Assembly (NCBI RefSeq): GCF_020164435.1
Contig: NZ_JAIUDQ010000006.1
Span: 1-64,000, forward strand
DNA from: Phyllobacterium lublinensis
Lineage (GTDB): Bacteria; Pseudomonadota; Alphaproteobacteria; Rhizobiales; Rhizobiaceae
Direction: 5' to 3'
Length of the DNA: 64,000 nucleotides
In this document: piece by piece, positions 1-64,000 of the stretch
Numbering within the stretch: the first letter of the stretch is position 1
Layout of the letters: every line of letters begins with the position of its first letter
Translations under genes and position numbers: made by a program
Notes under the pieces: generated by a model
The model's input: only the letters and a program-made list of their open reading frames with translations
The model's database searches: none
Told to the model about the DNA's origin: nothing

Positions 1-1
1 C

Positions 2-2068
2 ATTACCAATATCGACGATCGGGTGACGATCAACGAAGGCGATATCAATAAAATCAATACGTCGATCAATAACATCAATTCCGGTGCGGCTGGCCTGGTG
101 CAACAATCTGCTGCCGGAGAAAGCATCACGATCGCCAAGGACCTCGATGGTGCTGCGATCGATATTGGAGGTACGTTCGCCGGCAAAAAGGGGCCGCGCA
201 AGCTGATCAATGTCGACAGAGGTGTCGACGACACCGATGCGGTCAATTTCGGCCAGCTCAGGGAACTGTCAACGGCCGGAAGCGATGCCGTCAAAAGACT
301 TGGCGATGCAGCTGTGAAATATGCCTGGGACGACAAGAACAGCAATGGCGCGCTTGATGCCGACGAAGTGGTCGATCCAAACAGGGTGAGACTGGCTGGT
401 ACGAACGGGACCGTCATATCCAATGTCGGCAAGGGCCTGGTCGACCAAACCTCCACAGAGGCGGTCAATGGTTCGCAGCTCTTCGGTGTGAGCAGATCGG
501 TTGCCACGATCCTGGGCGGCAAGGCCGGCGTCGATGCCGATGGCAATGTGACACAGCCTACCTACAGGATCCAGACCAGGGATGTGCACACAGTCGAGGA
601 CGCATTGACGAGCCTCGACGGGCAAGTGACGGTCAACACTACCAACATTGCAAGCAACACCAATGCCATCAACGGCCTGAAGCAGGATGCGCTGCAGTGG
701 GATCCCATTGCCGCAGTCTTTTCGGCAAGGCATGGCACGGATACCACCAGCAGGATATCCAATGTCAAGGCAGGCACGGAGGATACGGACGCGGTCAATG
801 TCGGCCAGTTGAAGGGGCTGCAGACCGCCGGAACCGACGCGGTGAAACGACTTGGCGACCGCTCGGCCAAATATGCTTGGATAGACACAAACAGTAGCAA
901 GGCCTTTGACGAAGGCGACCAGGTTGATCTTACGCGGCTCGAGCTGGAGGGCCCGGTGGGTACGGGCACGGTCATCAACAATGTTGGGAGAGGCGAGGTT
1001 TCGTTGAATTCCATGCAGGCGATCAATGGCGCGCAGCTTTGGTATACGTCGAACAGTTTCGCAACCTATCTCGGCGGCGATGCCAGCATCAATGCGGGCA
1101 TTCTTACGGCGCCAAAATATGATATCGCCGTTATCAATAAGGACGGCACGACCGGCGCCACCAATACCTTCAACAATGTCGGAGATGCCCTTCGCCTATT
1201 GAATACCAACATCACCTACGTCAATTCGCGGGTGGTGGATTCAGATGCCTTGCGCTGGGACCCGACCAAGCAGAGCTTCACTGCCCTACGTGGCGGCGGC
1301 ACGACAACCGACACGACCACTGGCGGCGGCTCCGCGCCTGTTACGAAGACGACTGAAGTGGGCGCTCCGCTGCCTGTTGCGGTTGACAATCGCCCGGGTG
1401 AAAGAAAGATTACCGATCTGCAGGCGGGTAATGTGAGTGTCACATCCACAGACGCAGTGAACGGCTCGCAATTGCATGCGACCAACACGGCGGTCAATAC
1501 GCTCGATGATGTTGCGGTCAAGTATGCGGCCGTCGATGGAAGCAAAACCAACCAAGTTGCCCTTTCCGGCGCTGACCCCAACGCACCCGTGCTAATCAGC
1601 AATGTCGATGCTGGCAAAAACGACACGGACGCTGTCAATCTCCGCCAGCTGAAGGATACGGTGCAAGAGGCCGTGATCACCAACACCAACACCCAGTACA
1701 ACCAGTATCTCGACCAATCGAAGAGCTATACCAACAACTATGCCGATCAGAAGGCCGCGACCACGCTCGCCGATGCAAAGGCCTACACGGATGAGAGGTT
1801 CAATCAGCTGAGTTCCGATATCGGTTCGGTTCGCAGTGAGGCCCGGCAGGCTGCGGCGATCGGATTGGCTGCCGCATCGCTGCGGTTCGACGGGGCACCC
1901 GGCAAGATCAGCGTCGCCATGGGAGGCGGGGCCTGGAGGGGCCAGGGGGCGGTGGCGTATGGCGCCGGCTACACCAGCGAAAGCGGCAAGGTCCGTGCAA
2001 ATATTTCCGGCGTGCACAGTGGCGGCGAATTCGGCATCGGCGCCGGCATCAGCTTCACTTTGAATTGA
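2..2068 (+). CDS. Trimeric autotransporter adhesin (YadA-like), 5' end missing
   Basis: The frame is open from the left edge, so the gene starts outside the window; about 688 residues are visible. Seen: six head/neck motifs of the D-A-V-N-x-x-Q-L type begin at bases 236, 458, 788, 1016, 1451 and 1628. A large repeat unit of about 100 residues occurs twice (about 221-520 and 773-1075). A Gln/Ala/Thr-rich stalk (about 1680-1850) is followed by a Gly-rich C-terminal membrane anchor of about 70 residues ending F-T-L-N. Known of the family: type Vc secretion, in which three chains form one outer-membrane barrel and display a fibre that binds host or abiotic surfaces. The first repeat carries an EF-hand-like loop at 332-367 (see findings). 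The next gene follows after 8 bp. Family assignment is firm; the ligand is unknown. Confidence 0.93.
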   Translation: MTNIDDRVTINEGDINKINTSINNINSGAAGLVQQSAAGESITIAKDLDGAAIDIGGTFAGKKGPRKLINVDRGVDDTDAVNFGQLRELSTAGSDAVKRLGDAAVKYAWDDKNSNGALDADEVVDPNRVRLAGTNGTVISNVGKGLVDQTSTEAVNGSQLFGVSRSVATILGGKAGVDADGNVTQPTYRIQTRDVHTVEDALTSLDGQVTVNTTNIASNTNAINGLKQDALQWDPIAAVFSARHGTDTTSRISNVKAGTEDTDAVNVGQLKGLQTAGTDAVKRLGDRSAKYAWIDTNSSKAFDEGDQVDLTRLELEGPVGTGTVINNVGRGEVSLNSMQAINGAQLWYTSNSFATYLGGDASINAGILTAPKYDIAVINKDGTTGATNTFNNVGDALRLLNTNITYVNSRVVDSDALRWDPTKQSFTALRGGGTTTDTTTGGGSAPVTKTTEVGAPLPVAVDNRPGERKITDLQAGNVSVTSTDAVNGSQLHATNTAVNTLDDVAVKYAAVDGSKTNQVALSGADPNAPVLISNVDAGKNDTDAVNLRQLKDTVQEAVITNTNTQYNQYLDQSKSYTNNYADQKAATTLADAKAYTDERFNQLSSDIGSVRSEARQAAAIGLAAASLRFDGAPGKISVAMGGGAWRGQGAVAYGAGYTSESGKVRANISGVHSGGEFGIGAGISFTLN

Positions 2069-2076
2069 AGCTCATC

Positions 2077-2658
2077 ATGTTTAGGCAAGCTGCGATGCGC
2101 ACCATCCTGGCTTGCCTGCTCCTGTCCGGTTGGCTTTGTCCCCCAGCGGCCGGGCAGGAGCCTGCCTCTGTTCCTGCGTACAGCATCAAACCGTCCGAGG
2201 TCACCCTGCCCGTGGGGGCGGAGCTCGGACGCTATCGCCGCCTCATTCATCCGTTCGAGAATTGGGACCTGATCTGCGATGAAAATCTGAAGACAATGAA
2301 GAAGGTCTGCAACGTCACACAAACCATTGTCGACAAGGATGGGCAATTGGCCTTCTCCTGGTCGCTGGCGGCAACCGAGGGGGGCAAGCCGATGATGATA
2401 TTGCGCACGAAACCGGGCCTCGGTGTCAAGAAGCCGGTCAAGCTGTCATTCCCGGGCCGCACGGAGCCCGTTTCGGTGGAAACCTATGCATGTGATCCCC
2501 TTGTATGCGTCGCACTTTTGCCTGTAGGACCAATCCTGCGCGAACACATCGCCAAAACCTCCATGGTGGGAGTCTCCTATGGGGCGGCGTTAGGCGAACT
2601 CATTGCTTTCGACGTCCCGTTGAAAGGCCTTTCAGCGGCGCTTGCCGCGATAAAATGA
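2077..2658 (+). CDS. Invasion-associated locus B (IalB) family secreted protein
   Basis: About 193 residues. An N-terminal signal peptide (basic start, then a Leu-rich core ending P-A-A-G-Q) predicts export. The mature part has the family pattern W-x-L-x-C near bases 2263-2280 and four cysteines arranged as two pairs (about 2274/2310 and 2490/2505), which could form disulfides in the periplasm. I chose the ATG at 2077 because GAAG lies 7 bases upstream; an in-frame TTG at 2065 overlaps the adhesin stop and is less likely. IalB proteins are periplasmic or surface proteins first linked to erythrocyte entry in Bartonella; in non-pathogens the role is unclear. The position directly behind an adhesin gene suggests a shared transcript and a surface-related function, which is inference. 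Confidence 0.85.
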   Translation: MFRQAAMRTILACLLLSGWLCPPAAGQEPASVPAYSIKPSEVTLPVGAELGRYRRLIHPFENWDLICDENLKTMKKVCNVTQTIVDKDGQLAFSWSLAATEGGKPMMILRTKPGLGVKKPVKLSFPGRTEPVSVETYACDPLVCVALLPVGPILREHIAKTSMVGVSYGAALGELIAFDVPLKGLSAALAAIK

Positions 2659-2674
2659 TCCTTCAAGTGGGCCC

Positions 2675-2720
2675 GAACCTTACAAATTTGTCATGTTGCG
2701 GAAATGGCTGGGTAAGGTTC
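2675..2720. promoter_or_regulatory. Inverted repeat upstream of degP
   Basis: GAACCTTAC at 2675-2683 and GTAAGGTTC at 2712-2720 form a perfect 9-bp inverted repeat with 28 bp between the arms, in the 127-bp gap before degP. The centres of the half sites are 37 bp apart, between three and four helical turns, so it could be a looped or two-dimer operator. A mRNA hairpin is the other option. No regulator is assigned. Confidence 0.4.
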
Positions 2721-2785
2721 CTACCTGTATCACTGTTGCTATAAAGTGATCGCAGTGTCGATCGGAGCCTCAAGGAGATACATAT

Positions 2786-4312
2786 ATGTCAAACAGGTCC
2801 TCATCCTACCGCAAGGGCATTGCAGCCGCCCTGTTGTCCTCGGCGCTTGTCGGGGGCTTTCTGGCAACGGGTCCGCTGAGCGCCATTGCACCTGCACAGG
2901 CCGAAGCTGTGCGCGTCGATTCGGTGCAGCAGCCTGGCTTTGCCGATGTTGTCGAAAAGGTCAGCCCTGCTGTTGTGAGTGTTCGCGTCAAGAGCGCCAT
3001 CGCCCAGGCCTCCGATGACGGTTCGGGTTTTCCGGGTGGCGACCAGCTTCCGGAACAGTTCAAGCGCTTCTTCTATGAGTTCGGTGGTCCCGGCCAGCGT
3101 CCTGACCAGCGCGGCATGGAACCACGCAAGTCGCCGCGCGACCAGCATCGCCCCGATCGCGTTCGACCGACAGCCCAGGGCTCGGGCTTCTTCATTTCCG
3201 AGGACGGTTTTCTCGTTACCAACAACCACGTCGTCGAGGATGGCAGCGCCTATACTGTCGTGCTGAATGACGGCACCGAACTTGATGCCAAGCTGATCGG
3301 CAAGGACAAGCGTACCGATCTGGCGGTGCTCAAGGTCGATGACAAGCGCAAGTTCACCTATGTTTCCTTTGGCGACGACAATCAGATCCGCGTTGGACAG
3401 TGGGTCGTTGCGGTTGGTAATCCATTCGGGCTTGGCGGCACGGTAACGGCCGGCATCGTTTCGGCTCGTGGCCGTGACATCGGTGCAGGTCCCTACGACG
3501 ACTTCCTGCAGATCGATGCAGCAGTCAATCGCGGCAATTCCGGTGGTCCAGCCTTTAACCTGAACGGCGAAGTGGTCGGCATTAACACGGCGATCTTCTC
3601 CCCGTCGGGTGGCAGTGTCGGTATTGCGTTTGCCATCCCGGCGTCGACCGCGAAGAACGTTGTCGACCAGCTGATCAAGACCGGCTCGGTATCGCGGGGC
3701 TGGATCGGTGTACAAATCCAGCCGGTCAACAAGGAAATTGCTGAATCGCTCGGCTTGTCCGAAGAGAAGGGTGCCCTTGTTGCCGAGCCGCAGACTGATG
3801 GTCCGGCTGCCAAGGCTGGCATCGTGGCTGGCGATGTAATCACCGCCGTCAATGGCGAAACGGTCAGCGATCCGCGTGATCTTGCCAAGAAGATTGCGGC
3901 GATCAGTGCCGGCAAGGATGCCGAACTGACTGTCTGGCACAAGGGTGAAGCCAAGTCGATCAATGTTGCGATCAAGGCCTATCCTCAGGATGACCAGCAG
4001 GCATCGAATGCTCCTCAGCAGGAGGATCAGTCGAAGGAGTCAGCACTCGATAACTACGGTTTGACGGTTATGCCTTCCGATGACGGCAAGGGTGTTGTGG
4101 TCACAGACGTGGATCGTCAGGGCGATGCTGCCGACAAGGGCATCACCACGGGCGACATCATCGTCTCGGTCAACAACAAGCCCGTGAAGAACGGCGGCGA
4201 GATCGACGAGGCAATTGCCGAGGCGACCAAGACCGGCCGCAAGGCGGTGCTCCTGCAGGTGCAGACCAACGACCAGTCGCGGTTCGTTGCCCTGCCCATC
4301 AACCAGGGCTAA
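2786..4312 (+). CDS. degP: Periplasmic serine protease DegP/HtrA (protease Do)
   Basis: 508 residues, the usual length for Do-type proteases. A long signal peptide (about residues 1-40, ending A-Q-A-E-A) sends it to the periplasm. The trypsin-like domain has the triad His148 (N-N-H-V-V), Asp178 (R-T-D-L-A) and Ser252 (G-N-S-G-G-P). Two PDZ domains follow, about 300-400 and 415-505. A Gln/Arg/Pro-rich insert (residues 85-128) corresponds to the flexible loop before the protease core. AAGGAGA at 2772-2778 is a good ribosome site. The enzyme degrades or holds misfolded envelope proteins, including failed autotransporters, which fits the adhesin gene upstream. A strong terminator follows, so the downstream regulator pair has its own transcript, though its closeness suggests an envelope-stress link. 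Confidence 0.97.
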   Translation: MSNRSSSYRKGIAAALLSSALVGGFLATGPLSAIAPAQAEAVRVDSVQQPGFADVVEKVSPAVVSVRVKSAIAQASDDGSGFPGGDQLPEQFKRFFYEFGGPGQRPDQRGMEPRKSPRDQHRPDRVRPTAQGSGFFISEDGFLVTNNHVVEDGSAYTVVLNDGTELDAKLIGKDKRTDLAVLKVDDKRKFTYVSFGDDNQIRVGQWVVAVGNPFGLGGTVTAGIVSARGRDIGAGPYDDFLQIDAAVNRGNSGGPAFNLNGEVVGINTAIFSPSGGSVGIAFAIPASTAKNVVDQLIKTGSVSRGWIGVQIQPVNKEIAESLGLSEEKGALVAEPQTDGPAAKAGIVAGDVITAVNGETVSDPRDLAKKIAAISAGKDAELTVWHKGEAKSINVAIKAYPQDDQQASNAPQQEDQSKESALDNYGLTVMPSDDGKGVVVTDVDRQGDAADKGITTGDIIVSVNNKPVKNGGEIDEAIAEATKTGRKAVLLQVQTNDQSRFVALPINQG

Positions 4313-4372
4313 CACGCAACGGGTAAACGTTGCTGCGGCGCGGCACCCACCCCCGCTAGCGCCAAGGCACAC

Positions 4373-4403
4373 GGGCGGCAGATCCTTCGATAATCTGCCG
4401 CCC
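4373..4403 (+). terminator. Rho-independent terminator of degP
   Basis: An 11-bp perfect stem GGGCGGCAGAT / ATCTGCCGCCC is followed by ACTTTTCTTT. A weaker 6-bp hairpin (GCAACG / CGTTGC) lies at 4316-4333 just after the stop codon. Confidence 0.8.
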
Positions 4404-4460
4404 ACTTTTCTTTCCAGCGATGCTCTTAACTCGCTCGTCAAAACCGGCTTAGTATGCGCC

Positions 4461-5153
4461 ATGAAGATTCTCGTTATTGAAGATGACCGCGAAGCGGCAC
4501 GCTATCTGGAGAAGGCCTTCGCCGAAGCGGGTCATTCTGCCGATGTCGCCGGCGATGGCGAAACCGGTTATACGCTGGCGGAGCAGGGGAGCTACGACGC
4601 CCTTGTCGTCGATCGCATGTTGCCGCGCCGGGACGGCCTGTCTGTCGTGGCCGCCCTTCGCGCCCAGGGCAACGATACGCCGGCGCTCATTCTCTCGGCA
4701 CTTGGCCAGGTGGATGATCGTGTGACCGGCCTGCGTGCCGGTGGCGACGATTACCTGACCAAACCCTATGCCTTCTCCGAATTGCTGGCTCGCATAGAAG
4801 TCCTGCAACGGCGATCCAGCCCCAAGGAGGCCGAGACGGTCTACCGGGTCGGCGATCTGGAACTCGACAGGCTGTCGCATACGGCAAGAAGGGCAGGGCA
4901 AAACATCGTGCTCCAGCCGCGCGAATTCCGGCTGCTCGAATATCTTATGCGCCATGCGGGTCAGGTCGTCACTCGCACCATGCTGCTTGAGCATGTATGG
5001 GATTATCATTTCGACCCACAGACCAACGTGATCGACGTCCACGTTTCCCGTCTTCGCGGCAAGATCGAAAAAGGTTTCGATACGCCTCTGCTGCATACGG
5101 TGCGCGGGGCCGGCTACATGCTGAAAGCATCGCCTGCCGGAACCAATGCATGA
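4461..5153 (+). CDS. OmpR/PhoB-family response regulator
   Basis: 230 residues. The receiver domain (1-115) has the acidic pocket E7-D8-D9, phosphorylation site Asp51 (V-V-D-R-M-L-P) and the conserved Lys about position 101 (L-T-K-P-Y). A winged-helix DNA-binding domain fills 130-225, with the family signature R-E-F-R-L-L-E-Y-L and a terminal V-R-G-A-G-Y-M-L. A longer in-frame start at 4215 would run back into degP and is rejected; the ATG at 4461 begins the canonical M-K-I-L-V-I-E-D-D. The stop overlaps the start of the kinase gene by 4 bases (ATGA), so the two are translationally coupled and form a cognate pair. The signal and regulon are unknown; the placement after degP suggests envelope stress, as inference only. 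Confidence 0.95.
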   Translation: MKILVIEDDREAARYLEKAFAEAGHSADVAGDGETGYTLAEQGSYDALVVDRMLPRRDGLSVVAALRAQGNDTPALILSALGQVDDRVTGLRAGGDDYLTKPYAFSELLARIEVLQRRSSPKEAETVYRVGDLELDRLSHTARRAGQNIVLQPREFRLLEYLMRHAGQVVTRTMLLEHVWDYHFDPQTNVIDVHVSRLRGKIEKGFDTPLLHTVRGAGYMLKASPAGTNA

Positions 5154-6553
5154 GCCGTTTTCGTGCCCTGATGAAAATGACGGCCGTCCGGCTGTCTGCG
5201 CTCTATCTGCTGCTGTTCACGGTCTGCGCACTGGTTCTCGTTTTCTACATGACCAGCCTCTCGGTGCGGTTGCTGACGACGCAGACCGAAACCGCCGTCA
5301 ATGAAGAGATAGAAAGTATCGGCCAAGCCTATGAACGCGGCGGCATCGCCGGACTGGTTCGCTCGATCGACAGGCGCGGTCGTCAGCCCGGTGCATACCT
5401 TTACCTGGTCGCTGATCCGGCTGGCCGCATCGTTGCCGGCAATGTCCAGAGCATCGAAATTGGTGTGCTGCAGAACGAAGGCTGGATCGAGCGCCCCATC
5501 ACCTATGAGCGCTATGGCGAAGGCAACAACGATCCGCAGACGCATACTGCCATCGCGCGCGTCATCGTCATGCCCAACGGTATACGGGTCATGGTCGGCC
5601 GCGACCTCGGCGAGCCCGAGCAGGTCCGCCTTGTCGTGCGCCGTGCCCTCATGGCAGCACTTGGCATCATGGGCGTTGGCGCTTTCCTGATCTGGTTCTT
5701 CGTCGGCCGGCGTGCCTTGCAACGGATCGACGAGGTTTCGGTAGCCTCGCAGCGCATCATGGGTGGAGACCTGGCCGGACGGCTCCCGGTGAGCGGATCC
5801 GGCGATGAGTTCGACCGCTTGTCGGAAAACCTCAACGGCATGCTCGCACGCATTCAGGAGTTGAACGAAGGCGTAAGGCATGTCTCGGACAATATTGCCC
5901 ACGACCTGAAGACGCCGCTGACGCGGATGCACAACAGGGCCGAGTCGGCGCTTTCGAATGCAAAGACAACGAAAGCGTGGCGGGCCGCAATGGAAGGCAT
6001 GATCGCCGATTCCGATCAGCTCATCCGGACCTTCAATGCCATCCTGATGATCTCCAGGCTGGAATCCGGCTACTCCACGGAGACCATGGAGCAAATGCCA
6101 CTATCGACGATCGTCGAGGATGTATTTGAGCTTTATGAGCCATTGGCCGAAGACGCAGGAGTTACCCTTGCTCTCGGAACAATGGACCCGACCCCAGTCA
6201 AGGCGAACCGCGAGCTCGTTGGCCAGACCATTTCAAACCTTGTCGACAACGCAATCAAATATGCGGGCGGAGGGGAAGACCCTGTCGAGGTCATGCTTTC
6301 CGTCGAAAAGGAAGATGGCAAGGTCAAGATTACCGTCGCGGACAATGGGCCGGGAATACCGGAAGACCAGGTCGGACGCGCGACGGAGCGTTTCGTTCGC
6401 CTCGAGGAAAGCCGCTCACAACCGGGATCGGGGCTCGGTCTCAGTCTTGCCAAGGCCGTCATGAAATTGCACGGTGGCACATTGGAGTTGATTGACAATG
6501 CGCCGGGGCTGAGGGCTGTGCTCGTTTTTCCGGTGGGAGAGGAGAATGCATGA
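5150..6553 (+). CDS. Sensor histidine kinase, partner of the upstream regulator
   Basis: 467 residues in the inner membrane. TM1 is about residues 15-37 and TM2 about 165-186, enclosing a periplasmic sensor domain of about 125 residues. A HAMP linker (about 187-240) leads to the dimerisation/phosphoacceptor helix with His251 (I-A-H-D-L-K-T-P-L). The ATPase domain has the N box (N-L-V-D-N-A-I-K-Y-A), G1 (D-N-G-P-G-I-P) and G2 (G-S-G-L-G-L-S-L-A). Start and stop codons both lie in ATGA overlaps, with the regulator gene before and glnE after. This is a complete, intact kinase; the stimulus is unknown. The coupling to glnE is unusual (see findings). Confidence 0.94.
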   Translation: MSRFRALMKMTAVRLSALYLLLFTVCALVLVFYMTSLSVRLLTTQTETAVNEEIESIGQAYERGGIAGLVRSIDRRGRQPGAYLYLVADPAGRIVAGNVQSIEIGVLQNEGWIERPITYERYGEGNNDPQTHTAIARVIVMPNGIRVMVGRDLGEPEQVRLVVRRALMAALGIMGVGAFLIWFFVGRRALQRIDEVSVASQRIMGGDLAGRLPVSGSGDEFDRLSENLNGMLARIQELNEGVRHVSDNIAHDLKTPLTRMHNRAESALSNAKTTKAWRAAMEGMIADSDQLIRTFNAILMISRLESGYSTETMEQMPLSTIVEDVFELYEPLAEDAGVTLALGTMDPTPVKANRELVGQTISNLVDNAIKYAGGGEDPVEVMLSVEKEDGKVKITVADNGPGIPEDQVGRATERFVRLEESRSQPGSGLGLSLAKAVMKLHGGTLELIDNAPGLRAVLVFPVGEENA

Positions 6554-9525
6554 GTTCCGGAGCGGCAGGCGCTGACGCGGCCTTTTTTGCGCAGACCTTG
6601 CGTAATCTGGAGCCGCTGGACAAGCAGAATGCCGCATTCTTGCTCGCGGATCTCCTGAAGAGCGCCGCGGAAAAGGATTGTGCCCGCATCGGTAAGCTTA
6701 CATCCGCCAAGGCCGCGGCCAGTTTTCTTGGGGCTATGCTTGACCTCTCACCCTATCTGCGCACTGTTCTTTTGCGTCGACCCAATCTGATCGAACCCTT
6801 GTTCGACATGCCGTTGTCCAAGCGCCTTGAAGCATTGATGCTGGAAATTTCAGCAACAAGTAACGGCAAGGATGTTACGGAAGCCGGCCTGATGACCGGG
6901 CTTCGGCAATTGAAGCTCGAAGGCCATGTTCTTATAGCGCTGGGCGATCTGTCCGGTCAGTTCACTACATCGGAGACGACATTCTGGCTGACGCGGCTTG
7001 CCGAGGAGTGCCTGGGCGCCGCCGTACGTTTTCTCCTGCTTGACGCGCACGAGGCAGGCAAGCTCAAGCTCCCTGATCCGGAGCATCCGGACAAAAACTC
7101 GGGCTGGATCATCCTCGCCATGGGCAAATTCGGCGCGTTCGAGCTGAATTATTCGTCGGATATCGATCTGATTGTCTTCATTGACGAGCACAGTCCTTCC
7201 ATCACCGATCCCTATGAATGTGTTGAAACGTTCTCGCGCCTGACGCGGCGTCTCGTTCGTATCATGCAGGACCGGACCGCCGACGGCTATGTCTTTCGCA
7301 CGGACTTGCGGCTGCGGCCCGACCCGGGATCGACGCCGCTGGCCATTCCCGTGGGAGCCGCCCTCAACTATTACGAAGGGCGCGGCCAGAATTGGGAACG
7401 TGCGGCCATGATCAAGGCGCGGCCAGTGGCAGGCGACATTGATGCTGGAAAACTGGTGCTCGCCGAGCTTGCTCCCTATATCTGGCGCAAATATCTCGAC
7501 TATGCGGCCATTGCCGATGTCCATTCCATCAAGCGGCAGATCCATGCGCATAAGGGGCACGGCGAGATTGCCGTGCGCGGCCATAACGTAAAGCTCGGGC
7601 GAGGCGGGATCCGCGAAATTGAATTCTTTGTGCAGACCCAGCAATTGATCGCCGGCGGCCGGTTCCCGAAACTGCGTGGTTCGCGCACCGTAGACATGCT
7701 GGGTGCGCTGCAGGGGCTTGGCTGGATCAGCGAGGAAGCACGCGATACGCTAGCCGAAAAATATGGATTCCTGCGCGACGTCGAGCACCGCATCCAGATG
7801 ATCGCCGACGAGCAGACCCATATGCTGCCGGAGGATGACGAGAATTTCCTGCGTGTAGCGCATATGATGGGCTACCGCGATGGCGAGACCTTTGCCGACG
7901 CTTTTCGTACTGCACTCAAAACGGTCGAAACTCATTACGCCGCCCTGTTCGAGCAGGCGCAGGATCTGACGGGGGAGGCGGGCAATCTCGTATTCACGGG
8001 TGATGTCGATGATCCCGATACGTTAAAGACACTGGCGAATTTCGGTTTCGAGCGGCCGAGCGATATCTGCCGCGTCATCCGCACGTGGCATTTCGGGCGA
8101 TACCGCGCGACGCAATCGGCGGAAGCACGCGAGCGACTGACCGAATTGACCCCCGTGCTGCTGAAGGCCTTTGGTGCCACAAGCCGGGCCGACGAAGCGC
8201 TCATGCGTTTCGACGGAATGATCAAGGGCCTCCCGGCGGGCATCCAGCTGTTCAGCCTGCTGCAGTCCAATCCGCGCCTGCTCGATCTCCTGGTGATGAT
8301 CATGGGCGCGGCGCCGCGGCTTGCAGACATCATTACCCGCAAGCCACATATATTCGACGGCATGCTTGATCCGGCCATTTTTGCTGACGTGCCTACGCGC
8401 GCCTATCTCGCTGAACGGTTGGAGAGCTTTCTGGGCCCCTCCAAGGTCTACGAGGACATTCTTGACCGTCTGCGAATTTTTGCGGCCGAACACCGCTTTC
8501 TCATCGGCATCCGGCTGCTGACCGGTGCAATCGACGGAGCGCGTGCAGGCAAGGCCTTTTCGCACCTGGCAGATCTGGTCATCGACCGAGCCCTTGCTGC
8601 CGTGATGGACGAGTTTGCCAGCAAGCATGGCAGGATCAGTGGCGGGCGCATTGCCATCCTCGGCATGGGGAAGCTGGGCAGCAGGGAGCTTACGGCCGGC
8701 TCGGATATCGACCTCATCCTGCTCTACGACCATGATGAGGACGCCGAGGAGTCCGATGGCGAGAAAGGCCTGGCGCCGTCGCAGTACTATATGCGGCTCA
8801 CCCAGCGATTGATCGCCGCGTTGTCGGCTCCGACATCGGAAGGCGTGCTCTATGAGGTCGACTTTCGACTGCGCCCATCCGGCAACAAGGGGCCCGTCGC
8901 GACGCATATCGATGCTTTCCGTAAGTACCAGCGCACGGACGCTTGGACTTGGGAGCACATGGCACTAACCCGGGCGCGGCCGGTTGCGGGAGATGCAACC
9001 TTCTTTGACGAGATCGAAAAGAACATCAGCGATATCCTCACCTTGCCGCGCGATGTGGCGAAGATCGCCAAGGATGTTGCCGAGATGCGTGCGATGATCG
9101 AGGCGGAGAAGCCACCAAGCGACGCATGGGACCTGAAACTCGTTGCAGGCGGCATCATCGATCTCGAATTCATCGCGCAGTTTGCCGTACTGACGGGAAA
9201 TGTCGACGGATCAATTACCGCGCAGCCCACAGCGGAGGTTCTGACCAGGCTGAATCCGGACTTTTCCGACCCAGCCACAACCGACAGCCTCGTCGAAGCT
9301 GCTCATCTTTACACCGGCATCACCCAGATCATCCGGCTCTGCCTGAACGGCGACGTGAAACGCGAGGATTTCCCGCCTGGTCTGTCGGAGTTGCTGTGCC
9401 GTGCCTGTGACCTGCCCGATCTGGAGCGCGTCGAAAGCCAGCTTGCCGAAACTGCGCAATCGGTACGGAGGACCTTCGATACACTCCTCAAATCCGCACG
9501 CAACCGGGCCAAATCATTGAATTAA
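6550..9525 (+). CDS. glnE: Bifunctional glutamine synthetase adenylyltransferase / adenylyl-removing enzyme
   Basis: 991 residues, full family length. Two nucleotidyltransferase domains are visible, each followed by a helical bundle. The N-terminal adenylyl-removing one has S-S-D-I-D-L-I-V-F (about bases 7153-7180), and the C-terminal adenylylating one has G-S-D-I-D-L-I-L-L (about 8698-8725). GlnE attaches AMP to, or removes it from, a tyrosine of glutamine synthetase under PII control, setting ammonium assimilation to nitrogen supply. The ATG lies inside the stop of the sensor kinase gene (ATGA), so translation is coupled. The next gene is convergent, ending 9 bp away. Confidence 0.97.
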   Translation: MSSGAAGADAAFFAQTLRNLEPLDKQNAAFLLADLLKSAAEKDCARIGKLTSAKAAASFLGAMLDLSPYLRTVLLRRPNLIEPLFDMPLSKRLEALMLEISATSNGKDVTEAGLMTGLRQLKLEGHVLIALGDLSGQFTTSETTFWLTRLAEECLGAAVRFLLLDAHEAGKLKLPDPEHPDKNSGWIILAMGKFGAFELNYSSDIDLIVFIDEHSPSITDPYECVETFSRLTRRLVRIMQDRTADGYVFRTDLRLRPDPGSTPLAIPVGAALNYYEGRGQNWERAAMIKARPVAGDIDAGKLVLAELAPYIWRKYLDYAAIADVHSIKRQIHAHKGHGEIAVRGHNVKLGRGGIREIEFFVQTQQLIAGGRFPKLRGSRTVDMLGALQGLGWISEEARDTLAEKYGFLRDVEHRIQMIADEQTHMLPEDDENFLRVAHMMGYRDGETFADAFRTALKTVETHYAALFEQAQDLTGEAGNLVFTGDVDDPDTLKTLANFGFERPSDICRVIRTWHFGRYRATQSAEARERLTELTPVLLKAFGATSRADEALMRFDGMIKGLPAGIQLFSLLQSNPRLLDLLVMIMGAAPRLADIITRKPHIFDGMLDPAIFADVPTRAYLAERLESFLGPSKVYEDILDRLRIFAAEHRFLIGIRLLTGAIDGARAGKAFSHLADLVIDRALAAVMDEFASKHGRISGGRIAILGMGKLGSRELTAGSDIDLILLYDHDEDAEESDGEKGLAPSQYYMRLTQRLIAALSAPTSEGVLYEVDFRLRPSGNKGPVATHIDAFRKYQRTDAWTWEHMALTRARPVAGDATFFDEIEKNISDILTLPRDVAKIAKDVAEMRAMIEAEKPPSDAWDLKLVAGGIIDLEFIAQFAVLTGNVDGSITAQPTAEVLTRLNPDFSDPATTDSLVEAAHLYTGITQIIRLCLNGDVKREDFPPGLSELLCRACDLPDLERVESQLAETAQSVRRTFDTLLKSARNRAKSLN

Positions 9526-9533
9526 TGCCTTCC

Positions 9534-11888
9534 TCAGGCTTTTTCAGTTGTCCGTGTTGGAATGCGCACTGAAACGATGGTGCCAACGCCCTCGTGCGAG
9601 CGGATTTTCAGGGCTCCGCCATGCAGTTCCGTCAGCGAACGCGAGATGGCGAGACCGAGACCGGACCCCGCATGCGACTTGGTGAACTGGTTTGCGACCT
9701 GTTCGAACGGTTGACCGATCTTCTTGAGTGCCGACTTCGGAATACCGCAGCCGGTGTCTTCGATGGTGAAGACGAGAGCGCCGGCCACCTTGCGCGCCCG
9801 GACCGAAATCCGCCCGCCCGTGTCGGTGAACTTCACGGCATTGGACAGGAGATTGAGCAGGACCTGCTTGATTGCACGCCGGTCGGCATTGAGGGTGACG
9901 CTTTCCGCGATCCGGGTCTCGACCCTCACATCCTTCTCTTCCGCCTGCAGTGAAACCACGCGCACGGTCTCGTGGATCAGCGGGCAAAGATCGATTTCTT
10001 CGCGATCCAGCGAGAAATGGCCGGCTTCGATCTTCGACATGTCGAGAATGTCGTTGATGACGTTGAGAAGGTAATTGCCGCTGGTATGGATGTCGTGAAC
10101 GTACTCCACGTAACGGTCCGAGCCGAGGGCACCGAAGGTGCCGGAATGCATGATCTCCGAAAATCCGATAATTGCGTTGAGCGGTGTACGCAACTCGTGG
10201 GACATGTTGGCGAGGAATTCGGATTTTGCGCGGTTGGCTGCTTCTGCGCGCTCCTTCTCGACGGCATATTTGCTGTTGAGTTCGGTCAGCTCCAGCGTGC
10301 GCTCTATCTCGGACTTGCGGGCGAGGCTCAGGTCATGGATGGTGGCCATCAGGCGGCGCTCGCTGTCGACCAGCCGTTCCTCATGCACTTTCAGCTGCGT
10401 GATGTCGGTCCCGACAGAAACGAGACCGCCATCCTGGGTCCGTCGTTCATTGACCTGCAGCCAGCGTCCATCGGCCAGCTGCCGTTCGAAAGTCAGTGCG
10501 CCATTGCGGCCGTTTTCGTTTGCCATGCGCTTTTCAAACGCTACCGCGCGGATACGGGGTTCAAGCTCCTCGCGGCTGATCCCTGGCAGGAGACATTCAT
10601 TGGCAAGGCCCGAATACTCGTTGAACTTGCTGTTCGACATGACCAGGCGGTTATCGGCATCCCAGAGGACGAAGGTTTCCGAAATGCTCTCGATGGCCTC
10701 GCGGATGCGCTTGTCCGCTTGCGCGGTCGCCTCGACAAACCGGTGCTGCTCGCTCACATCGACCGCAACGCCGACGAGATGCAGATCGCCCATGCTCGCA
10801 TCCGCCACCTGCGCCCGCACGCGCATCCAGACCCAGTGACCTTCCGCGTGGCGCATGCGGAAGACGCGGTCCATCTGCGTGATTTCTCCTGCGGCCACCT
10901 GCGCGGCCAGACTGTAGAGCCTGTCGTCGTCGGGATGGATGATGGAGGAAATATCACCAAGCGACAGAATGGCATCGTGGGCTTCGTAGCCAAGCATTTC
11001 GTACATTGAGCGTGACCAGTAGACACGGCCGCGCGCCATATCCCAATCCCACAATCCGCAGCGGCCGCGCGCCAGGGCCGTATCCACGCGCGCCTGGGTG
11101 TGCTGATAGAGCGCGTCCGCATCCTGGGCGCGTGCGGCCTGGCTGAAATAGGCGTAGAGCACGATCAACATGATCGTCGCCGTGCCCGCAAACAATGTGA
11201 CGTTGATCGACACGACCCGGCGCCATTCGGCAAATATCGCTTCAACCGGCTGGGTGACGAAGACCGCATAGGTCTCCTGGCCGACGTCGCCGCTTGTACG
11301 GCTGAAGGCGGCAAAGGCAGGGGTCCCGTCCACTTTTACCGGCATGGCCCCGGCGCGCGCGCCGAAAAGGAACAGCGGCTGCCCTTCAGTTACGAAGGTT
11401 TCGAGGCTGCTGTCTCGCCAGCGTTCAAGGCCGTCGGATGACACAAGGATGTTGCTGCTGCCGTTTGCAACCGCAAACCACATGCCTTCCGGGACCAAGG
11501 CGCTCGATCTGATCTCGCTGATGATGTTCTGCAGCTCGCCGGCATCCAGCTTCTGGGTGCCATTCATACGCTTTGCGTTCAGTTGGTTGTCGATGACGCT
11601 GGCGACATGGCTTGCCGCCATCGCCAGGGTAGCACGGGTTGTCCGCTCCATGTCGTCACGCCATGCGAGCAATGACATGGACCTGACGATTGCGAGCACA
11701 AGCAGGAAAATGATGATCAGGGGTGGAACGGCACGGCGCAAGAACGGCTCCGCGGCCAGCAGCTTGCCATAGGCAGGATCGGCGAGAAGTTTGACGTGGC
11801 CAGAAAGCCGGTTGCGCCCCCGCGCATTACCCCGGATCTTGGCGTAAATCTTCCCCGTCGGCGCGTGATACGCGTCCGCATTTGCCAT
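9534..11888 (-). CDS. pleC: PAS-domain sensor histidine kinase, PleC-like
   Basis: 784 residues. TM1 is about 54-72 and TM2 about 229-249, with a periplasmic domain of about 155 residues between them. A PAS/PAC repeat (about 265-385) and a second PAS (about 390-500) are followed by a coiled coil, then the phosphoacceptor helix with His564 (N-M-S-H-E-L-R-T-P-L-N) and an ATPase domain ending G-S-G-L-G-L-A-I-S-R-S-L. There is no receiver domain. The architecture and the neighbouring order degP / regulator / kinase / glnE / kinase match what I recall for the Sinorhizobium PleC locus; PleC controls the phosphorylation state of the single-domain regulator DivK in the cell cycle. Kinase identity is firm; the PleC call is inferred from domains and gene order. 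Confidence 0.65.
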   Translation of the reverse strand: MANADAYHAPTGKIYAKIRGNARGRNRLSGHVKLLADPAYGKLLAAEPFLRRAVPPLIIIFLLVLAIVRSMSLLAWRDDMERTTRATLAMAASHVASVIDNQLNAKRMNGTQKLDAGELQNIISEIRSSALVPEGMWFAVANGSSNILVSSDGLERWRDSSLETFVTEGQPLFLFGARAGAMPVKVDGTPAFAAFSRTSGDVGQETYAVFVTQPVEAIFAEWRRVVSINVTLFAGTATIMLIVLYAYFSQAARAQDADALYQHTQARVDTALARGRCGLWDWDMARGRVYWSRSMYEMLGYEAHDAILSLGDISSIIHPDDDRLYSLAAQVAAGEITQMDRVFRMRHAEGHWVWMRVRAQVADASMGDLHLVGVAVDVSEQHRFVEATAQADKRIREAIESISETFVLWDADNRLVMSNSKFNEYSGLANECLLPGISREELEPRIRAVAFEKRMANENGRNGALTFERQLADGRWLQVNERRTQDGGLVSVGTDITQLKVHEERLVDSERRLMATIHDLSLARKSEIERTLELTELNSKYAVEKERAEAANRAKSEFLANMSHELRTPLNAIIGFSEIMHSGTFGALGSDRYVEYVHDIHTSGNYLLNVINDILDMSKIEAGHFSLDREEIDLCPLIHETVRVVSLQAEEKDVRVETRIAESVTLNADRRAIKQVLLNLLSNAVKFTDTGGRISVRARKVAGALVFTIEDTGCGIPKSALKKIGQPFEQVANQFTKSHAGSGLGLAISRSLTELHGGALKIRSHEGVGTIVSVRIPTRTTEKA

Positions 11889-12070
11889 CGAATGGCCCCC
11901 TCATTTTACCTTTATAATCAGTGATTTGCTTTCGGCACGCCGCACATCCGAAGCACCTGTAGTGAATCAAAACTGATTCTGCGTGTCTAGTCCCTTTGTT
12001 AAATATTTATCAATACTTAAGGCAGACGAGACAAGTAGTGAAAGGTCGAGTCATAAGGCCTTGAAATGAC

Positions 12071-12106
12071 TCAAATTACCCTCGGCGTTTGCCGAGGGTA
12101 ATTTGA
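12071..12106. terminator. 16-bp perfect palindromic hairpin behind pepN
   Basis: TCAAATTACCCTCGGC and its exact reverse complement flank a GTTT loop. It lies 35 bp past the pepN stop and is symmetric, so it could stop transcripts from pepN. No clean T-run follows on the minus strand, so it may instead protect the mRNA 3' end. Confidence 0.65.
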
Positions 12107-12140
12107 AAACCGGGTCGGTGGATAAGCCGTCGGCCCGCTA

Positions 12141-14786
12141 CTAGGCCAGGGTACGCTCGACAATATCCCGCACATCGGAGGACAGGCCGGTCACCGTCGC
12201 GATGGTTGCAAGCGCTTCCCGAGCATGCTCGCGGCGCACCGGCTCGAAGGAACGCCAGGAACGCATTGCGGTCAAAAGCCGGGCGGCAAGCTGGGGATTC
12301 TTCTTGTCGATCGTCAGTACCGTCTCGGCGAAGAACCTGTAGCCGTGACCATCGGCCCGGTTGAAACCGGTCTGGTTGCCGCTGGAGAAAGAACCGATGA
12401 GCGCGCGTGTGCGGTTCGGGTTGTCGAGAGAGAACAGCTTGTGTGCCATCAGCCCGCGCACTTTGCCCAAGGCTTCATCCCCCGGCTGCATGGCCTGTAC
12501 AACGAACCACTTGTCCATGACCAGCGGATCGTTTCCGAAATGTTTCTCGAATGCCTGCAGCGCCTCGCCTGTGGCCGTGCTTGCGCCAAAGCGCTGGACG
12601 AGGACACCGAGCGCGGCGGCCTTGTCGGTCATGTTGTCTGCATGGGCGAACTGCGCTGCTGCGCGTTTCGGACTGGCATCGGCAACGCTGAGATAATCCA
12701 GCAGCACATTGCGCAGCGCCCGGCGCCCGGCACTGGCCGCATCCGGCTGGAACGGGCCGTCATGGTCGAGACGGTCATAAAGCTCGGCGAATTTCTCGTC
12801 CTGCGCCTGTGCCACTGCCTGGATCAGCGCGTTTCTGCTGCCGAGGATGGCATCAGGATCGATATTGGTCCCAAGCTCGCGGGCAATGTCGCTTTCGGAC
12901 GGAATGCTCAGGCAAAGCGCGCGAAATGCCTCGTCCAGCGCCGGGTTGAAAGCGATTTCACCGAGAAGCCTGATCGAGGAGTTCTCGATGGTTGCCGGCT
13001 TGCCGCCGCGGACCCGCTTCGAATTGCTGGTCAGCTTGGCGTTAAGAAGCTGGGTCAGGGCCTGCCAACGCGTGACCTCATCATTGTCATTGCGGGCAAG
13101 GAAAACCAGATCCGATCGGGTCAATTCGCTGGTCAGTGTCACAGGGGCTGAAAAACCGCGCAGCAGCGATGGCACCGGTCTCTCCGAGATTCCGGAAAAG
13201 CTGAACCGTTCCTTGCGTTTGCGCAAATGGATCACATCGCCCTTGACCACTCCGCCCTTGGCCGAACGGGGCCTCAGCTCGCGACCCTTGGCGCCGAGCA
13301 GCCCGAATTGCACGGGGATATGCATCGGCTTCTTCGACGGTTGACCGGGTGTCGGCTTCAAGGATTGTTCGATCTCGATCTCGAAGGTCTTGGTTGCTGG
13401 ATCATAATCATAGGTGATGGCCAGGTTGGGCGTTCCGGCCTGGTCATACCAGAGTGCGAACTGGCTCAGGTCCTCGCCGGAAGCATCCTCGAACACCTTG
13501 ATGAAATCCTCGATGGTGGCCGCATCGCCATCGTGGCGCTCGAAATAAAGATCCATGCTCTTGCGGAAGAGATCCGGCCCCAGGATCGTGCGGATCATGC
13601 GGACGACCTCGGAGCCTTTTTCGTAAACGGTCGAGGTATAGAAGTTGTTGATCTCGCGAAACTGCCGTGGACGGACCGGGTGGGCGAGGGGACCTGCATC
13701 TTCCGGGAACTGGTGCGCCTTCAGTCCCTTCACTTCTGCGATGCGCTTGACCGGCCGCGAGCGCATGTCGGCGGAGAACTCATGGTCGCGGTAGACGGTG
13801 AGGCCTTCCTTGAGGCAAAGCTGGAACCAGTCGCGGCAAGTGATTCTGTTTCCAGTCCAATTGTGAAAATACTCGTGCGCGATGACAGCCTCGATCCCGG
13901 CATAATCGGTGTCGGTTGCGGTTTCGGGGTCGGCGAGCACGTACTTGTCGTTGAAGACATTGAGACCCTTATTTTCCATCGCGCCCATGTTGAAATCCGA
14001 AACGGCGACGATGTTGAATACATCAAGGTCATATTCGCGGCCGAAGACGTCTTCGTCCCATTTCATGGAACGCTTCAGCGCATCCATCGCGTAGAGGGCG
14101 CGCGGTTCCTTGCCGTGCTCGACATAGATGCCAAGTTCGACGTGCCGGCCGGAGGCGGTGGTGAACGTATCACGTATGACGCCGAGATCGCCGGCGACGA
14201 GTGCAAACAGGTAGGCAGGCTTTGGGTGGGGATCGTGCCAGACCGCAAAATGGCGGCCATCGGCCAGCACACCCCCCTCTTTGGGATTGCCGTTCGACAG
14301 GAGCAGGGGAGCCTCACCCCGATCGGCTTCGATGCGCACCGTATAGACCGAGAGCAGATCGGGACGGTCAAGGAAATAGGTGATCCGGCGGAAGCCTTCG
14401 GCTTCGCATTGGGTACAATAGACATTGCTCGACCGGTAAAGGCCGGTCAACTGGCGGTTGGTTGTCGGATTGACCTCCGTCGTGATTTCCAGCGTGAACT
14501 CGCCGCTCTCCGGCAGACCGCGAATCTCAAGGCGGTCAGGGCTGGCCAAATAGGTATTGTCGCCGGGAGCCTGGCCGTCGATGCGGAGATCAACAAGCTT
14601 CAATTCATCACCGTCCAGAACCAGCGGTGCGTCGGCGGCGGTGTCTGGCCTGCGTTCAATGCGCAATGTCGATTTGACAACAGTGCGCTCAGGATGAAGC
14701 TCGAATTCCAGACGGGTTTCAGGAATGAGAAAATCGGTTGGCTTGTAATCTTCCAGATGAAAAACTTGGCCGGTATCGGTACGCAT
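12141..14786 (-). CDS. pepN: Aminopeptidase N (M1 metallopeptidase)
   Basis: 881 residues, typical of proteobacterial PepN. The substrate-binding motif G-A-M-E-N (about base 13985) and the zinc site H-E-Y-F-H with the distant Glu in L-K-E-G-L-T-V (about 13880-13800) are intact. The C-terminal helical ankyrin-like half is present. It is a cytosolic zinc enzyme that removes N-terminal residues from peptides in the last steps of protein turnover. A repeated RNA-like element lies about 145 bp upstream on the same strand and could form part of its leader (see 14931-15166). Confidence 0.97.
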   Translation of the reverse strand: MRTDTGQVFHLEDYKPTDFLIPETRLEFELHPERTVVKSTLRIERRPDTAADAPLVLDGDELKLVDLRIDGQAPGDNTYLASPDRLEIRGLPESGEFTLEITTEVNPTTNRQLTGLYRSSNVYCTQCEAEGFRRITYFLDRPDLLSVYTVRIEADRGEAPLLLSNGNPKEGGVLADGRHFAVWHDPHPKPAYLFALVAGDLGVIRDTFTTASGRHVELGIYVEHGKEPRALYAMDALKRSMKWDEDVFGREYDLDVFNIVAVSDFNMGAMENKGLNVFNDKYVLADPETATDTDYAGIEAVIAHEYFHNWTGNRITCRDWFQLCLKEGLTVYRDHEFSADMRSRPVKRIAEVKGLKAHQFPEDAGPLAHPVRPRQFREINNFYTSTVYEKGSEVVRMIRTILGPDLFRKSMDLYFERHDGDAATIEDFIKVFEDASGEDLSQFALWYDQAGTPNLAITYDYDPATKTFEIEIEQSLKPTPGQPSKKPMHIPVQFGLLGAKGRELRPRSAKGGVVKGDVIHLRKRKERFSFSGISERPVPSLLRGFSAPVTLTSELTRSDLVFLARNDNDEVTRWQALTQLLNAKLTSNSKRVRGGKPATIENSSIRLLGEIAFNPALDEAFRALCLSIPSESDIARELGTNIDPDAILGSRNALIQAVAQAQDEKFAELYDRLDHDGPFQPDAASAGRRALRNVLLDYLSVADASPKRAAAQFAHADNMTDKAAALGVLVQRFGASTATGEALQAFEKHFGNDPLVMDKWFVVQAMQPGDEALGKVRGLMAHKLFSLDNPNRTRALIGSFSSGNQTGFNRADGHGYRFFAETVLTIDKKNPQLAARLLTAMRSWRSFEPVRREHAREALATIATVTGLSSDVRDIVERTLA

Positions 14787-14930
14787 CGTTCTAGATATCC
14801 TTTATGTGGTGCCGGAACCTAGCCGTGTTTTCGATATGGCACAATGAGGCGATATTCGGCAGACGCTCTGCGCCGCAGTGCAATTAAGGACCGACGGTCT
14901 GCATCTTGGAAAGAGTGCACGAAAGTTGAT

Positions 14931-15166
14931 ATAGTGATCTTGGAGTGGAGGATGGGCTTTCACCCACCCTCCTTTCCTTATCTGTGAAAATGAACCCGGA
15001 CGGTTATTGACCAGGTCGTCCGGGTTCATTTTCACAATAGGGGTGATGTTAAACGGCGGATACCGCATAGTTCACCTCCAAGTTGAAGGCATGGCTGATG
15101 CCGCAGTTGGAGGAGCCAATCTTCTCCAATTCACCGCTGGCCCGGTAATGCTGCTTTAGCCCTCAA
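14931..15166 (-). ncRNA. Repeated RNA-like element, copy A (unclassified)
   Basis: Seen: this segment and 22395-22634 (opposite strand) are homologous across their whole length. The 17-mer CAACTGCGGCATCAGCC is identical (15093-15109 here). Shared parts in 5' to 3' order are a T-T-G-A-G start, GCCAGCGGTG, the 17-mer, a Shine-Dalgarno-like GAGGTGA, an ATGCGG start (ATG at 15066-15068), then two hairpins. Hairpin 1 is a perfect 19-bp inverted repeat (14984-15002 / 15017-15035) around a loop that contains ATTGACCAG in RNA sense. Hairpin 2 (about 14948-14974) has a GAAAG loop. It sits in the 590-bp gap between pepN and the divergent transporter gene; the rest of that gap shows no gene. It could be a small RNA, a leader of pepN, or a gene for a very short peptide. 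I cannot assign it to a known RNA family. Confidence 0.6.
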
Positions 15167-15376
15167 TCGAGATTCGCGCAGAGTTTCCGGGTTTGTGTCT
15201 GCACGCAACAAACGTCAGGTTGAATGGTCTGGGCCCGTGTCGAATCCGGTTGCGTTCACCCGAATGTTTGCCTCAAAAACGCAACGTGATCGATTAATCT
15301 CTGGCGCGCCTGTCTAAACGGGCCTAAAGATATATCAGTTGAATCTCCACGCCGACCTCCTCAAGGATCCCCGACC

Positions 15377-16360
15377 GTGACTACCATCGTTCACCCGCAG
15401 GATGGTGAACCGCCTGTTGCAGATAAAATGCGTACTACCAATGTCATGCTTGGAATTGGTCTGAAGGTCGCCTCTGTCTGCGTTTTCGTGTGCATGTCGA
15501 GCCTGCTCAAGGCATCGGATGGCGTACCAGCTGGCCAGCTCGTGTTCTTCCGCTCATTCTTCGCCATTTTCCCGGTTATCGCCTTTATTGCGTGGCAGGG
15601 ACAGATGGCGGTGGCGTTCAAGACCAGTGAGCCCTTCAGTCATTTTTGGCGGGGATTTGTCGGGGTCAGCGCGATGAGCCTGACCTTTTTCGGCTTGACG
15701 AAGCTGCCTCTGCCGGAGTCGATCGCAATCAGCTATGCCTCGCCATTGCTGACAGTGGTGTGCAGCGCCATTTTTCTGCGCGAGACCGTGCGGCTGCATC
15801 GCTGGTCGGCGGTATGTTTTGGCCTGATCGGCGTCTTGATTATCCTCTGGCCGCGCCTGTCGTTCTTCACTGGAGAAACAGAATTTGGCGGCGACCAGGC
15901 CATCGGCGCACTGGCCACATTGGGCGGCGCCGCCCTTGCTGCCGTCGCGATGTTGCTGGTCCGCCGGCTTGTCCAGAGTGAACGCACGCCTACCATCGTC
16001 GTATATTTCTCCATTACCTCGAGCTTGATCGCGCTAGTCAGCTTTCCGTTTGGCTGGGTATGGCCGACACCTTTTCAGGCCACCTGTCTGATCATGGCCG
16101 GCATCGCCGGAGGTGTTGCGCAGATCCTGCTCACGGAAAGCTATCGCCACGCGGACATATCGGCCATCGCACCCTTCGAGTATACGTCCATGTTGCTCGG
16201 ACTTGCTCTCGGTTACCTGCTGTTTGGTGACATACCGACGGTAGAGATGATACTGGGGGCAACCATCGTTATCAGTGCCGGGATTTTCATTATCTATCGT
16301 GAACACCAACTGGGTCTCGCCCGCGCAAGAGCGCGCAAGGTGTCGACGCCGCAGGGCTGA
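15377..16360 (+). CDS. DMT-superfamily transporter (EamA domains)
   Basis: 327 residues with ten hydrophobic segments arranged as two EamA repeats (about 25-160 and 175-305), the layout of drug/metabolite transporters in the inner membrane. I chose the GTG at 15377 because AAGGA lies about 9 bases upstream; an ATG 51 bases further in is an alternative. These proteins export amino acids, metabolites or S-adenosylmethionine-like compounds, but the substrate cannot be read from sequence. It converges on the MFS gene with only 3 bp between stops. Confidence 0.9.
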   Translation: MTTIVHPQDGEPPVADKMRTTNVMLGIGLKVASVCVFVCMSSLLKASDGVPAGQLVFFRSFFAIFPVIAFIAWQGQMAVAFKTSEPFSHFWRGFVGVSAMSLTFFGLTKLPLPESIAISYASPLLTVVCSAIFLRETVRLHRWSAVCFGLIGVLIILWPRLSFFTGETEFGGDQAIGALATLGGAALAAVAMLLVRRLVQSERTPTIVVYFSITSSLIALVSFPFGWVWPTPFQATCLIMAGIAGGVAQILLTESYRHADISAIAPFEYTSMLLGLALGYLLFGDIPTVEMILGATIVISAGIFIIYREHQLGLARARARKVSTPQG

Positions 16361-16363
16361 GAG

Positions 16364-17611
16364 CTACTCTTCCTGCGCGGCCTCGCTCAAGGGATGAAGC
16401 TGCAGCGTCTCCGGCGTCTGCGGTCGGTCGTGCGGGCGTATCGCAAAATCGGGACGGGCCGATGGTGCCTGCGATGCGCGGCGCAGGCTGCGCCAGAACG
16501 CGTACGAGCCATAGGCCGCATAGCTGATCGCCATGGTGACGAAGAAGCCGGTGGGGCCATTCAGGTCCATCAGCCGTCCGGCGATCTGCGGTCCGATCAT
16601 GCTACCTACACCATATACAATCAGTAACCCACTGGAAATCTTGACGAATTCACTCGGCTCGGCGAAGTCGTTGGCGTGTGCGACATTGAGCGAATAGATC
16701 GGAAACAGCACCGTTCCGAAGGCAAACATCAGCGTATAGATCACCCATGGCGTCGTCGGTTGCACCATGATCATTGTCAGTGAGATGGCAACACCGCCAA
16801 TCCCGGCAACGACCATTACATAGCGGCGGTCGACGAAGTCCGAGGCGCGACCGATCGGGTACTGGAAGATTGCACCGCCTATCATGGAACTTGCGATCAT
16901 CGTTGCGATGCCGAAAGTCGACAGCCCAATGTCCCTTCCATAAACGGCGGACAGGAAGTTCCAGGCGCCTGCGATGATTCCGGCCAGCAGCGAACCGATC
17001 AGCGCAGCCGGCGATTTGCGATATAGTCCGGGAAGATCGAGCGACACTTGAGTCAATGGGCGCGGTGATTGGGCGTTGGATAGGCCCGTCGGCACCAGCG
17101 CAGAGGCATAGATCAGCGCTCCGATCATGAACAGCACATGCGTAGCGGCGTTGCCGAACGGCAGGATATACTGGCCGACCAGAAGGCCGATCATGGAAAC
17201 GATCATATAGATCGAGAAAACCATCCCGCGGGTCGAATTGGTGACACGTTCGTTCAGCCAGCTCTCGATGACCATATAGCTTCCGGCTAGTGAAAAGCCG
17301 GCCAGCGCCCGGAACAACGTCCAGGCCCAGGGATCGATGATCAATCCGTGCAACAGCATGGACATGCTCAACAGCGTCAGCAGAACGGCGAAAACGCGAA
17401 CATGACCGACGCGGCGCACAAGACGTGGAACGATGATGCAGCCGCCGGTGAAAGCGAGGGCGTATCCCGTGCCGAGCCAGCCGATAGTGGTCGGGGACCA
17501 GCCCTCCATGCCGGCGCGCAGAGGCAACAAGATACCGGCCAGGCCTCCTGCAGTGAGCATCAGGAACGTGCTGGTCAATAATGCCGTGATTGGCAATAGC
17601 TGGCGAAACAT
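16364..17611 (-). CDS. MFS transporter (YcaD-like)
   Basis: 415 residues with twelve predicted membrane segments. The loop motif after TM2 (R-L-V-R-R-V-G-H-V-R) matches the major facilitator pattern G-x-x-x-D-R-x-G-R-R only loosely. The segment G-Y-x-x-x-E-S-W-L-N in the first half resembles the YcaD group. Exporter of unknown substrate in the inner membrane. AGGA lies just before the ATG. It follows the glycosylase gene in the same direction after 117 bp. Confidence 0.88.
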   Translation of the reverse strand: MFRQLLPITALLTSTFLMLTAGGLAGILLPLRAGMEGWSPTTIGWLGTGYALAFTGGCIIVPRLVRRVGHVRVFAVLLTLLSMSMLLHGLIIDPWAWTLFRALAGFSLAGSYMVIESWLNERVTNSTRGMVFSIYMIVSMIGLLVGQYILPFGNAATHVLFMIGALIYASALVPTGLSNAQSPRPLTQVSLDLPGLYRKSPAALIGSLLAGIIAGAWNFLSAVYGRDIGLSTFGIATMIASSMIGGAIFQYPIGRASDFVDRRYVMVVAGIGGVAISLTMIMVQPTTPWVIYTLMFAFGTVLFPIYSLNVAHANDFAEPSEFVKISSGLLIVYGVGSMIGPQIAGRLMDLNGPTGFFVTMAISYAAYGSYAFWRSLRRASQAPSARPDFAIRPHDRPQTPETLQLHPLSEAAQEE

Positions 17612-17728
17612 GCGCGCATCCTGTGTTTCAGATCTGAAACTACAGTTTTCTATTGGCCCGCAAGCCAGCGATTACGACACTGCCATTCCAGTTTTGCGCC
17701 AAGAAAGGCACGAGCCCGAGCGTATGGA

Positions 17729-18610
17729 TCATTCCGTCAATGCACGCAACCGCAATTTGACACTGACGAAATCGCGCCAGGCGAACCGCTTTTGAGCTGA
17801 ATTGCGCAGGAGATAGGCAGGATGAAGTGTCGGCATGACGGGAATTTCAATCCCCGATGCCGTCGTGTGGCTTTTCCAATTACCGCGCAAGCGGAGAATA
17901 CCCTCCGTCGTATCGGTCAACGCCTTGGCTGCCGGTCCACCTAGTGCGACCAGCAGTTTCGGATTGGCAAGCTCGATCTGGCGCTCGAAGAACGGACGGC
18001 AGATTTCGGTTTCGAGTGGCGTCGGCGTCCGGTTGCCGGGCGGGCGCCACGGAATTGTGTTGGCGATATAGACGCTGGAACGGTCAAGACCGATCGCCGC
18101 AAACATGCGATCGAGCAATTGCCCGGAACGGCCGATGAAGGGTACTCCCTCAAGGTCCTCTTCACGACCCGGTGCCTCGCCGACAAACATGATCGATGCA
18201 TGGGGATTCCCGTCGGCGAAAACGAGGTTCTTGGCTGTGAACTTGAGATTGCATCCATCGAATGCGGCCAGCTGCGCGTGCAATTCGTCCAGTGTAGCCG
18301 CGCTCGACGCCAGCTGCCGGGCCATTGCGATCTGGGCATCATCCGGAACCGTGGCCTTGGTCACGACCGGCGGTGCTGGTGGAGCGGATTGCATCCTTTC
18401 GGACGGTGTGGCAGGTGCCTTTTGTGGTGAAGCTGCTAGTGGCGTCGTTGTGCGTTTTGCTTCGACCTGCGAAAAACGGTTGACCGGCACGTCTTCGAGC
18501 GGCGTATCAACGCCCGCCTCGGCATAGAAGTCCAGCAGTTCGCGAAGGTTCGGCAATCTTGAATCCTTAAGAGCTGCATGTGAAGTCGCAAATTGCACGG
18601 GCGATTGCAA
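17729..18610 (-). CDS. Uracil-DNA glycosylase, family 4/5-like
   Basis: 293 residues. The catalytic half (about 115-290) has motif A G-E-A-P-G-R-E-E-D, the loop W-R-P-P-G-N-R-T-P and motif B H-P-A-Y-L-L-R, as in family 4 enzymes that remove uracil from DNA for base-excision repair. An N-terminal extension of about 110 residues is Pro/Ala-rich and probably disordered. Classical family 4 members bind an iron-sulfur cluster through four cysteines, but only two cysteines occur in the whole protein (in D-G-C-N-L-K and E-I-C-R-P-F), so a cluster is unlikely. The start follows the stop of the upstream exported-protein gene by 2 bp, so the two are probably cotranscribed. Confidence 0.85.
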   Translation of the reverse strand: MQSPVQFATSHAALKDSRLPNLRELLDFYAEAGVDTPLEDVPVNRFSQVEAKRTTTPLAASPQKAPATPSERMQSAPPAPPVVTKATVPDDAQIAMARQLASSAATLDELHAQLAAFDGCNLKFTAKNLVFADGNPHASIMFVGEAPGREEDLEGVPFIGRSGQLLDRMFAAIGLDRSSVYIANTIPWRPPGNRTPTPLETEICRPFFERQIELANPKLLVALGGPAAKALTDTTEGILRLRGNWKSHTTASGIEIPVMPTLHPAYLLRNSAQKRFAWRDFVSVKLRLRALTE

Positions 18611-18612
18611 GG

Positions 18613-19224
18613 TCAGGATGATGGAATGCGCGGGTCCTGCACCAGATAAAACTGGCGCTTTGGCGTAAAGTCGGCAACGGGAAATTCAAAAGTCGCGTTC
18701 GCGCGAGGATCGACTTGTCCGCCACGGAAGACCATCCGGTCATAGGGCTCGAAATCGTCGCTGTATTCCGTGAAGCCATTCGAGTGGATCATGCCCGTCT
18801 TGTCCCCAGGCTGGTAGAAGGACAGGCCGTCTCCGTAGTCGCTTGGTACGTGCAATTGTTCCTGGAGCTCGAACTCGAATTCGATCCAAGGATGGCCGCT
18901 GCCATTAATCGCCTGGATACGCAGATAGAACAGGATGCCAACGTCCTCGCTGGGATTGGCTTGCGTGACACGCTCGGTTCGAATCACAAGGGTTGTTGGG
19001 GTCGCGGAGTCGAATTCCTCGACGATCACGATGGGATCGTCGATCGTGCCCTTGCCGCTGATCGAGCGTATCGCGAACCCGCCGAGCTCATCCGAGAAGG
19101 AATAGGGACCTACCGTCCACAGTTCGCGTTCCTCGGCCGCGATCCCCTCTGAAGCGAATACATTGCAAAGCATGCCGATGGTAATCAGGCCGTTGAGCAT
19201 CCAGATCACTCGGGGCAGTCTCAT
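18613..19224 (-). CDS. Exported protein of unknown function
   Basis: 203 residues. A signal peptide (basic start, hydrophobic 8-24, cleavage near I-A-A-E-E) predicts periplasmic or secreted location. The mature part is acidic, rich in beta-prone segments and aromatic residues, and has no Cys. The ATG at 19224 is preferred over an upstream in-frame start at 19272 because it begins a proper signal peptide. Probably cotranscribed with the glycosylase gene 2 bp downstream. I do not recognise the family. Confidence 0.75.
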   Translation of the reverse strand: MRLPRVIWMLNGLITIGMLCNVFASEGIAAEERELWTVGPYSFSDELGGFAIRSISGKGTIDDPIVIVEEFDSATPTTLVIRTERVTQANPSEDVGILFYLRIQAINGSGHPWIEFEFELQEQLHVPSDYGDGLSFYQPGDKTGMIHSNGFTEYSDDFEPYDRMVFRGGQVDPRANATFEFPVADFTPKRQFYLVQDPRIPSS

Positions 19225-19350
19225 CCGGTCTCCATTCGGTTTTTGATGGCCACCAGCAGTCGTACAACGCAACCAAATGCGCTAGCCGGAGTATGAACGA
19301 ATTGTGTAAAGGCGCAACTCTCGGCAGTGTGTCCAAGATCGTTCAAAATA

Positions 19351-19366
19351 TTGACGTTTACGTCAA
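19351..19366. promoter_or_regulatory. Palindromic operator-like site before the ETF oxidoreductase gene
   Basis: TTGACG-TTTA-CGTCAA is a perfect 6-bp inverted repeat, 157 bp upstream of the etfQO start and 127 bp from the start of the divergent exported-protein gene. Its core ACGTTTACGT recurs upstream of two other genes in the window. It resembles the sites I recall for LiuR-type MerR regulators of branched-chain and fatty-acid oxidation. Confidence 0.5.
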
Positions 19367-19522
19367 GGTAAACTATTAAATCTGTCGATCGTCGTAAGAT
19401 GGGGGGCAATTGGCCGCATCTGGAATGCGCAACTCCCGCTGTCATACGGCTATTGTTAGGCTACAAATCGAAAAAACACGGATTCAATCGTGTCTACGGG
19501 GCATGTGGTTCAGGAGGAAATG

Positions 19523-21190
19523 ATGAGCGAGACAAACGAACTTCCAGAGCGCGAGAGCATGGAGTTTGATGTCGTGATCGTGGGTGGAGGACCGGCGGGT
19601 CTTTCGGCTGCCATCAGGCTCAAGCAGATCAATCCAGAGCTCTCCGTGGTCGTTCTGGAAAAGGGCGGCGAAGTCGGCGCGCATATCCTGTCCGGCGCGG
19701 TGGTCGATCCGATCGGCGTCGACAAGCTTTTGCCGGGTTGGCGCGAGGAGGAGGGGCATCCATTCAAGACGCCGGTCACGGCCGACCATTTTCTGGTGCT
19801 CGGCCATTCAGGCTCGATCCGTCTTCCCAACTTCGGCATGCCGCCGCTGATGAACAATCACGGCAACTTCATTGTCTCGCTCGGCAATGTCTGCCGCTGG
19901 CTCGCCACCAAGGCGGAAGAGCTCGGCGTCGAGATCTATCCAGGCTTTGCCGGCTCGGAAGTGCTTTATGACGACAGCGGTTCCGTCATCGGCGTCGCCA
20001 CCGGGGACATGGGCATCGAAAAGGACGGCTCCCATGGACCAGCCTACACACGCGGCATGGCCCTTCTTGGCAAATATGTGCTGATCGCCGAGGGGGCACG
20101 CGGCTCGCTTGCCAAGCAGCTGATCCATACGTTCAAGCTCGATGAGGGCAAGGAACCCGCCAAATATGGTATCGGCTTGAAGGAGCTGTGGCAGGTCGAC
20201 CCGTCCAAGCACAAGCTTGGCCTGGTGCAGCACACCTTTGGCTGGCCGCTCGACATGAAGACGGGCGGTGGTTCGTTCCTCTACCACCTTGAGGACAACA
20301 CCGTCGCTGTCGGTTTCGTCATGCACCTCAACTACAAGAATCCCTACCTTTCGCCGTTCGAGGAATTCCAGCGCTTCAAGACGCATCCATCGATCCGCGG
20401 TACCTTTGAGGGCGGCAAGCGCCTTTCCTACGGAGCGCGTGCGATCACCGAAGGCGGCTGGCAGTCGGTGCCGAAGCTTTCCTTCCCGGGCGGGGCCCTC
20501 ATTGGCTGCTCGGCCGGTTTCGTCAACGTGCCGCGCATCAAGGGTTCGCACAATGCCATGCTCTCCGGCATGCTTGCCGCCGAACATGTGGCTGAGGCCA
20601 TCGCTGCCGGACGGGCCAATGACGAGCTCATCGCCTATGAGAATGCCTGGCGTTCCAGTGAGATTGGCAAGGACCTGAAGCGCGTGCGCAACGTCAAGCC
20701 GATGTGGTCGAAGCTCGGCACTGTCGGCGGTGTTCTCCTCGGCGGGATCGACATGTGGCTCAACACGATCTTCGGCGGCTGGTCCCCATTTGGAACATGG
20801 AAGCACGGCAAGACCGATGCGGCATCGCTCGAGCCCGCCAGCAAGCATTCGCCGATCGCCTATCCGAAACCCGATGGCGTTCTGACCTTCGACCGCTTGT
20901 CCTCGGTGTTCCTGTCCAACACCAACCATGAGGAGAACGAGCCGGTTCACCTGATCGTCAAGGATCCCGCGCTGCAGAAGACGTCAGAGCACGATGTCTA
21001 TGCCGGACCGTCCACCCGCTATTGTCCTGCGGGCGTCTATGAATGGGTGGAAGAAGGCTCGGGCCCCAAGTTCGTGATCAACGCGCAGAATTGCGTTCAC
21101 TGCAAGACCTGCGACATCAAGGATCCCAACCAGAACATCAACTGGGTGCCACCCCAGGGCGGCGAAGGCCCGGTCTATACCAGCATGTGA
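19523..21190 (+). CDS. etfQO: Electron-transfer flavoprotein:ubiquinone oxidoreductase
   Basis: 555 residues. It passes electrons from reduced ETF (fed by acyl-CoA dehydrogenases such as the isovaleryl-CoA dehydrogenase in this window) to ubiquinone at the inner membrane. Seen: an FAD-binding G-G-G-P-A-G near residue 30; the central ubiquinone/membrane part; a C-terminal 4Fe-4S domain with Cys in Y-C-P-A-G-V-Y and C-x-x-C-x-x-C in N-C-V-H-C-K-T-C-D-I-K-D-P. AGGAGG at 19512-19517 fits the second of two adjacent ATGs (19523). A GTG at 19490 is rejected for lack of a ribosome site. The palindrome at 19351 is its likely operator. Confidence 0.97.
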   Translation: MSETNELPERESMEFDVVIVGGGPAGLSAAIRLKQINPELSVVVLEKGGEVGAHILSGAVVDPIGVDKLLPGWREEEGHPFKTPVTADHFLVLGHSGSIRLPNFGMPPLMNNHGNFIVSLGNVCRWLATKAEELGVEIYPGFAGSEVLYDDSGSVIGVATGDMGIEKDGSHGPAYTRGMALLGKYVLIAEGARGSLAKQLIHTFKLDEGKEPAKYGIGLKELWQVDPSKHKLGLVQHTFGWPLDMKTGGGSFLYHLEDNTVAVGFVMHLNYKNPYLSPFEEFQRFKTHPSIRGTFEGGKRLSYGARAITEGGWQSVPKLSFPGGALIGCSAGFVNVPRIKGSHNAMLSGMLAAEHVAEAIAAGRANDELIAYENAWRSSEIGKDLKRVRNVKPMWSKLGTVGGVLLGGIDMWLNTIFGGWSPFGTWKHGKTDAASLEPASKHSPIAYPKPDGVLTFDRLSSVFLSNTNHEENEPVHLIVKDPALQKTSEHDVYAGPSTRYCPAGVYEWVEEGSGPKFVINAQNCVHCKTCDIKDPNQNINWVPPQGGEGPVYTSM

Positions 21191-21198
21191 CAGCACCG

Positions 21199-21215
21199 GC
21201 CCGGCTGTGCCGGGC
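21199..21215 (+). terminator. Terminator hairpin after etfQO
   Basis: A 7-bp perfect stem GCCCGGC-TGT-GCCGGGC follows the stop by 8 bases, then ATCCTT. The convergent phosphatase gene ends 17 bp further on. Confidence 0.6.
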
Positions 21216-21231
21216 ATCCTTGCGACACCAA

Positions 21232-22239
21232 TCAGTCTTTCAGCAGTACTGTCTGCTGATCGGGGCCAACATCATCCATTGCGCCTATGGAAAAACGCAA
21301 AAGCATCGGAACGTGATCAGATCCCGCACGAGGCAGCGTTTCGACCCGCGGATTGACGATCTTGTCCGAGGTCAGGATGTGATCTAGCGGCAGGCCGATG
21401 AACCGCGTCACGATATCCGGCATGCCTATGGCGAACCAGCTTGGACGCAGGCCCTCGACTGACCGCGTCCTGCTCGCTGCCGTGATGTTCTTGACTGTCT
21501 GGCTCCAGGCAGCGGCATTGAAATCACCCGCAATGATCATCGGCCCCTCCAAACGTTCGAAATATTGTTGGAGCGTCTTGACGTTGCGCGGTTGCGAATA
21601 GGGCCAGGGCCAGTCGAGATGAAGCGCTGTGATGATGGCGCTGCGCCCGCCGAAATCAATGCGGGCCAAGCCGATGAGGCTGCCGACACATTGGGGCGTG
21701 GTGCCGAGTGCGAACGGCCGACGTGACAGAATGGCCACGCCGCCGATACGGCTCCGGTTGGGACAGTAGAGCGTGTAGGGATAGCGCGCCTCGATCGCCT
21801 TCAGTCGTGGCCGCCAGTCGTTGGAAACTTCCTGCAAGGTCATGACATCGGGGGCCTCCCGGGCAATCATCCGAATGACTTCGGTCGGCGTGCGATTATT
21901 GTAGCGCAAATTGAGCTGCATCAGCTTGTATTCGGGAAGGCTGGCAGGTGCAGCCGCTGCTGCCTCGGCCTCCGCGGAGGGCGACGGGGAGGGCACGACA
22001 ATGGTTGCAATCGCGGTCAGCGCCAGTACGACCGCCATCAATCCTTCCCGCCATAGACCGAAAAGCATGGCCGGGATTGCGGAGAGGGCCATCAGCACAG
22101 CCAGGTGCAAGCGGAAATGCGCAAAAGCGTCGAGCGCCGGGTGAACTGAGCCGAAAAAACCGAGCACAAGCGGCACCGAAAACAGGATCGGAAGCAGTAC
22201 CGCAGCGAGTTTCAACCAGGAGCGTTTGTCAGTCGTCAT
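21232..22239 (-). CDS. Membrane-anchored endonuclease/exonuclease/phosphatase-family protein
   Basis: 335 residues. Three hydrophobic segments in the first 90 residues anchor it in the inner membrane. The C-terminal part (about 100-325) is an EEP fold with N in L-Q-L-N-L-R-Y-N-N, metal-binding Glu in T-L-Q-E-V, catalytic H in A-L-H-L-D-W-P, G-D-F-N-A and the terminal S-D-H-V-P. The catalytic face probably lies in the periplasm. Family members cleave phosphodiesters in nucleic acids or phosphoinositide-like molecules; the substrate here is unknown. Confidence 0.88.
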   Translation of the reverse strand: MTTDKRSWLKLAAVLLPILFSVPLVLGFFGSVHPALDAFAHFRLHLAVLMALSAIPAMLFGLWREGLMAVVLALTAIATIVVPSPSPSAEAEAAAAAPASLPEYKLMQLNLRYNNRTPTEVIRMIAREAPDVMTLQEVSNDWRPRLKAIEARYPYTLYCPNRSRIGGVAILSRRPFALGTTPQCVGSLIGLARIDFGGRSAIITALHLDWPWPYSQPRNVKTLQQYFERLEGPMIIAGDFNAAAWSQTVKNITAASRTRSVEGLRPSWFAIGMPDIVTRFIGLPLDHILTSDKIVNPRVETLPRAGSDHVPMLLRFSIGAMDDVGPDQQTVLLKD

Positions 22240-22394
22240 GACCTCGCATTAAACCTGCAATTGCGCCGCAATCAAGATGGTGAATTTCAAGGATTTTCAG
22301 GCAGCGGGACAACCCGGCAACTGGCTCGCCCAATAATTTGCAACCCTGTATTCGTTGTCGCGAATGATAACTCGAGCCATGAGTTGGATGGTTT

Positions 22395-22634
22395 TTGAGA
22401 GTAAGAGCAGCAGCACCGAGCCAGCGGTGTAATGGGGGTGATGGGCTCCCCAACTGCGGCATCAGCCTTGCCTTAGAAACATTGAGGTGAGAAATGCGGC
22501 ATTTGCCGTTTAGTATCGCTCTGACGCTAAAAGAACCCGGATCAGCTGGTCAATCTGCATCGGGTTCGATATTCATAATCAGAAAACGAGGGACGGGCGA
22601 AAGCTCGCCCCTCACTCCAAATGGAATATATCAC
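22395..22634 (+). ncRNA. Repeated RNA-like element, copy B (unclassified)
   Basis: Homolog of the minus-strand segment 14931-15166. The identical 17-mer lies at 22451-22467; GAGGTGA at 22484-22490 and ATGCGGCAT at 22494 match copy A. Hairpin 1 keeps the stem ends GAACCCG / CGGGTTC (about 22532-22567) and hairpin 2 is GGGCGA-AAG-CTCGCCC (about 22595-22610). The tail CACTCCA is identical. No gene follows in the same direction: the MarR gene is convergent and ends at 22694. This copy is therefore not a leader of an annotated gene, which favours a stand-alone small RNA or peptide gene. The reading frame from 22494 would give 77 residues, but the frame is not kept between the copies after the first few codons. 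Confidence 0.6.
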
Positions 22635-22693
22635 CTGGTCCTGATTTACCAAGTCGCAGCATGCTCAACTTTCGTTGCATACTGTGGGAGCTA

Positions 22694-23140
22694 TCACAAG
22701 ACCTTCCTCAGGCTGCCCAGTAGTTGATCGTGCTCGCCGGGCCCAAGCTGCTTTTCCAGTTCGCCATGGGTGCTCTTCCAGATCGGGGTGACATCGGTAA
22801 GCAGTCGCATACCCTTCGTTGTCAGGGCCATTAGCCGGCCACGCCTGTCCGCCGGATCGGGCGTGACTGTCACGAGACCCCGGCGTTCCAGCGGCTTGAG
22901 CGCGGCGGTGAGGGTGGTGCGATCCATCGCAAGCAGCGACGCTACGGAGCTGAGATTGGGCGGCTTGGGTCGGTTGAGTGACATCAGCAGCGAAAACTGG
23001 CCATTCGTCAGATCGTATGGGCGCATGGCATCATCAAAACGCCGCGCCAGGGCACGCGCTGCTCGCTGGACGGCAAGGCACATGCAGGCGTCTCGAATAT
23101 GAATGGTGGTTTCGTAAGGCACCGAGATCGTCTTTGACAT
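22694..23140 (-). CDS. MarR-family transcriptional regulator
   Basis: 148 residues. It shows the winged-helix MarR fold: an N-terminal dimerisation helix with C-M-C-L-A-V-Q-R-A-A-R-A-L, a recognition region with A-M-D-R-T-T-L-T-A-A-L-K-P-L-E-R-R-G-L and the wing D-P-A-D-R-R-G-R-L. Cysteines near the N-terminus could sense oxidants or electrophiles, as in other MarR proteins. It is divergent from the VOC gene, and its start codon lies within a long palindrome (23134-23174), so self-repression and control of the VOC gene are likely. Confidence 0.9.
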   Translation of the reverse strand: MSKTISVPYETTIHIRDACMCLAVQRAARALARRFDDAMRPYDLTNGQFSLLMSLNRPKPPNLSSVASLLAMDRTTLTAALKPLERRGLVTVTPDPADRRGRLMALTTKGMRLLTDVTPIWKSTHGELEKQLGPGEHDQLLGSLRKVL

Positions 23141-23174
23141 ATCATATTTATGTTGATATCAACGTAAATGTCAA
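23134..23174. promoter_or_regulatory. Nested palindromic operator between marR and the VOC gene
   Basis: The outer arms TTGACAT (23134-23140) and ATGTCAA (23168-23174) enclose GTTGATATCAAC, a perfect 12-bp palindrome at 23152-23163. The right half reads TCAACGTAAATGTCAA, whose complement agrees with the etfQO site TTGACGTTTACGTCAA at 13 of 16 positions. The outer left arm includes the MarR start codon, so binding would block its own gene. Confidence 0.6.
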
Positions 23175-23228
23175 TATTCAATCACTAGCTTTCGGTACAG
23201 TCGGAACTCACGAAGAGGAGGAGTCATC

Positions 23229-23993
23229 ATGAGTAATCCTGCTAATTTCATCTGGTACGAGCTGCTGACCAGCGATGCGCAAGCAGCTGAACAATTCTAC
23301 AGGGGAGTTGTTCGCTGGGATGCCCAGGATGCCGGGAATCCCGACATGCAATATACCCTGCTTACCGTGAACCAGGCCCCGGTTGCCGGTCTGATGGCAA
23401 TACCCGAAAGCTGTGGCGCAGACATGAAGCCAGCATGGTCAGGCATTATCTGGACGGACGATATCGATGCCAAGACGGCACAGTTGAAGGAGCTGGGGGG
23501 AAAGGTACTGCGCGAGCCCGACGATATTCCCAACATTGGCAGGTTTGCAGCGGTCGCCGACCCGCAAGGCGCGCCGTTCCAGTTGTTCCAGCCCTCAGGC
23601 GAGCAACCCGATAGCCCCAAGCCCCCAACGCCCGGGACGATCGGCTGGCACGAACTCAACTCAAGCAACTGGGAAAACGCCTTCACGTTCTATTCAAAGC
23701 TGTTTGGCTGGACCAAGGATCAGGCGATGGACATGGGACCCATGGGCACCTACCAACTCTTCGCCGCTGGTGGCGATGCAATTGGCGGCATGATGAACAG
23801 CCAGGACCCTGCAAGTCCACCGAACTGGCAGTTTTACTTCTGCGTTGACAACATCACCGCAGCAGAAGATCGCGTGAAAAGCAAAGGCGGCCAAATCCTC
23901 TTCGGACCGCAAGAGGTACCGGGAGATGCGTGGATCCTGCAATGCCAGGATCCACAGGGCGCCGTGTTCTGTCTGGTTGGTCCTCGCAGCTGA
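23229..23993 (+). CDS. Two-domain VOC (glyoxalase/dioxygenase-fold) protein
   Basis: 254 residues made of two tandem VOC units (about 1-120 and 130-254), each opening with the pattern W-x-E-L followed by A-x-x-F-Y and closing with an F-L-V or F-Q-L-F strand. This matches the CFP-30B / 27-kDa-antigen type. It lacks the full metal-ligand set of glyoxalase I, so a detoxification or binding role is possible but no reaction can be named. GAGGAGGAG lies about 7 bases before the ATG. Control by the divergent MarR protein is likely. Confidence 0.88.
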   Translation: MSNPANFIWYELLTSDAQAAEQFYRGVVRWDAQDAGNPDMQYTLLTVNQAPVAGLMAIPESCGADMKPAWSGIIWTDDIDAKTAQLKELGGKVLREPDDIPNIGRFAAVADPQGAPFQLFQPSGEQPDSPKPPTPGTIGWHELNSSNWENAFTFYSKLFGWTKDQAMDMGPMGTYQLFAAGGDAIGGMMNSQDPASPPNWQFYFCVDNITAAEDRVKSKGGQILFGPQEVPGDAWILQCQDPQGAVFCLVGPRS

Positions 23994-24008
23994 GGTAAAT
24001 GTCTGAAC

Positions 24009-25517
24009 CTATTGAAATGCCATCTCGAAAAAGCTGCGCAGCTTGCGCGAATGCAGTTTCTCGGGTGGCATTTCAGCGAGTTTCTCCAGCGCGCGAATAC
24101 CGATCTGCAAGTGCTGCGCCACCTGCCGTTTGTAGAATTCCGTAGCCATGCCCGGCAGCTTCAGTTCGCCATGCAGGGGCTTGTCGGAAACGCACAACAG
24201 GGTCCCATAGGGAACGCGAAAGCGGAAACCATTTGCCGCGATCGTCGCCGATTCCATGTCGAGCGCAATGGCCCGCGACTGGGACAGCCGCTTTACCGGT
24301 CCACGCTGGTCGCGCAATTCCCAATTGCGGTTATCGATCGTCGCAACTGTGCCCGTACGCATGATGCGCTTGAGGTCGTAACCTTCGAGGCCGGTTATTT
24401 CTGCAACGGCCAGTTCGAGCGCCACCTGCACTTCGGCCAGCGCCGGTATCGGCACCCAGACAGGCAGGTCGTCGTCCAGAACATGGTCTTCGCGCACATA
24501 GGCGTGGGCAAGCACATAGTCGCCCAGCGCCTGGGTATTGCGCAGACCTGCACAATGGCCGAGCATCAGCCAGGCATGCGGCCGCAGGACGGCAATATGG
24601 TCGGTGATTGTCTTCGCGTTGGAAGGGCCGACGCCGATATTGACCATGGTGATGCCCGAACTGTCGCTGCGAGCAAGGTGGTAGGCGGGCATCTGTGGCA
24701 GACGGCCCAGCGGCACACCGGAGGAGGGCTTGTCATCTCCTGCCTCTGTGATCAGGTTGCCAGGCTCGATGAAGCGTTCATACCCGCCGCCGCCTTCACC
24801 CATGAGTCTGCGCGCAAGCGCGCAGAATTCGTCGATGTAGAACTGGTAGTTGGTAAACAACACATAATTCTGGAAATGCCTCGGCCGTGTCGCCGTGTAA
24901 TGGGACAACCGGTGCAGCGAATAGTCAACGCGCTGGGCGGTGAAGGGCGACAGCGGCATGATACTGTCCAAGTCGTCGGTCTCGTATTCGCCGTTGACAA
25001 TGCGATCGTCAGTGGCGTTGAGATCCGGCACGTCGAACAGATCCCGTAGTGGCCGGGTGAATGCATCGGCGACAGACGATTCCACATAAGTGCCTTCGAG
25101 GAACGCGAAGTGGATGGGAATGGGCGTCGTCGACTCCTGGACCGTGACAGGATGACCGTGATTGCGGATGAGAAGCCTGATCTGTTCTTCGAGGTAGTGG
25201 CCGAAGAGATCCGGCCGCGTGATCGTAGCGGCATACTGACCGGGCGCCGATACATGACCGAAGGCCAGGCGCGAATCGATCTGCGCATAGCTGGATGTCG
25301 ATAGCCGAACCTCAGGATAGAATGCGCGAAAATGTGTGGTGTCTTGAGCTTCGCCCTTGGCCACCTTGTCAAAGGCATCGCGCAGGAACTGCGTGTTGCG
25401 CTCATAGAGCGCGCTCAAGGCTTCAACGGCAGCTTTGGCATCCGTGAATTCTTCGGGATCAACATGACGCGGCATGCTGATGGTGATGGGTTTTCTGGTT
25501 CCGACTCTCTTGTCCAT
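24009..25517 (-). CDS. amn: AMP nucleosidase
   Basis: 502 residues, full length for Amn. The N-terminal AMP-binding domain (about 1-170) includes P-I-P-I-H-F-A-F. The C-terminal phosphorylase-fold domain has G-V-G-P-S-N-A-K-T, M-L-G-H-C-A-G-L-R and the catalytic region A-L-D-M-E-S-A-T-I-A-A-N-G. The enzyme splits AMP into adenine and ribose 5-phosphate in the cytosol and helps balance adenylate pools. It converges on the VOC gene with 15 bp between stops. Confidence 0.96.
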   Translation of the reverse strand: MDKRVGTRKPITISMPRHVDPEEFTDAKAAVEALSALYERNTQFLRDAFDKVAKGEAQDTTHFRAFYPEVRLSTSSYAQIDSRLAFGHVSAPGQYAATITRPDLFGHYLEEQIRLLIRNHGHPVTVQESTTPIPIHFAFLEGTYVESSVADAFTRPLRDLFDVPDLNATDDRIVNGEYETDDLDSIMPLSPFTAQRVDYSLHRLSHYTATRPRHFQNYVLFTNYQFYIDEFCALARRLMGEGGGGYERFIEPGNLITEAGDDKPSSGVPLGRLPQMPAYHLARSDSSGITMVNIGVGPSNAKTITDHIAVLRPHAWLMLGHCAGLRNTQALGDYVLAHAYVREDHVLDDDLPVWVPIPALAEVQVALELAVAEITGLEGYDLKRIMRTGTVATIDNRNWELRDQRGPVKRLSQSRAIALDMESATIAANGFRFRVPYGTLLCVSDKPLHGELKLPGMATEFYKRQVAQHLQIGIRALEKLAEMPPEKLHSRKLRSFFEMAFQ

Positions 25518-25622
25518 ACCACAATATAGTGATTACGGGTGACAGTTGAAAAGCACCCGGACACGTTTTGCGAACAGAACTGGTAGAATCCTCGACTGAC
25601 GACAATATCGTCAATTCCGTGC

Positions 25623-25787
25623 TTAAACCCTTTGCAGGCTCACGAGCAGCACAAGGCCAATGCCGCCATTGGATGGGGCGCGGCCTTCGTAGCTCGCGGC
25701 AAACGCGACAACAGGGCCTACGAGAATTGCCGAGAAGATCAGGGCTCGCAAAAAAAGCAGCGACAGATTTGTGGTCGATTGTAGCAT
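25623..25787 (-). CDS. Possible small membrane protein
   Basis: 54 codons from an ATG at 25787. The product has a Leu/Phe/Val-rich segment of about 25 residues and a short polar tail with a Gly-Gly-Ile-Gly turn. The longer frame from 25883 has no hydrophobic start and is less likely. It lies in the 448-bp gap between amn and the divergent GST gene, where nothing else is visible. Weak support: no clear ribosome site and no recognised family. Confidence 0.3.
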   Translation of the reverse strand: MLQSTTNLSLLFLRALIFSAILVGPVVAFAASYEGRAPSNGGIGLVLLVSLQRV

Positions 25788-25965
25788 GGCTCTTCGCTTT
25801 CCTCGCCGGGATCGGGTGCTGAGATGCAGGGACGATAGGCGAGGCGCGCTGAACCAAAGCTGAGATGCTTGTTCATCTGTCATTCAACAATCGGTATTGC
25901 TGCACTTGTCGTCCGCAGTCGGTGACCTATGTTCTCCAGACCATCCCCCTCCCAAGGAGACTGCA

Positions 25966-26667
25966 ATGACAAGCCAAACCAAGCCGATTGAGCTCTATTA
26001 CTGGCCGACACCCAACGGTTGGAAGATTTCCATCATGCTGGAGGAACTCGGCGTTCCTTATGTGCTGAAGCTGGTCAATATCGGCAAGGGCGATCAATTT
26101 GAGCCTTCATTCCTCAAGATTGCGCCGAACAATCGCATGCCTGCCATCATTGACCCCGAGGGGCCGGATGGCGAGCCGATTTCCGTTTTCGAATCCGGTG
26201 CAATCCTGCAATATCTCGGACGCAAGTTCGGCAAGTTCTATCCGCAGGATGAGCGCTCCCGGGTGGCGGTCGAGGAGTGGCTGTTCTGGCAGGTGGGCGG
26301 CCTCGGTCCAATGGCGGGACAGGCCCACCACTTCCGCCAATATGCGCCGGAACAGATCGAGTATGGCATTAATCGTTATACAAATGAGGTCAACCGGCTC
26401 TACGGTGTGATGAATCGCCGTCTCGACGGTCTCGAATATCTGGCCGGCCGCTATTCGATCGCCGACATGGCATCCTTTGGATGGGTGGTGCCGCATGCGA
26501 ACCAAGGCCAGGATCTCAACGATTTTCCCAATCTGAAGCGCTGGTTCGAGACGATGAGTGCCCGTCCGGCAGTGCAGCGTGGTCTTGAGCTCGGCAAGGA
26601 AGAGCGACGCAACATTGCCAATGATGAAGAGGCCAAGAAGATACTGTTTGGCCAGCGGGCGCGTTAA
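25966..26667 (+). CDS. Glutathione S-transferase, YfcG/YghU (Nu) type
   Basis: 233 residues. The thioredoxin-fold domain (1-90) has the T-P-N-G-W-K start that replaces the catalytic Cys or Ser region in Nu-class enzymes, and the glutathione-binding N-R-M-P-A-I and E-S-G-A-I-L-Q-Y-L. The C-terminal helical domain (about 100-225) has S-I-A-D-M-A-S-F-G-W. Members act mainly as disulfide-bond reductases with glutathione. AAGGAGA lies 7 bases before the ATG at 25966; the frame extends upstream without a better start. Confidence 0.92.
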   Translation: MTSQTKPIELYYWPTPNGWKISIMLEELGVPYVLKLVNIGKGDQFEPSFLKIAPNNRMPAIIDPEGPDGEPISVFESGAILQYLGRKFGKFYPQDERSRVAVEEWLFWQVGGLGPMAGQAHHFRQYAPEQIEYGINRYTNEVNRLYGVMNRRLDGLEYLAGRYSIADMASFGWVVPHANQGQDLNDFPNLKRWFETMSARPAVQRGLELGKEERRNIANDEEAKKILFGQRAR

Positions 26668-26682
26668 GGTACGGCAGCGCAT

Positions 26683-26715
26683 GGATCCCCTTCCGCTTCA
26701 TGCGGAGGGAGATCC
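26683..26715. terminator. Shared hairpin between the GST and chrA genes
   Basis: The imperfect 14-bp arms GGATCCCCTTCCGC and GCGGAGGGAGATCC flank a TTCAT loop in the 62-bp gap between convergent genes. It is a likely bidirectional stop. Confidence 0.5.
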
Positions 26716-26729
26716 AGCGGCCGGTTGAC

Positions 26730-28139
26730 CTAGGCCATGTCGCCGACAAAATGCCAGGCAATACCCGCTAGCGAACAGGCCGCCAGCGTCTGGATCATCC
26801 CCGCATTGAACCGGAAGATGGCTAGGATTGCGGCAACGGTCAGCACGAGTGAGGCGATGTTGATCGACGCCGGAACCGGTATGTCCAGCGTGACCCCAAA
26901 ACCGTACCACTCAATGACTTCGCTAAAGATCACGTGTGTTGCGAACCACACCGCCAGGTTCATGATCACACCCACCACCGCCGCGGTAATGGCCGACATC
27001 GCGCCGGTCAATGCCGGGTTGTTGCGTAGCCTTTCGATGAAAGGCGCGCCCAGGAATATCCAGAGGAAACAGGGAACGAAGGTTACCCACGTCGTCAGGA
27101 TGGAAGCGAGTGTAGCTGCCATCATTGGCGACAGGGGGCCCGGGTCGCGGAATGCGCCAACAAATCCGACGAATTGCACCACCATGATCAATGGCCCGGG
27201 TGTCGTCTCCGCCATGCCGAGTCCGTCGAGCATTTCGCCGGGTCGAAGCCATCCGTAGTGTTCCACCGCCTGTTGTGCCACGTAGGAAAGCACCGCATAG
27301 GCGCCGCCGAATGTCACCATCGCCATCTTGCTGAAGAAAATCCCGATCTGGCTGAAGACGCTGTCAGGGCCCATGAAGACGTAGATCGCGGCAACGGGCG
27401 CCAGCCAAAGAAAAAGCAAAATCCACGATACTTTCAACGACCAGGAAAGGTTGGGGCGGGCATGGGCCGGCGCTTCTTCACCGAGCGCAGAGTCCCGGTC
27501 TGCAAGCCCGGGACGGGAGGCACCATGACCGCCACCGACCTGAAAAAGCGGCGAACCTGCTCTGCCCCCCACATAGCCGACAATAGCCGCTGTCACGATG
27601 ATCAATGGAAACGGCACATGAAAGGCAAAGATGGCGAGGAAGGCCGCAACGGCGATCAGCATCATTGCGTTGTTCTTGAGCGCCCGCTTGCTGATTCGTT
27701 CGACCGCCTGCAGCACGACGGCGAGAACGGCGGCCTTCAGCCCGAAGAACAGGCCTTCGACCAGCCCGACAGTCCCGAACAGGACATAGACGTAGCTCAG
27801 CCCGAGTATCGCCAGAAATCCCGGAAGTACAAACAGGATGCCGGCGGCAAGACCCCCCTTCGTCCGGTGCAGGAGCCAACCGATATAGATGGCCAGTTGC
27901 TGTGCCTCAGGGCCAGGCAACAGCATGCAGTAGTTCAGGGCATGCAGGAACCGGTTCTCGCCGATCCAGCGTTTCTCGTCGACCAGAATGCGGTGCATGA
28001 CAGCGATCTGCCCGGCTGGGCCGCCAAAACTCAGCGAGGCGATGCGCACCCATACGCGCAGTGCCTCGCCGAAGGAAATGCCGTGTTGGCCCCCTGCTAC
28101 GACCGGGTTTCCGGTTTGACGGCTCGCAAGATCGGACAT
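26730..28139 (-). CDS. chrA: Chromate transporter ChrA (two CHR domains)
   Basis: 469 residues with about twelve membrane segments in two homologous CHR halves. Each has the F-G-G motif (S-F-G-G-P-A-G-Q and T-F-G-G-A-Y-A-V-L) and a Pro-Gly signature (L-L-P-G-P-E-A-Q-Q and T-T-P-G-P-L-I-M-V). ChrA exports chromate driven by the proton-motive force. The start at 28139 lies 1 bp after the stop of the rhodanese/ChrB-like gene; the open frame reaches 28217 but that would overlap the neighbour. The two genes form one operon for chromate resistance. Confidence 0.94.
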   Translation of the reverse strand: MSDLASRQTGNPVVAGGQHGISFGEALRVWVRIASLSFGGPAGQIAVMHRILVDEKRWIGENRFLHALNYCMLLPGPEAQQLAIYIGWLLHRTKGGLAAGILFVLPGFLAILGLSYVYVLFGTVGLVEGLFFGLKAAVLAVVLQAVERISKRALKNNAMMLIAVAAFLAIFAFHVPFPLIIVTAAIVGYVGGRAGSPLFQVGGGHGASRPGLADRDSALGEEAPAHARPNLSWSLKVSWILLFLWLAPVAAIYVFMGPDSVFSQIGIFFSKMAMVTFGGAYAVLSYVAQQAVEHYGWLRPGEMLDGLGMAETTPGPLIMVVQFVGFVGAFRDPGPLSPMMAATLASILTTWVTFVPCFLWIFLGAPFIERLRNNPALTGAMSAITAAVVGVIMNLAVWFATHVIFSEVIEWYGFGVTLDIPVPASINIASLVLTVAAILAIFRFNAGMIQTLAACSLAGIAWHFVGDMA

Positions 28140-28140
28140 G

Positions 28141-28959
28141 TTACGCTCCGGATTTCCGGTTGGGCCAGTTGTGTGTTTCCTCCGTGGCATCACGGCACCA
28201 CCGATAGAATGCGTCATATAGCGTCATGCCTGCCTCGAGCTGTTCGAGATCGTCCGCATACATTCGTGACAGACCAAGCGATGCTGCCAGCAGACCCGGC
28301 GCCTCAGGTGCAAGGTCGGGCCGGGCGGTATCGGCTCCCCGGACGATGGTCGCGAGCCTGGATAGCGGGACGGATGTGAGGCCGAATTCTTCGATCATCA
28401 CGTCGAAGGTGCAAAGTTCGCCACGGTGGCTCCAGAACACATTCTCGATATCGAAAGCGGCGCCATTGAACCGATCTGCAACGGCTTCGACTTCGCCCGG
28501 TGTCACGAACAGGAAGACTGCTTCTGGATCCACGAAGCGGCGGATGAGCCACGGGCACGCGATCCTGTCGATCTTCGGGCGTGCACGGGTCACCCAGACT
28601 GTCCGGCCCTTCTGGTCGAGCGCAGGCAGGCGTGATACGGGGACCAGTGGCAGGCTTGCCGCGGCCCAGGCCTCAAATCCTCCATCCAGCGTTTCCGCCG
28701 GTACGCCGTTATAGCGCAAGAGGGCTGCCGTTCCCTCGCTCAGTTTCTTGCCCTGCTGACAGATGATGATTGCGCGTTTGCCCGCAAGCGCTGGCATCCA
28801 GGACTCGATGTCCTGATGGGAACGTCGACGGGCGCCAGGGATCAATTGCGGATCCAGAATGTAATCTGCGTCGATACGGACATCGACAAGAACCGGGCAC
28901 GCGGGTGTCCCCACCAGCCGTGCCAGTTTTTCAGGTGAGATAGTCGTGGTCGAAGACAT
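28141..28959 (-). CDS. Rhodanese domain fused to ChrB-like C-terminal domain
   Basis: 272 residues. The N-terminal rhodanese domain (about 5-115) has the active-site loop C-Q-Q-G-K-K-L-S with its Cys. The C-terminal domain (about 125-265) has W-V-T-R-A-R-P-K-I-D-R-I-A-C-P-W-L-I-R-R-F-V-D, the signature of the chromate-resistance ChrB C-terminal family. The start ATG at 28959 has GGAGGG upstream; an earlier in-frame start at 29031 lacks this. It stands directly before chrA, so it probably senses or handles chromate for the exporter. The wHTH domain of classical ChrB regulators is absent, replaced by the rhodanese. Confidence 0.88.
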   Translation of the reverse strand: MSSTTTISPEKLARLVGTPACPVLVDVRIDADYILDPQLIPGARRRSHQDIESWMPALAGKRAIIICQQGKKLSEGTAALLRYNGVPAETLDGGFEAWAAASLPLVPVSRLPALDQKGRTVWVTRARPKIDRIACPWLIRRFVDPEAVFLFVTPGEVEAVADRFNGAAFDIENVFWSHRGELCTFDVMIEEFGLTSVPLSRLATIVRGADTARPDLAPEAPGLLAASLGLSRMYADDLEQLEAGMTLYDAFYRWCRDATEETHNWPNRKSGA

Positions 28960-29086
28960 GTCGCGTCCCTCCGTTGGTGTCGGTTTGTTGGACGCGATAC
29001 TTGGGCATGACGCCTCGTGGGGAGATCGCAACCCCCATGAACATAAGATTGTCAGGAAACGGAATTATGTCAAGCAAACCCGCGCC

Positions 29087-29250
29087 CTAAGAGACCCTTG
29101 CGAGAAAGTCGATCAATGCGACATTGAATTGTTGCGGCCTCTGCAAGGGTGCGAAATGGCTCACGCCTGTGTCTCGGACCCAACTCGGCAGACGAACTTG
29201 GTCCGGCACGGCATGAGGAACGCAACTAATCACAACGTCAGCTTGGCAAT
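29087..29250 (-). pseudogene. 3' remnant of an alpha/beta hydrolase gene
   Basis: The minus-strand frame ending at the stop 29087-29089 reads like the last 45-55 residues of an alpha/beta hydrolase: a strand with V-I-S-C-V-P-H, then G-V-S-H-F-A-P-L-Q-R-P with the catalytic-type His, then F-N-V-A-L-I-D-F-L-A-R. No start, nucleophile elbow or acid residue is found upstream, so most of the gene is gone. It lies just upstream of the chromate operon. The rest of the 28960-29853 gap holds a hairpin, a short palindrome and a non-coding stretch. Confidence 0.6.
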
Positions 29251-29270
29251 AGAGCCATGAGAACGAAAAA

Positions 29271-29302
29271 GGGCAGCCGTGGAGGGACTACCACGACTGC
29301 CC
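29271..29302. terminator. Strong hairpin, orphan terminator-like
   Basis: GGGCAGCCGTGG and CCACGACTGCCC pair with one mismatch around an 8-nt loop. On the minus strand GTTC then TCAT follow, not a long T-run. It may be a terminator left from a lost gene. Confidence 0.4.
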
Positions 29303-29592
29303 CGTGCCCGTAACCAGCGAAGGATCTGCTCGGGCCTTTGGGTCCTGCTGCCTCGGCTTGGCCCAGACAAACACACGTCCGGGTTCACCGTAGAATTCAA
29401 AGCGGTTGGCCGCTCTTACTCCTGATCTCCCGGAACTATTTTTAGACTTTGTGTGCTGGGAGGGTTGACACACAAGCGACCGGTTACCTCTAGTAGTCCA
29501 ACAACAGCAGGATAAAATGCTTCAATATTCGACACCTTAAAAATGACTTCACGCTGAAAGCTGATAAATAGCCGAAATCGCATATTCCCACA

Positions 29593-29610
29593 ATTAGACC
29601 TTAGTCTAAT
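29593..29610. promoter_or_regulatory. Palindrome upstream of the beta-lactamase gene
   Basis: ATTAGAC-CTTA-GTCTAAT, a perfect 7-bp inverted repeat, lies 244 bp before the beta-lactamase start. It has the look of a regulator site. No divergent regulator gene is present. Confidence 0.35.
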
Positions 29611-29853
29611 CGATTGAATTGCCGCTTTTCACGCGTTCGCGCTTCGCCGCGCCAAGCAGGGCTCACTCGCACCAGCGCTTACAAATGCTGTGCTTCCGCC
29701 GCGGCTGGTGCCAGACCGCCGACGCAGGTTCGTAATGTCAAATCCCCGTGACGCTCCTTTTGGTCACAAATTTTCCATGGAAAGCACCACTTCGGAGCCA
29801 AGCCTGAGCCAGAGAGATTCTTGGCAATTGTCCTCAGAGAGGGAGATAAGAAA

Positions 29854-30744
29854 ATGGCTGGTGATATCACGCGCCGCGGTGCCCTGATTGGATCGATGCT
29901 CGCTGTTCCAGCTTTGATCCTGCCGATGAGATCAACAGCTGCTGCGCCCGTTAACCGGGTCGATCTGACGGCCGCCTTCAAATCGCTCGAAGAGAACTCC
30001 GGTGCGCGGCTTGGCGTGTCGGCGCACGATACAGGCAGCGACGTTTACATTGGTTATCGGGAGAATGAGCGTTTCGCCATGTGCAGTACTTTCAAGTTCC
30101 TGGCCGCAGCGGCGGTTCTGGCCCGGGTCGATCGGAAGCAAGACGAGCTTCACCGGATGGTTCTGGTAAAGGAGAGCGACATTCTCGCCAATTCTCCGGC
30201 AACGGAAAAGAATGCCGGCAAGAGCATGTCGCTGGAGGCTCTTTGCGAGGCCGCCATTACCCTCAGCGACAATACGGCGGGCAACCTCATCCTTGACAGT
30301 CTGGGTGGTCCGAAGGGGCTGACCGGATACGCACGCGGCCTTGGCGATGCAACCTTCAGGCTCGACAGGTGGGAGACGGAACTCAATGAAGCCAGGCCGG
30401 GCGACCCGCGCGATACGATTACCCCGGCGGCTATCTTGAAAGACATGCAGAAGACCGTGCTCGGTGATGCGTTATCGAAATCATCCCGCGATCAACTGAT
30501 CGAGTGGTTGCTGGGCAACAAGACGGGAGACAAGCGCCTGCGCGCCGGTCTGCCGGCCGATTGGAGCGTCGGCGACAAGACCGGCACCAGCGAAAGTGGT
30601 ATGGCGAACGATATCGCAGTCATCTGGCCGGACGACCGCAAGCCGTTGCTCCTTGCCGTCTATCTTTACGATCCCAAAGGCACAGCTGATAGCCGCAATA
30701 CCATCCACAAGAAGGTGGCCGCATTGGTCGCCGAGAACATATAG
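29854..30744 (+). CDS. Class A beta-lactamase
   Basis: 296 residues. The active-site motifs are all present: S78-T-F-K81, S138-D-N140, E174-x-x-L-N in the omega loop, and K-T-G in G-D-K-T-G-T. It hydrolyses penicillins and perhaps some cephalosporins in the periplasm; the spectrum cannot be read reliably. The leader has T-R-R-G-A-L before a hydrophobic segment, which suggests export by the Tat pathway. A Cys stands directly before the catalytic Ser (M-C-S-T-F-K), but no second Cys is found next to the K-T-G motif, so the disulfide of KPC/SME-type carbapenemases is not expected. The ATG at 29854 has GGGAG 9 bases upstream. No AmpR-type regulator gene is adjacent. Confidence 0.95.
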   Translation: MAGDITRRGALIGSMLAVPALILPMRSTAAAPVNRVDLTAAFKSLEENSGARLGVSAHDTGSDVYIGYRENERFAMCSTFKFLAAAAVLARVDRKQDELHRMVLVKESDILANSPATEKNAGKSMSLEALCEAAITLSDNTAGNLILDSLGGPKGLTGYARGLGDATFRLDRWETELNEARPGDPRDTITPAAILKDMQKTVLGDALSKSSRDQLIEWLLGNKTGDKRLRAGLPADWSVGDKTGTSESGMANDIAVIWPDDRKPLLLAVYLYDPKGTADSRNTIHKKVAALVAENI

Positions 30745-30804
30745 GTGCTCAACGATCCCTCGATACGTCACAGGACGACACGAACGCTGTGCGCGCAGCG
30801 AAAA

Positions 30805-30840
30805 GAGCCCGGACCGGCCGACAAGCGATCGTCCGGGTTC
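30805..30840. terminator. Bidirectional terminator between bla and the DUF2147 gene
   Basis: GAGCCCGGAC and GTCCGGGTTC pair (one G-T) around a 16-nt spacer. TTGTTTGATT follows on the plus strand and CTCTTTTCG on the minus strand. Confidence 0.65.
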
Positions 30841-30850
30841 GATTGTTTGA

Positions 30851-31198
30851 TTATTGACGGGTGAGGCTTTCGCTCTTGCAGATGAGGCCGCCCATGACAC
30901 AACCGGACAATGAAAGTGTGCTGCCGCTGACACTTGCCTTGCCATTATAGGTCTTGCCCTCGTCGAGCTTGTTGACCTTTCCCTTGTAGGCACCATCCTT
31001 GCCCGACATCGAGCCGATGGATTTGCCCTTGTATTCGCCAGTCATGACGGTGCCGCAATAGGTGTCGCCGCCACAGGACGTGTATTGAATGATGGTGCCG
31101 TTCGGCCGCTTCCAGGAACCGACAATGGGCTCTTCGGCCAAGGCAGGGCCCGCCAAAAGAACAAAGCCGGTGCATGCCAGCAACAATATGCGTTTCAT
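30851..31198 (-). CDS. DUF2147-family exported protein
   Basis: 115 residues. A signal peptide ends near A-L-A-E-E, and the mature domain begins with the family pattern I-V-G-S-W-K-R-P-N-G, then C-G-G-D-T-Y-C-G and G-K-T-Y-N-G-K-A, with L-S-L-S-G-C-V near the end. DUF2147 proteins form a small beta-barrel-like, lipocalin-resembling fold in the periplasm; their role is unknown. Two Cys pairs may form disulfides. The repeat TTACG-CAAA-CGTAA lies 36 bp upstream of the start. Confidence 0.88.
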   Translation of the reverse strand: MKRILLLACTGFVLLAGPALAEEPIVGSWKRPNGTIIQYTSCGGDTYCGTVMTGEYKGKSIGSMSGKDGAYKGKVNKLDEGKTYNGKASVSGSTLSLSGCVMGGLICKSESLTRQ

Positions 31199-31233
31199 CT
31201 ATTCCTCCCGAATAAGGCGCTTGATCGCCTGTC

Positions 31234-31253
31234 TTACGCAAACGTAAACGTAA
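31234..31253. promoter_or_regulatory. Repeat upstream of the DUF2147 gene
   Basis: TTACG-CAAA-CGTAA (31234-31247) is followed by a further ACGTAA. On the minus strand it contains ACGTTTACGT, the same 10-mer as in the etfQO site. The rest of the 444-bp gap up to 31642 shows no gene. Confidence 0.4.
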
Positions 31254-31642
31254 TTGAAAAGGGCTTGGAAATAAAGGGGTATCCGTCTGGTCCTGGTGGA
31301 TGACGAGTGATGTCGGCAGCCGCGTTCGGGTAGCGCCGGTGCCAATGGTAAACTCTTCTTTGGTTATCAAAGACTTGAAATCCCTGAAAGGCATTTTAGG
31401 CGAATTTTCGCCAAATGCCCGCAAATGCTGGGGGATTATATTTAATGAATTCCGAAGTTTACGAGTTGTTTTTGTTTTGTTGGGCTTGGATTAAGCATTC
31501 CCCTTAACAGCAATTTCAAGCCTCTGCGTCATTCTCGAAAGCATCGAAAGAGCACGCCAAAGCAAACAAACAAGGCGGTTCTCAGAAGTCTGACAGGGCT
31601 TTCGTAAGTTGCGAATTTTGGTTCAACAAGGGGTTTGGCACA

Positions 31643-31909
31643 ATGGCACGCTTTGATCTTCAACACATTGATTCCGGTCATGCCGGCGGTTCGGCGCAGA
31701 CGGATATTCTCTTCGAAATGGGCATCATGTATGCGACCGGCCGCGATTGTGCTGTCGATCTCGTGGCTGCGCACAAGTGGTTCAATATTGCCGCGATCAA
31801 GGGTAGCGAGCGGGCCGCTGAATTGCGGGCTGAACTCGCACAATCCATGTCCAAGGCCGATCTAGCAGCCGCACTTCGCGACGCGCGCGAGTGGATGACA
31901 TCCCACTGA
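31643..31909 (+). CDS. Small Sel1-repeat protein
   Basis: 88 residues. One Sel1-like TPR unit is visible: L-F-E-M-G-I-M-Y-A-T-G-R then D-L-V-A-A-H-K-W-F-N-I-A-A, followed by a helix. Single-unit Sel1 proteins of this size are common in Rhizobiales and presumably mediate a protein contact; no function is known. No signal peptide, so probably cytosolic. The gene stands alone. Confidence 0.8.
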   Translation: MARFDLQHIDSGHAGGSAQTDILFEMGIMYATGRDCAVDLVAAHKWFNIAAIKGSERAAELRAELAQSMSKADLAAALRDAREWMTSH

Positions 31910-32422
31910 GGACGCGTACCACGGCCGATCAGGATCGGCTACGGGGCATTGCTTGTCGCCTGGTCCATGTGGCTGCGTTTTGCGCGTCCTGAGCGTAAAC
32001 TCGACGGTCTTCGGACAATATTGGCTTATCAGGCTGCCGTCCCATAACATTGCATCTGCGCCATCCCAGCACGGGATGCAATCAAAGTTAGATTTTATAA
32101 TAATATACAACCGTGGGTATATGTAATCACGGCCACTTCGTCTATCGTTGCAGAATCGGTACTCCGTTGATTGCGCAGCAAAGGTACTGAACAGCACTGG
32201 ATGTTGTTGTTGATGGCCCAAGGAATGATTCCAAATAAATTAAAATTTTATCGAATTGGCAGCAATGAACTTGCTTGGTGAGTGTACTGTTCCTGCAGCA
32301 TTGTTGGCAATCATAACATCGCGGATTGAACGGGATTTGCTGCGACGACATCGTTGTGCTTTGTCAAATTTCTGGTTTGCGGGCGGAAAGATATCAATTA
32401 AACAAACAATTATTGAAGTCGC
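31910..32422. other. AT-rich intergenic stretch, no gene seen
   Basis: About 510 bases with stops in all frames and lower GC than the neighbours. I see no coding pattern, no RNA gene and no strong hairpin. It probably includes the promoter of the small gene at 32423. Confidence 0.5.
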
Positions 32423-32653
32423 ATGATTCTTGATGAAGGCGGGAAAAATATGCTGGACGATCTTGAAGAATTGCTGTCGCGATTAACGGACGCTCAGAAG
32501 CAGCTGGTACTATTGTCTGCCAAGGCAAAAGCATTCCCGGACAACAATACATTGAAGAAAATCGCCACCCTGGCGTTGAACATTTCCGCCGTGGAAGCAG
32601 TCATAACCGATACTGTCAATCAAAAGGCGCGAATGACCAGGGCCAACGACTGA
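32423..32653 (+). CDS. Small helical protein of unknown function
   Basis: 76 residues (or 67 from an ATG at 32450). It is almost wholly helix-forming, with L-x-x-L spacing suggestive of a coiled coil or helical hairpin, and a charged C-terminus. There is no signal peptide or membrane segment. Neither candidate start has a strong ribosome site. I recognise no family. Confidence 0.5.
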   Translation: MILDEGGKNMLDDLEELLSRLTDAQKQLVLLSAKAKAFPDNNTLKKIATLALNISAVEAVITDTVNQKARMTRAND

Positions 32654-32836
32654 CCGGCTCAGGTCAAGGCTTCTACAATAGCGCCAGGGCAGCACGTCGT
32701 TGCGCAGCCCGGCTGCTCCGCAAGCGTTCGACGTGCCGTGTCAGAAGCGAAGACAGCAAATCAAATCGTTGAGATTCATGGGGCACTGGAACCCCAGCCA
32801 GGCGGGCTGGAGTTCTGCTCTTTGCCAATGGTTTGT

Positions 32837-33364
32837 TTATACGCTCGCCGGTCCGACGCGTGTGGACTCGAACAGGAACCAGTGCCGGCGCTCTGATTCA
32901 TCGATGTAGTTCTCGAGGATACTGGTCGTGGCGCTATCGCCGTGCTCGCTGCACAGTTCATGAACCTGGCGCAGATAGCCGATGAAGCTCCTGGTGTCGT
33001 CGCGCAGTTCTGCAAGCATGTCCTCTGGCGTTACAAAATTGGCATCGTTGTCCAGTATTCGCTGCTGAGCCGAAATCTGTCCGATCGACTTCAGTGTCGT
33101 ACCGCCAATCTTGCGCACCCTTTCGGCCAGCACATCCGTCATGTCGAAAATCTGTTCGGCCTGTTCGTCCAGCAGCAGGTGATAGTCCCGGAAATGCGGA
33201 CCGCTCATGTGCCAATGGAAATTCTTCGTCTTCATGTAAAGAGCAAATGTATCTGCGAGCAAAGCGTTGACTGCTCCCGCGATGTCCTTCGTTGCATTGC
33301 TACCGAGATCGCTCGGCGTCGCGGTTGGTCCACGTTTGATGGTTTTCAGGGATTTTTGAGCCAT
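32837..33364 (-). CDS. dps: Dps-family ferritin-like DNA-protection protein
   Basis: 175 residues. The intersubunit ferroxidase motif is present: K-N-F-H-W-H-M-S-G-P-H-F, then H-L-L-L-D-E-Q-A-E-Q-I, giving the His and Asp/Glu ligands. Dps assembles into 12-subunit shells that oxidise iron with peroxide and protect DNA in starvation. The Lys-rich N-terminus could bind DNA. GAGGAGA precedes the ATG at 33364; the longer frame to 33436 has no good start. It follows the liu operon on the same strand, 87 bp after the liuD stop. Confidence 0.95.
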   Translation of the reverse strand: MAQKSLKTIKRGPTATPSDLGSNATKDIAGAVNALLADTFALYMKTKNFHWHMSGPHFRDYHLLLDEQAEQIFDMTDVLAERVRKIGGTTLKSIGQISAQQRILDNDANFVTPEDMLAELRDDTRSFIGYLRQVHELCSEHGDSATTSILENYIDESERRHWFLFESTRVGPASV

Positions 33365-33451
33365 GTCGGTCTCCTCGATGACGGGAATTTCTTCGACTGC
33401 GGCGCCGGGAAGGACGGCGTCGCATATTCCTACCACAGCCAGTTCGCAATT

Positions 33452-35467
33452 CTAGCGCCCATCGGGCAGAGCGGCTTCTTCGAACCGAACCAGCGCTGTG
33501 TTTTCTTTGACCTGCATGCTCTCGGTAACGATTTCCGCGATCTTGCCATCATGTGGCGCGGTGATGGAGTGTTCCATTTTCATCGCTTCGAGCACCAGCA
33601 GGATCTGGCCCTTCTTGACCGTGTCGCCCGCGGCAACACGAACCGATTTCACCAGACCCGGCATGGGAGCAGCTAGCCGGTCGCCGCTATGGCCGGCCGC
33701 TTCAGCCAGCAGGAATGGGTCGGCAACGGTGAAAGTCGCGGCTGCGCCCTTGGAAATTATCGCGATCCCATGCGGCAAGGTTATCGCCTTGGCCCTGAAA
33801 TTGATGCCTTTTCCGGTGACATGCCAGCTCGACGGCTCGTGCCGTACGCGCAGTTCAGTTGCAATTCCGGGACCGCTGATGGCGTAGCGATCGTCGCCCA
33901 AAACGGTAACACCATAGCGGACTGTACCGCCGCTATCTTCGAGAACCACCGGATATGCCAGGTTGCTGTTATGGCTATAGCCGCGCATAGCTGTCCACGG
34001 GTCGACCAGCGAGGGTTTCCTCAACAGATCGCTTGCGAACAGAATGGCAAGTTCCCTTGCCCCGGCATCGACTGCCGCCGGCACAGTGAGTGCGGCAAGA
34101 TTGCGGTCGATCAGACCCGTATCGACGTCGCCGGTTGCAAAGCCATCATCGCGGATCAGGGCCGCAAGGAACCGCGCATTGGTCGTGGTTCCGGCGATTT
34201 CAGTCTCAAGCAGGGCGCTTTCCATCGCCGCGAGTGCTGCGGCGCGGTCGTTTCCATGGACCACCAGCTTGGCAATCATCGGATCGTAATAGGGCGAGAT
34301 CGTATCGCCGGTCCTCACGCCGGTCTCGATGCGTACCAGCCCGTCCATGACGGCCGCAGGAAACGCCAGATGGTGCAGCGTGCCGATGGCTGGCAGGAAG
34401 CTCTTTGATGGATCCTCCGCATAAAGCCTCGCCTCCATGGCGTGGCCATTCAGCGGTATCTGTTTCTGTGAAAGAGGCAGCTTTTCGCCCGCGGCGACGC
34501 GCAATTGCCATTCGACAAGATCAAGGCCGGTAATCATCTCCGTCACTGGATGCTCGACCTGCAGCCGCGTGTTCATTTCCATGAACCAGAAGCGATCGGG
34601 TTTCAGCCCCTCCGTTGCATCGACAATGAACTCAATCGTGCCGGCGCCGGAATAATTGATGGCCTGGGCAGCCTTCACCGCGGCGCTGGTCATCGCCGCG
34701 CGCACCTCTGCCGTGATGCCGGGGGCAGGGGCTTCCTCGATCACCTTCTGGTGCCGCCGCTGCAGCGAGCAATCACGCTCGTACAGATGCACCACGTTGC
34801 CATGATTGTCGCCAAACACCTGCACTTCGATATGGCGGGGTTTGGCGATGTATTTTTCGACCAGCACCCTGTCGTCACCAAAGGCGCTTTTCGCCTCCCG
34901 GCGTGCGCTGCCGAGTGCTTCGGCGAAATCATCCGGATCATCGACCTTGCGCATTCCCTTGCCGCCGCCGCCGGCACGCGCCTTGATCAGGACGGGGTAG
35001 CCGATCTCGCGTGCCTTCGAAGCAAGCACGACGAGTTCCTGCGCTTCCCCATGATAGCCGGGCACAACCGGCACCCCCGCCTTTTCCATCAGGCGCTTGG
35101 CCGCGTCCTTCAGACCCATGGCCCGGATGGAGTCCGCCGAAGGGCCGATGAATACCAGTCCGGCCTTCACCACGGCGTCGACAAAACCAGGGTTTTCAGA
35201 AAGGAAGCCATAGCCCGGATGAATGGCTTCGGCGCCGGTCTGGAGCGCGGCGGCGATGATGTGATCGGCACGCAGATAACTGTCGGTGACGGGCGAAGGG
35301 CCGATGTAGACGGCTTCGTCTGCCATGGCCACGTGCAGAGCATGGGCATCTGCCTCCGAATAGACGGCAATGGTGCTGATGCCCATCTTCTGTGCGGTGC
35401 GAATGACGCGGCAGGCGATCTCTCCGCGATTGGCAATCAGAATTCTGGAGAACATTTTCGTCATTGG
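33452..35467 (-). CDS. liuD: Acyl-CoA carboxylase biotin subunit (methylcrotonyl-CoA carboxylase alpha)
   Basis: 671 residues. Biotin carboxylase (about 1-450) opens with I-L-I-A-N-R-G-E-I-A-C-R-V and carries the ATP-grasp glycine loop G-G-G-G-K-G-M-R. The C-terminal biotinyl domain has the lysine site V-L-E-A-M-K-M-E-H. It carboxylates biotin with bicarbonate and ATP for transfer to 3-methylcrotonyl-CoA. The specificity comes from its setting behind isovaleryl-CoA dehydrogenase and the matching carboxyltransferase; propionyl-CoA or geranyl-CoA carboxylase are less likely. I chose ATG 35467, which begins M-T-K-M-F-S-R-I-L. A palindromic repeat lies between it and liuB. Confidence 0.93.
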   Translation of the reverse strand, partial: PMTKMFSRILIANRGEIACRVIRTAQKMGISTIAVYSEADAHALHVAMADEAVYIGPSPVTDSYLRADHIIAAALQTGAEAIHPGYGFLSENPGFVDAVVKAGLVFIGPSADSIRAMGLKDAAKRLMEKAGVPVVPGYHGEAQELVVLASKAREIGYPVLIKARAGGGGKGMRKVDDPDDFAEALGSARREAKSAFGDDRVLVEKYIAKPRHIEVQVFGDNHGNVVHLYERDCSLQRRHQKVIEEAPAPGITAEVRAAMTSAAVKAAQAINYSGAGTIEFIVDATEGLKPDRFWFMEMNTRLQVEHPVTEMITGLDLVEWQLRVAAGEKLPLSQKQIPLNGHAMEARLYAEDPSKSFLPAIGTLHHLAFPAAVMDGLVRIETGVRTGDTISPYYDPMIAKLVVHGNDRAAALAAMESALLETEIAGTTTNARFLAALIRDDGFATGDVDTGLIDRNLAALTVPAAVDAGARELAILFASDLLRKPSLVDPWTAMRGYSHNSNLAYPVVLEDSGGTVRYGVTVLGDDRYAISGPGIATELRVRHEPSSWHVTGKGINFRAKAITLPHGIAIISKGAAATFTVADPFLLAEAAGHSGDRLAAPMPGLVKSVRVAAGDTVKKGQILLVLEAMKMEHSITAPHDGKIAEIVTESMQVKENTALVRFEEAALPDGR

Positions 35468-35505
35468 TTTTGCTTCTCGCTGGTTCGGCATCTGCCCTGC
35501 GCGTG

Positions 35506-35616
35506 GTTCGACAAGATCACCATTAGGAGAGTTGCTGCTTTGCAAGCATGGTGTGTTGGCTTGCTGGTTCTGGCCTATGGCAAATTCCCACATCCCTCAT
35601 GGTGAGCTTGTCGAAC
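35506..35616. repeat. 111-bp palindromic intergenic repeat
   Basis: The left arm starts GTTCGACAAG (35506) and continues TCACCATTAGG; the right arm ends CTTGTCGAAC (35616) and is preceded by CCTCATGGTGA. The arms match at 20 of 22 positions in inverted sense. This resembles the short palindromic mosaic repeats I recall from Rhizobiales intergenic regions. It lies in the 207-bp gap between liuD and liuB and could fold in the polycistronic mRNA. Confidence 0.7.
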
Positions 35617-35674
35617 AGCTTGCAGTTGAGGTGCGGAGAGACTTGGCGCCTGGGCGATACAATGCTCATCATCA

Positions 35675-37282
35675 TCACATCCTGAACGTGCCGAAGCGCG
35701 TTTCCTCTACCGGCGCGTTGAGCGCGGCGGACAGCGAAAGCGCCAGAACCTCACGGCTCTTTGCCGGATCGATGATACCGTCGTCCCAGAGCCGCGCCGA
35801 GGAATAGAGCGGATGACCCTCGCGCTCATATTTTTCCAGGATCGGCGCCCGGAACGCGGTTTCTTCGGAAGCCGACCATTGCCCGCCCTTGCGTTCGATA
35901 CCTTCGCGCTTGACCAGTGCCAGCACGGTGGCGGCCTGTTCACCGCCCATGACTGAGATGCGCGCATTGGGCCACATCCACAGGAAGCGCGGTGAGAAGG
36001 CGCGTCCGCACATGCCGTAGTTTCCCGCGCCGAACGAGCCGCCCACGATCATCGTCACTTTCGGTACCCGAGCCGTCGCAACGGCGGTTACCAGCTTTGC
36101 GCCATCCTTGGCGATGCCGCGCGCCTCATAGGAGCGCCCGACCATGAAGCCGGTGATGTTCTGCAGGAAGACGAGGGGAATGCCGCGCTGCGTGCACAGT
36201 TCAATGAAATGCGTTCCCTTGAGCGCGCTCTCGGAGAACAGCACGCCATTGTTGGCAATGATGCCGACCGGCATGCCATAGAGATGGGCAAAGCCTGTCA
36301 CCAGCGTCGTTCCATAGTTCTGCTTGAACTCGTCGAACTCCGAGCCGTCGACAATGCGGGCGATCAGTTCACGCACATCATAGGGCTGGCGAAGGTCGGT
36401 CGGGACGATGCCATAAAGTTCACGTGGATCGTAAAGCGGCGGAATCACTTTGCGAAGGTCGAGGTCTATCTCCTTCTTTCGATTCAGGTTTGCGACGATG
36501 CGGCGGGCAATGGCGAGCGCATGGGTATCGTCCACCGCATAGTGATCGGCAACGCCGGACTCGCGCGTGTGCACCTCCGCGCCACCCAGATCCTCTGCCG
36601 TCACCTCCTCGCCAGTCGCTGCCTTGACGAGCGGAGGACCCGCAAGAAAGATTGTCGCCTGCCCCTTCACCATGATCGTCTCTTCCGACATGGCTGGCAC
36701 ATAGGCGCCGCCTGCCGTGCAGGATCCCATGACTACGGCAATCTGCGGGATACCTGCCGCAGACATGTTTGCCTGATTGTAGAAGATGCGGCCGAAATGC
36801 TCCCGGTCGGGAAACACCTCATCCTGGTTGGGAAGGTTTGCCCCGCCGGAATCGACAAGATAGAGGCAGGGCAGGTTGTTCTGCAGCGCAATCTCCTGCG
36901 CGCGCAGATGCTTCTTCACGGTGAGCGGATAGTAAGTGCCGCCTTTCACCGTCGCATCATTGACGACGATCATCACTTCCTTGCCGGACACCCGGCCGAT
37001 GCCGGCGATCAGGCCGGCAGACGAGATGTTGTCATCATACATGCCCCAGGCCGCGAACTGTCCGATCTCGAGGAACGGTGAACCCGCATCGAGAAGCTGT
37101 GCGAGACGGTCGCGCGGCAGGAGCTTGCCACGCGAGGTATGGCGTTCGCGCGCTTCGTCAGTGCCACCCCTGATGACCGCCGCCGCCTTCACCTCTATGT
37201 CGTTCACCAGTGCCCGCATCCGCTCCGTATTGGCGGTGAATGTTTCCGAGCCCGTGCTGATCAGGGATGTGAGGATGGTCAT
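35675..37282 (-). CDS. liuB: Methylcrotonyl-CoA carboxylase carboxyltransferase subunit (beta)
   Basis: 535 residues, full length for this subunit. The two crotonase-like carboxyltransferase halves have G-G-A-Y-V-P-A-M-S near the middle, [13 protein letters not shown] and the C-terminal M-G-G-E-Q-A-A. It transfers the carboxyl group from biotin to 3-methylcrotonyl-CoA, making 3-methylglutaconyl-CoA in leucine breakdown. Operon order on the minus strand is tetR, liuA, vapC remnant, liuB, liuD. The hydratase (liuC) and lyase (liuE) genes of the pathway are not in the window. Confidence 0.95.
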
Positions 37283-37290
37283 GCGGTCTC

Positions 37291-37580
37291 CTATCGGATC
37301 ACTTCAATTTTGCAGCCGATATCAAGATCGGCCCATGCTCGGTCGGTTGTGATGACGGTGGCACGTTCCCGTAATGCAAGGGCAAGGCAGGCACGATCAC
37401 CGATAGTCAGCCCGTTATGGCGGGTAGAAGAGCGCAATTGTGCGGCAATATGCGCAGATTCTCGTTGTGATCGGCAAAAACAATACCGTTCGCATTCAGG
37501 AAGTCGAGCGCTTCGAAAGCTGCAATATTGGCATCTACACAACACGTGATGATTTCAGTCAGGTTCACGGTCGAACACCA
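37291..37580 (-). pseudogene. Decayed VapC-type PIN-domain toxin gene
   Basis: Two overlapping minus-strand frames together read as the C-terminal two thirds of a PIN ribonuclease: V-N-L-T-E-I-I, a middle helix, F-A-D-H-N-E-N in one frame, then A-H-I-A-A-Q-L-R, G-L-T-I-G-D-R-A-C-L-A-L-A and V-I-T-T-D-R-A-W-A-D-L in the other. A single-base deletion near 37449 would explain the frame change. The N-terminal part with the first catalytic Asp is missing; liuA ends at 37609. No vapB partner is present. It lies between liuB and liuA, and its 3' end stops 8 bp from liuB. Confidence 0.8.
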
Positions 37581-37608
37581 AGTCTTTTTTATTCCTTGCT
37601 TTATGCCA

Positions 37609-38772
37609 TTATGCGCTTTCGGCAAACATCTCCCTGCCGATCAGCATGCGCCGGATTTCGCTTGTCCCTGCGCCAATTTCATAAAGCTTGGCGTCGCGCA
37701 GCAGCCGTCCTGTCGGGTAATCATTGATGTAGCCATTGCCCCCAAGCGCCTGAATGGCTTCCAGTGCGCACCACGTCGCCTTTTCGGCGGCGTAGAGTAC
37801 ACAGCCGGCAGCGTCCTTGCGCGTGGTCTCGCCCCGGTCGCAGGCTGCGGCAACGGCATAGACATAGGCCCTGCATGCATTGGCCGTCGTATACATGTCA
37901 GCCAGTTTGCCCTGCATCAGCTGGAACTCGCCGATCGGCTGCCCGAACTGCTTGCGTTCATGCACATAGGGAACCACCACGTCGAGGCAGGCATCCATGA
38001 CCCCCAATGGACCGCCGGCAAGCACGACCCGCTCATAGTCGAGACCCGACATCAATATCTTGACGCCCTGACCCTCCTGGCCCAGCACGTTTTCGAACGG
38101 AACCTCGCAATCCTCGAACACGAGCTCGCAGGTGTTCGAACCGCGCATGCCCAGCTTGTCGAGCTTTTGTGCGGTCGAGAAGCCCTGAAATTCCTTTTCG
38201 ATTAGAAATGCCGTCATGCCGCGCGAACCGGCGTCGGGATCGGTCTTGGCATAGACGACCAGCGTGCTGGCGTCGGGGCCGTTGGTGATCCACATCTTGT
38301 TGCCGTTGAGGACATAACGGTCGTTTTTCTTGTCCGCACGCAGCTTCATCGAAACGACGTCCGATCCTGCGCCAGGCTCGGACATGGCCAAGGCGCCGAC
38401 ATGTTCACCAGAGCAGAGCTTGGGCAGGTATTTCGCCTTTTGCTCGCCCGTGCCCCAACGATTGATCTGGTTGACGCAGAGATTGGAGTGAGCGCCATAG
38501 GAAAGGCCGACAGAGGCAGACGCGCGCGAAATCTCCTCGACTGCGATCGTATGTGCCAGGTAGCCAAGGCCGGATCCACCAAAATCCGGATCTGCCGTCA
38601 TGCCGAGCAGGCCCAGCTCTCCCATTTTCTTCCACAGATGCATGGGAAACTGATTGGTCCTGTCGGTCTCCGCCGCCAGCGGCGCGATCTCCGACTGAGC
38701 GAAGCGGTGCACCATATCACGCAGCGCTTCTACCTCGTCAGAAAGTCCGAATCTTAGGCCCGTCTGATACAT
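37609..38772 (-). CDS. liuA: Isovaleryl-CoA dehydrogenase
   Basis: 387 residues, normal for the acyl-CoA dehydrogenase family. Visible are [10 protein letters not shown] (FAD/substrate region), W-I-T-N-G-P, and [12 protein letters not shown], where the Glu aligns with the catalytic base of isovaleryl-CoA dehydrogenase rather than the later position used by most relatives. The C-terminus has Q-A-L-G-G-N-G-Y-I. It oxidises isovaleryl-CoA in leucine breakdown and passes electrons to ETF. GGGAGG precedes ATG 38772, which lies inside the 3' end of the tetR gene (35-base overlap). Confidence 0.95.
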
Positions 38773-39394
38773 TTCGTCCTCCCGTCTTGACTGTCTCGAT
38801 CTTCTTGGCGCCAACAAGGCGCAGTCCCATCTGGACATATTTTTCGGCGACTTCCGCAACAGTAAGCCTGTCATCCGCGCGGAACCAGACATTTACGCCG
38901 GTTGTCATTGCAATAATGGCGCGTGTCGTAAGCGCAATGTCGTCAATAACGAACTCGCGAGCGGCCAGGCCATCATCTAGGATGTCGCGCAGACCGTTTT
39001 CATACCGGGCACGCAGCTCGACGATGAAGGCGCGGTTCTCCGGCGCCAGGCTCCGCAGTTCCATATTGCCTATGTGCACGTCGTCGCGGCGTTCGATGTG
39101 GTAGTAAATGTGAAACCGTATGAATGCGGCAAGCCTCTCCAGGGGCTCGTGAACTTTGCGGCTTTCATAGGCCCATGCATCAAGCAGCCGATCCATGTGA
39201 TCGTGCATCAGGGAGAAAAGCAGTTCCTGCTTGTTGGGGTAGTAGCGATAGAAAGCCGCCGGTTGCAAGCCCACCTCATCGGCCAGATGGCGCATCGACA
39301 TCGCCTCGTAGCCAATTTGAGCAATCAACCGCTTTGCTGCCGCGTCAATCGCGCTGCGCGTCTTTCCGCCTTCTGATCCAGTCGTTCGTGCCAT
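38738..39394 (-). CDS. TetR-family regulator of the liu operon
   Basis: 218 residues. The N-terminal helix-turn-helix is typical ([24 protein letters not shown]), followed by a helical ligand-binding domain that presumably senses an acyl-CoA. It is the first gene of the operon, and its 3' end overlaps the liuA start by 35 bases, so it is cotranscribed with its likely targets. A GAACGTTC palindrome lies 17 bp upstream of its start. LiuQ-like by position; that name is inference. Confidence 0.88.
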
Positions 39395-39406
39395 GCGGCC
39401 CTAATA

Positions 39407-39424
39407 AAACGAACGTTCAATTAA
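39407..39424. promoter_or_regulatory. Probable TetR operator of the liu operon
   Basis: The palindrome GAACGTTC (39411-39418) is flanked by AAAAC and AATTAA, a form close to the ACGAACGTTCGT-type sites of TetR regulators of acyl-CoA metabolism. It lies directly before the tetR start. Confidence 0.5.
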
Positions 39425-39535
39425 TTCAAGATGGGACTTGCCCCTAGACGAAGGTATGCATGGAAGGTGGGTGCCAATGCATGTACGATCACCAAGCAGA
39501 ACCCATTTTAAGTATTCATTTTCAGGATGGATTTC

Positions 39536-40030
39536 ATGTCTGACAGGCGATTATTCCGTCGTGCAATGCCTTTTCTTGCAGGTATGCTGGTGCAACTGAT
39601 GCTGGTCCTTCCTGCACATTCTCTGAGCATGAAAGAGTGCAGCGTGAAGTTCAAGGCGGCGCAAAACGCCGGCCAGGCCGAGGGCGTTTCGTGGAGCGAG
39701 TTCCGGAAAACCCAATGCACCGTTGGACAAGCTGATGCTTCAGCCGTAAGCGAGCCTACCGACGCGAAACCCAAATCAGCGGAAGCCAAACCGGGAAAAA
39801 CGCCGAAGAAGTCCGACGCCGCAACTTCACCAGCATCGGGCGAGACGACGTTTCCTTCGTCAGTCGCAGCCCGGTTCGCCGCCGAAAAGCCGGCGAAGGC
39901 ACGCATGCATACCTGCCTGGAACAGTATCGTGCCAACAAGCAGGCTGGCACCCTCGGTAATTTGCGTTGGATCGCCAAAGGCGGCGGTTATTACAAGTTG
40001 TGCAACGCGAAGTTGAAGGGCGACAGCTAG
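39536..40030 (+). CDS. Exported protein with two C-x(n)-W-x-x-F/A-x(n)-C units
   Basis: 164 residues. A signal peptide ends near P-A-H-S-L-S. The mature protein has two similar small units joined by a Lys/Ala/Ser/Pro-rich linker of about 70 residues. Unit 1 has C-S-V-K-F-K-A-A then W-S-E-F-R-K-T-Q-C; unit 2 has C-L-E-Q-Y-R-A-N-K then L-R-W-I-A-K-G and Y-K-L-C. Each is a cysteine pair around a Trp and probably one disulfide-linked helical hairpin. The ATG at 39536 has AGGA upstream; 39527 is an alternative. The type is common in Rhizobiales exported proteins, with no known role. The coiled-coil gene follows after 13 bp. Confidence 0.75.
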   Translation: MSDRRLFRRAMPFLAGMLVQLMLVLPAHSLSMKECSVKFKAAQNAGQAEGVSWSEFRKTQCTVGQADASAVSEPTDAKPKSAEAKPGKTPKKSDAATSPASGETTFPSSVAARFAAEKPAKARMHTCLEQYRANKQAGTLGNLRWIAKGGGYYKLCNAKLKGDS

Positions 40031-40043
40031 GAATACCGGACCG

Positions 40044-40418
40044 ATGGCCCAGAAGCTCACGCGAGCGGACAGCTTGAAGTCTGGCGGCGGCGATGGCACA
40101 TTTGACGTCATGGAACACAGCGTCGCATTCCTTGAAAAGTCGTTTGGGAAAATGGATGGGAAGCTTGACATGCTTGCCAGCGATGCTTCATTCCTGAAGC
40201 ATGACCTGTCCTCCCTGAAGGGAGATTTCTCATCTCTGAAAGAGGATGCCGCCTGGTTGAAGGGGAGGATGGAGGATATTTCCTGTATCAAGGCAAGGAT
40301 GGATGACCTGTCCTATCTGAAGGGAAGAGTCGATACTCTTCCGACCACCCTTCACTTGCTTGGATTTGTCATGGCGGTCTTGGCGATGGCGGGTTTGGCC
40401 AAATATTTTACACCTTAG
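40044..40418 (+). CDS. Coiled-coil protein with C-terminal membrane anchor
   Basis: 124 residues. The middle (about 35-95) repeats a short unit of the form S-x-L-K-x-D/R (F-L-K-H-D, S-L-K-G-D, S-L-K-E-D, W-L-K-G-R, C-I-K-A-R, Y-L-K-G-R), which would give a heptad-like coiled coil. One hydrophobic segment at 103-119 ends the protein, so it is tail-anchored with the coil in the cytosol. It resembles in layout DUF1640/XhlA-type small anchored coils but is not a clear member. It probably shares a transcript with the gene 13 bp upstream. Confidence 0.7.
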   Translation: MAQKLTRADSLKSGGGDGTFDVMEHSVAFLEKSFGKMDGKLDMLASDASFLKHDLSSLKGDFSSLKEDAAWLKGRMEDISCIKARMDDLSYLKGRVDTLPTTLHLLGFVMAVLAMAGLAKYFTP

Positions 40419-40434
40419 CGAAAGGCGGCGATCG

Positions 40435-40806
40435 CTATTTGCGATAGTCCAGTGCTCGAAATGCCGTCGCTGCGACGACAAGCCAGCCGAGGATAAGCAG
40501 GGTGCCGCCAAGCGGCGCTGCGAATGCAAACAGCCGGTCGCCGGCATAATCGCGCGAGACCAGATCGCCGATGAAGAACAACAAACCCAGCAACAGCACC
40601 AGTCCCCCAAAACAAGCGGCCCGGTTGATTCTGGACAGGACCGACAGCGCCAGAAAGGCAGGGGAGTGGATGAAAAGTATCGGCGCGATCGTGGTCATAT
40701 GACCATCCGTGCTGTGGGCAGCCGCGGCATAGGCGGCGATGCCCGCTGCACCAAACAGGCCGCCAAGGCCGGCGAAAACGCGATTCATGTCCAAGTTGGT
40801 CTCCAT
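40435..40806 (-). CDS. DUF423 small membrane protein
   Basis: 123 residues with four membrane segments. The family signature is visible: G-A-A-G-I-A-A-Y-A-A-A-A-H near the N-terminus and a C-terminal G-D-L-V-S-R-D-Y / A-P-L-G-G-T. DUF423 proteins are inner-membrane proteins of unknown function found widely in proteobacteria. The start could also be the Met six codons in (40788). It converges with the coiled-coil gene. Confidence 0.88.
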   Translation of the reverse strand: METNLDMNRVFAGLGGLFGAAGIAAYAAAAHSTDGHMTTIAPILFIHSPAFLALSVLSRINRAACFGGLVLLLGLLFFIGDLVSRDYAGDRLFAFAAPLGGTLLILGWLVVAATAFRALDYRK

Positions 40807-40831
40807 GGAATTGGCCCCCGAAACGCAGTGC

Positions 40832-41935
40832 TTATTTCACTGCCGCCAGCGCGTGAGGGAGTTGTTGCTCGAAGAAGTCGAGTTCCTCGTCGGCACCCAC
40901 GCTGACCCTGATACAGCGATCCAGCACTGGAGCCATGGGCTTGCGCACAAACACATCTCGATCGATCAGTGCGTTGAGGACTGCCACGGCATAGGGTCCA
41001 TCGCGCTGGCAATCGATCGTCACGAAATTGGTTGCCGAGGGAATCGCCTTCAATCCATTCCTGACGGCGATTGTCGCGATGCGTTCGCGAGCAGCGACAA
41101 TGCGCCCCGTCACGACCTTCAGATAGTCCTGATCCTTGAGGGCCGCGAGCGCCGCGATCTGCGTCAGCTTGTTCATGCCGAAATGATTGCGGACCTTGTC
41201 GAAGGCGTTGATCTGCTTCTCGGCGCCGATGGCATAGCCGCATCGCATGCCGGCAAGCCCGTATGCTTTGGAAAATGTTCGCATACGCAGAACGTTCGGG
41301 CGTGAGACGTCCAGCGGCGGTAAGGCCGTCGCGGGCGCCGTCTCACCATAGGCCTCGTCGAGCACCAGCATGGTGCTGGCGGGCAAGGCATCAATGAAGC
41401 GCTCGATTTCGGCTGCTTCCCACCACGTCCCCATGGGATTGTCGGGATTGGAGAAATAGACCAGCGGCGCCTGTTCCCGCTTTACCGCAGCCAGCAGTCC
41501 GTCAAGATCCTCAAGGTCATCGCGGTAAGGAACAGTTACCAGGCGTCCGCCAAACCCTGCCACGTGAAAATTGAAAGTCGGGTAGGCTCCAAGGGAGGTG
41601 ACGACCGGCGTGTCTTCGCGCACATACTGCCTTACGGTGAGTCCGAGCAGGGTGTCGACACCTTCGCCAACGACCACGTTGGCCGGTGCAACATCGAGAT
41701 GCGTTGCGAGAGCGCGCTTCAGGTCGAAATTTTCCGGATCGGCATATTGCCAGACCTCGCCAGCATGTTCCTGCAAGGCGGCGATGACCGATGGCGCCGG
41801 ACCGAAGCCATTCTCGTTGGCACCGAGCCGCGCGCGAAAAGGCCGGCCGCCGCGCTTGCGTTCCAAGGCCTCCGGTCCGACGAAGGGCACAGTTGAGGGC
41901 AGCGAGTCGATGAGCGGGGTAAACAGCGGTTCCAT
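40832..41935 (-). CDS. HisC-like class II aminotransferase (pyridoxal phosphate)
   Basis: 367 residues. Fold-type I aminotransferase: phosphate-cup region V-V-V-G-E-G-V-D-T-L-L, N-P-D-N-P-M-G-T, L-V-L-D-E-A-Y-G, the Schiff-base Lys in T-F-S-K-A-Y-G-L-A-G-M-R, and a terminal R-V-S-V-G. Related enzymes act on histidinol phosphate or aromatic keto acids. The open frame continues upstream to 42229 through msrQ, so the ATG at 41935 (M-E-P-L-F-T-P-L) is taken. Whether it is the main HisC of the cell or a paralogue cannot be told here. Confidence 0.88.
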   Translation of the reverse strand: MEPLFTPLIDSLPSTVPFVGPEALERKRGGRPFRARLGANENGFGPAPSVIAALQEHAGEVWQYADPENFDLKRALATHLDVAPANVVVGEGVDTLLGLTVRQYVREDTPVVTSLGAYPTFNFHVAGFGGRLVTVPYRDDLEDLDGLLAAVKREQAPLVYFSNPDNPMGTWWEAAEIERFIDALPASTMLVLDEAYGETAPATALPPLDVSRPNVLRMRTFSKAYGLAGMRCGYAIGAEKQINAFDKVRNHFGMNKLTQIAALAALKDQDYLKVVTGRIVAARERIATIAVRNGLKAIPSATNFVTIDCQRDGPYAVAVLNALIDRDVFVRKPMAPVLDRCIRVSVGADEELDFFEQQLPHALAAVK

Positions 41936-41985
41936 GCGCAAATCGATATCAGTTTTTGCGCCGGTGAAAAGCAAAACTTCAGTTT

Positions 41986-42843
41986 CTATTTTGCCGATAC
42001 GGGATTGAATTTGCGGCTTTCGCGATCGCTCATTGATTTCACGCCCGCCCATATTGCCGGGACCAGGGCAGCGCCCAGGACCCACCACATGGGCCGTATC
42101 GAGTAGCCGAATGAAAGATTGGCATAGAGGACGCGCGTCGGTGGTATTTTGGTTGCCAGCGCAAACCACGCATACTCGACCAGCGCAGTACCCAGTGCAG
42201 CAAGGACGGCAATGACCATCAGTGTCCACGCCGATGAAAGCTTGAAATCACGGGCTTGAGCTGCACGGTAAAGCATCAGCGTAACCAGGAAGCCCGCCAT
42301 GAGCGTGGCTTCCGTCACATCGGCCTTGGATTGCATGAAGAAATGCAGCACGCCAAGCGCAGCCAGCGGGTAGGCCAACTTGTGCAGCCTGTTCCAGTTC
42401 CTGCCCATGCGGCGGATCATGGCGTCCGTCGACGTGACGCCAAGTGCAGTCAGTCCCAGCAAAGTGATGAAACCGATCAGCAGATAGATGCGCAGCCATA
42501 TCTCGCTTGCCACACGCAGCAGGTTGAAATTCTGGTCAAGGATATAAAGAGAAAAATGTAACGCCGCATAGGCGAGGGCCGTAATACCGAGAATGCGGCG
42601 GATCAGGACAAGCTTTGTCCATCGGGTGATGTTGCGCAGTGGCGTCACCGCGAGTGAAATCAGGAAAAAGCGGATGGCCCAGTCACCGGTCTCATGAATG
42701 GCCTCGGTGATCGGTCGCGGCCCCAATATGTTGGCCTTGTAGCCCACGACGATGAGGATCAGCGGTATGAAAGCAGCGATGAGAGCCGCGATTTTGATTG
42801 CCGACAGTTTGCCGGCGCGGTCTTTCCATGGGTACTTCATCAC
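41986..42843 (-). CDS. msrQ: MsrQ heme-binding membrane subunit (YedZ)
   Basis: 285 residues with six to eight membrane segments of the ferric-reductase-like transmembrane family. Conserved histidines occur in A-A-L-H-F-S-L-Y and L-H-K-L-A-Y-P and V-L-H-F-F-M-Q. MsrQ passes electrons from the quinone pool or flavin to the periplasmic molybdenum enzyme MsrP, which repairs oxidised methionines. The partner gene msrP is usually adjacent but is absent on both sides. Confidence 0.92.
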   Translation of the reverse strand: MMKYPWKDRAGKLSAIKIAALIAAFIPLILIVVGYKANILGPRPITEAIHETGDWAIRFFLISLAVTPLRNITRWTKLVLIRRILGITALAYAALHFSLYILDQNFNLLRVASEIWLRIYLLIGFITLLGLTALGVTSTDAMIRRMGRNWNRLHKLAYPLAALGVLHFFMQSKADVTEATLMAGFLVTLMLYRAAQARDFKLSSAWTLMVIAVLAALGTALVEYAWFALATKIPPTRVLYANLSFGYSIRPMWWVLGAALVPAIWAGVKSMSDRESRKFNPVSAK

Positions 42844-43032
42844 GTTGCTCTAATCCTGATCTTACAGCACGTTACGGCCACAGCTCATCTCCAGTTTCAA
42901 CACAACATGCCGTGAAGGCGCGTTTTTTCATGTCAACCGGTTGCATGATGTGTGCGCCATCAGCGGAACCAAATCATTGCCGGTCGGGTTACCCCTGTCA
43001 CTTGGACGTAGAAACAACGGAGAGGCAAGATA

Positions 43033-43536
43033 ATGAAAAAGGTTCTTACACTGGCGGCAGCAGCGCTCCTCGCCACATCCGGCCTGGCTATCGCACAGGA
43101 TAGCGTCATCATCGAGGTCCCTCAACGTGCCAGGGACTATGTGATCGCCCATCCGGCTGATCCGGTGGTCATCGAAGGCAACCTTTCCCAGGGCTATGTC
43201 GTCCCACAAGGCATTGTTGTCCGTCCAATTCCCGAAAGCCCGGGTTACGGCTACATCTATGTGGATGGACGTCCGGTGATTGTTTCCCTGGACAACCGCC
43301 AGGTCGTGTATCTGGACGAGCCTGCGCGTGGTGTGCCCGACGAGGTCATAACCTATGTCGAGCGCAATCCCGTCGATGCTGTGATGGTTGAGGGACCCAT
43401 CGATACCGGAACCGTAATCCCTGAGGGGGTCCCGCTTGTCGCAGTTCCCGATCAGCCGCGTTACTCCTACGTGTACGTCGAAGGACGACCCGCGCTGGTT
43501 GACAACGGTACACGCAGGGTTGTCTGGGTGCGCTAA
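43033..43536 (+). CDS. Exported DUF1236 protein, two repeats
   Basis: 167 residues. A signal peptide ends near A-I-A-Q-D. Two DUF1236-like units of about 65 residues follow, each with D/E-x-V-I-x-Y/A, the tract V-x-V-E-G-x-(L/I) and a closing Y-x-Y-V-x-x-x-G-R-P (G-Y-I-Y-V-D-G-R-P and S-Y-V-Y-V-E-G-R-P). These proteins are periplasmic, common in Rhizobiales and functionally uncharacterised. GGAGAGG lies about 10 bases before the ATG. A terminator follows directly. Confidence 0.88.
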   Translation: MKKVLTLAAAALLATSGLAIAQDSVIIEVPQRARDYVIAHPADPVVIEGNLSQGYVVPQGIVVRPIPESPGYGYIYVDGRPVIVSLDNRQVVYLDEPARGVPDEVITYVERNPVDAVMVEGPIDTGTVIPEGVPLVAVPDQPRYSYVYVEGRPALVDNGTRRVVWVR

Positions 43537-43551
43537 TCATCTGTGGTGAGC

Positions 43552-43577
43552 ACTGACCGCCCGCTCTTGCGGTCAGT
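43552..43577 (+). terminator. Terminator of the DUF1236 gene
   Basis: The stem ACTGACCGC / GCGGTCAGT (9 bp) with an 8-nt loop is followed by TTTT. Confidence 0.8.
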
Positions 43578-43597
43578 TTTGCCGGCTTGCGGCAAGT

Positions 43598-43843
43598 CTA
43601 CCAGCGGCGATAGTAACCATCGTAAACGATGACAGGCGTGTTGAACTGGTCAAACTGGGCGCGCCGATCGGCACGGCGGTCAAGCTCGAGATCAAGCAGG
43701 CAATCGGAAAATGCGGTCGTCCCGCGCTTGAAGCCGAATGATGAACAGGTCTGGCCGTCAAGAGCTCGCCGCTCCTCGGGCGTCAATGTCTTGCATCCTG
43801 CCAAGACTGTCAGCAAAAATAAAAAGCCCATCAGAAACTTCAT
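43598..43843 (-). CDS. Small lipoprotein
   Basis: 81 residues. The lipobox L-A-G-C follows a hydrophobic core, so it should be lipid-anchored after cleavage before Cys16. The remainder has one Cys pair (C-S-S-F-G-F and D-C-L-L-D-L) and an Arg/Asp-rich C-terminus. Similar small lipoproteins are common in Rhizobiales; the role is unknown. It converges with the DUF1236 gene. Confidence 0.75.
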   Translation of the reverse strand: MKFLMGFLFLLTVLAGCKTLTPEERRALDGQTCSSFGFKRGTTAFSDCLLDLELDRRADRRAQFDQFNTPVIVYDGYYRRW

Positions 43844-44063
43844 CCGGTCCTCGCCGCTTGAGGCTGTCAGCTATTGGCTGGTTTTACCGTATGATACGGC
43901 AACCCAAAAAATACTTACAAGCCAAATGGCCAACCATCGAAGATGATCAAATTCCATGGTTTCATGTGTCAGCGATAAGTTCACAGCACTATCCCAGTCA
44001 CCTGAGACGTTGAATAGCCAGACTTTGGTTGAATGCGGTAAGACAGATGAAGCGACGCGCAGG

Positions 44064-44159
44064 TCACATGAGGAAGGGGCCGACAATCATCAATATAACG
44101 ACCGCACCCGCCAGAAACGGCAGGATTGAAATGCCCGAAGAGTTGGGTTGCGGTCTCAA
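44064..44159 (-). CDS. Possible 31-residue membrane peptide (second of a pair)
   Basis: It starts at a TTG (44159) that overlaps the stop of the next ORF upstream. The peptide has a short polar head with N-S-S and one hydrophobic stretch I-L-P-F-L-A-G-A-V-V-I-L-M-I-V-G. The overlap and the membrane-like sequence in both reading frames argue that it is real; the TTG start and small size argue against. The 43844-44063 part of this gap shows nothing. Confidence 0.3.
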   Translation of the reverse strand: MRPQPNSSGISILPFLAGAVVILMIVGPFLM

Positions 44160-44278
44160 TACCAATTTGGCAACGTCAGCAGTGCGGTGGCTGCAATTTG
44201 GGTAAAAACCACAAAAACAACAAACGGAACAAACCCGTTGCTGATCTTCCTGTTGTCGTTAGCTGCTGCAAAGCTCAT
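44156..44278 (-). CDS. Possible 40-residue membrane peptide
   Basis: ATG at 44278, with GGGAG about 11 bases upstream. A polar head (A-A-A-N-D-N-R-K-I-S-N-G) is followed by F-V-P-F-V-V-F-V-V-F-T-Q-I-A-A-T-A-L-L, one clear membrane helix, and a W-Y end. It is followed by the overlapping 31-residue frame. It lies in the 686-bp gap between the small lipoprotein gene and the efflux operon and is too short for usual gene finders. Confidence 0.4.
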   Translation of the reverse strand: MSFAAANDNRKISNGFVPFVVFVVFTQIAATALLTLPNWY

Positions 44279-44485
44279 CAAGGCTGCTCCCGATTTAACG
44301 ACCCTCGCAGATGCAAACCGGGTCATGATCGTCAGTGCCGAATTTCGGCTTGGTCACGTAACTGTAACAGTTTGAAACCTTTTGTCACCCAAAAAGTTCC
44401 TCTCCACTTCGAAGGAGATGGCCAACCGCCTCTATGGCGGTTCGCGCAATGCAACAAAATAGCGTAATTTCAATAATTTGTAACG

Positions 44486-44521
44486 GGCGGTGCGCACGCT
44501 TCAAAACGTGCGCTCCGCCCG
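44486..44521 (-). terminator. Terminator of the RND efflux operon
   Basis: On the minus strand GGGCGG-A-GCGCACG pairs with CGTGCGC-A-CCGCCC around TTTTGAAG, 8 bases past the pump stop. Confidence 0.65.
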
Positions 44522-44529
44522 GATTTTCG

Positions 44530-47500
44530 TCATTCTGCTGGCGTTGGCACCGGCAAAATCGCGTCCGAATTGTGGCCGTGTTCGCCCGCGAAATGGCTTC
44601 CGTGCGTCGCGTGCCGAAGCGGTCGATTGCCGGTGATGGCACGCACCAGCACATAGAAGACCGGTGTCAGGAACAGGCCGAACAGCGTCACGCCGATCAT
44701 GCCCGCAAAAACCGCCACACCCATGGCCGAGCGCATTTCCGCACCAGCGCCGGTCGATGTGACGAGTGGCACCACACCCATGATGAAGGCTAGCGACGTC
44801 ATGAGGATAGGACGCAGCCGCAGCCGGCTGGCCTCGACCACTGCATTGAACGGCGTTGCCCCCGCGAACTCCAGTTCTCGCGCAAACTCCACGATAAGGA
44901 TGGCGTTCTTGGCGGAAAGTCCGACAAGCACGATCAGCCCGATCTGCGTGAAGACGTTATTGTCCCCCGCGGTCAGCCAGACGCCGGTGAGGGCGGCCAG
45001 CAGTCCCAGCGGCACGATCATGATGATCGAGAGCGGCAGGGCCAGGCTTTCATACTGGGCTGACAGGACAAGGAATACCAGCAGGATCGATAGAGGGAAT
45101 ATCAGGTAGGCCGAGTTGCCCGCGATGATTTCCTGATAGGTCAGTTCCGTCCATTCGAAGCTGATACCTGCGGGCAGCGTTTCGGCGGCGATTTTCTCCA
45201 CTGCAGCCCTTGCCTGGCCGGAAGAATAGCCAGGAGCTACGTTGCCGTTGACATCTGCGGCAAGGAAGCCGTTGTATCTCATGGCGCGATCCGGCCCCGC
45301 GGTGGAGGTCACTTTCAGGAGCGCTGACAGCGGGATCATCTCGCCCGAACCGGATCGTACCTTCAGATCGCCAATGTCTTCGGCCTTGGCCCGGAAGCTC
45401 GACTCCGCCTGCATGCGGACGGAATAGGTGCGACCGAACTTGTTGAAGTCATTGACGTAGACGGACCCGAGATAGATCTGCAGCGTATTGAAGATCTCCG
45501 GCAGCGATACGTTCAGCTGACGTGCCTTCGCACGATCGACATCGGCGTAAAGTTGCGGGACGTTGATCTGGTAGCTGGAGAACAGGCCCGTCAGTTCCGG
45601 TGCAGTGGCCGCCTTCGCCAGGAAGGCCTTCGTTGCGTCGTCGAGGGCCTGGTAGCCAAGGCCGTTACGATCTTCGATCTGAAGCTTGAACCCGCCAATC
45701 GCACCGAGCCCCTGGACCGGAGGGGGCGGGAACACCGCGCTGAACGATTCCTGGATGCCGAACAATTGCTGGTTGAGCTGCATCGCAATTGCTCCGGCAC
45801 TGAGTTCCTGCGTCTTGCGCTCCTCGAACGGCTTGAGCGACACGAAAACGATACCCGCGTTCGCGCTGTTGGTGAAACCGTTGATCGAAAGGCCCGGGAA
45901 GGCGATGGTGCTTTGAACCCCGGGGATCTTCAGGGCGATATCGCCGATACGACGCACTACCGCCTCTGTCCGGTCAAGTGTCGCGCCATCCGGCAGCTGG
46001 GTAAACCCGACCAGATATTGCTTGTCCTGCGGCGGTACGAACCCCCCCGGGACGCTCTTGAACATGAAAGCTGTCGCTCCGATGAGCACGAGATAGATGC
46101 CCATCATCAGGGTCTTGCGTGAGATGACCCCACGCACGCCCCTGCTGTAACCATTGGCGCCTCGGGTGAACACGGCATTGAACCCGCGGAACAGCCAGCC
46201 AAGCGTCCTGTCCATGAACCGCGTCAACCCATCCTTCGGCGCATCGTGTCCTTTCAGGAGCAGCGCGGCGAGGGCGGGCGACAGGGTCAGCGAGTTGAAC
46301 GCGGAGATGACCGTCGAAATCGCAATCGTCAGGGCGAACTGGCGATAGAACTGTCCGGTGAGGCCGGTGATGAAGGCCAGCGGCACGAACACGGCCACAA
46401 GCACCAGCGCAATCGCGATGATCGGCCCCGATACTTCGCGCATGGCCTGGATGGTGGCCGCACGCGGGGCGAGCCCGTTCTCGATATTTCGTTCGACGTT
46501 CTCGACAACCACGATCGCGTCGTCGACCACAATACCGATGGCGAGGACGAGTCCGAACAGACTGAGTGCATTAATCGAAAACCCGAAGAGGTGCATCACC
46601 GCGAACGTACCGATGATCGATACCGGCACCGCGATCAGCGGAATGATCGACGCGCGCCACGTTTGCAGGAACAGGATGACCACCAGCACGACGAGCACGA
46701 CCGCTTCAAGCAATGTGTGCACCACGGCCTCGATCGAAGCGCGGACAAACTGCGTCGTATCGTAGACGATCTCGTAGTCCACACCTTCCGGCATGGTCTG
46801 CTTCATCTCCTCCATGACACTGCGTACCTGGTCGGCGATCTCGATCGCGTTCGACCCTGGTGCCTGGAAGACCGGAACAGCCACGGCCGGCTTGTTGTCG
46901 AGCAATGAACGCAGCGAATATTGCGCGGCACCGAGCTCGATGCGGGCAATGTCGCTCAAACGGGTGATCGCGCCGTTTGCTGCGGTCTTGACGATGATCT
47001 GGCCGAACTCTTCCTCAGTCTGCAGTCGTCCTTGCGCATTGACCGAAAGTTGCAGATTGACGTCGTTGGGACTGGGCGAGGCGCCAATGACGCCCGCTGC
47101 GGCCTGCACGTTCTGCGCACGGATTTCGCTCAGGACGTCCGTTGCGGACAGGCCGAGCTCCGCAGTCTTCTGCGGGTCGAGCCAGATGCGCATCGAATAG
47201 TCACCGGAGCCGAACAGCTGGACGTCTCCGACACCATCAATCCGGGCAAGCCGGTCCTTGATATTGATCAAGGCATAGTTGCGCAGATAGGTAATGTCGT
47301 AGCGGTCGTTGGGCGAAATGAGGTTGACCACCAGCATCAGGTCCGGCGAGCTCTTGACTGTCGTTATGCCAAGGCTGCGCACTTCTTCCGGCAGGCGGGG
47401 CTCCGCCTGGGAAACGCGGTTCTGTACCAGCTGCTGCGCCTTGTCCGGGTCAGTACCCAGGGCAAAGGTTACAGTCAGCGTCATCTGGCCGTCCGCGGTC

Positions 47501-47751
47501 GCCTGGCTGCCCATGTAGAGCATGTCTTCAACGCCATTGATCGATTCCTCGATCGGCGTCGCCACAGTCTCGGCGATGACCTTCGGATTGGCGCCCGGAT
47601 ACTGGGCGCGAACCACGATTGATGGCGGAACGACGTCCGGATATTCCGAAACAGGCATTGCCGTCAGCGCGATCAGACCACCAAGAAAGATCACGAAAGA
47701 AAGAACGCCCGCGAAAATCGGGCGATCGATGAAGAAATTGGAGATGTTCAT
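44530..47751 (-). CDS. RND multidrug efflux pump, inner-membrane subunit (AcrB/BepE-like)
   Basis: 1073 residues, typical of the HAE1 family. The N-terminus F-F-I-D-R-P-I-F-A-G-V is diagnostic; twelve membrane segments and two large periplasmic loops are in place. TM4 carries the proton-relay pair D-D in G-I-V-V-D-D-A-I-V-V-V-E-N. It exports drugs and detergents as a trimer, with the adaptor encoded 35 bp upstream and an outer-membrane TolC-type protein not encoded here. The start ATG at 47751 is preferred to an upstream TTG. Gene order with the divergent TetR gene matches Brucella bepR-bepDE. Confidence 0.96.
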   Translation of the reverse strand: MNISNFFIDRPIFAGVLSFVIFLGGLIALTAMPVSEYPDVVPPSIVVRAQYPGANPKVIAETVATPIEESINGVEDMLYMGSQATADGQMTLTVTFALGTDPDKAQQLVQNRVSQAEPRLPEEVRSLGITTVKSSPDLMLVVNLISPNDRYDITYLRNYALINIKDRLARIDGVGDVQLFGSGDYSMRIWLDPQKTAELGLSATDVLSEIRAQNVQAAAGVIGASPSPNDVNLQLSVNAQGRLQTEEEFGQIIVKTAANGAITRLSDIARIELGAAQYSLRSLLDNKPAVAVPVFQAPGSNAIEIADQVRSVMEEMKQTMPEGVDYEIVYDTTQFVRASIEAVVHTLLEAVVLVVLVVILFLQTWRASIIPLIAVPVSIIGTFAVMHLFGFSINALSLFGLVLAIGIVVDDAIVVVENVERNIENGLAPRAATIQAMREVSGPIIAIALVLVAVFVPLAFITGLTGQFYRQFALTIAISTVISAFNSLTLSPALAALLLKGHDAPKDGLTRFMDRTLGWLFRGFNAVFTRGANGYSRGVRGVISRKTLMMGIYLVLIGATAFMFKSVPGGFVPPQDKQYLVGFTQLPDGATLDRTEAVVRRIGDIALKIPGVQSTIAFPGLSINGFTNSANAGIVFVSLKPFEERKTQELSAGAIAMQLNQQLFGIQESFSAVFPPPPVQGLGAIGGFKLQIEDRNGLGYQALDDATKAFLAKAATAPELTGLFSSYQINVPQLYADVDRAKARQLNVSLPEIFNTLQIYLGSVYVNDFNKFGRTYSVRMQAESSFRAKAEDIGDLKVRSGSGEMIPLSALLKVTSTAGPDRAMRYNGFLAADVNGNVAPGYSSGQARAAVEKIAAETLPAGISFEWTELTYQEIIAGNSAYLIFPLSILLVFLVLSAQYESLALPLSIIMIVPLGLLAALTGVWLTAGDNNVFTQIGLIVLVGLSAKNAILIVEFARELEFAGATPFNAVVEASRLRLRPILMTSLAFIMGVVPLVTSTGAGAEMRSAMGVAVFAGMIGVTLFGLFLTPVFYVLVRAITGNRPLRHATHGSHFAGEHGHNSDAILPVPTPAE

Positions 47752-47786
47752 TTCAGGTTCCAAACCTGCCCCTGAAGGGCTCTCAA

Positions 47787-49004
47787 TTATTGCTTTGCCT
47801 GGTCCGCCAGCGCTTGCTGGTTGGGAGCCTGGCCACCCATCGCAACCGTTTCAGGTGCGACGAGCGAGCCCGGACGGACGCGCTGCAGGCCATTGACCAC
47901 GATCTTCTCGTCGGCCTGGAGGCCGGCCGTGACGATCCTCAGCCCATCGGCCCTGGCGCCAAGGCTGATTTCCCGGTACTCGACGATGTTCTGCGCATTC
48001 ACGACCATCACGAACTTCTTGTTCTGGTCGGTTCCAACCGCCTTTTCGTCGACCAGCAATTGCTGCCGCTCGTTGGCCTGGCCCATGCGGACCTTGGCGA
48101 ACTGGCCCGGCATCAGGCTGCCATTGGCATTGTCGAACACGGCACGCACCTTGACGGTGCCGCTGGCCACATCGACGCTGTTGTTGATCAGCTGCAGCTT
48201 GCCGGCGACTCCAATTTTGCCCTGCACATCCATCTGGACGGGGATGCGGTCAACGAAATCGCGGCTGTTGAGACCCTCGGGAAGGTCGGCCAGGGCCTTG
48301 GCGACGACGTTTTCATCGGCCTCGAAGCTGGCATAGATCGGGCTGATCGAAACGAGCGACGTCAGGAGCGGCGCGCTTGGTCCTGCGGCGATGAGATTGC
48401 CGGGGGTGATCTCGATACGGCCGACCCGGCCGCTAATCGGCGCACGAATATCGGTCCAGTCGAGGTTGAGCATGGCGGTCTGTAACACAGCCTTTGCTGC
48501 TTCGAGGTCCGCTTGCGCACTGCTCTGAACATTCAGGCGCTGGTCGTAGTCGCTCTGGGAAGCAAAGCGCGATGTCACAAGTTGTTTGCCGCGCTGAAGT
48601 TCGCTCTTTGCATAGGCCAGCTTCGATTCGGCAGAAGCCACCTGCGCCTTTGTGCGCGCAACTTCAGCCTCGTAGGGGGCTGGATCGATCTTGACCAGAA
48701 GGTCGCCCTGCTTGACGATCGCGCCTTCCTTGAAGGCAATCGATTGCACCGCGCCGGAAACGCGTGAACGCACTTCCACGGCATCGATGGCCTCAAGCCG
48801 CCCGGAGAATTCGCTCCACTGGGTTACAAGCTTTGGCTGGACCACGGCGACCGAGACGGGCATGGCCTGCGCTGGGGCGGCCTGCTGCTTTTCTCCTTCG
48901 GCGTGGCTCTGGGTCAATTCGAAGAAATGCGTGCCACCCGCTGCGGCAAGCGTCAAAACAATGCCGCTGACATAGAGACTTTTCTTGAAAGTGCTGATTG
49001 ACAT
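47787..49004 (-). CDS. RND efflux periplasmic adaptor (AcrA/BepD-like)
   Basis: 405 residues. An uncleaved or lipid-free N-terminal membrane segment is followed by a lipoyl half (V-E-V-R-S-R-V-S-G-A-V), an alpha-helical hairpin (about 100-170), the second lipoyl half with D-I-R-A-P-I-S-G-R-V-G and a beta-barrel part. It bridges the pump to the outer-membrane channel. AGGA lies 8 bases before the ATG at 49004; another ATG at 49013 is possible. The two operators of the divergent TetR protein lie directly upstream. Confidence 0.94.
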   Translation of the reverse strand: MSISTFKKSLYVSGIVLTLAAAGGTHFFELTQSHAEGEKQQAAPAQAMPVSVAVVQPKLVTQWSEFSGRLEAIDAVEVRSRVSGAVQSIAFKEGAIVKQGDLLVKIDPAPYEAEVARTKAQVASAESKLAYAKSELQRGKQLVTSRFASQSDYDQRLNVQSSAQADLEAAKAVLQTAMLNLDWTDIRAPISGRVGRIEITPGNLIAAGPSAPLLTSLVSISPIYASFEADENVVAKALADLPEGLNSRDFVDRIPVQMDVQGKIGVAGKLQLINNSVDVASGTVKVRAVFDNANGSLMPGQFAKVRMGQANERQQLLVDEKAVGTDQNKKFVMVVNAQNIVEYREISLGARADGLRIVTAGLQADEKIVVNGLQRVRPGSLVAPETVAMGGQAPNQQALADQAKQ

Positions 49005-49075
49005 CGTGGTCATCCTGCTTTGAATTTTGTGCCATTGGGAGGATGGCAAATCGGGAATACGATCATTGACGTTCC

Positions 49076-49089
49076 ATACCGATCGGTAT
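49076..49089. promoter_or_regulatory. TetR operator 1 of the RND efflux operon
   Basis: ATACCGATCGGTAT is a perfect 14-bp palindrome, 72 bp upstream of the adaptor gene start. It shares the TATACCG/CGGTATA half sites with operator 2. Confidence 0.75.
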
Positions 49090-49134
49090 AGAACGGCTGA
49101 TATAAGGCTGCGGCACAGCAGCTGTCAACCGATT

Positions 49135-49152
49135 TTATACCGAGCGGTATAA
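49135..49152. promoter_or_regulatory. TetR operator 2, next to the regulator gene
   Basis: TTATACCG-AG-CGGTATAA, a perfect 8-bp inverted repeat, lies 22 bp before the regulator start. Its centre is 61 bp from that of operator 1, about six helical turns, so the two sites face the same side of the DNA. Confidence 0.75.
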
Positions 49153-49173
49153 TTCTTTTAGGGAGTCTTGTCC

Positions 49174-49761
49174 ATGGGACGGCCGAGGGAATTTGATGCG
49201 GACGATGCCCTGCAGACAGCGTTGGAGCTGTTCTGGCGGAAGGGCTATGAAGGCACGTCCATCACTGACCTGACCGACGGAATGGGCATCACCAAACCCA
49301 GTCTTTATGGCACTTTCGGCAATAAGGAAGAGCTTTTCCGCATGGCGCTCGCCCGTTACGAGCAGAATTATCTCGCCTTTTTCTGGAGCGCGCTCGAGCA
49401 GCCAGATGCTCGCACGGTTGCCTTCGACATTCTGCGCGGATTCGTCGAGGCGCAGACGCAATCGTGTAATCCTGCCGGTTGTCTCGTGGTCAATGCGGCG
49501 ACTGCCTGCAGCGATGCCGCCCTGGAAATCCACAAAACGATCGTTGAACGTATCCAGACGGCGCAGAAGGCTCTGACCCGCCGTTTTGAACGCGCCAAGC
49601 GCGAAGGCGATCTGCCGGCCGACAGCAATCCGGAAGATCTCGCGCGATTTATCATGACCGTCCAGCAGGGAACCGCTGTACAGGCATCGAACGGGGCGGG
49701 CCGCGAAGAGATCTATCGTCTCATCGATCTCGCCATGAAGTCGTTTCCCGGCCAGAACTAG
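49174..49761 (+). CDS. TetR-family repressor of the RND pump (BepR-like)
   Basis: 195 residues. The helix-turn-helix is S-I-T-D-L-T-D-G-M-G-I-T-K-P-S-L-Y-G-T-F-G-N-K, preceded by M-G-R-P-R-E-F-D. Two Cys in the ligand domain (S-C-N-P-A-G-C-L-V) are typical of AcrR/AefR-like regulators. Divergent from the pump genes with two palindromes between, so it very probably represses both directions until a drug binds. The ATG at 49174 is preferred over a TTG two codons upstream. Confidence 0.92.
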   Translation: MGRPREFDADDALQTALELFWRKGYEGTSITDLTDGMGITKPSLYGTFGNKEELFRMALARYEQNYLAFFWSALEQPDARTVAFDILRGFVEAQTQSCNPAGCLVVNAATACSDAALEIHKTIVERIQTAQKALTRRFERAKREGDLPADSNPEDLARFIMTVQQGTAVQASNGAGREEIYRLIDLAMKSFPGQN

Positions 49762-49845
49762 GCATCTCAACATGGATCGATTGCGCGCCGCGGCCGCATG
49801 ACCGGCGGTACGCGAACCAATCTGAGCCCCTTTGTGCCGTGAGTG

Positions 49846-50967
49846 TCACGTCAGCCTGTTGCGGAACAGCCAGGCTGAGAAGGGCAGGGTGACGGTAGCG
49901 ATGACGACAAGGGCCAGCATTTCCGGCAAAAGCTGCCGCACGCCCGCACCTTCCAGATAGACCTGATGCGTGATGCTGATCGCATAGCGCAGCGGATTGA
50001 TCATCGTCATATATTGCAGGATATCCGGCATATTGCCGATGGGCGCCGTCAATCCCGACAGCAGCATGAACGGCATCAGCAGGACGAATGAATAGATCAT
50101 CGCCTGCTGCATATTTGCTGCCAGCGACGAGATGAACAGTCCGATCCCGACGGCGGCCGCCAGGAACAGCACCAGCCCGAGATAGAGCATGAAGTAGGAA
50201 CCCGCGAAGGGAATCTGGAACCACAACTGGGCGACGAGCAGAATGGTGGTCGCTTGCGAAAGACCCACCAGCATCGATGGAATTGCCTTGCCGACCATGA
50301 TTTCCGATGGGCGGAACGGCGTAACCAGCAGCTGGTCGAATGTGCCTGCCTCGCGCTCGCGTGCGACCGACATGGCCGTCAGCATCAGCGTCATCATCAT
50401 GGTGATTGTGCCGATCAGCGATGGGATCATGTACCATCGCGTTTCCAGGCTCGGATTATACCAGGCGCGCGTTGTAACCTTGACACCGCCGACCGCTGCC
50501 TGGCCGTTTTCCTCGCGCCACCGCGTGGCGAAGTCAGCCGCAATGGTGTTGATATAGCTCTGTGCCGTTCCTGCGGTGTTCGAATTGCGGCCGTCGGCGA
50601 TGACCTGCAACTTGGCGGGCAGGCCGGCCATCAGCCGCTCTTCGAAGTCCTGGTCGATGACCACAACGAGCAGGACGCGCGTGTCATTGATGAATGTAGC
50701 GATGTCGGACGTGCGCTGCAGCGTCGCCACCCGGGTGAAGGTGCCGGAACCGTCCAGCTTGGCCACAAACTCGATCGAGGCCGCGCTGTGGTCATGATCT
50801 AGCACAGCATAGGGGACGTTATTGAGGTCATAGCTCGCCGCATAGCCGAAAATCAGGCATTGCAGGATCGGCGGCAGAACCAGCACGACCCGGCTCTTTG
50901 GATCTTTGAACATTGCCAGCAATTCCTTGCGGATCAGAGCAATGATGCGGAAAAACGAACCCTTCAT
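49846..50967 (-). CDS. ABC-2 type exporter permease (YbhR-like)
   Basis: 373 residues with an N-terminal membrane segment, a large extracytoplasmic loop (about 50-180) and five further segments in the C-terminal half, the ABC-2 layout. M-K-G-S-F-F-R-I-I-A-L-I-R-K-E-L is the usual amphipathic start. Second permease of the ybhGFSR-type operon; it pairs with the permease gene 7 bp upstream and the dual ATPase. Substrate unknown; in Escherichia coli this exporter affects drug and sodium tolerance. Confidence 0.92.
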   Translation of the reverse strand: MKGSFFRIIALIRKELLAMFKDPKSRVVLVLPPILQCLIFGYAASYDLNNVPYAVLDHDHSAASIEFVAKLDGSGTFTRVATLQRTSDIATFINDTRVLLVVVIDQDFEERLMAGLPAKLQVIADGRNSNTAGTAQSYINTIAADFATRWREENGQAAVGGVKVTTRAWYNPSLETRWYMIPSLIGTITMMMTLMLTAMSVAREREAGTFDQLLVTPFRPSEIMVGKAIPSMLVGLSQATTILLVAQLWFQIPFAGSYFMLYLGLVLFLAAAVGIGLFISSLAANMQQAMIYSFVLLMPFMLLSGLTAPIGNMPDILQYMTMINPLRYAISITHQVYLEGAGVRQLLPEMLALVVIATVTLPFSAWLFRNRLT

Positions 50968-50974
50968 AACTGTC

Positions 50975-52132
50975 TCATCCGATTTTCTTGCGCGTGGCGA
51001 ACACCGAGGCCGTCATCAGCACGGTGGCCATGACGGCCAGTACGGCTGCATTGGGCAGAATAACGGCCCAGATGTCGCCGGCTAGGAACAATGTCTGGAG
51101 GACACTGACGAAATAGCGCGCTGGAAAAATATGCGTGATGACCTGGATAGCCAGCGGCATGCTTCTGATGTCGAACATGAAGCCAGAGAGCATCATCGCC
51201 GGCAGGAAAGTGACGACAAGCGTTATCTGGCTGGCGACAAATTGGCTCTTGGTAACGGAGGAGATCAGCAGGCCGATGCCAAGTGCCACTAGCAGATAGA
51301 GCATCGACACCAGCACCAGAATCCACAGCGAGCCGCGCAGCGGAACGCCGAACAGGATCTGGCTGCCGACAACCGAGAGCGCAAGCCCGAGCATGCCCAG
51401 GATAAAGTACGGCACTGTCTTGCCAAGCAGGATTTCGCCGGGCCGGGCGGGGGTGACGAAAAGCGCCTCGAACGTGCCGCGTTCCCATTCCCGTGCCATG
51501 ACCAGCGCCGTCAGCAGGGCCCCGATCAACGTCATGACCAGAACGATCAGCCCCGGAACAAGGAAATAGGTGCTGTCATTGGCCTCGTTGAACCAGAGCC
51601 GCGTCTGCAGGTCGATCGTCGCCCCGGCGTTGAGCACCTGGCCGGCTGCCGCCTCGCGTGCCAGCCATGTCGCGACGGCTCCTTGCGCGTAGCCAAGCGC
51701 GATACGCGCGGTATTGGCATCGCTGCCATTGACGATGACCTGTATTTCGGCCGTACCCGCCTCGGCGTCGCGGGCGAACTGCATCGGAATGCGCACGATG
51801 CCGTCGACGGTCTTGTCCATCAGCAATCGCTCCGCCTCCGCCATGGTCTTGACCTGGTGCGTCTCGAAATACTCCGACAATTCAAAGCCGGAGACAGCGC
51901 CCCGGGCTGCAGCTGACGATTCCTCCATCACCAGCGCGACCGGCAAATTCTTCAGATCGAATGAGAGCCCGTAACCGAAAAGCACCAGCAGGACCATCGG
52001 CATTACGATACCGACTGCGATACTGCTCGGATCGCGCACCACCTGCCAGGATTCCTTGCGCACCAGCGCTAGGATGCGGCGGAAACTTCCCTTTCCAAGC
52101 CGGGAGGCGTATGTTTTCATCGGTGCGTTCAT
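50975..52132 (-). CDS. ABC-2 type exporter permease (YbhS-like)
   Basis: 385 residues with the same ABC-2 topology as its neighbour: F-R-R-I-L-A-L-V-R-K-E-S-W at the start, a soluble loop (about 50-185), then five membrane segments with A-R-E-W-E-R-G-T-F-E-A-L-F-V-T-P in the coupling region. Probably forms a heterodimer with the downstream permease. It begins 13 bp after the ATPase gene. Confidence 0.92.
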   Translation of the reverse strand: MNAPMKTYASRLGKGSFRRILALVRKESWQVVRDPSSIAVGIVMPMVLLVLFGYGLSFDLKNLPVALVMEESSAAARGAVSGFELSEYFETHQVKTMAEAERLLMDKTVDGIVRIPMQFARDAEAGTAEIQVIVNGSDANTARIALGYAQGAVATWLAREAAAGQVLNAGATIDLQTRLWFNEANDSTYFLVPGLIVLVMTLIGALLTALVMAREWERGTFEALFVTPARPGEILLGKTVPYFILGMLGLALSVVGSQILFGVPLRGSLWILVLVSMLYLLVALGIGLLISSVTKSQFVASQITLVVTFLPAMMLSGFMFDIRSMPLAIQVITHIFPARYFVSVLQTLFLAGDIWAVILPNAAVLAVMATVLMTASVFATRKKIG

Positions 52133-52145
52133 GGCAGATCACCCA

Positions 52146-53894
52146 TCATGCCGCCTTCTCCCTCGTCTCACGACGTGATTCCTCGACGATGGCGATGAAG
52201 GCGTCTTCCATGTTGGGTTCCTCGCCATTCTTCGGCTTGGCATGGGCGCGGATTTCGGCCGGCGTACCTTCCGCAAGATTGCGCCCGGCATCGAGAATGA
52301 TGATGCGGTCGCAATATTCGGCCTCTTCCATGAAGTGAGTGGTGACAATGACCGTTACACCCTGTTCGGAAAGAGCGGTGATACGGCCCCAGAACTCCCG
52401 CCGCGCCAGAGGGTCGGCGCCGCTGGTTGCCTCGTCGAGAAAAAGAATATCCGGTTCGTGCAACAGCGCCGCCGCCATGGCGAGCCGCTGTTTGAATCCA
52501 CCGGGCAATTGTCCGCTTGGCAATGTCGCAAGGTCTCCGAGTTCGAACTGGTTCTTCGACCAGGCGACGCGTTCGCGCTTCTTCGCCCCGCGCAGACCAT
52601 AGGCGCTGGCGAAGAAATCGAGGTTCTCATCAACTGACAGATCGCCATAGAGCGAGAATTTTTGCGCAACATAACCCAGCTTCTGCCGGGCTTCCGCTCG
52701 CGAGGTGCGCAAGTCCGCACCCGCAACGCGCAAAGTACCGTGGCTAGCCGGCATCAACCCGCACAGCATGCGAAAGGTAGTGCTTTTACCGGCGCCATTC
52801 GGGCCGAGCAGTCCGTAAATCTCGCCGCGCTTCACCTGGAAGCTGACATGATTGACGGCTGTGAAATCGCCGAAAGTCCGCACGAGATCATGTACCTCAA
52901 CCGAGATTTCGTCGCCGCGGGCTGTTTTCGGCCTCTCCAGCGCCACGTCGCTGGAGTGGCTCTTCGTGGCGACGGCGCTGAACAGCACCATGAAGCCGTC
53001 CTCGAACCGCGCCTTCACTGGCTCAAGCTTGACCGGCTCTTCGTCAATACGGATCTCGCCCTGATAGCCGGGCTGTTTCACGATGCGCACCTTTCCCGCC
53101 TCCGGTACCGCATCGGCGACACCTTCCTGCCGGAACAGTCTCGCCTGCAGCGAGCGGGCATTCATGCCGTCACCGGGCGTTACGATGTAGACGCTGTCCT
53201 TGGCCCTGTCGGTGATCTCTTCGGGTTTTCCCTGTGCCAGGACCTTGCCAAGATGCATAACCACGGCATGGTCGCACAATTCGGCCTCGTCGAGGTAGGA
53301 CGTGCTGACGACCACCGTCAGCTGGTCTTCATGCACGAGCTTGGTCACGATGTCCCAAAGCTCCCGCCGTGACAATGGATCGACGCCCACCGTCGGCTCG
53401 TCCAGCAATAGCAGCTCCGGCGAGCGGACAAGCGTGCAGGCAAGGCCAAGCTTTTGCTTCATGCCGCCCGAAAGCTTGCCCGCGAGGCGCTGGGTGAAGC
53501 GGCCGAGGTCAGTCATTTCCATCAGTCGCGGATAGATTTCCTTGCGCTGGCTCTGGGAGATGCCGTGCAGGTCGGCGTACAGGTCGAGATTCTGCTGGAC
53601 GCTCAGATCCTCATAGAGTCCGAATTTCTGCGGCATGTAGCCGATACGGTTCTGGATGACCTGCGGCTCGGCCGCGACATTCAGATCAAGGACGCTGAGT
53701 TCGCCACTGTCCGCCACCATCAGCCCTGCAATCAGGCGCAGCAGTGTCGTCTTGCCTGCGCCGTCGGGCCCGACAAGCGCGGTCAGGGTGCCCTGTCTGG
53801 CCTCGAAGGAAACGCCTTCCAGCGCCTTGACGATTTCGCCCGTGTCGCGGCGGAAACTCTTGTGGATGGACCGCGCCGCGACGGGGGTGTTCAT
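52146..53894 (-). CDS. ybhF: Dual-domain ABC exporter ATPase (YbhF-like)
   Basis: 582 residues with two complete nucleotide-binding domains: Walker A G-P-D-G-A-G-K-T-T and G-P-N-G-A-G-K-S-T, signatures L-S-G-G-M-K-Q-K-L and L-P-G-G-F-K-Q-R-L, Walker B L-L-L-L-D-E-P and I-L-F-L-D-E-A. The second domain has Ala after the Walker B Glu and Pro in its signature, a mild asymmetry. It powers the two ABC-2 permeases encoded downstream. Its start overlaps the adaptor stop by 4 bases. Confidence 0.94.
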   Translation of the reverse strand: MNTPVAARSIHKSFRRDTGEIVKALEGVSFEARQGTLTALVGPDGAGKTTLLRLIAGLMVADSGELSVLDLNVAAEPQVIQNRIGYMPQKFGLYEDLSVQQNLDLYADLHGISQSQRKEIYPRLMEMTDLGRFTQRLAGKLSGGMKQKLGLACTLVRSPELLLLDEPTVGVDPLSRRELWDIVTKLVHEDQLTVVVSTSYLDEAELCDHAVVMHLGKVLAQGKPEEITDRAKDSVYIVTPGDGMNARSLQARLFRQEGVADAVPEAGKVRIVKQPGYQGEIRIDEEPVKLEPVKARFEDGFMVLFSAVATKSHSSDVALERPKTARGDEISVEVHDLVRTFGDFTAVNHVSFQVKRGEIYGLLGPNGAGKSTTFRMLCGLMPASHGTLRVAGADLRTSRAEARQKLGYVAQKFSLYGDLSVDENLDFFASAYGLRGAKKRERVAWSKNQFELGDLATLPSGQLPGGFKQRLAMAAALLHEPDILFLDEATSGADPLARREFWGRITALSEQGVTVIVTTHFMEEAEYCDRIIILDAGRNLAEGTPAEIRAHAKPKNGEEPNMEDAFIAIVEESRRETREKAA

Positions 53895-54934
53895 GGCTTT
53901 GCCTTGGCATCCACGCTCGCGCCGCTTTGGGGCAGGGGCTTCGGTGCCGCATCGGGCAGCAGCGTCACCGTGGAAGGCATGCCAAGCCGCAACATGTCCG
54001 CGGGATCCTCGACAAAGACCCTTACCTCGTAAACCAGGCTGGTGCGAAGGTCAGTCGTCTCGACAGTCTTCGGCGTAAACTCCGCTATCGGCGAAATGAA
54101 GCCGATCCAGCCGTCAAGGGGACGTTCCGGGAAACTGTCGGTCGCTATCTTGGCGCGCATGCCCGGGCGGATATGGCCGAGATTGGTTTCGGAGACATAG
54201 GCGCGCACCCATTTCGTCCCGATGGTTGCCAATGAAAACACCGGCTTTGTCGGTGCAGCCATTTCGCCCGGCTCCATCAGCCGCGAGCGAACGACCGCAT
54301 CGAAGGGGGCGATCAGTTCGGCGTCATTCAGTTGCTGGCGCATCAGCTCAAGCTGCGCCTCACTGCCGCGAAGCTGAGCCTCGGCTTGTAGCAATTCCTC
54401 AGCACGCGGCCCGGCAATCGCAAGCTCAAGCTCGCTTTGCGCCATCTGAACCTTGGCATCGGCCATTTCGGCGGCCGCTTTTGTCGTATCGAGCTCCTGT
54501 TTGCTGATCGTCGAATTTGCAGTCAGAACGCTGCGGCGCTCCAGCTGTATGTTCGCGTTGGCCGCGTCGGCCTTGGCCGAGGCGAGATTGGCTCTGGCCT
54601 GGGCGATCTCTTCGGGGCGGCTGCCATTGCGCAATTTCAGCACCATCGCGCGCTGTGAAGCGACCGTGGCGTCAGCTTCCCGAACCTGAGGGGCAAGGCG
54701 GCTGATATCGAGGCGGGCGAGAACCTGGCCCTTTTTGACAATGTCACCTTCCTCCACCAGTACGCCCGCAATGCGCTCCGAGCCATTGAAGGCAAGGGAG
54801 GCCTGGCGGAAGTCGACATTGCCGTACAGCGTCAAATCACCATTTCCGGCCGGCCGGTGCATATACCACCACGCACCGCCGCCGATCGCTGCAAGGACAA
54901 CAAGGGGAATGAGTATTCGAAACGGTTTGTTCAT
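53891..54934 (-). CDS. ybhG: HlyD-family membrane fusion protein (YbhG-like)
   Basis: 347 residues. An N-terminal membrane anchor, split lipoyl domain (L-Y-G-N-V-D-F-R and A-P-F-D-A-V-V-R) and a long alpha-helical hairpin rich in Ala/Glu/Gln (about 75-200) are visible. It links the ABC permeases to an outer-membrane channel. First gene of the exporter operon, divergent from the TetR gene. ATG 54934 is taken, with GGTGA upstream; an ATG four codons earlier is possible. Confidence 0.93.
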   Translation of the reverse strand: MNKPFRILIPLVVLAAIGGGAWWYMHRPAGNGDLTLYGNVDFRQASLAFNGSERIAGVLVEEGDIVKKGQVLARLDISRLAPQVREADATVASQRAMVLKLRNGSRPEEIAQARANLASAKADAANANIQLERRSVLTANSTISKQELDTTKAAAEMADAKVQMAQSELELAIAGPRAEELLQAEAQLRGSEAQLELMRQQLNDAELIAPFDAVVRSRLMEPGEMAAPTKPVFSLATIGTKWVRAYVSETNLGHIRPGMRAKIATDSFPERPLDGWIGFISPIAEFTPKTVETTDLRTSLVYEVRVFVEDPADMLRLGMPSTVTLLPDAAPKPLPQSGASVDAKAKP

Positions 54935-54958
54935 GTCAGTCACCATAGCGCACTAGCG

Positions 54959-55010
54959 CAATTATGTCAAATTCAAATTTCAATTTTAACTTTCAAATCG
55001 ATCGAATCAG
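54959..55010. promoter_or_regulatory. AT-rich repeat region between ybhG-like and cecR-like genes
   Basis: Copies of the word TTCAAA or TTTCAA occur at 54972, 54979 and 54992, and GATCGAT at 55000. The divergent start sites are 93 bp apart. It probably carries the regulator binding site; the exact operator is not clear. Confidence 0.4.
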
Positions 55011-55026
55011 GTATAGACTGTTCGCC

Positions 55027-55710
55027 ATGGCACGGAAAACATCACGGACACTCCCCGGTCGCCGCGAAGACGGCGCCACGACCAAGGCCCAGATTCTTGA
55101 GGCAGCTGGTGCGATATTTGCTGAAAAAGGTTTTGACCGCGCGACCGGCAAGGAGATCGCCGAGCGGGCAGGAAGCAACTCGGCGGCGGTCAATTACTAT
55201 TATGGCGGGATCGAAGGTCTCTATGCCGAGGTACTGGTGGAGGCTCACCGCCGCCTTTTGACCTACGACAAGCTCATTGCACTGGCGGAAGGGCCGGGCG
55301 AACCAAGGCAAAAATTGAAGACGCTTATCGGGTTGATAGCGCGCACGATTACAGGCCCGGCGACTGCATCCTGGGCGCTCGGTGTCCTTGGCCGCGAAAT
55401 ACTGTCGCCGTCACCGGCCTTTGCTGTACTGCTCAAGCAGGAGGTCCTGCCCAAGAAGCTGGTGATCACCAGTATCGTCGGGCAGGTTCTGGGGTTGGAG
55501 CACGATGACCCTGTCGTCACCCGCTGCGCGCTCAACATTGTTGCGCCCTTTGCCATGCTCATCCTAGGCAACAGGCAGATATTCACACAAGTATTGCCGG
55601 GCCTGCATCCGTCAGAACCCGGAGCGCAGGATGCGATTGTCGAACATTTCCAGCGCTTCGCCCTTGCCGGCCTTGAGGCTACCGCACGGTCGCTGCATGC
55701 TGATCATTGA
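55027..55710 (+). CDS. cecR: TetR-family regulator of the ABC exporter (CecR-like)
   Basis: 227 residues. The helix-turn-helix is G-K-E-I-A-E-R-A-G-S-N-S-A-A-V-N-Y-Y-Y-G-G, the form seen in CecR (YbiH), and the C-terminal domain matches the same group. In Escherichia coli cecR is next to ybhGFSR and controls it; here the gene is divergent instead. The ATG at 55027 begins M-A-R-K-T-S-R; the in-frame ATG at 54964 lies in the operator region and would add an Asn/Phe-rich stretch, so it is rejected. Confidence 0.88.
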   Translation: MARKTSRTLPGRREDGATTKAQILEAAGAIFAEKGFDRATGKEIAERAGSNSAAVNYYYGGIEGLYAEVLVEAHRRLLTYDKLIALAEGPGEPRQKLKTLIGLIARTITGPATASWALGVLGREILSPSPAFAVLLKQEVLPKKLVITSIVGQVLGLEHDDPVVTRCALNIVAPFAMLILGNRQIFTQVLPGLHPSEPGAQDAIVEHFQRFALAGLEATARSLHADH

Positions 55711-55871
55711 TGCTTTGTGTACTTGAAGTCCCACTGTGGCCTGTCTTCTGGCCGCTGGCGCTTGTTCTCGTCCTTGTCGGATTGTTCGGTCTTGGCGATC
55801 GCCTCACGCAATATTTGCCATTCCCTTTCGTGGCGCTGATAGACATCCTGCGGAACAGTTGGTGTTGGCAT
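55704..55871 (-). CDS. Small basic, charged protein
   Basis: 55 residues from the ATG at 55871, with GGAG about 10 bases upstream. The sequence is highly charged (R-H-E-R-E-W, K-T-E-Q-S-D-K-D-E-N-K-R-Q-R) and ends W-D-F-K-Y-T-K-H-Q. It overlaps the 3' end of the TetR gene by 7 bases, tail to tail. No membrane segment or known domain. Composition and start context suggest a real gene of a kind frequent in Rhizobiales. Confidence 0.55.
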   Translation of the reverse strand: MPTPTVPQDVYQRHEREWQILREAIAKTEQSDKDENKRQRPEDRPQWDFKYTKHQ

Positions 55872-56068
55872 TCTGCATTCTCCGTGATGGGAAATTCGTG
55901 CACCCGATAACGATCAGATAGGACGTCGGTTCCGCCGGTTCCACTCAAGATTTGCAACGGTCATTTACAGATGCGAGACCACTCGTGAACCCTTGGAAAG
56001 TCCCGGCCCATAAGCCAAAGACAGCAACCGGGCCGCAGAAAATGGGCCACAATGTCCTAGCAATTGCT

Positions 56069-56440
56069 CTAGTTGCGTGCTTTCAGCGCTTCGTAGCCGA
56101 TGCGGACCTTCTCAGCCAAGGTGAGCAGCCTGTCCTTGCAGGTCCTGGCGTCGAGATCGGAGGGTTGCTTCGGCCCGGCGATCACGTCCTTGAGCCAGCC
56201 GCGCACGGTGCTGTCGGCCTCGTCCGCGGATTTGCCAAGGGTTCTGAGGATGGTCTCGCTGCTGTCGATTGCGGAATAATGTGGCTCCCGGCCGAGCGAA
56301 TCCTGACACTGGTATGAGATGATGACGAGGCTTCTGGCGTGGGCGATTACATCCGCTTCGCTGGCGCCCTTGCTGCCGGTTGTCGTGCACGCTGATACGG
56401 CAATTGTCATTGCCGCGCCTGCCAAAACTGAAAATCGCAT
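56069..56440 (-). CDS. Lipoprotein of unknown function
   Basis: 123 residues. The lipobox V-S-A-C-T-T-T follows a short hydrophobic core, so it is lipid-anchored at the Cys. The mature part is mainly helical with a Cys pair (S-Y-Q-C-Q-D and A-R-T-C-K-D). No known domain. It is the last chromosomal gene before the tRNA and the island. Confidence 0.7.
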   Translation of the reverse strand: MRFSVLAGAAMTIAVSACTTTGSKGASEADVIAHARSLVIISYQCQDSLGREPHYSAIDSSETILRTLGKSADEADSTVRGWLKDVIAGPKQPSDLDARTCKDRLLTLAEKVRIGYEALKARN

Positions 56441-56637
56441 CCTGCCCCCCGATCCGAGGATTTGAGGCTATTCAACCCTGGCGCCGGTGTCGAGAGGGGA
56501 AAGAGCACGGCGCAATTACCGTTGTCCGGCTTGCCCTGCAGCATGTTTGCCGGACACCACCAAGGATAATGCATTTTTTACGGGAAGCCGAACAAAATCC
56601 TTGCAAAGGCGGGGTTTCATCTTTAGTCAGCGTCCTC

Positions 56638-56728
56638 GGAGAGGTGGCCGAGTGGTCGAAGGCGCTCCCCTGCTAAGGGAGTAGGGCTCAAAAGGCTCTC
56701 GAGGGTTCGAATCCCTTCTTCTCCGCCA
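56638..56728 (+). tRNA. tRNA-Ser (anticodon GCT)
   Basis: 91 nt including an encoded CCA end. The acceptor stem GGAGAGG / CTTCTCC pairs with one G-T. The anticodon stem CTCCC / GGGAG holds the loop CTGCTAA with anticodon GCT (reads AGC/AGU). A long variable arm (serine type) is followed by the T-loop GTTCGAATC. Its 3' end is the likely attachment site of the island that follows. Confidence 0.97.
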
Positions 56729-56829
56729 GTTTATTGGCGTAAGTTATTGATTTTATTGATAAAATCTATTTTACCATGCTTGCAACCCCACCTGGAGGCC
56801 CACTTCGAACATATCATTACGGCCGAAAA

Positions 56830-57351
56830 TCAGGGTTTCATCATTTCGAATGGCTCTCTGTCCCAACCTGGTAAAAATACTCGGCCATGGATAAGAACCT
56901 CAAATCGCGGATCATCAGTTGTATCTCCCAGCCAATAGTCCAATGCCCGGTTTCCCCACGTCTCACTGTTCGCATCAAGGAACTTAGAATCAGCGATATG
57001 GGTATTTGCATCTACAAGATAAAGCTCTAAGACGGCCCGATTTGAATTGAACCATTCCTTATTCGCTCGTTCGGCGTCACCTTTGGTTATGAAAGCATAA
57101 AGACATCTCATCCGGCTGGGGAGGTTGGGAAAGTCCTTTGATCTAACTTCTTCCCAAAGCCTCTCTTTTTCTGCGTCTCGATGTCCGAAAGCGTAGCTGG
57201 TCGTAACCTGCGACAGGCCGGGAGCCCGTGCCACAAGCGACACGCTCACCACGTGTCCCTTTGCCAAGAATGCATTGTGCAGCATCATGCCGTTCTTCTC
57301 TGCCAGGTGCCAGTACGACACATTCTCAATACCCTTTGGGAGTGGCGTCAT
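56830..57351 (-). CDS. Possible ADP-ribosyltransferase-like protein, second gene of a coupled pair
   Basis: 173 residues. Near the N-terminus is Y-W-H-L-A-E; the centre has E-E-V-R-S-K-D-F-P-N-L-P-S-R-M-R-C-L-Y-A-F, and the end has Y-W-L-G-D and E-V-L-I-H-G-R-V. This order (His region, then F-P-x-x-P-S-R-x-x-x-x-Y-x-F, then Y-W-x-G and E-V-L-x-x-G) resembles DUF2441-type proteins, which I recall as related to ADP-ribosyltransferase folds; I am not certain. Its ATG overlaps the stop of the 85-residue gene upstream (57348-57351), the tight coupling usual for toxin-antitoxin pairs. It is the first gene beside the tRNA. Confidence 0.6.
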   Translation of the reverse strand: MTPLPKGIENVSYWHLAEKNGMMLHNAFLAKGHVVSVSLVARAPGLSQVTTSYAFGHRDAEKERLWEEVRSKDFPNLPSRMRCLYAFITKGDAERANKEWFNSNRAVLELYLVDANTHIADSKFLDANSETWGNRALDYWLGDTTDDPRFEVLIHGRVFLPGWDREPFEMMKP

Positions 57352-57605
57352 TCTACGGTTTCCCCAAGGATGGATTGCGACAAGCTGAGAATTGTGTTGG
57401 TTGCGCTTTGATATGAGCCGCCTGCAGAGTAAAAATATGCACCGCGTGCTGACAGCGCCCTTTCGACAGTTTTGATTCCCTGTGCCGTAGCCAGATTCAC
57501 GATAATTTCTTCTAGGGTCTCACGTTGTGACAAATGTGTGTTTTGTCGCGTAGTCCCGAACGTCCGACCTGACACTTTGCGTGCTACGATTTTCGCTTTA
57601 CCCAT
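57348..57605 (-). CDS. Small basic protein, first gene of the coupled pair
   Basis: 85 residues. The N-terminus is basic (K-A-K-I-V-A-R-K-V-S-G-R) and the middle is a predicted helix (R-E-T-L-E-E-I-I-V-N-L-A-T-A-Q-G-I). GGGGGCGAA stands directly before the ATG. The stop overlaps the start of the 173-residue gene in ATGA. Size, order and overlap fit an antitoxin or immunity protein for the downstream product, which is inference. No known family is recognised. Confidence 0.6.
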   Translation of the reverse strand: MGKAKIVARKVSGRTFGTTRQNTHLSQRETLEEIIVNLATAQGIKTVERALSARGAYFYSAGGSYQSATNTILSLSQSILGETVE

Positions 57606-57738
57606 TTCGCCCCCAGCTATGCATTACTTCGCCGCGTCCTATCGCCAATGGTGTGCATTGTTTTTCTGAATATATATAGTGGACTTAAAAGTGCGATGAC
57701 TCGGGGCATAATACTGGGCGCGTTTTAGGGGGCATACT

Positions 57739-58209
57739 GTGGGTTTTATGGGGGAATGGCCACCATTTGTGATCTATGGCATTGTTGGCGGTATAATGGG
57801 CGCTATAGCTGCCTTTACCGGTGGTCTATTTAGGTCGCCGAAACTTAGGAGTGTTTTGGTAATCGCAGCGGTAGTTGCGTCGCCCCAAATCACCAAATCG
57901 TTTGTCCTTCCGCCTATTCAGATAGCTCATGCCGTTGATGTGGCGAATAAGGATTTGCCGAAACAGTTGGACGAGGTTACCAGGCTGGACGCGGCATCCT
58001 ATTCCGATGGGACCTTCACATATCACTACACTCTCAGTGACAAGGTACCAGCCGATGCCGACGTTTCAGTAATAAAATCAGAAAGCATCGGTGGCATTTG
58101 CAACGCATGGCGCACCTCTTTCGTAAACCGGGAGATTGCGGCCGTGGAGTACCGCTATATGCTCCACGGAAACTTTAAATCGTTCTTGGTCATCCCCTTG
58201 GATTGTTGA
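57739..58209 (+). CDS. Membrane-anchored protein of unknown function (island)
   Basis: 156 residues. Two hydrophobic segments near the N-terminus (about 10-30 and 38-55) anchor a C-terminal domain of about 95 residues with D-G-T-F-T-Y-H-Y-T-L-S-D-K-V, G-G-I-C-N-A-W-R and a final P-L-D-C. The two Cys could pair in the periplasm. The GTG at 57739 is chosen because AGGGGG lies 6 bases upstream. No family recognised. Confidence 0.65.
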   Translation: MGFMGEWPPFVIYGIVGGIMGAIAAFTGGLFRSPKLRSVLVIAAVVASPQITKSFVLPPIQIAHAVDVANKDLPKQLDEVTRLDAASYSDGTFTYHYTLSDKVPADADVSVIKSESIGGICNAWRTSFVNREIAAVEYRYMLHGNFKSFLVIPLDC

Positions 58210-58220
58210 CCAATCTCCTT

Positions 58221-58469
58221 TTAGGCGAGGGGAGAGCGCTTATGGCGCTTGAGCGTATCGTTGATAGCGTCGGTTATAAGGCTCTGCATTGTGACTTGAT
58301 CGCCAGTCGCAAGAGTCAATTCTGCAGCCAGGTCGCGTAGCTCGCGCCAGCCTTCTGGATTGACGCGGATCAGAATACCCTTGCGTCCATCCGGCTGAGC
58401 GCCACGTTTTACGGGTTTCAGGTTCGGTTCTTTCACCGGGCGTTCCTTCCTACGTATCGATTCGCTCAC
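58221..58469 (-). CDS. Ribbon-helix-helix-like DNA-binding protein
   Basis: 82 residues. A Lys/Arg/Pro-rich head is followed by G-I-L-I-R-V-N-P-E-G-W-R-E-L-R-D-L-A-A-E-L and T-M-Q-S-L-I-T-D-A-I-N-D, the strand-helix-helix pattern of small plasmid- and phage-linked RHH proteins in Rhizobiales. Start GTG at 58469; the open frame runs on to 58730 but that part opposes the next gene and looks non-coding. It is divergent from the membrane-protein gene at 58561 and may bind the TTGTATC / GCTAGCTTGATA sites (see 58518 and 59055). Confidence 0.75.
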   Translation of the reverse strand: MSESIRRKERPVKEPNLKPVKRGAQPDGRKGILIRVNPEGWRELRDLAAELTLATGDQVTMQSLITDAINDTLKRHKRSPLA

Positions 58470-58517
58470 CGGGCACCAAGATAGCGCTTGACTTGTAACG
58501 AAGCTACAACGTGTTAT

Positions 58518-58540
58518 TTGTATCTGGCTAGCTTGATAGC
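58518..58540. promoter_or_regulatory. Shared operator-like site 1
   Basis: TTGTATC (58518-58524) and GCTAGCTTGATA (58527-58538) lie between the divergent RHH-like gene and the membrane-protein gene. GCTAGC recurs at 58537 after 10 bp. The same two words occur, inverted, at 59055-59084. Confidence 0.5.
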
Positions 58541-58560
58541 TAGCAACAAGGGGCCGACCC

Positions 58561-58983
58561 ATGGCGGGCATTCTGAAAAGACTTGGCGGGCGTGCAATCA
58601 ATTTAGCTTTGGCCCTCGTGATTGTTGGCGCTGGATATACGGTTGCCGTCCTGGGCTTGAGTTGGTGGAGCAACCGCCACCTGTCGCAGATCGCGGTTAT
58701 CATGGACACGGACAATGCCGAGTGCGACAAGCCGTATGGCGTGGTGGTCGGCTATACCAACATTACGGGCCGGACTCTGCGGCTCGTGATAATCCGGTAT
58801 ACTGCGAACAAGGCGAACACTCCGATAGAGGTCGACGTGTTGGAGAATGGAACATTGAATTTCGATGTTCCAACCGCTGCAGGCGAAACGTGGTCAGTTT
58901 GTCATTCCCTAATGCCCAAGCCAAGAACGGACACGAGCGTGCGCTTGACGCTCAACGCTCAATTGATCCGCGCCTCCTTCTAG
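58561..58983 (+). CDS. Single-pass membrane protein of unknown function (island)
   Basis: 140 residues. One membrane segment (about 14-36) precedes an extracytoplasmic beta-rich domain with V-V-V-G-Y-T-N-I-T-G-R-T-L and W-S-V-C-H-S-L; two Cys (about 55 and 118) may pair. AAGGGG stands 9 bases before the ATG. A longer overlapping frame from 58488 is a shadow. No family recognised. Its layout (short anchor, small Cys-paired outer domain) is like that of the protein at 57739. Confidence 0.65.
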   Translation: MAGILKRLGGRAINLALALVIVGAGYTVAVLGLSWWSNRHLSQIAVIMDTDNAECDKPYGVVVGYTNITGRTLRLVIIRYTANKANTPIEVDVLENGTLNFDVPTAAGETWSVCHSLMPKPRTDTSVRLTLNAQLIRASF

Positions 58984-59054
58984 ATCCGCTGCCGGTGTAA
59001 TACTATTACAGGTCGTCATCCCAATCATCCGGCGAGCGTACCAAGCTATTTCGA

Positions 59055-59084
59055 TATCAAGCTAGCTTGCTATGTTTGATACAA
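59055..59084. promoter_or_regulatory. Shared operator-like site 2
   Basis: TATCAAGCTAGC (59055-59066) and GATACAA (59078-59084) are the inverse of the words at 58518-58538. Within it CAAGCTAGCTTG (59058-59069) is a perfect 12-bp palindrome, and CAAGCTA also occurs 16 bp upstream. It precedes the small gene coupled to the integrase by 47 bp. Confidence 0.5.
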
Positions 59085-59130
59085 CCTGTCATATTAATTC
59101 CGATAATGACACTTATAGGAAGCGATCGAT

Positions 59131-59358
59131 ATGGGTGACGATAACGACAACGTCCTGAAGTTCACAGGATCCACCGAAGTGGTACGGCCCAACTTTTTCG
59201 CGAGTGACGCCGTAAATCTTTTCCTGGATGGACTGTCCGGTCATTCCCGCGCCGAACTTCTGCGTTTCCACACCATGTTAGACAATACGCGGCAACTAGC
59301 GGACACATTCATCCTGCTTGTCGAGGCGGAACAAGAACGGAGGGGGCAGGAACCATGA
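59131..59358 (+). CDS. Small protein coupled to the integrase
   Basis: 75 residues, helical in its second half (L-R-F-H-T-M-L-D-N-T-R-Q-L-A-D-T-F-I-L-L-V-E-A-E). AGGAAG precedes the ATG. Its stop overlaps the integrase start (ATGA, 59355-59358), so it is probably an accessory factor for recombination or control. No known domain. Confidence 0.65.
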   Translation: MGDDNDNVLKFTGSTEVVRPNFFASDAVNLFLDGLSGHSRAELLRFHTMLDNTRQLADTFILLVEAEQERRGQEP

Positions 59359-60327
59359 CGGCCAATCTCCCTGTTTTGGCCAGTTCGGATGACGAGCAGC
59401 GGGCACGAGCAATTGCATTGATCGATGAGGACGTGTTGAGCCTTGCCAAAGCTTCTCGCTCCGAAAACACCCTGAAAGCATACAAGCATGCAATGCAGGC
59501 CTTCATTCTTTGGTGTCAGGACAAGAGTGTTACGGCTTTGCCGGCTGAACCCGGGACGGTCGCCGCCTATATAACCGCGCGCATGAGGGGCGGGGCTAAA
59601 GCCTCCAGCTTGAGTGTGTTCCTTGCTGCGATCCGCCATTATCATCGAGAGTCCGGCATCATCTCACCTTCGGAAAGCGAAGGTGTCCAGAACGTCATGC
59701 GCGGGATTCGCCGCACGATCGGAACCGCTCCGAACAAAAAGCAGCCTGCTACGGCGGAACGTTTGGCCGCGATGCTGGCGCACATGCCCCACGATATGGC
59801 TGGCAAGCGGGATCGGGCTTCTGGTCCTGCTCGGCATGGCTGGCGCGCTGCGGCGCTCTGAGCTAGTTGGGCTCAACGTGGAGGATCTGGCGGAAACGAC
59901 CAATGGCCTCGATGTTAGTATCCGCAAGTCAAAGACCGATCAGGAGCGCCAAGGCCATCTGGTAGCTATTCCCCACGGTCAAAGCCTTAAGCCGGTGAGT
60001 GCCGTGCAAGAATGGCTGGAGCTGGCAGGCATCACAAGCGGGCCACTGTTCCGGCCGGTGAACAAGTCGGGTAGGGTATCGAGCGAACGCCTGTCAGATC
60101 GATCCGTCGCGAATATCGTCAAAGCCTATGCTGCGAAGGCTGGCTTGTCGGTTGCCGACTTCTCCGGCCACTCGCTACGGGCTGGCTTTGTCACCAGTGC
60201 AGCAGATCGCGGCGCAGACATAAACCGCATCATGGACCAGACCAGGCACACAGATCCCCGCACCGTTCGCGGCTATATCCGTAGAGCCGAGCGGTATAAG
60301 GACCATGCGGGGGCTGGCTTTCTGTAA
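59355..60327 (+). pseudogene. Tyrosine recombinase/integrase, frameshifted
   Basis: The N-terminal SAM-like core-binding domain reads from 59355 (S-E-N-T-L-K-A-Y-K-H-A-M-Q-A-F). The catalytic domain is in a second frame that ends at 60327. The switch falls about 59810-59825, where the frame must move by one base to join R-D-R-A to [16 protein letters not shown]. All catalytic residues remain: Arg in A-L-R-R-S-E-L, H-S-L-R, the later His in R-H-T-D-P and Tyr in G-Y-I-R-R. Without the shift it would be about 323 residues, a normal phage-type integrase. It may be a fresh mutation, a sequencing error or, less likely, programmed frameshifting. Confidence 0.85.
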
Positions 60328-60499
60328 TCGCCATGCTTTACATAGTTAAGCCATTGGAATTTTGTAAATTATCGATAAGCGCTTGGGAAACTAATGGGCT
60401 ATTCGAGCTAGGTGGTCCCCCATTGCTAGCAATAGAAAGTGATTGTTTTTGCTGGTCCGGTTGGGAATATTTTCCACTATTTTATTCCGAGGAGGCGTT

Positions 60500-61104
60500 C
60501 CATTTTACCCCATTTTAAAATGGCCAAGGCATTGGGACCATTGAACAATTGAATTTCACCCCCCCCCTCATATTGTTCACATTTGTTCACGTGTTCTCAC
60601 CCCAAAATGTTAGCATTTGTTAGCATGCAAAAGGCTCTCCCGAGACAGAATATAGGCGTTAGCTTCCCGTTGCGCGCAATTGGGCAACATTTGCAGCATT
60701 CTAAATCCGTCTACTTTAGACGCCCAACGTTGGGTTTTGTTGGGTTCGAGCAACCAAGAAATATATGGTCCCAATGTGAGGTTTTGTCAGGTTCCGAAAA
60801 GTAACCGCCTTGGTTGTTCCGCGGTTGTTTTCAACCTAGGAGCCCGTCGCCTATGGCTGCTTTTTGGCTGGATCATCCATGGTGCGCCCGCTGTTCCTGC
60901 GCTGTTTTCAGCAGAAGGGGCCAGTTCCTTCATGGAACCAGCCCCCTCTATTGCGCCGCTATTTCCCGCTAAAAAGCGGTCCTGTTCTGAATCGCTAAGT
61001 GTTTGATTTGGTGTGTCACCCTCCTATTAACAGGCCTGCTGTAACTGTTTCCCAACTGTATTATCAGTTAGCCCTGCCTCTGTATTTCCTCTGTTTTAAC
61101 AGAG
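60500..61104. repeat. Array of helically phased word pairs with inverted copies, part 1
   Basis: Twelve or more different words each occur twice, start to start 10 or 11 bp. They are CCATTTTA (60500/60510), TTGTTCAC (60573/60583), TGTTAGCAT (60608/60618), TCTA (60700/60710), GTTGGGTT (60729/60739), AGGTT (60779/60789), GGTTGTT (60812/60823), GGCTG (60855/60866), GCTGTT (60890/60901), CCGCTA (60956/60966), AACTGT (61043/61054) and CCTCTGT (61077/61088). Most second copies are followed within a few bases by their reverse complement (for example TAAAATGG to 60523, CAACC 60832-60836, AGCGG 60975-60979, CAGTT 61065-61069, ACAGAG 61099-61104). The GTTGGGTT unit is reversed, with CCCAAC at 60723. 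A perfect palindrome ATTGCTAGCAAT lies just before at 60422-60433. No gene is seen from 60328 to 61236. Confidence 0.75.
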
Positions 61105-61236
61105 AAAACTCCGCCGCTCATGAAGCCCCATTTGCAGGCACGATTGACATTAGACACGCTCGGCCCCGGCTAACGAAGCTGACCAGATCGCGCGCGTGTC
61201 GCAGCACAGTCAATTGCCTCTTCCTCGTTCTCCGGT

Positions 61237-61353
61237 AAGCGCGCTCTGGAGTCTGCCGGTGTCGTATTCATCGACGAGAACGGGCAGGGGGCAGGTGTAA
61301 GGATGGCCAAGCCTGGTCCAGATGAGGGAGACTCGCCGCCCCACTTGCGCTAG
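61237..61353 (+). pseudogene. C-terminal remnant of an XRE-type regulator gene
   Basis: A frame ending at the TAG 61351-61353 reads K-R-A-L-E-S-A-G-V-V-F-I-D-E-N-G, then G-A-G-V-R-M-A-K-P-G, the common C-terminal tail of small XRE (Cro/CI-type) regulators in alphaproteobacteria. The helix-turn-helix part is missing upstream, where the sequence turns into the repeat array. It is probably debris of an earlier insertion. Confidence 0.65.
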
Positions 61354-61375
61354 ACAGATCGAAAAAAATTTATGG

Positions 61376-61397
61376 GATGTATTTACATCGTACGTAC
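61376..61397. promoter_or_regulatory. Operator-like palindromes before tacAT
   Basis: GATGTA-TT-TACATC (61376-61389) is directly followed by the palindrome GTACGTAC (61390-61397), 69 bp before the antitoxin start. DUF1778 antitoxins repress their own promoter, so this is the probable site. Confidence 0.5.
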
Positions 61398-61465
61398 AGT
61401 GGACTATCTACTGCTCCTGTAGAGAGAATAAAACTCCGATCAGTGTTGATTGGTGGAGGCGTAAA

Positions 61466-61741
61466 ATGGCAGCTCTTAAAAAGACCGAAAAAGTGAATCT
61501 GCGAATGGATTCGGATGCCCACGATACCATCAGTAGGGCGGCGGAAATTTGTGGCAAGTCTCTTACGGCATTTATGACAGAAGCCGCAGTCTATTCCGCA
61601 CAAAAGGAATTGCTCGATCAGCGCTTTATCGGCGTCGATGCTAGCGTTTTTGACAACGTGGATGCCCTTCTATCTAGAGAAGGGAAGCCTAATGATGAGC
61701 TGATAAAGTTGTTCAAGAGCAATATCGCTTGGATTGACTAA
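61466..61741 (+). CDS. tacA: DUF1778 antitoxin (TacA-like)
   Basis: 91 residues. The N-terminal ribbon-helix-helix (V-N-L-R-M-D-S-D-A-H-D-T-I-S-R-A-A-E-I-C-G-K-S-L-T-A-F) binds DNA; the C-terminal tail (F-D-N-V-D-A-L-L and E-L-I-K-L-F-K) wraps the toxin in known TacA-TacT complexes. TGGAGG lies before the ATG at 61466; the open frame extends upstream without need. The toxin gene follows after 2 bp. The pair probably stabilises the island. Confidence 0.9.
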   Translation: MAALKKTEKVNLRMDSDAHDTISRAAEICGKSLTAFMTEAAVYSAQKELLDQRFIGVDASVFDNVDALLSREGKPNDELIKLFKSNIAWID

Positions 61742-61743
61742 TC

Positions 61744-62256
61744 GTGCCGTTCAAGAAGCCAGCTCCGCTTAGTGAGATACATAACGTTCTCAATTTTTCT
61801 AGCGGAAAGCCCATGTTAGATGAATGGCTTCGAGACATGGCCCTTTATAATCAGGCTCAAGGATATTCTCGAACCTTCGTGGTAACCGACGAGAACAATG
61901 TTGTTGTTGGTTACCACTCCCTCTGCGCTGGCATGATAAGCCGGAACGATGTTCCCAAACAAATAAAGGGCAAACAAGCGCCTAACCAGATACCCGTCGC
62001 GCTTTTAGCTCGTCTCGCTGTTGACCAGCAATACCAGGGACAGGGCTTGGGGGCAGCACTTTTAAAAAACGCGCTGCTCAGCGTTGTTTCAGCGGCCCAA
62101 GCAGTCGCTTTCCGTGCCGTGATGGTACACGCGCTGGATAAAGAATCTGAAACTTTCTATAGAAAGTTTGGGTTTGTTGACGCCAAGAATTTGGATGGAA
62201 CGCTGCTTCTTCCGACACAAGACATTATGGTATCAATGCGCGAAGGTTTTCTATAA
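61744..62256 (+). CDS. tacT: GNAT acetyltransferase toxin (TacT-like)
   Basis: 170 residues. GNAT fold with the acetyl-CoA site L-A-R-L-A-V-D-Q-Q-Y-Q-G-Q-G-L-G and the catalytic-type Tyr in E-T-F-Y-R-K-F-G-F. TacT enzymes acetylate the amino group of charged elongator tRNAs and stop translation. The start is the GTG 2 bp after the antitoxin stop. All key residues are present, so the toxin looks intact. Confidence 0.9.
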   Translation: MPFKKPAPLSEIHNVLNFSSGKPMLDEWLRDMALYNQAQGYSRTFVVTDENNVVVGYHSLCAGMISRNDVPKQIKGKQAPNQIPVALLARLAVDQQYQGQGLGAALLKNALLSVVSAAQAVAFRAVMVHALDKESETFYRKFGFVDAKNLDGTLLLPTQDIMVSMREGFL

Positions 62257-62266
62257 AGAGCCTCAG

Positions 62267-62779
62267 TCATTTTTGTTCCAGGCTGCCATCACCTCTCCAT
62301 CCAAGGCCTTTATGGCCCTTCCAATGGCCCTGTAATTGATATGGCCCCCGTGCCAGGCGGCCTTTGCAAAAATAGGATTTGCTTTTTGCTAAAGCGTCCA
62401 CATCGGGCATGCTTAAATTGAGCTCAAAGCATCTGTTGCGGACTTGGTCTATTCCTGGGATTCCGGTTGGCTTAAAGGGTCGCTTCTCCCGATAAATTTT
62501 GTAGTGCTTGGCAATATGTTTTATCTGCTTCCTAGTGGCAAAAGGAAACGCTGCCAAAATGTCTTCCCAAGAACACTTCGGATAGATCCGTCTTAAATGA
62601 GCAAGCTCCGCTCCCAACCAAATATGACGCTTTGGAGCAAGTCCAAGTTTCTGGCATTGGTTTCGAACTGAATGATAGCTGCGACGACCGTTTAGAGCTT
62701 TCATCAGCGCCTTGTAGTCGTGGCCTATTTCCCGGCAGATCGCGATTTCTTCGTCAGTCCAGAGTGGTTGACCAGCCAT
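62267..62779 (-). CDS. Tandem Myb/SANT-like DNA-binding protein
   Basis: 170 residues. Two helix-turn-helix units of SANT/Myb style follow each other: W-T-D-E-E-I-A-I-C-R-E-I then S-V-R-N-Q-C-Q-K-L-G-L, and W-L-G-A-E-L-A-H-L-R-R-I-Y then T-R-K-Q-I-K-H-I-A-K-H. A third, weaker copy (D-Q-V-R-N-R-C-F-E-L-N-L) follows. AAGGAG lies 10 bases before the ATG at 62779; the open frame to 63010 would overlap the next promoter. Homing-type nucleases and phage regulators use such units. It converges with tacT and is divergent from the HEPN-like gene. Confidence 0.65.
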   Translation of the reverse strand: MAGQPLWTDEEIAICREIGHDYKALMKALNGRRSYHSVRNQCQKLGLAPKRHIWLGAELAHLRRIYPKCSWEDILAAFPFATRKQIKHIAKHYKIYREKRPFKPTGIPGIDQVRNRCFELNLSMPDVDALAKSKSYFCKGRLARGPYQLQGHWKGHKGLGWRGDGSLEQK

Positions 62780-63010
62780 GTTGAAACCACTCCTTCTCAT
62801 CCTCTTGCGAGAACGCTCGGCACTGGTGGCATTTCGGGCGAGTTGACCAAGTGACATAGGTAGAACCCACCTCATTCGGTTAGCAAACGCGAGTCGAAGT
62901 TTGTGACAATCCCTGCTTTCCACAGCGGAGACTGGATTCCATATTGAAAGGTTCGTTTGAACTAAACCCAGTATTATGAAAGTCTCCCTACATCGCAGGT
63001 GGGAGGGCAC

Positions 63011-63565
63011 ATGAAGCGATTCACTGATGCTGGCAGGGCGTGTATCGAGGCGGGAAATCTTTACGCAGGATTGAGCCTCGCGCTGATGATGCCTGACATT
63101 TGTGCGTCGCTAGAAGACCCGGGACCAGGCAAGTCCCAGAAACGATATGTGCGATGGTGCCAACAATGGTTGGAGCCAAAGCTTAGCAGCACAAACCCCC
63201 GAACCGGGGAAGTTCGCGTTTTAGTAACAGCCGAGGATTGCTACCAGATACGATGCAGCCTTGTGCACTCTGGAAGCGCAGACATTGACCCGAGGAAGGC
63301 AAAGGATATTGGCCGGTTTGAGTTCTTTGACCAAACTGTGGGCTCGCATTTAAACTGGATCGGCAGCAATACCGTCAATGGAGTTGAACAAGGCGGTTTT
63401 CTCCAACTGAAGGCAGATCGGTTTAGCCTGACTATATTTGATTGTGCGGACGAGTGGGACGCATCAGTAGTGGGGGATGCCAGTATTCAAAAGGAAAAGG
63501 CGAGTCTCATTTCCATTAAATCAAAAGGCGCAATTTTGGGTGGCGGCTTGATCCGCATAGGGTAA
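63011..63565 (+). CDS. HEPN-like protein of unknown function
   Basis: 184 residues. The helical first half has A-G-L-S-L-A-L-M-M-P-D-I-C-A-S-L and, about 85 residues in, Y-Q-I-R-C-S-L-V-H-S-G, an R-x(4)-H motif as in HEPN ribonucleases. The second half is beta-rich. GGGAGG lies 8 bases before the ATG at 63011. HEPN proteins serve in toxin-antitoxin and antiphage systems by cutting RNA; whether this one is active is unknown. Divergent from the SANT-like gene. Confidence 0.55.
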   Translation: MKRFTDAGRACIEAGNLYAGLSLALMMPDICASLEDPGPGKSQKRYVRWCQQWLEPKLSSTNPRTGEVRVLVTAEDCYQIRCSLVHSGSADIDPRKAKDIGRFEFFDQTVGSHLNWIGSNTVNGVEQGGFLQLKADRFSLTIFDCADEWDASVVGDASIQKEKASLISIKSKGAILGGGLIRIG

Positions 63566-63729
63566 TCCAACCCTCAGACATGCCCGAAACCTTCCGTGCT
63601 CTTGGCTGATAATATCAGGCTGATATTGTTTGCTGGACGTCGAGTTGCCTCCTTAGGCCAAGGCACTTGGGCTAGCGGATTTCCCTGCCATTTAATTGAC
63701 TTAACCCGTTGATTTTCCTCAAAGGGCTT

Positions 63730-63979
63730 TCCCGTAAACTTCCCGTATTTACGGGGGGATGGGTGGCTGAAAAAAAGCGGTCAGCCCTCGTATTTCCCGC
63801 GTTAATTCGCGGCAACTTCTAGTTTCCCCTAGTCGCGCATAATGCCTCCAAAAAAGCGTCGCCGGATCCGCGTCATGGTTTTTTCTGGTTTTTAAAACCG
63901 GAGATGGCCCGTTATTACCCGTTATTAAACGGTGGATCGCTCCCGCCCCGCCCTCCCTTATTTTCCCTTTGTTTAAGGG
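63730..63979. repeat. Array of helically phased word pairs with inverted copies, part 2
   Basis: The same layout as at 60500-61104 with new words: TCCCGTA (63730/63741, then TACGGG 63750-63755), CCCTCG/CCCGCG (63785/63796, then CGCGG 63808-63812), CTAGT (63819/63829), TGGTTTT (63876/63886, then AAAACC 63894-63899), CCCGTTATTA (63908/63918, then AACGG 63928-63932) and TCCCTT (63954/63964, then AAGGG 63975-63979). Periods are again 10 or 11 bp. A palindrome CTGATAATATCAG lies at 63606-63618. No gene is seen from 63566 to the window end. Confidence 0.75.
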
Positions 63980-64000
63980 CAGCATGCACTAAATCGCACT

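Follow-up and report, generated by a model that had tools for sequence, protein, structure and literature searches.

The window analysed here (64,000 nt, contig NZ_JAIUDQ010000006.1 of Phyllobacterium lublinensis) contains two related stretches on opposite strands, copy A (15166-14931, minus strand) and copy B (22395-22634, plus strand), which raise the question whether they represent a trans-acting non-coding RNA, as an earlier note on this DNA proposed, or a different type of genetic element. Their end-to-end alignment is correct: GCCAGCGGTG, GAGGTGA and ATGCGG are present in both copies, as is the identical block CCAACTGCGGCATCAGCC, which comprises 18 bases and not the 17 reported previously. 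The limits given to the element are slightly tight, as the conserved unit extends on both sides of A and B and is bounded by a dyad upstream and by an antisense promoter downstream (~15222-14905 for A, ~22341-22652 for B). The homology of the two copies is real, but two is an undercount, as the same genome contains 14 of them. BLASTN searches of this genome with A identified B (73% identity, E 4.5e-28) and nine further places on the sense of A, to which B as the query added two (opposite-strand matches of A, due to the palindromic H5 hairpin, were not counted as copies), while the covariance model yielded 15 matches, i.e. 14 with at least 90 bits and a partial one with 24 bits. B is indeed not located in front of a gene in its direction, since the mechanical ORF list gives as the next gene-like ORF 22694-23140, which runs the other way; the plus-strand frame of 110 aa within it (22770-23102) looks spurious.

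The alignment of 117 copies (obtained by applying the model to 100 of 175 loci, leaving out same-place duplicates and some others) covaries strongly and supports the view that the element is a selected structured RNA and not a leader, with stems retained through compensatory change. The consensus fold is paired in 86.7% of cells, compared to 75.8% after shuffling, and its covariation score is 0.349, compared to 0.159; none of the 500 shuffles reached either value, and slid versions of the fold scored at most 0.081. Copy A (14927..15167, minus strand) comprises domain I (H1-H3) and domain II (H4-H6), scores 234.6 bits and forms 67 of 70 pairs (fold z -8.8, 0/200 shuffles as good); copy B (22394..22633, plus strand) scores 192.3 bits and forms 62 of 69 pairs, with a fold z of only -2.8 (2/200 shuffles as good). 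The Shine-Dalgarno site of A (TTGGAGGTGA; together with the start codon 15066..15081, minus strand, with ATG at 15066-15068) is paired with CACTCCAAG (14939..14947, minus strand) in a covarying stem, whose two outermost pairs exhibit 31 and 34 double changes; the stem is uneven, with 79.1% of cells paired and three inner pairs failing in 27 to 44 copies. Thus, judging from this stem, the mRNA structure covers the ribosome site, with a predicted effect on translation. Two loop-loop contacts complete the fold: H2-H3 (94.4% paired, 22 double changes) and H1-H5 (95.1% paired), the latter with a nearly invariant core in which a Trp codon constrains the same bases. The weakly paired parts are P2 (68.3%), the lower H6 (62.5%) and the base of the upper H5 (64.9%). 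A short H3 stem (GGC/GCC) is a possible alternative: its frequency of pairing is similar to that of the longer H3 and of the H2-H3 contact, but its double changes are fewer (in this comparison one of five measures was reached by 1/500 shuffles); the short H3, the longer H3 and the H2-H3 contact share bases and may correspond to alternative states.

In agreement with the earlier note, which placed the element in no known family, the Rfam search at the gathering score matched nothing at A or B. The elements of five further loci likewise gave no match, with a TPP riboswitch elsewhere as the only hit. The alphaproteobacterial trans-acting RNAs, previously considered as a possible home, are not represented by any matching sRNA family in Rfam. 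Permissive searches yielded sub-threshold matches only; two of these, SorY at B (E 0.0062; 24.4 bits, cut-off 111) and RsaE at A (21.5 bits, cut-off 79), lie on the opposite strand, and we attribute both to chance.

The idea that the family is basically non-coding finds no support, as a conserved peptide of ~29 residues is encoded in the majority of the copies that were examined. A strict rule detected such an ORF behind a strong Shine-Dalgarno site in 88 of 117 copies, and 11 of the 29 rejects have an open frame of 26-29 aa when inspected by eye; the rule picks the start by P5 and R/W2, and therefore the conservation at these positions is partly selected. A frame-blind DNA pattern retrieved 113 genome stretches, 88 of which hold an ORF of 26-31 aa fitting the family motif (this motif also caught one clearly false frame, in a locus that contains the true one too). 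In a set of 81 sequences chosen for P5 and W19 (1441 pairs), pN/pS was 0.546 in frame, compared to 0.919 and 1.763 in the two shifted frames, and third positions vary at codons whose residue is kept. The family thus possesses a small ORF, below ~60 codons, with its own ribosome site, while A and B themselves are frameshifted: the remnant in A (14802..15068, minus strand) runs on to 88 aa and that in B (22494..22727, plus strand) to 77 aa, with the ends computed from the lengths. For this reason no frame was noticed from these two copies, and its loss between them, previously taken as a sign of a selected RNA, reflects decay. Within the P. lublinensis genome the ORF is intact in only 6 of 13 copies examined, so that not every copy requires a functional peptide.

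The peptide is cationic and Arg-rich, without a transmembrane stretch (84 peptides: median GRAVY 0.14, highest 15-residue mean 1.2), and its AlphaFold2 model is a β-hairpin with strands E6-15 and E18-27 (mean pLDDT 76.5, pTM 0.26). Profile searches with 44 peptides against Pfam, NCBIfam, PADLOC and PHROGs revealed no family that was hit by more than one of them (best E 0.022), and a sequence search of the PDB revealed no match at E up to 1.

On the opposite strand, which the earlier note passed over, a conserved inward-facing promoter is located just downstream of 97 of 116 copies, compared to 2 of 116 in a control region; it was found in 35 of 38 Phyllobacterium copies (9.6% of shuffles) and in 62 of 78 others (5.8% of shuffles). 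In A it reads TTGGAA-18-TATAGT (14906..14935, plus strand; 9/12 positions as in the sigma-70 consensus, one deviation from the family motif) and in B TTGGTA-16-TATATT (22625..22652, minus strand), identified by a sequence scan and the family motif. The main hairpin H5 (14985..15034, minus strand, in A; 22533..22567, plus strand, in B) has a T-rich stretch behind it when read in the reverse direction and is a candidate antisense terminator. The combination of promoter and hairpin predicts an antisense RNA of ~95 nt, which would correspond to 14942..15035 on the plus strand for A, starting ~7 nt past the -10 element, and to 22527..22618 on the minus strand for B. A strict scan of both strands flagged no terminator at A or B, so neither RNA has a textbook end. 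At the antisense U tract, where A-rich codons precede the hairpin, codon 14 is AGA or AGG in 35 and CGG in 4 of 84 ORFs, with AGA/AGG accounting for 20 of 256 Arg codons in seven CDS of the window. The sense promoter is more tentatively placed at the upstream dyad, a conserved block in the family alignment (CAAC ... GTTG, 15204..15222, minus strand, in A; 22341..22359, plus strand, in B), the TTG of which is a candidate -35 element. Both A and B have lost the peptide frame and kept the RNA fold and the antisense promoter.

Our preferred explanation, to which we give a probability of roughly 0.65, is a type I toxin-antitoxin-like locus, present mainly in Hyphomicrobiales, whose cationic peptide is unusual. 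From the peptide ORF, the fold, the Shine-Dalgarno pairing and the antisense promoter signature, all of which can be read in the sequences, we infer transcription of both strands, termination, repression, toxicity and addiction. The sense promoter would give rise to an mRNA folding into two domains, in which the Shine-Dalgarno site (TTGGAGGTGA) would be paired with the mRNA 3' end (TCACTCCAA) and the leader loops would contact one another as well as the main hairpin inside the ORF; folded in this way the full-length mRNA would probably be poorly translated. Its product would be the cationic peptide of ~29 residues, modelled as a β-hairpin. The antisense RNA from the second promoter would begin opposite the sequence that masks the Shine-Dalgarno site and end opposite H5, thereby spanning the ORF's 3' half as well as the mRNA 3' end, and its pairing with the mRNA could lead to decay or block refolding. 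Once the antisense RNA is exhausted, the peptide would be made and the cell harmed or halted; on plasmids and phages such a locus would serve addiction or competition. A and B may act as antitoxin-only copies. More tentatively, and with the balance rather against it, the family could constitute a new type I-like class, in which one hairpin provides the codons of the β-hairpin, a partner in the tertiary contacts that shape the mRNA and the backwards terminator of the antisense RNA, and in which frame-broken copies such as A and B persist as independent antitoxin RNAs, directed against the related toxins that plasmids and phages carry.

Hok/Sok modules are found both on plasmids and on chromosomes, where the copies are decayed, which resembles the situation in our family. 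They also combine a small ORF in a structured mRNA with a hidden ribosome site and an antisense RNA encoded on the other strand, but Sok is described as pairing with the mok leader region, whereas the antisense RNA predicted here covers the 3' half (PMC4147584). Furthermore, 44 family peptides show no profile relation to Hok in Pfam, and the modelled family peptide is non-helical. In TisB/IstR-1 a pseudoknot of the toxin mRNA reportedly matters for translation. The same has been described for TimP/TimR, where the timP case is backed by covariation (PMC11228461); however, both systems come from other organisms, no sequence relation to them was found, and in our family one loop contact reaches the coding hairpin. 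The par locus of pAD1 (Fst/Ldr) shares convergent promoters, a short peptide (Fst, 33 aa) and a sequestered Shine-Dalgarno site, but according to its description both par RNAs share a bidirectional terminator, whereas in our family the hairpin of the antisense RNA is located within the ORF, where it also serves as coding sequence, and Fst is an α-helix, in contrast to the modelled β-hairpin (PMC7472228). Membrane-associated type I toxins are characterized as hydrophobic and α-helical (PMC8309996), while the family peptides are not strongly hydrophobic and have neither a transmembrane segment nor a helical model, a point that speaks against our proposal.

Among the rhizobial sRNA families described in PMC3927594, SmelA075/SmelA099 and SmelB126 resemble our family in being multicopy on several rhizobial replicons with little microsynteny. 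SmelA075/SmelA099 were dropped as a possible home because they carry anti-Shine-Dalgarno loop motifs; the antisense sRNA pair SmelC775/SmelC776 of Sinorhizobium, also considered as a home and often named in a paper on CtrA control (PMC5928217), is set apart by its complete microsynteny (PMC3927594). Coding sRNA ORFs and type I toxins have been predicted in several species including S. meliloti 1021 (PMC5521070), and a relative of the family peptide could be among these predictions. In the open-licence literature, as far as it was surveyed, we came across no description of a system of this kind in Hyphomicrobiales.

This tiny, unannotated gene is common in root- and plant-associated bacteria: it was found in 20 of 20 Phyllobacterium genomes and 61 of 247 genomes at the family level, in some genomes as tandem arrays, as well as in 43 plasmid records (E up to 1) and 16 phage records (E up to 10), where the matches in Myxococcus phages are probably due to chance. 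A class-wide search of 289 genomes revealed only two weak partial matches outside the P. lublinensis genome; above 40 genomes the search filters are stricter, so that weak copies can be missed. No annotated feature underlies 39 of the 40 plasmid matches in the list, and the remaining one belongs to an unannotated record; the gene tables of these plasmids have gaps, and for one of the 39 the entire record contains just a single feature. An association of the P. lublinensis copies with a repABC replicon was rejected, as RepC is encoded on contigs C43 and C3 and not on C22 (7/14 copies). If our proposal is true, a common type I-like module has been missed by annotation in Hyphomicrobiales (Rhizobium, Sinorhizobium, Agrobacterium, Phyllobacterium, Aureimonas, Roseibium), where it would represent a new maintenance or competition element of plasmids and phages; a nameless multicopy RNA family would be explained, and a peptide fold would be added to those of the membrane-associated type I toxins described so far.

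Or perhaps the locus is a small-protein gene under antisense control whose Arg-rich product is not a toxin, but binds nucleic acid, possibly its own RNA, as a regulator or a plasmid or phage helper? This explanation is the less likely one but deserves attention: it agrees with a cationic β-hairpin devoid of a transmembrane stretch, with the elaborate conserved RNA fold and with the neighbors on some plasmids, named psiB, DUF932, SOS-response-associated peptidase and partition protein. In our judgement, however, an addiction module accounts better for the ORF decay seen in A, B and other copies, for the tandem arrays and for the distribution over chromosomes, plasmids and phages. That the whole family is a structured trans-acting RNA with an incidental ORF, as originally suggested, appears improbable in view of the frame-specific pN/pS, the variable third positions, the length close to 29 aa in most copies and the replacement of ATG by GTG as the start codon in two loci (L035 and L025). 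For A and B alone it is quite possible, since both retain the fold without an intact ORF, and A and its syntenic counterpart in P. brassicacearum, also frameshifted, keep 68 of 70 pairs, compared to a mean of 57.7 upon random placement of the same substitutions (0/5000 reach 68). Finally, a palindromic repeat similar to REP or MITE elements, which spreads by transposition and has neither RNA nor peptide function, would account for the dispersed multicopy occurrence and for flanks of A matched by only 1 of 28 relative loci compared, but is very improbable, as the copies within one genome are only 69-76% alike to A and the tests for coding constraint and for compensatory base pairs both speak strongly against it.

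The two elements, A (window 15166-14931, minus strand) and B (22395-22634, plus strand), lie where the earlier note had placed them and align end to end, with 73% identity (E 4.5e-28, BLASTN of A against its own genome, P. lublinensis). Their homology stands, but they are not merely two copies: the same search identified nine further places in the same sense, 69-76% alike to A, B as a query added two more, and the covariance model reported 15 matches in this genome, 14 of them at 90 bits or more, which together reveal a dispersed multicopy family rather than a pair. Thirteen of the 14 copies were examined, and six of the 13 possess an intact ORF (L021, L022, L023, L025, L028 and L029); the fourteenth, a shorter one, lies at G000:C4:137250-137409 (minus strand, 90.1 bits by the covariance model). 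The remaining match, weak and partial (window 30801-30857; model match 30801-30844, plus strand, 24.3 bits; 16.8 bits in another search), spans only the region of H5, the main hairpin of the sense RNA, and may be an unrelated hairpin. The elements had been called unclassified, and indeed Rfam gave no match at the gathering score at A or at B. The predicted fold of A is far better than those of shuffled sequences (z -8.8), that of B moderately better (z -2.8; 2 of 200 shuffles equally good). Elsewhere in the window, a chrB-a RNA (RF03078, 28957-29041, minus strand, 78.5 bits) lies upstream of, and in the same direction as, an ORF (26730-28217) that appears to encode a chromate transporter.

The reading frame, described earlier as lost between the copies, is broken in both A and B but kept in most of the family copies examined, as a peptide of about 29 aa. 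A strict rule finds a family ORF of 24-33 aa in 88 of the 117 copies that the model located within 100 loci; among the 29 rejected, 11 hold a frame of 26-29 aa by eye, while A, B and others are broken. In the 40 full-length copies first aligned the start codon occupies the same place (ATG in 39, GTG in one), mostly a few bases 3' of GGAGGTGA or of a closely similar sequence; L020 no longer has a Shine-Dalgarno site. For 81 in-frame copies, picked for residues P5 and W19, the reading frame has a pN/pS of 0.546, the two shifted frames have 0.919 and 1.763, and the three frames of the opposite strand 0.991, 1.388 and 0.727. In this set the second position of codons 12 and 23 is invariant and the first and third vary; codons 10 (Leu) and 25 (Val) vary chiefly at the third position. 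The consensus is M(W/R)xxPxSITLxxK(K/R)TRT(S/G)WxxxxRVxF; the median net charge of the peptides is +5, and they lack any transmembrane-like stretch. Four distant copies (L118, L122, L123 and L126), which come from a different family within the order and fail the strict rule, are still 29 residues long and retain W19 and R24, with most other residues changed. AlphaFold2, run on 44 aligned members, suggests with modest confidence a beta-hairpin whose strands span residues 6-15 and 18-27 (mean pLDDT 76.5, pTM 0.26), and no relative of the peptide stands out in Pfam, NCBIfam, PADLOC, PHROGs or the PDB.

The RNA structure was drafted manually from a single sequence, L036, and tallied over the 117 copies, where 86.7% of 7620 cells are paired, versus 75.8% in shuffles. 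The compensatory stem changes proposed earlier are borne out by double changes in 54 of 69 pairs and by a covariation score of 0.349 (shuffles 0.159; slid versions, the fairer control given that kinship of the copies inflates pair counts, at most 0.081), the alignment having been fitted to covariance model R1, whose 45 pairs partly overlap those counted. None of 500 shuffles reaches any of five fold measures. A second version of the structure, with a longer hairpin H3 and an H2-H3 loop contact, scores about equally. Some of the helices are weak. The 3' end pairs with the Shine-Dalgarno site in a stem (TTGGAG/CTCCAA in Phyllobacterium, CCGGAG/CTCCGG in L133, a Sinorhizobium plasmid copy), and the H1 loop GCCAG contacts the H5 loop CTGGC within the ORF; in the Roseibium plasmid copy L135 this contact is GCAAG/CTTGC and the usual tryptophan is lost.

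Read backwards, the 3' flank exhibits TTGGAA or TTGAAA, 15-18 bases, and TATATT, ending a few bases ahead of GGAGTG. When up to 3 mismatches are allowed over the 12 positions of TTGGAA/TATATT, this inward promoter motif occurs in 35 of 38 Phyllobacterium copies (9.6% of shuffles) and in 62 of 78 others (5.8%), as against 2 of 116 control stretches taken 100 bases further on; A and B both carry it. On the antisense strand the A-rich codons 13-14 give rise to a T-rich stretch after H5: among 84 ORFs from many genomes, Arg at codon 14 is encoded by AGA/AGG in 35 and by CGG in 4, compared with AGA/AGG for 20 of 256 Arg codons in seven window CDS from a single genome. This points to a putative antisense terminator within the ORF. 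A strict terminator rule (loop of 3 to 8, 5 or more T in 8) flagged nothing at A or B, and the H5 loop exceeds the length it permits. In Phyllobacterium a common dyad, CAAC ... GTTG, overlies the candidate -35 of the sense promoters (15204-15222, minus strand, for A; 22341-22359, plus strand, for B), and a comparable CAAC ... TTG(G) layout occurs in several of the antisense promoters; a single regulator might act on both.

The frameshifts of A and B, at about codons 12-14, lie beside the A-rich stretch, and the two copies keep 67 of 70 and 62 of 69 pairs, with one mismatch each in the antisense promoter. The frameshifted L026, L038 and L030 keep 65/68, 65/70 and 68/70 pairs, with 0 to 2 promoter mismatches; L020 and L013 are more worn. 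Among 28 relative loci, the flanks of A match only L030 (P. brassicacearum), from which A differs by 32 substitutions, 10 in 141 paired and 22 in 98 unpaired positions. Since the pairs kept by L030 outnumber those in all of 5000 random placements (mean 57.7, maximum 65), the fold was under selection in this lineage; as the lesions of A and L030 differ, this may have been before the loss of the ORF or following it.

The covariance-model search of related genomes suggested in the earlier note, carried out with model R1, gave matches at the genus, family and order levels. All 20 genomes of the genus have 2 to 15 each (E at most 0.001, counting weak and partial matches), followed by 61 of 247 genomes (34 of 109 genera) in the family, 9 of 199 in the order (own genome and two weak partial matches counted) and 3 of 289 in the class (own genome and two weak, partial matches). 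At least 16 tandem arrays (15 pairs and one triplet, start-to-start about 350-490 bases) were seen by eye among the genus matches listed, and rows of three and four copies among the family-level ones. A DNA-pattern scan of named genomes returned at least 113 stretches, 80 with titles, the matches listed including Rhizobium, Neorhizobium, Agrobacterium, Aureimonas, Microvirga, Methylobacterium, Chelatococcus and Alkalicaulis satelles. Of 100 of the 113 scored with the covariance model, 89 hold a match of at least 45 bits; the other 11, including Pseudomonas, Bacillus, Lachnospiraceae and Bacteroidales records, look like chance matches of the pattern. The complete copy (L184 1357-1599, minus strand, 114 bits, intact 29-aa ORF) in A. 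satelles, which lies outside the order, is likely due to horizontal transfer. The peptide was also found in 43 plasmid records (E up to 1) and 16 phage records (E up to 10), 14 of the latter spanning at least 80% of the query; a listed Myxococcus phage match (E 6) is probably chance. All four phage stretches checked hold the full RNA (111-206 bits) between annotated genes: Rhizobium phages RHEph10 (L304 2898-3145) and B1VFA (L306 2899-3147), Ochrobactrum phage POI1126 (L305 2896-3141) and a freshwater phage contig with a tandem pair (L303 2902-3140 and 3302-3542) flanked by genes for portal and terminase.

Taken together, the short ORF, the ribosome site covered by structure, the inward-facing promoter, ORF decay, tandem arrays and a spread over plasmids, phages and chromosomes give the locus, as judged from sequence, the layout expected of a type I toxin-antitoxin system. 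The peptide does not fit the way in which membrane-associated type I toxins are usually described and is thus not placed among them; in the main rival reading it would be non-toxic and controlled by an antisense RNA. The leading regions of conjugative elements are reported to be enriched in toxin-antitoxin genes and SOS inhibitors (PMC11541004), and the likeness of the plasmid neighborhoods of this type I-like locus to such regions is suggestive only. In 12 plasmid stretches (3 to 3.5 kb per side, one without annotation), the peptide lies outside the listed genes in 11 of the 11 annotated. Nearby are repC in two stretches, repA in one, a ParB-family gene together with DUF932 and an SOS-response-associated peptidase in one, DUF932 in another, a psiB-named gene in one, a Fic/VbhA pair in one, DUF736 in two and transposases or an IS gene in three; two have only hypothetical or unrelated genes. 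On the Sinorhizobium, Ensifer and Pseudorhizobium plasmids of L133, L293 and L299, the element is preceded by two adjoining genes, 456 and 999 bases long, the first being annotated as psiB in L299 and as DUF3846 in L293.
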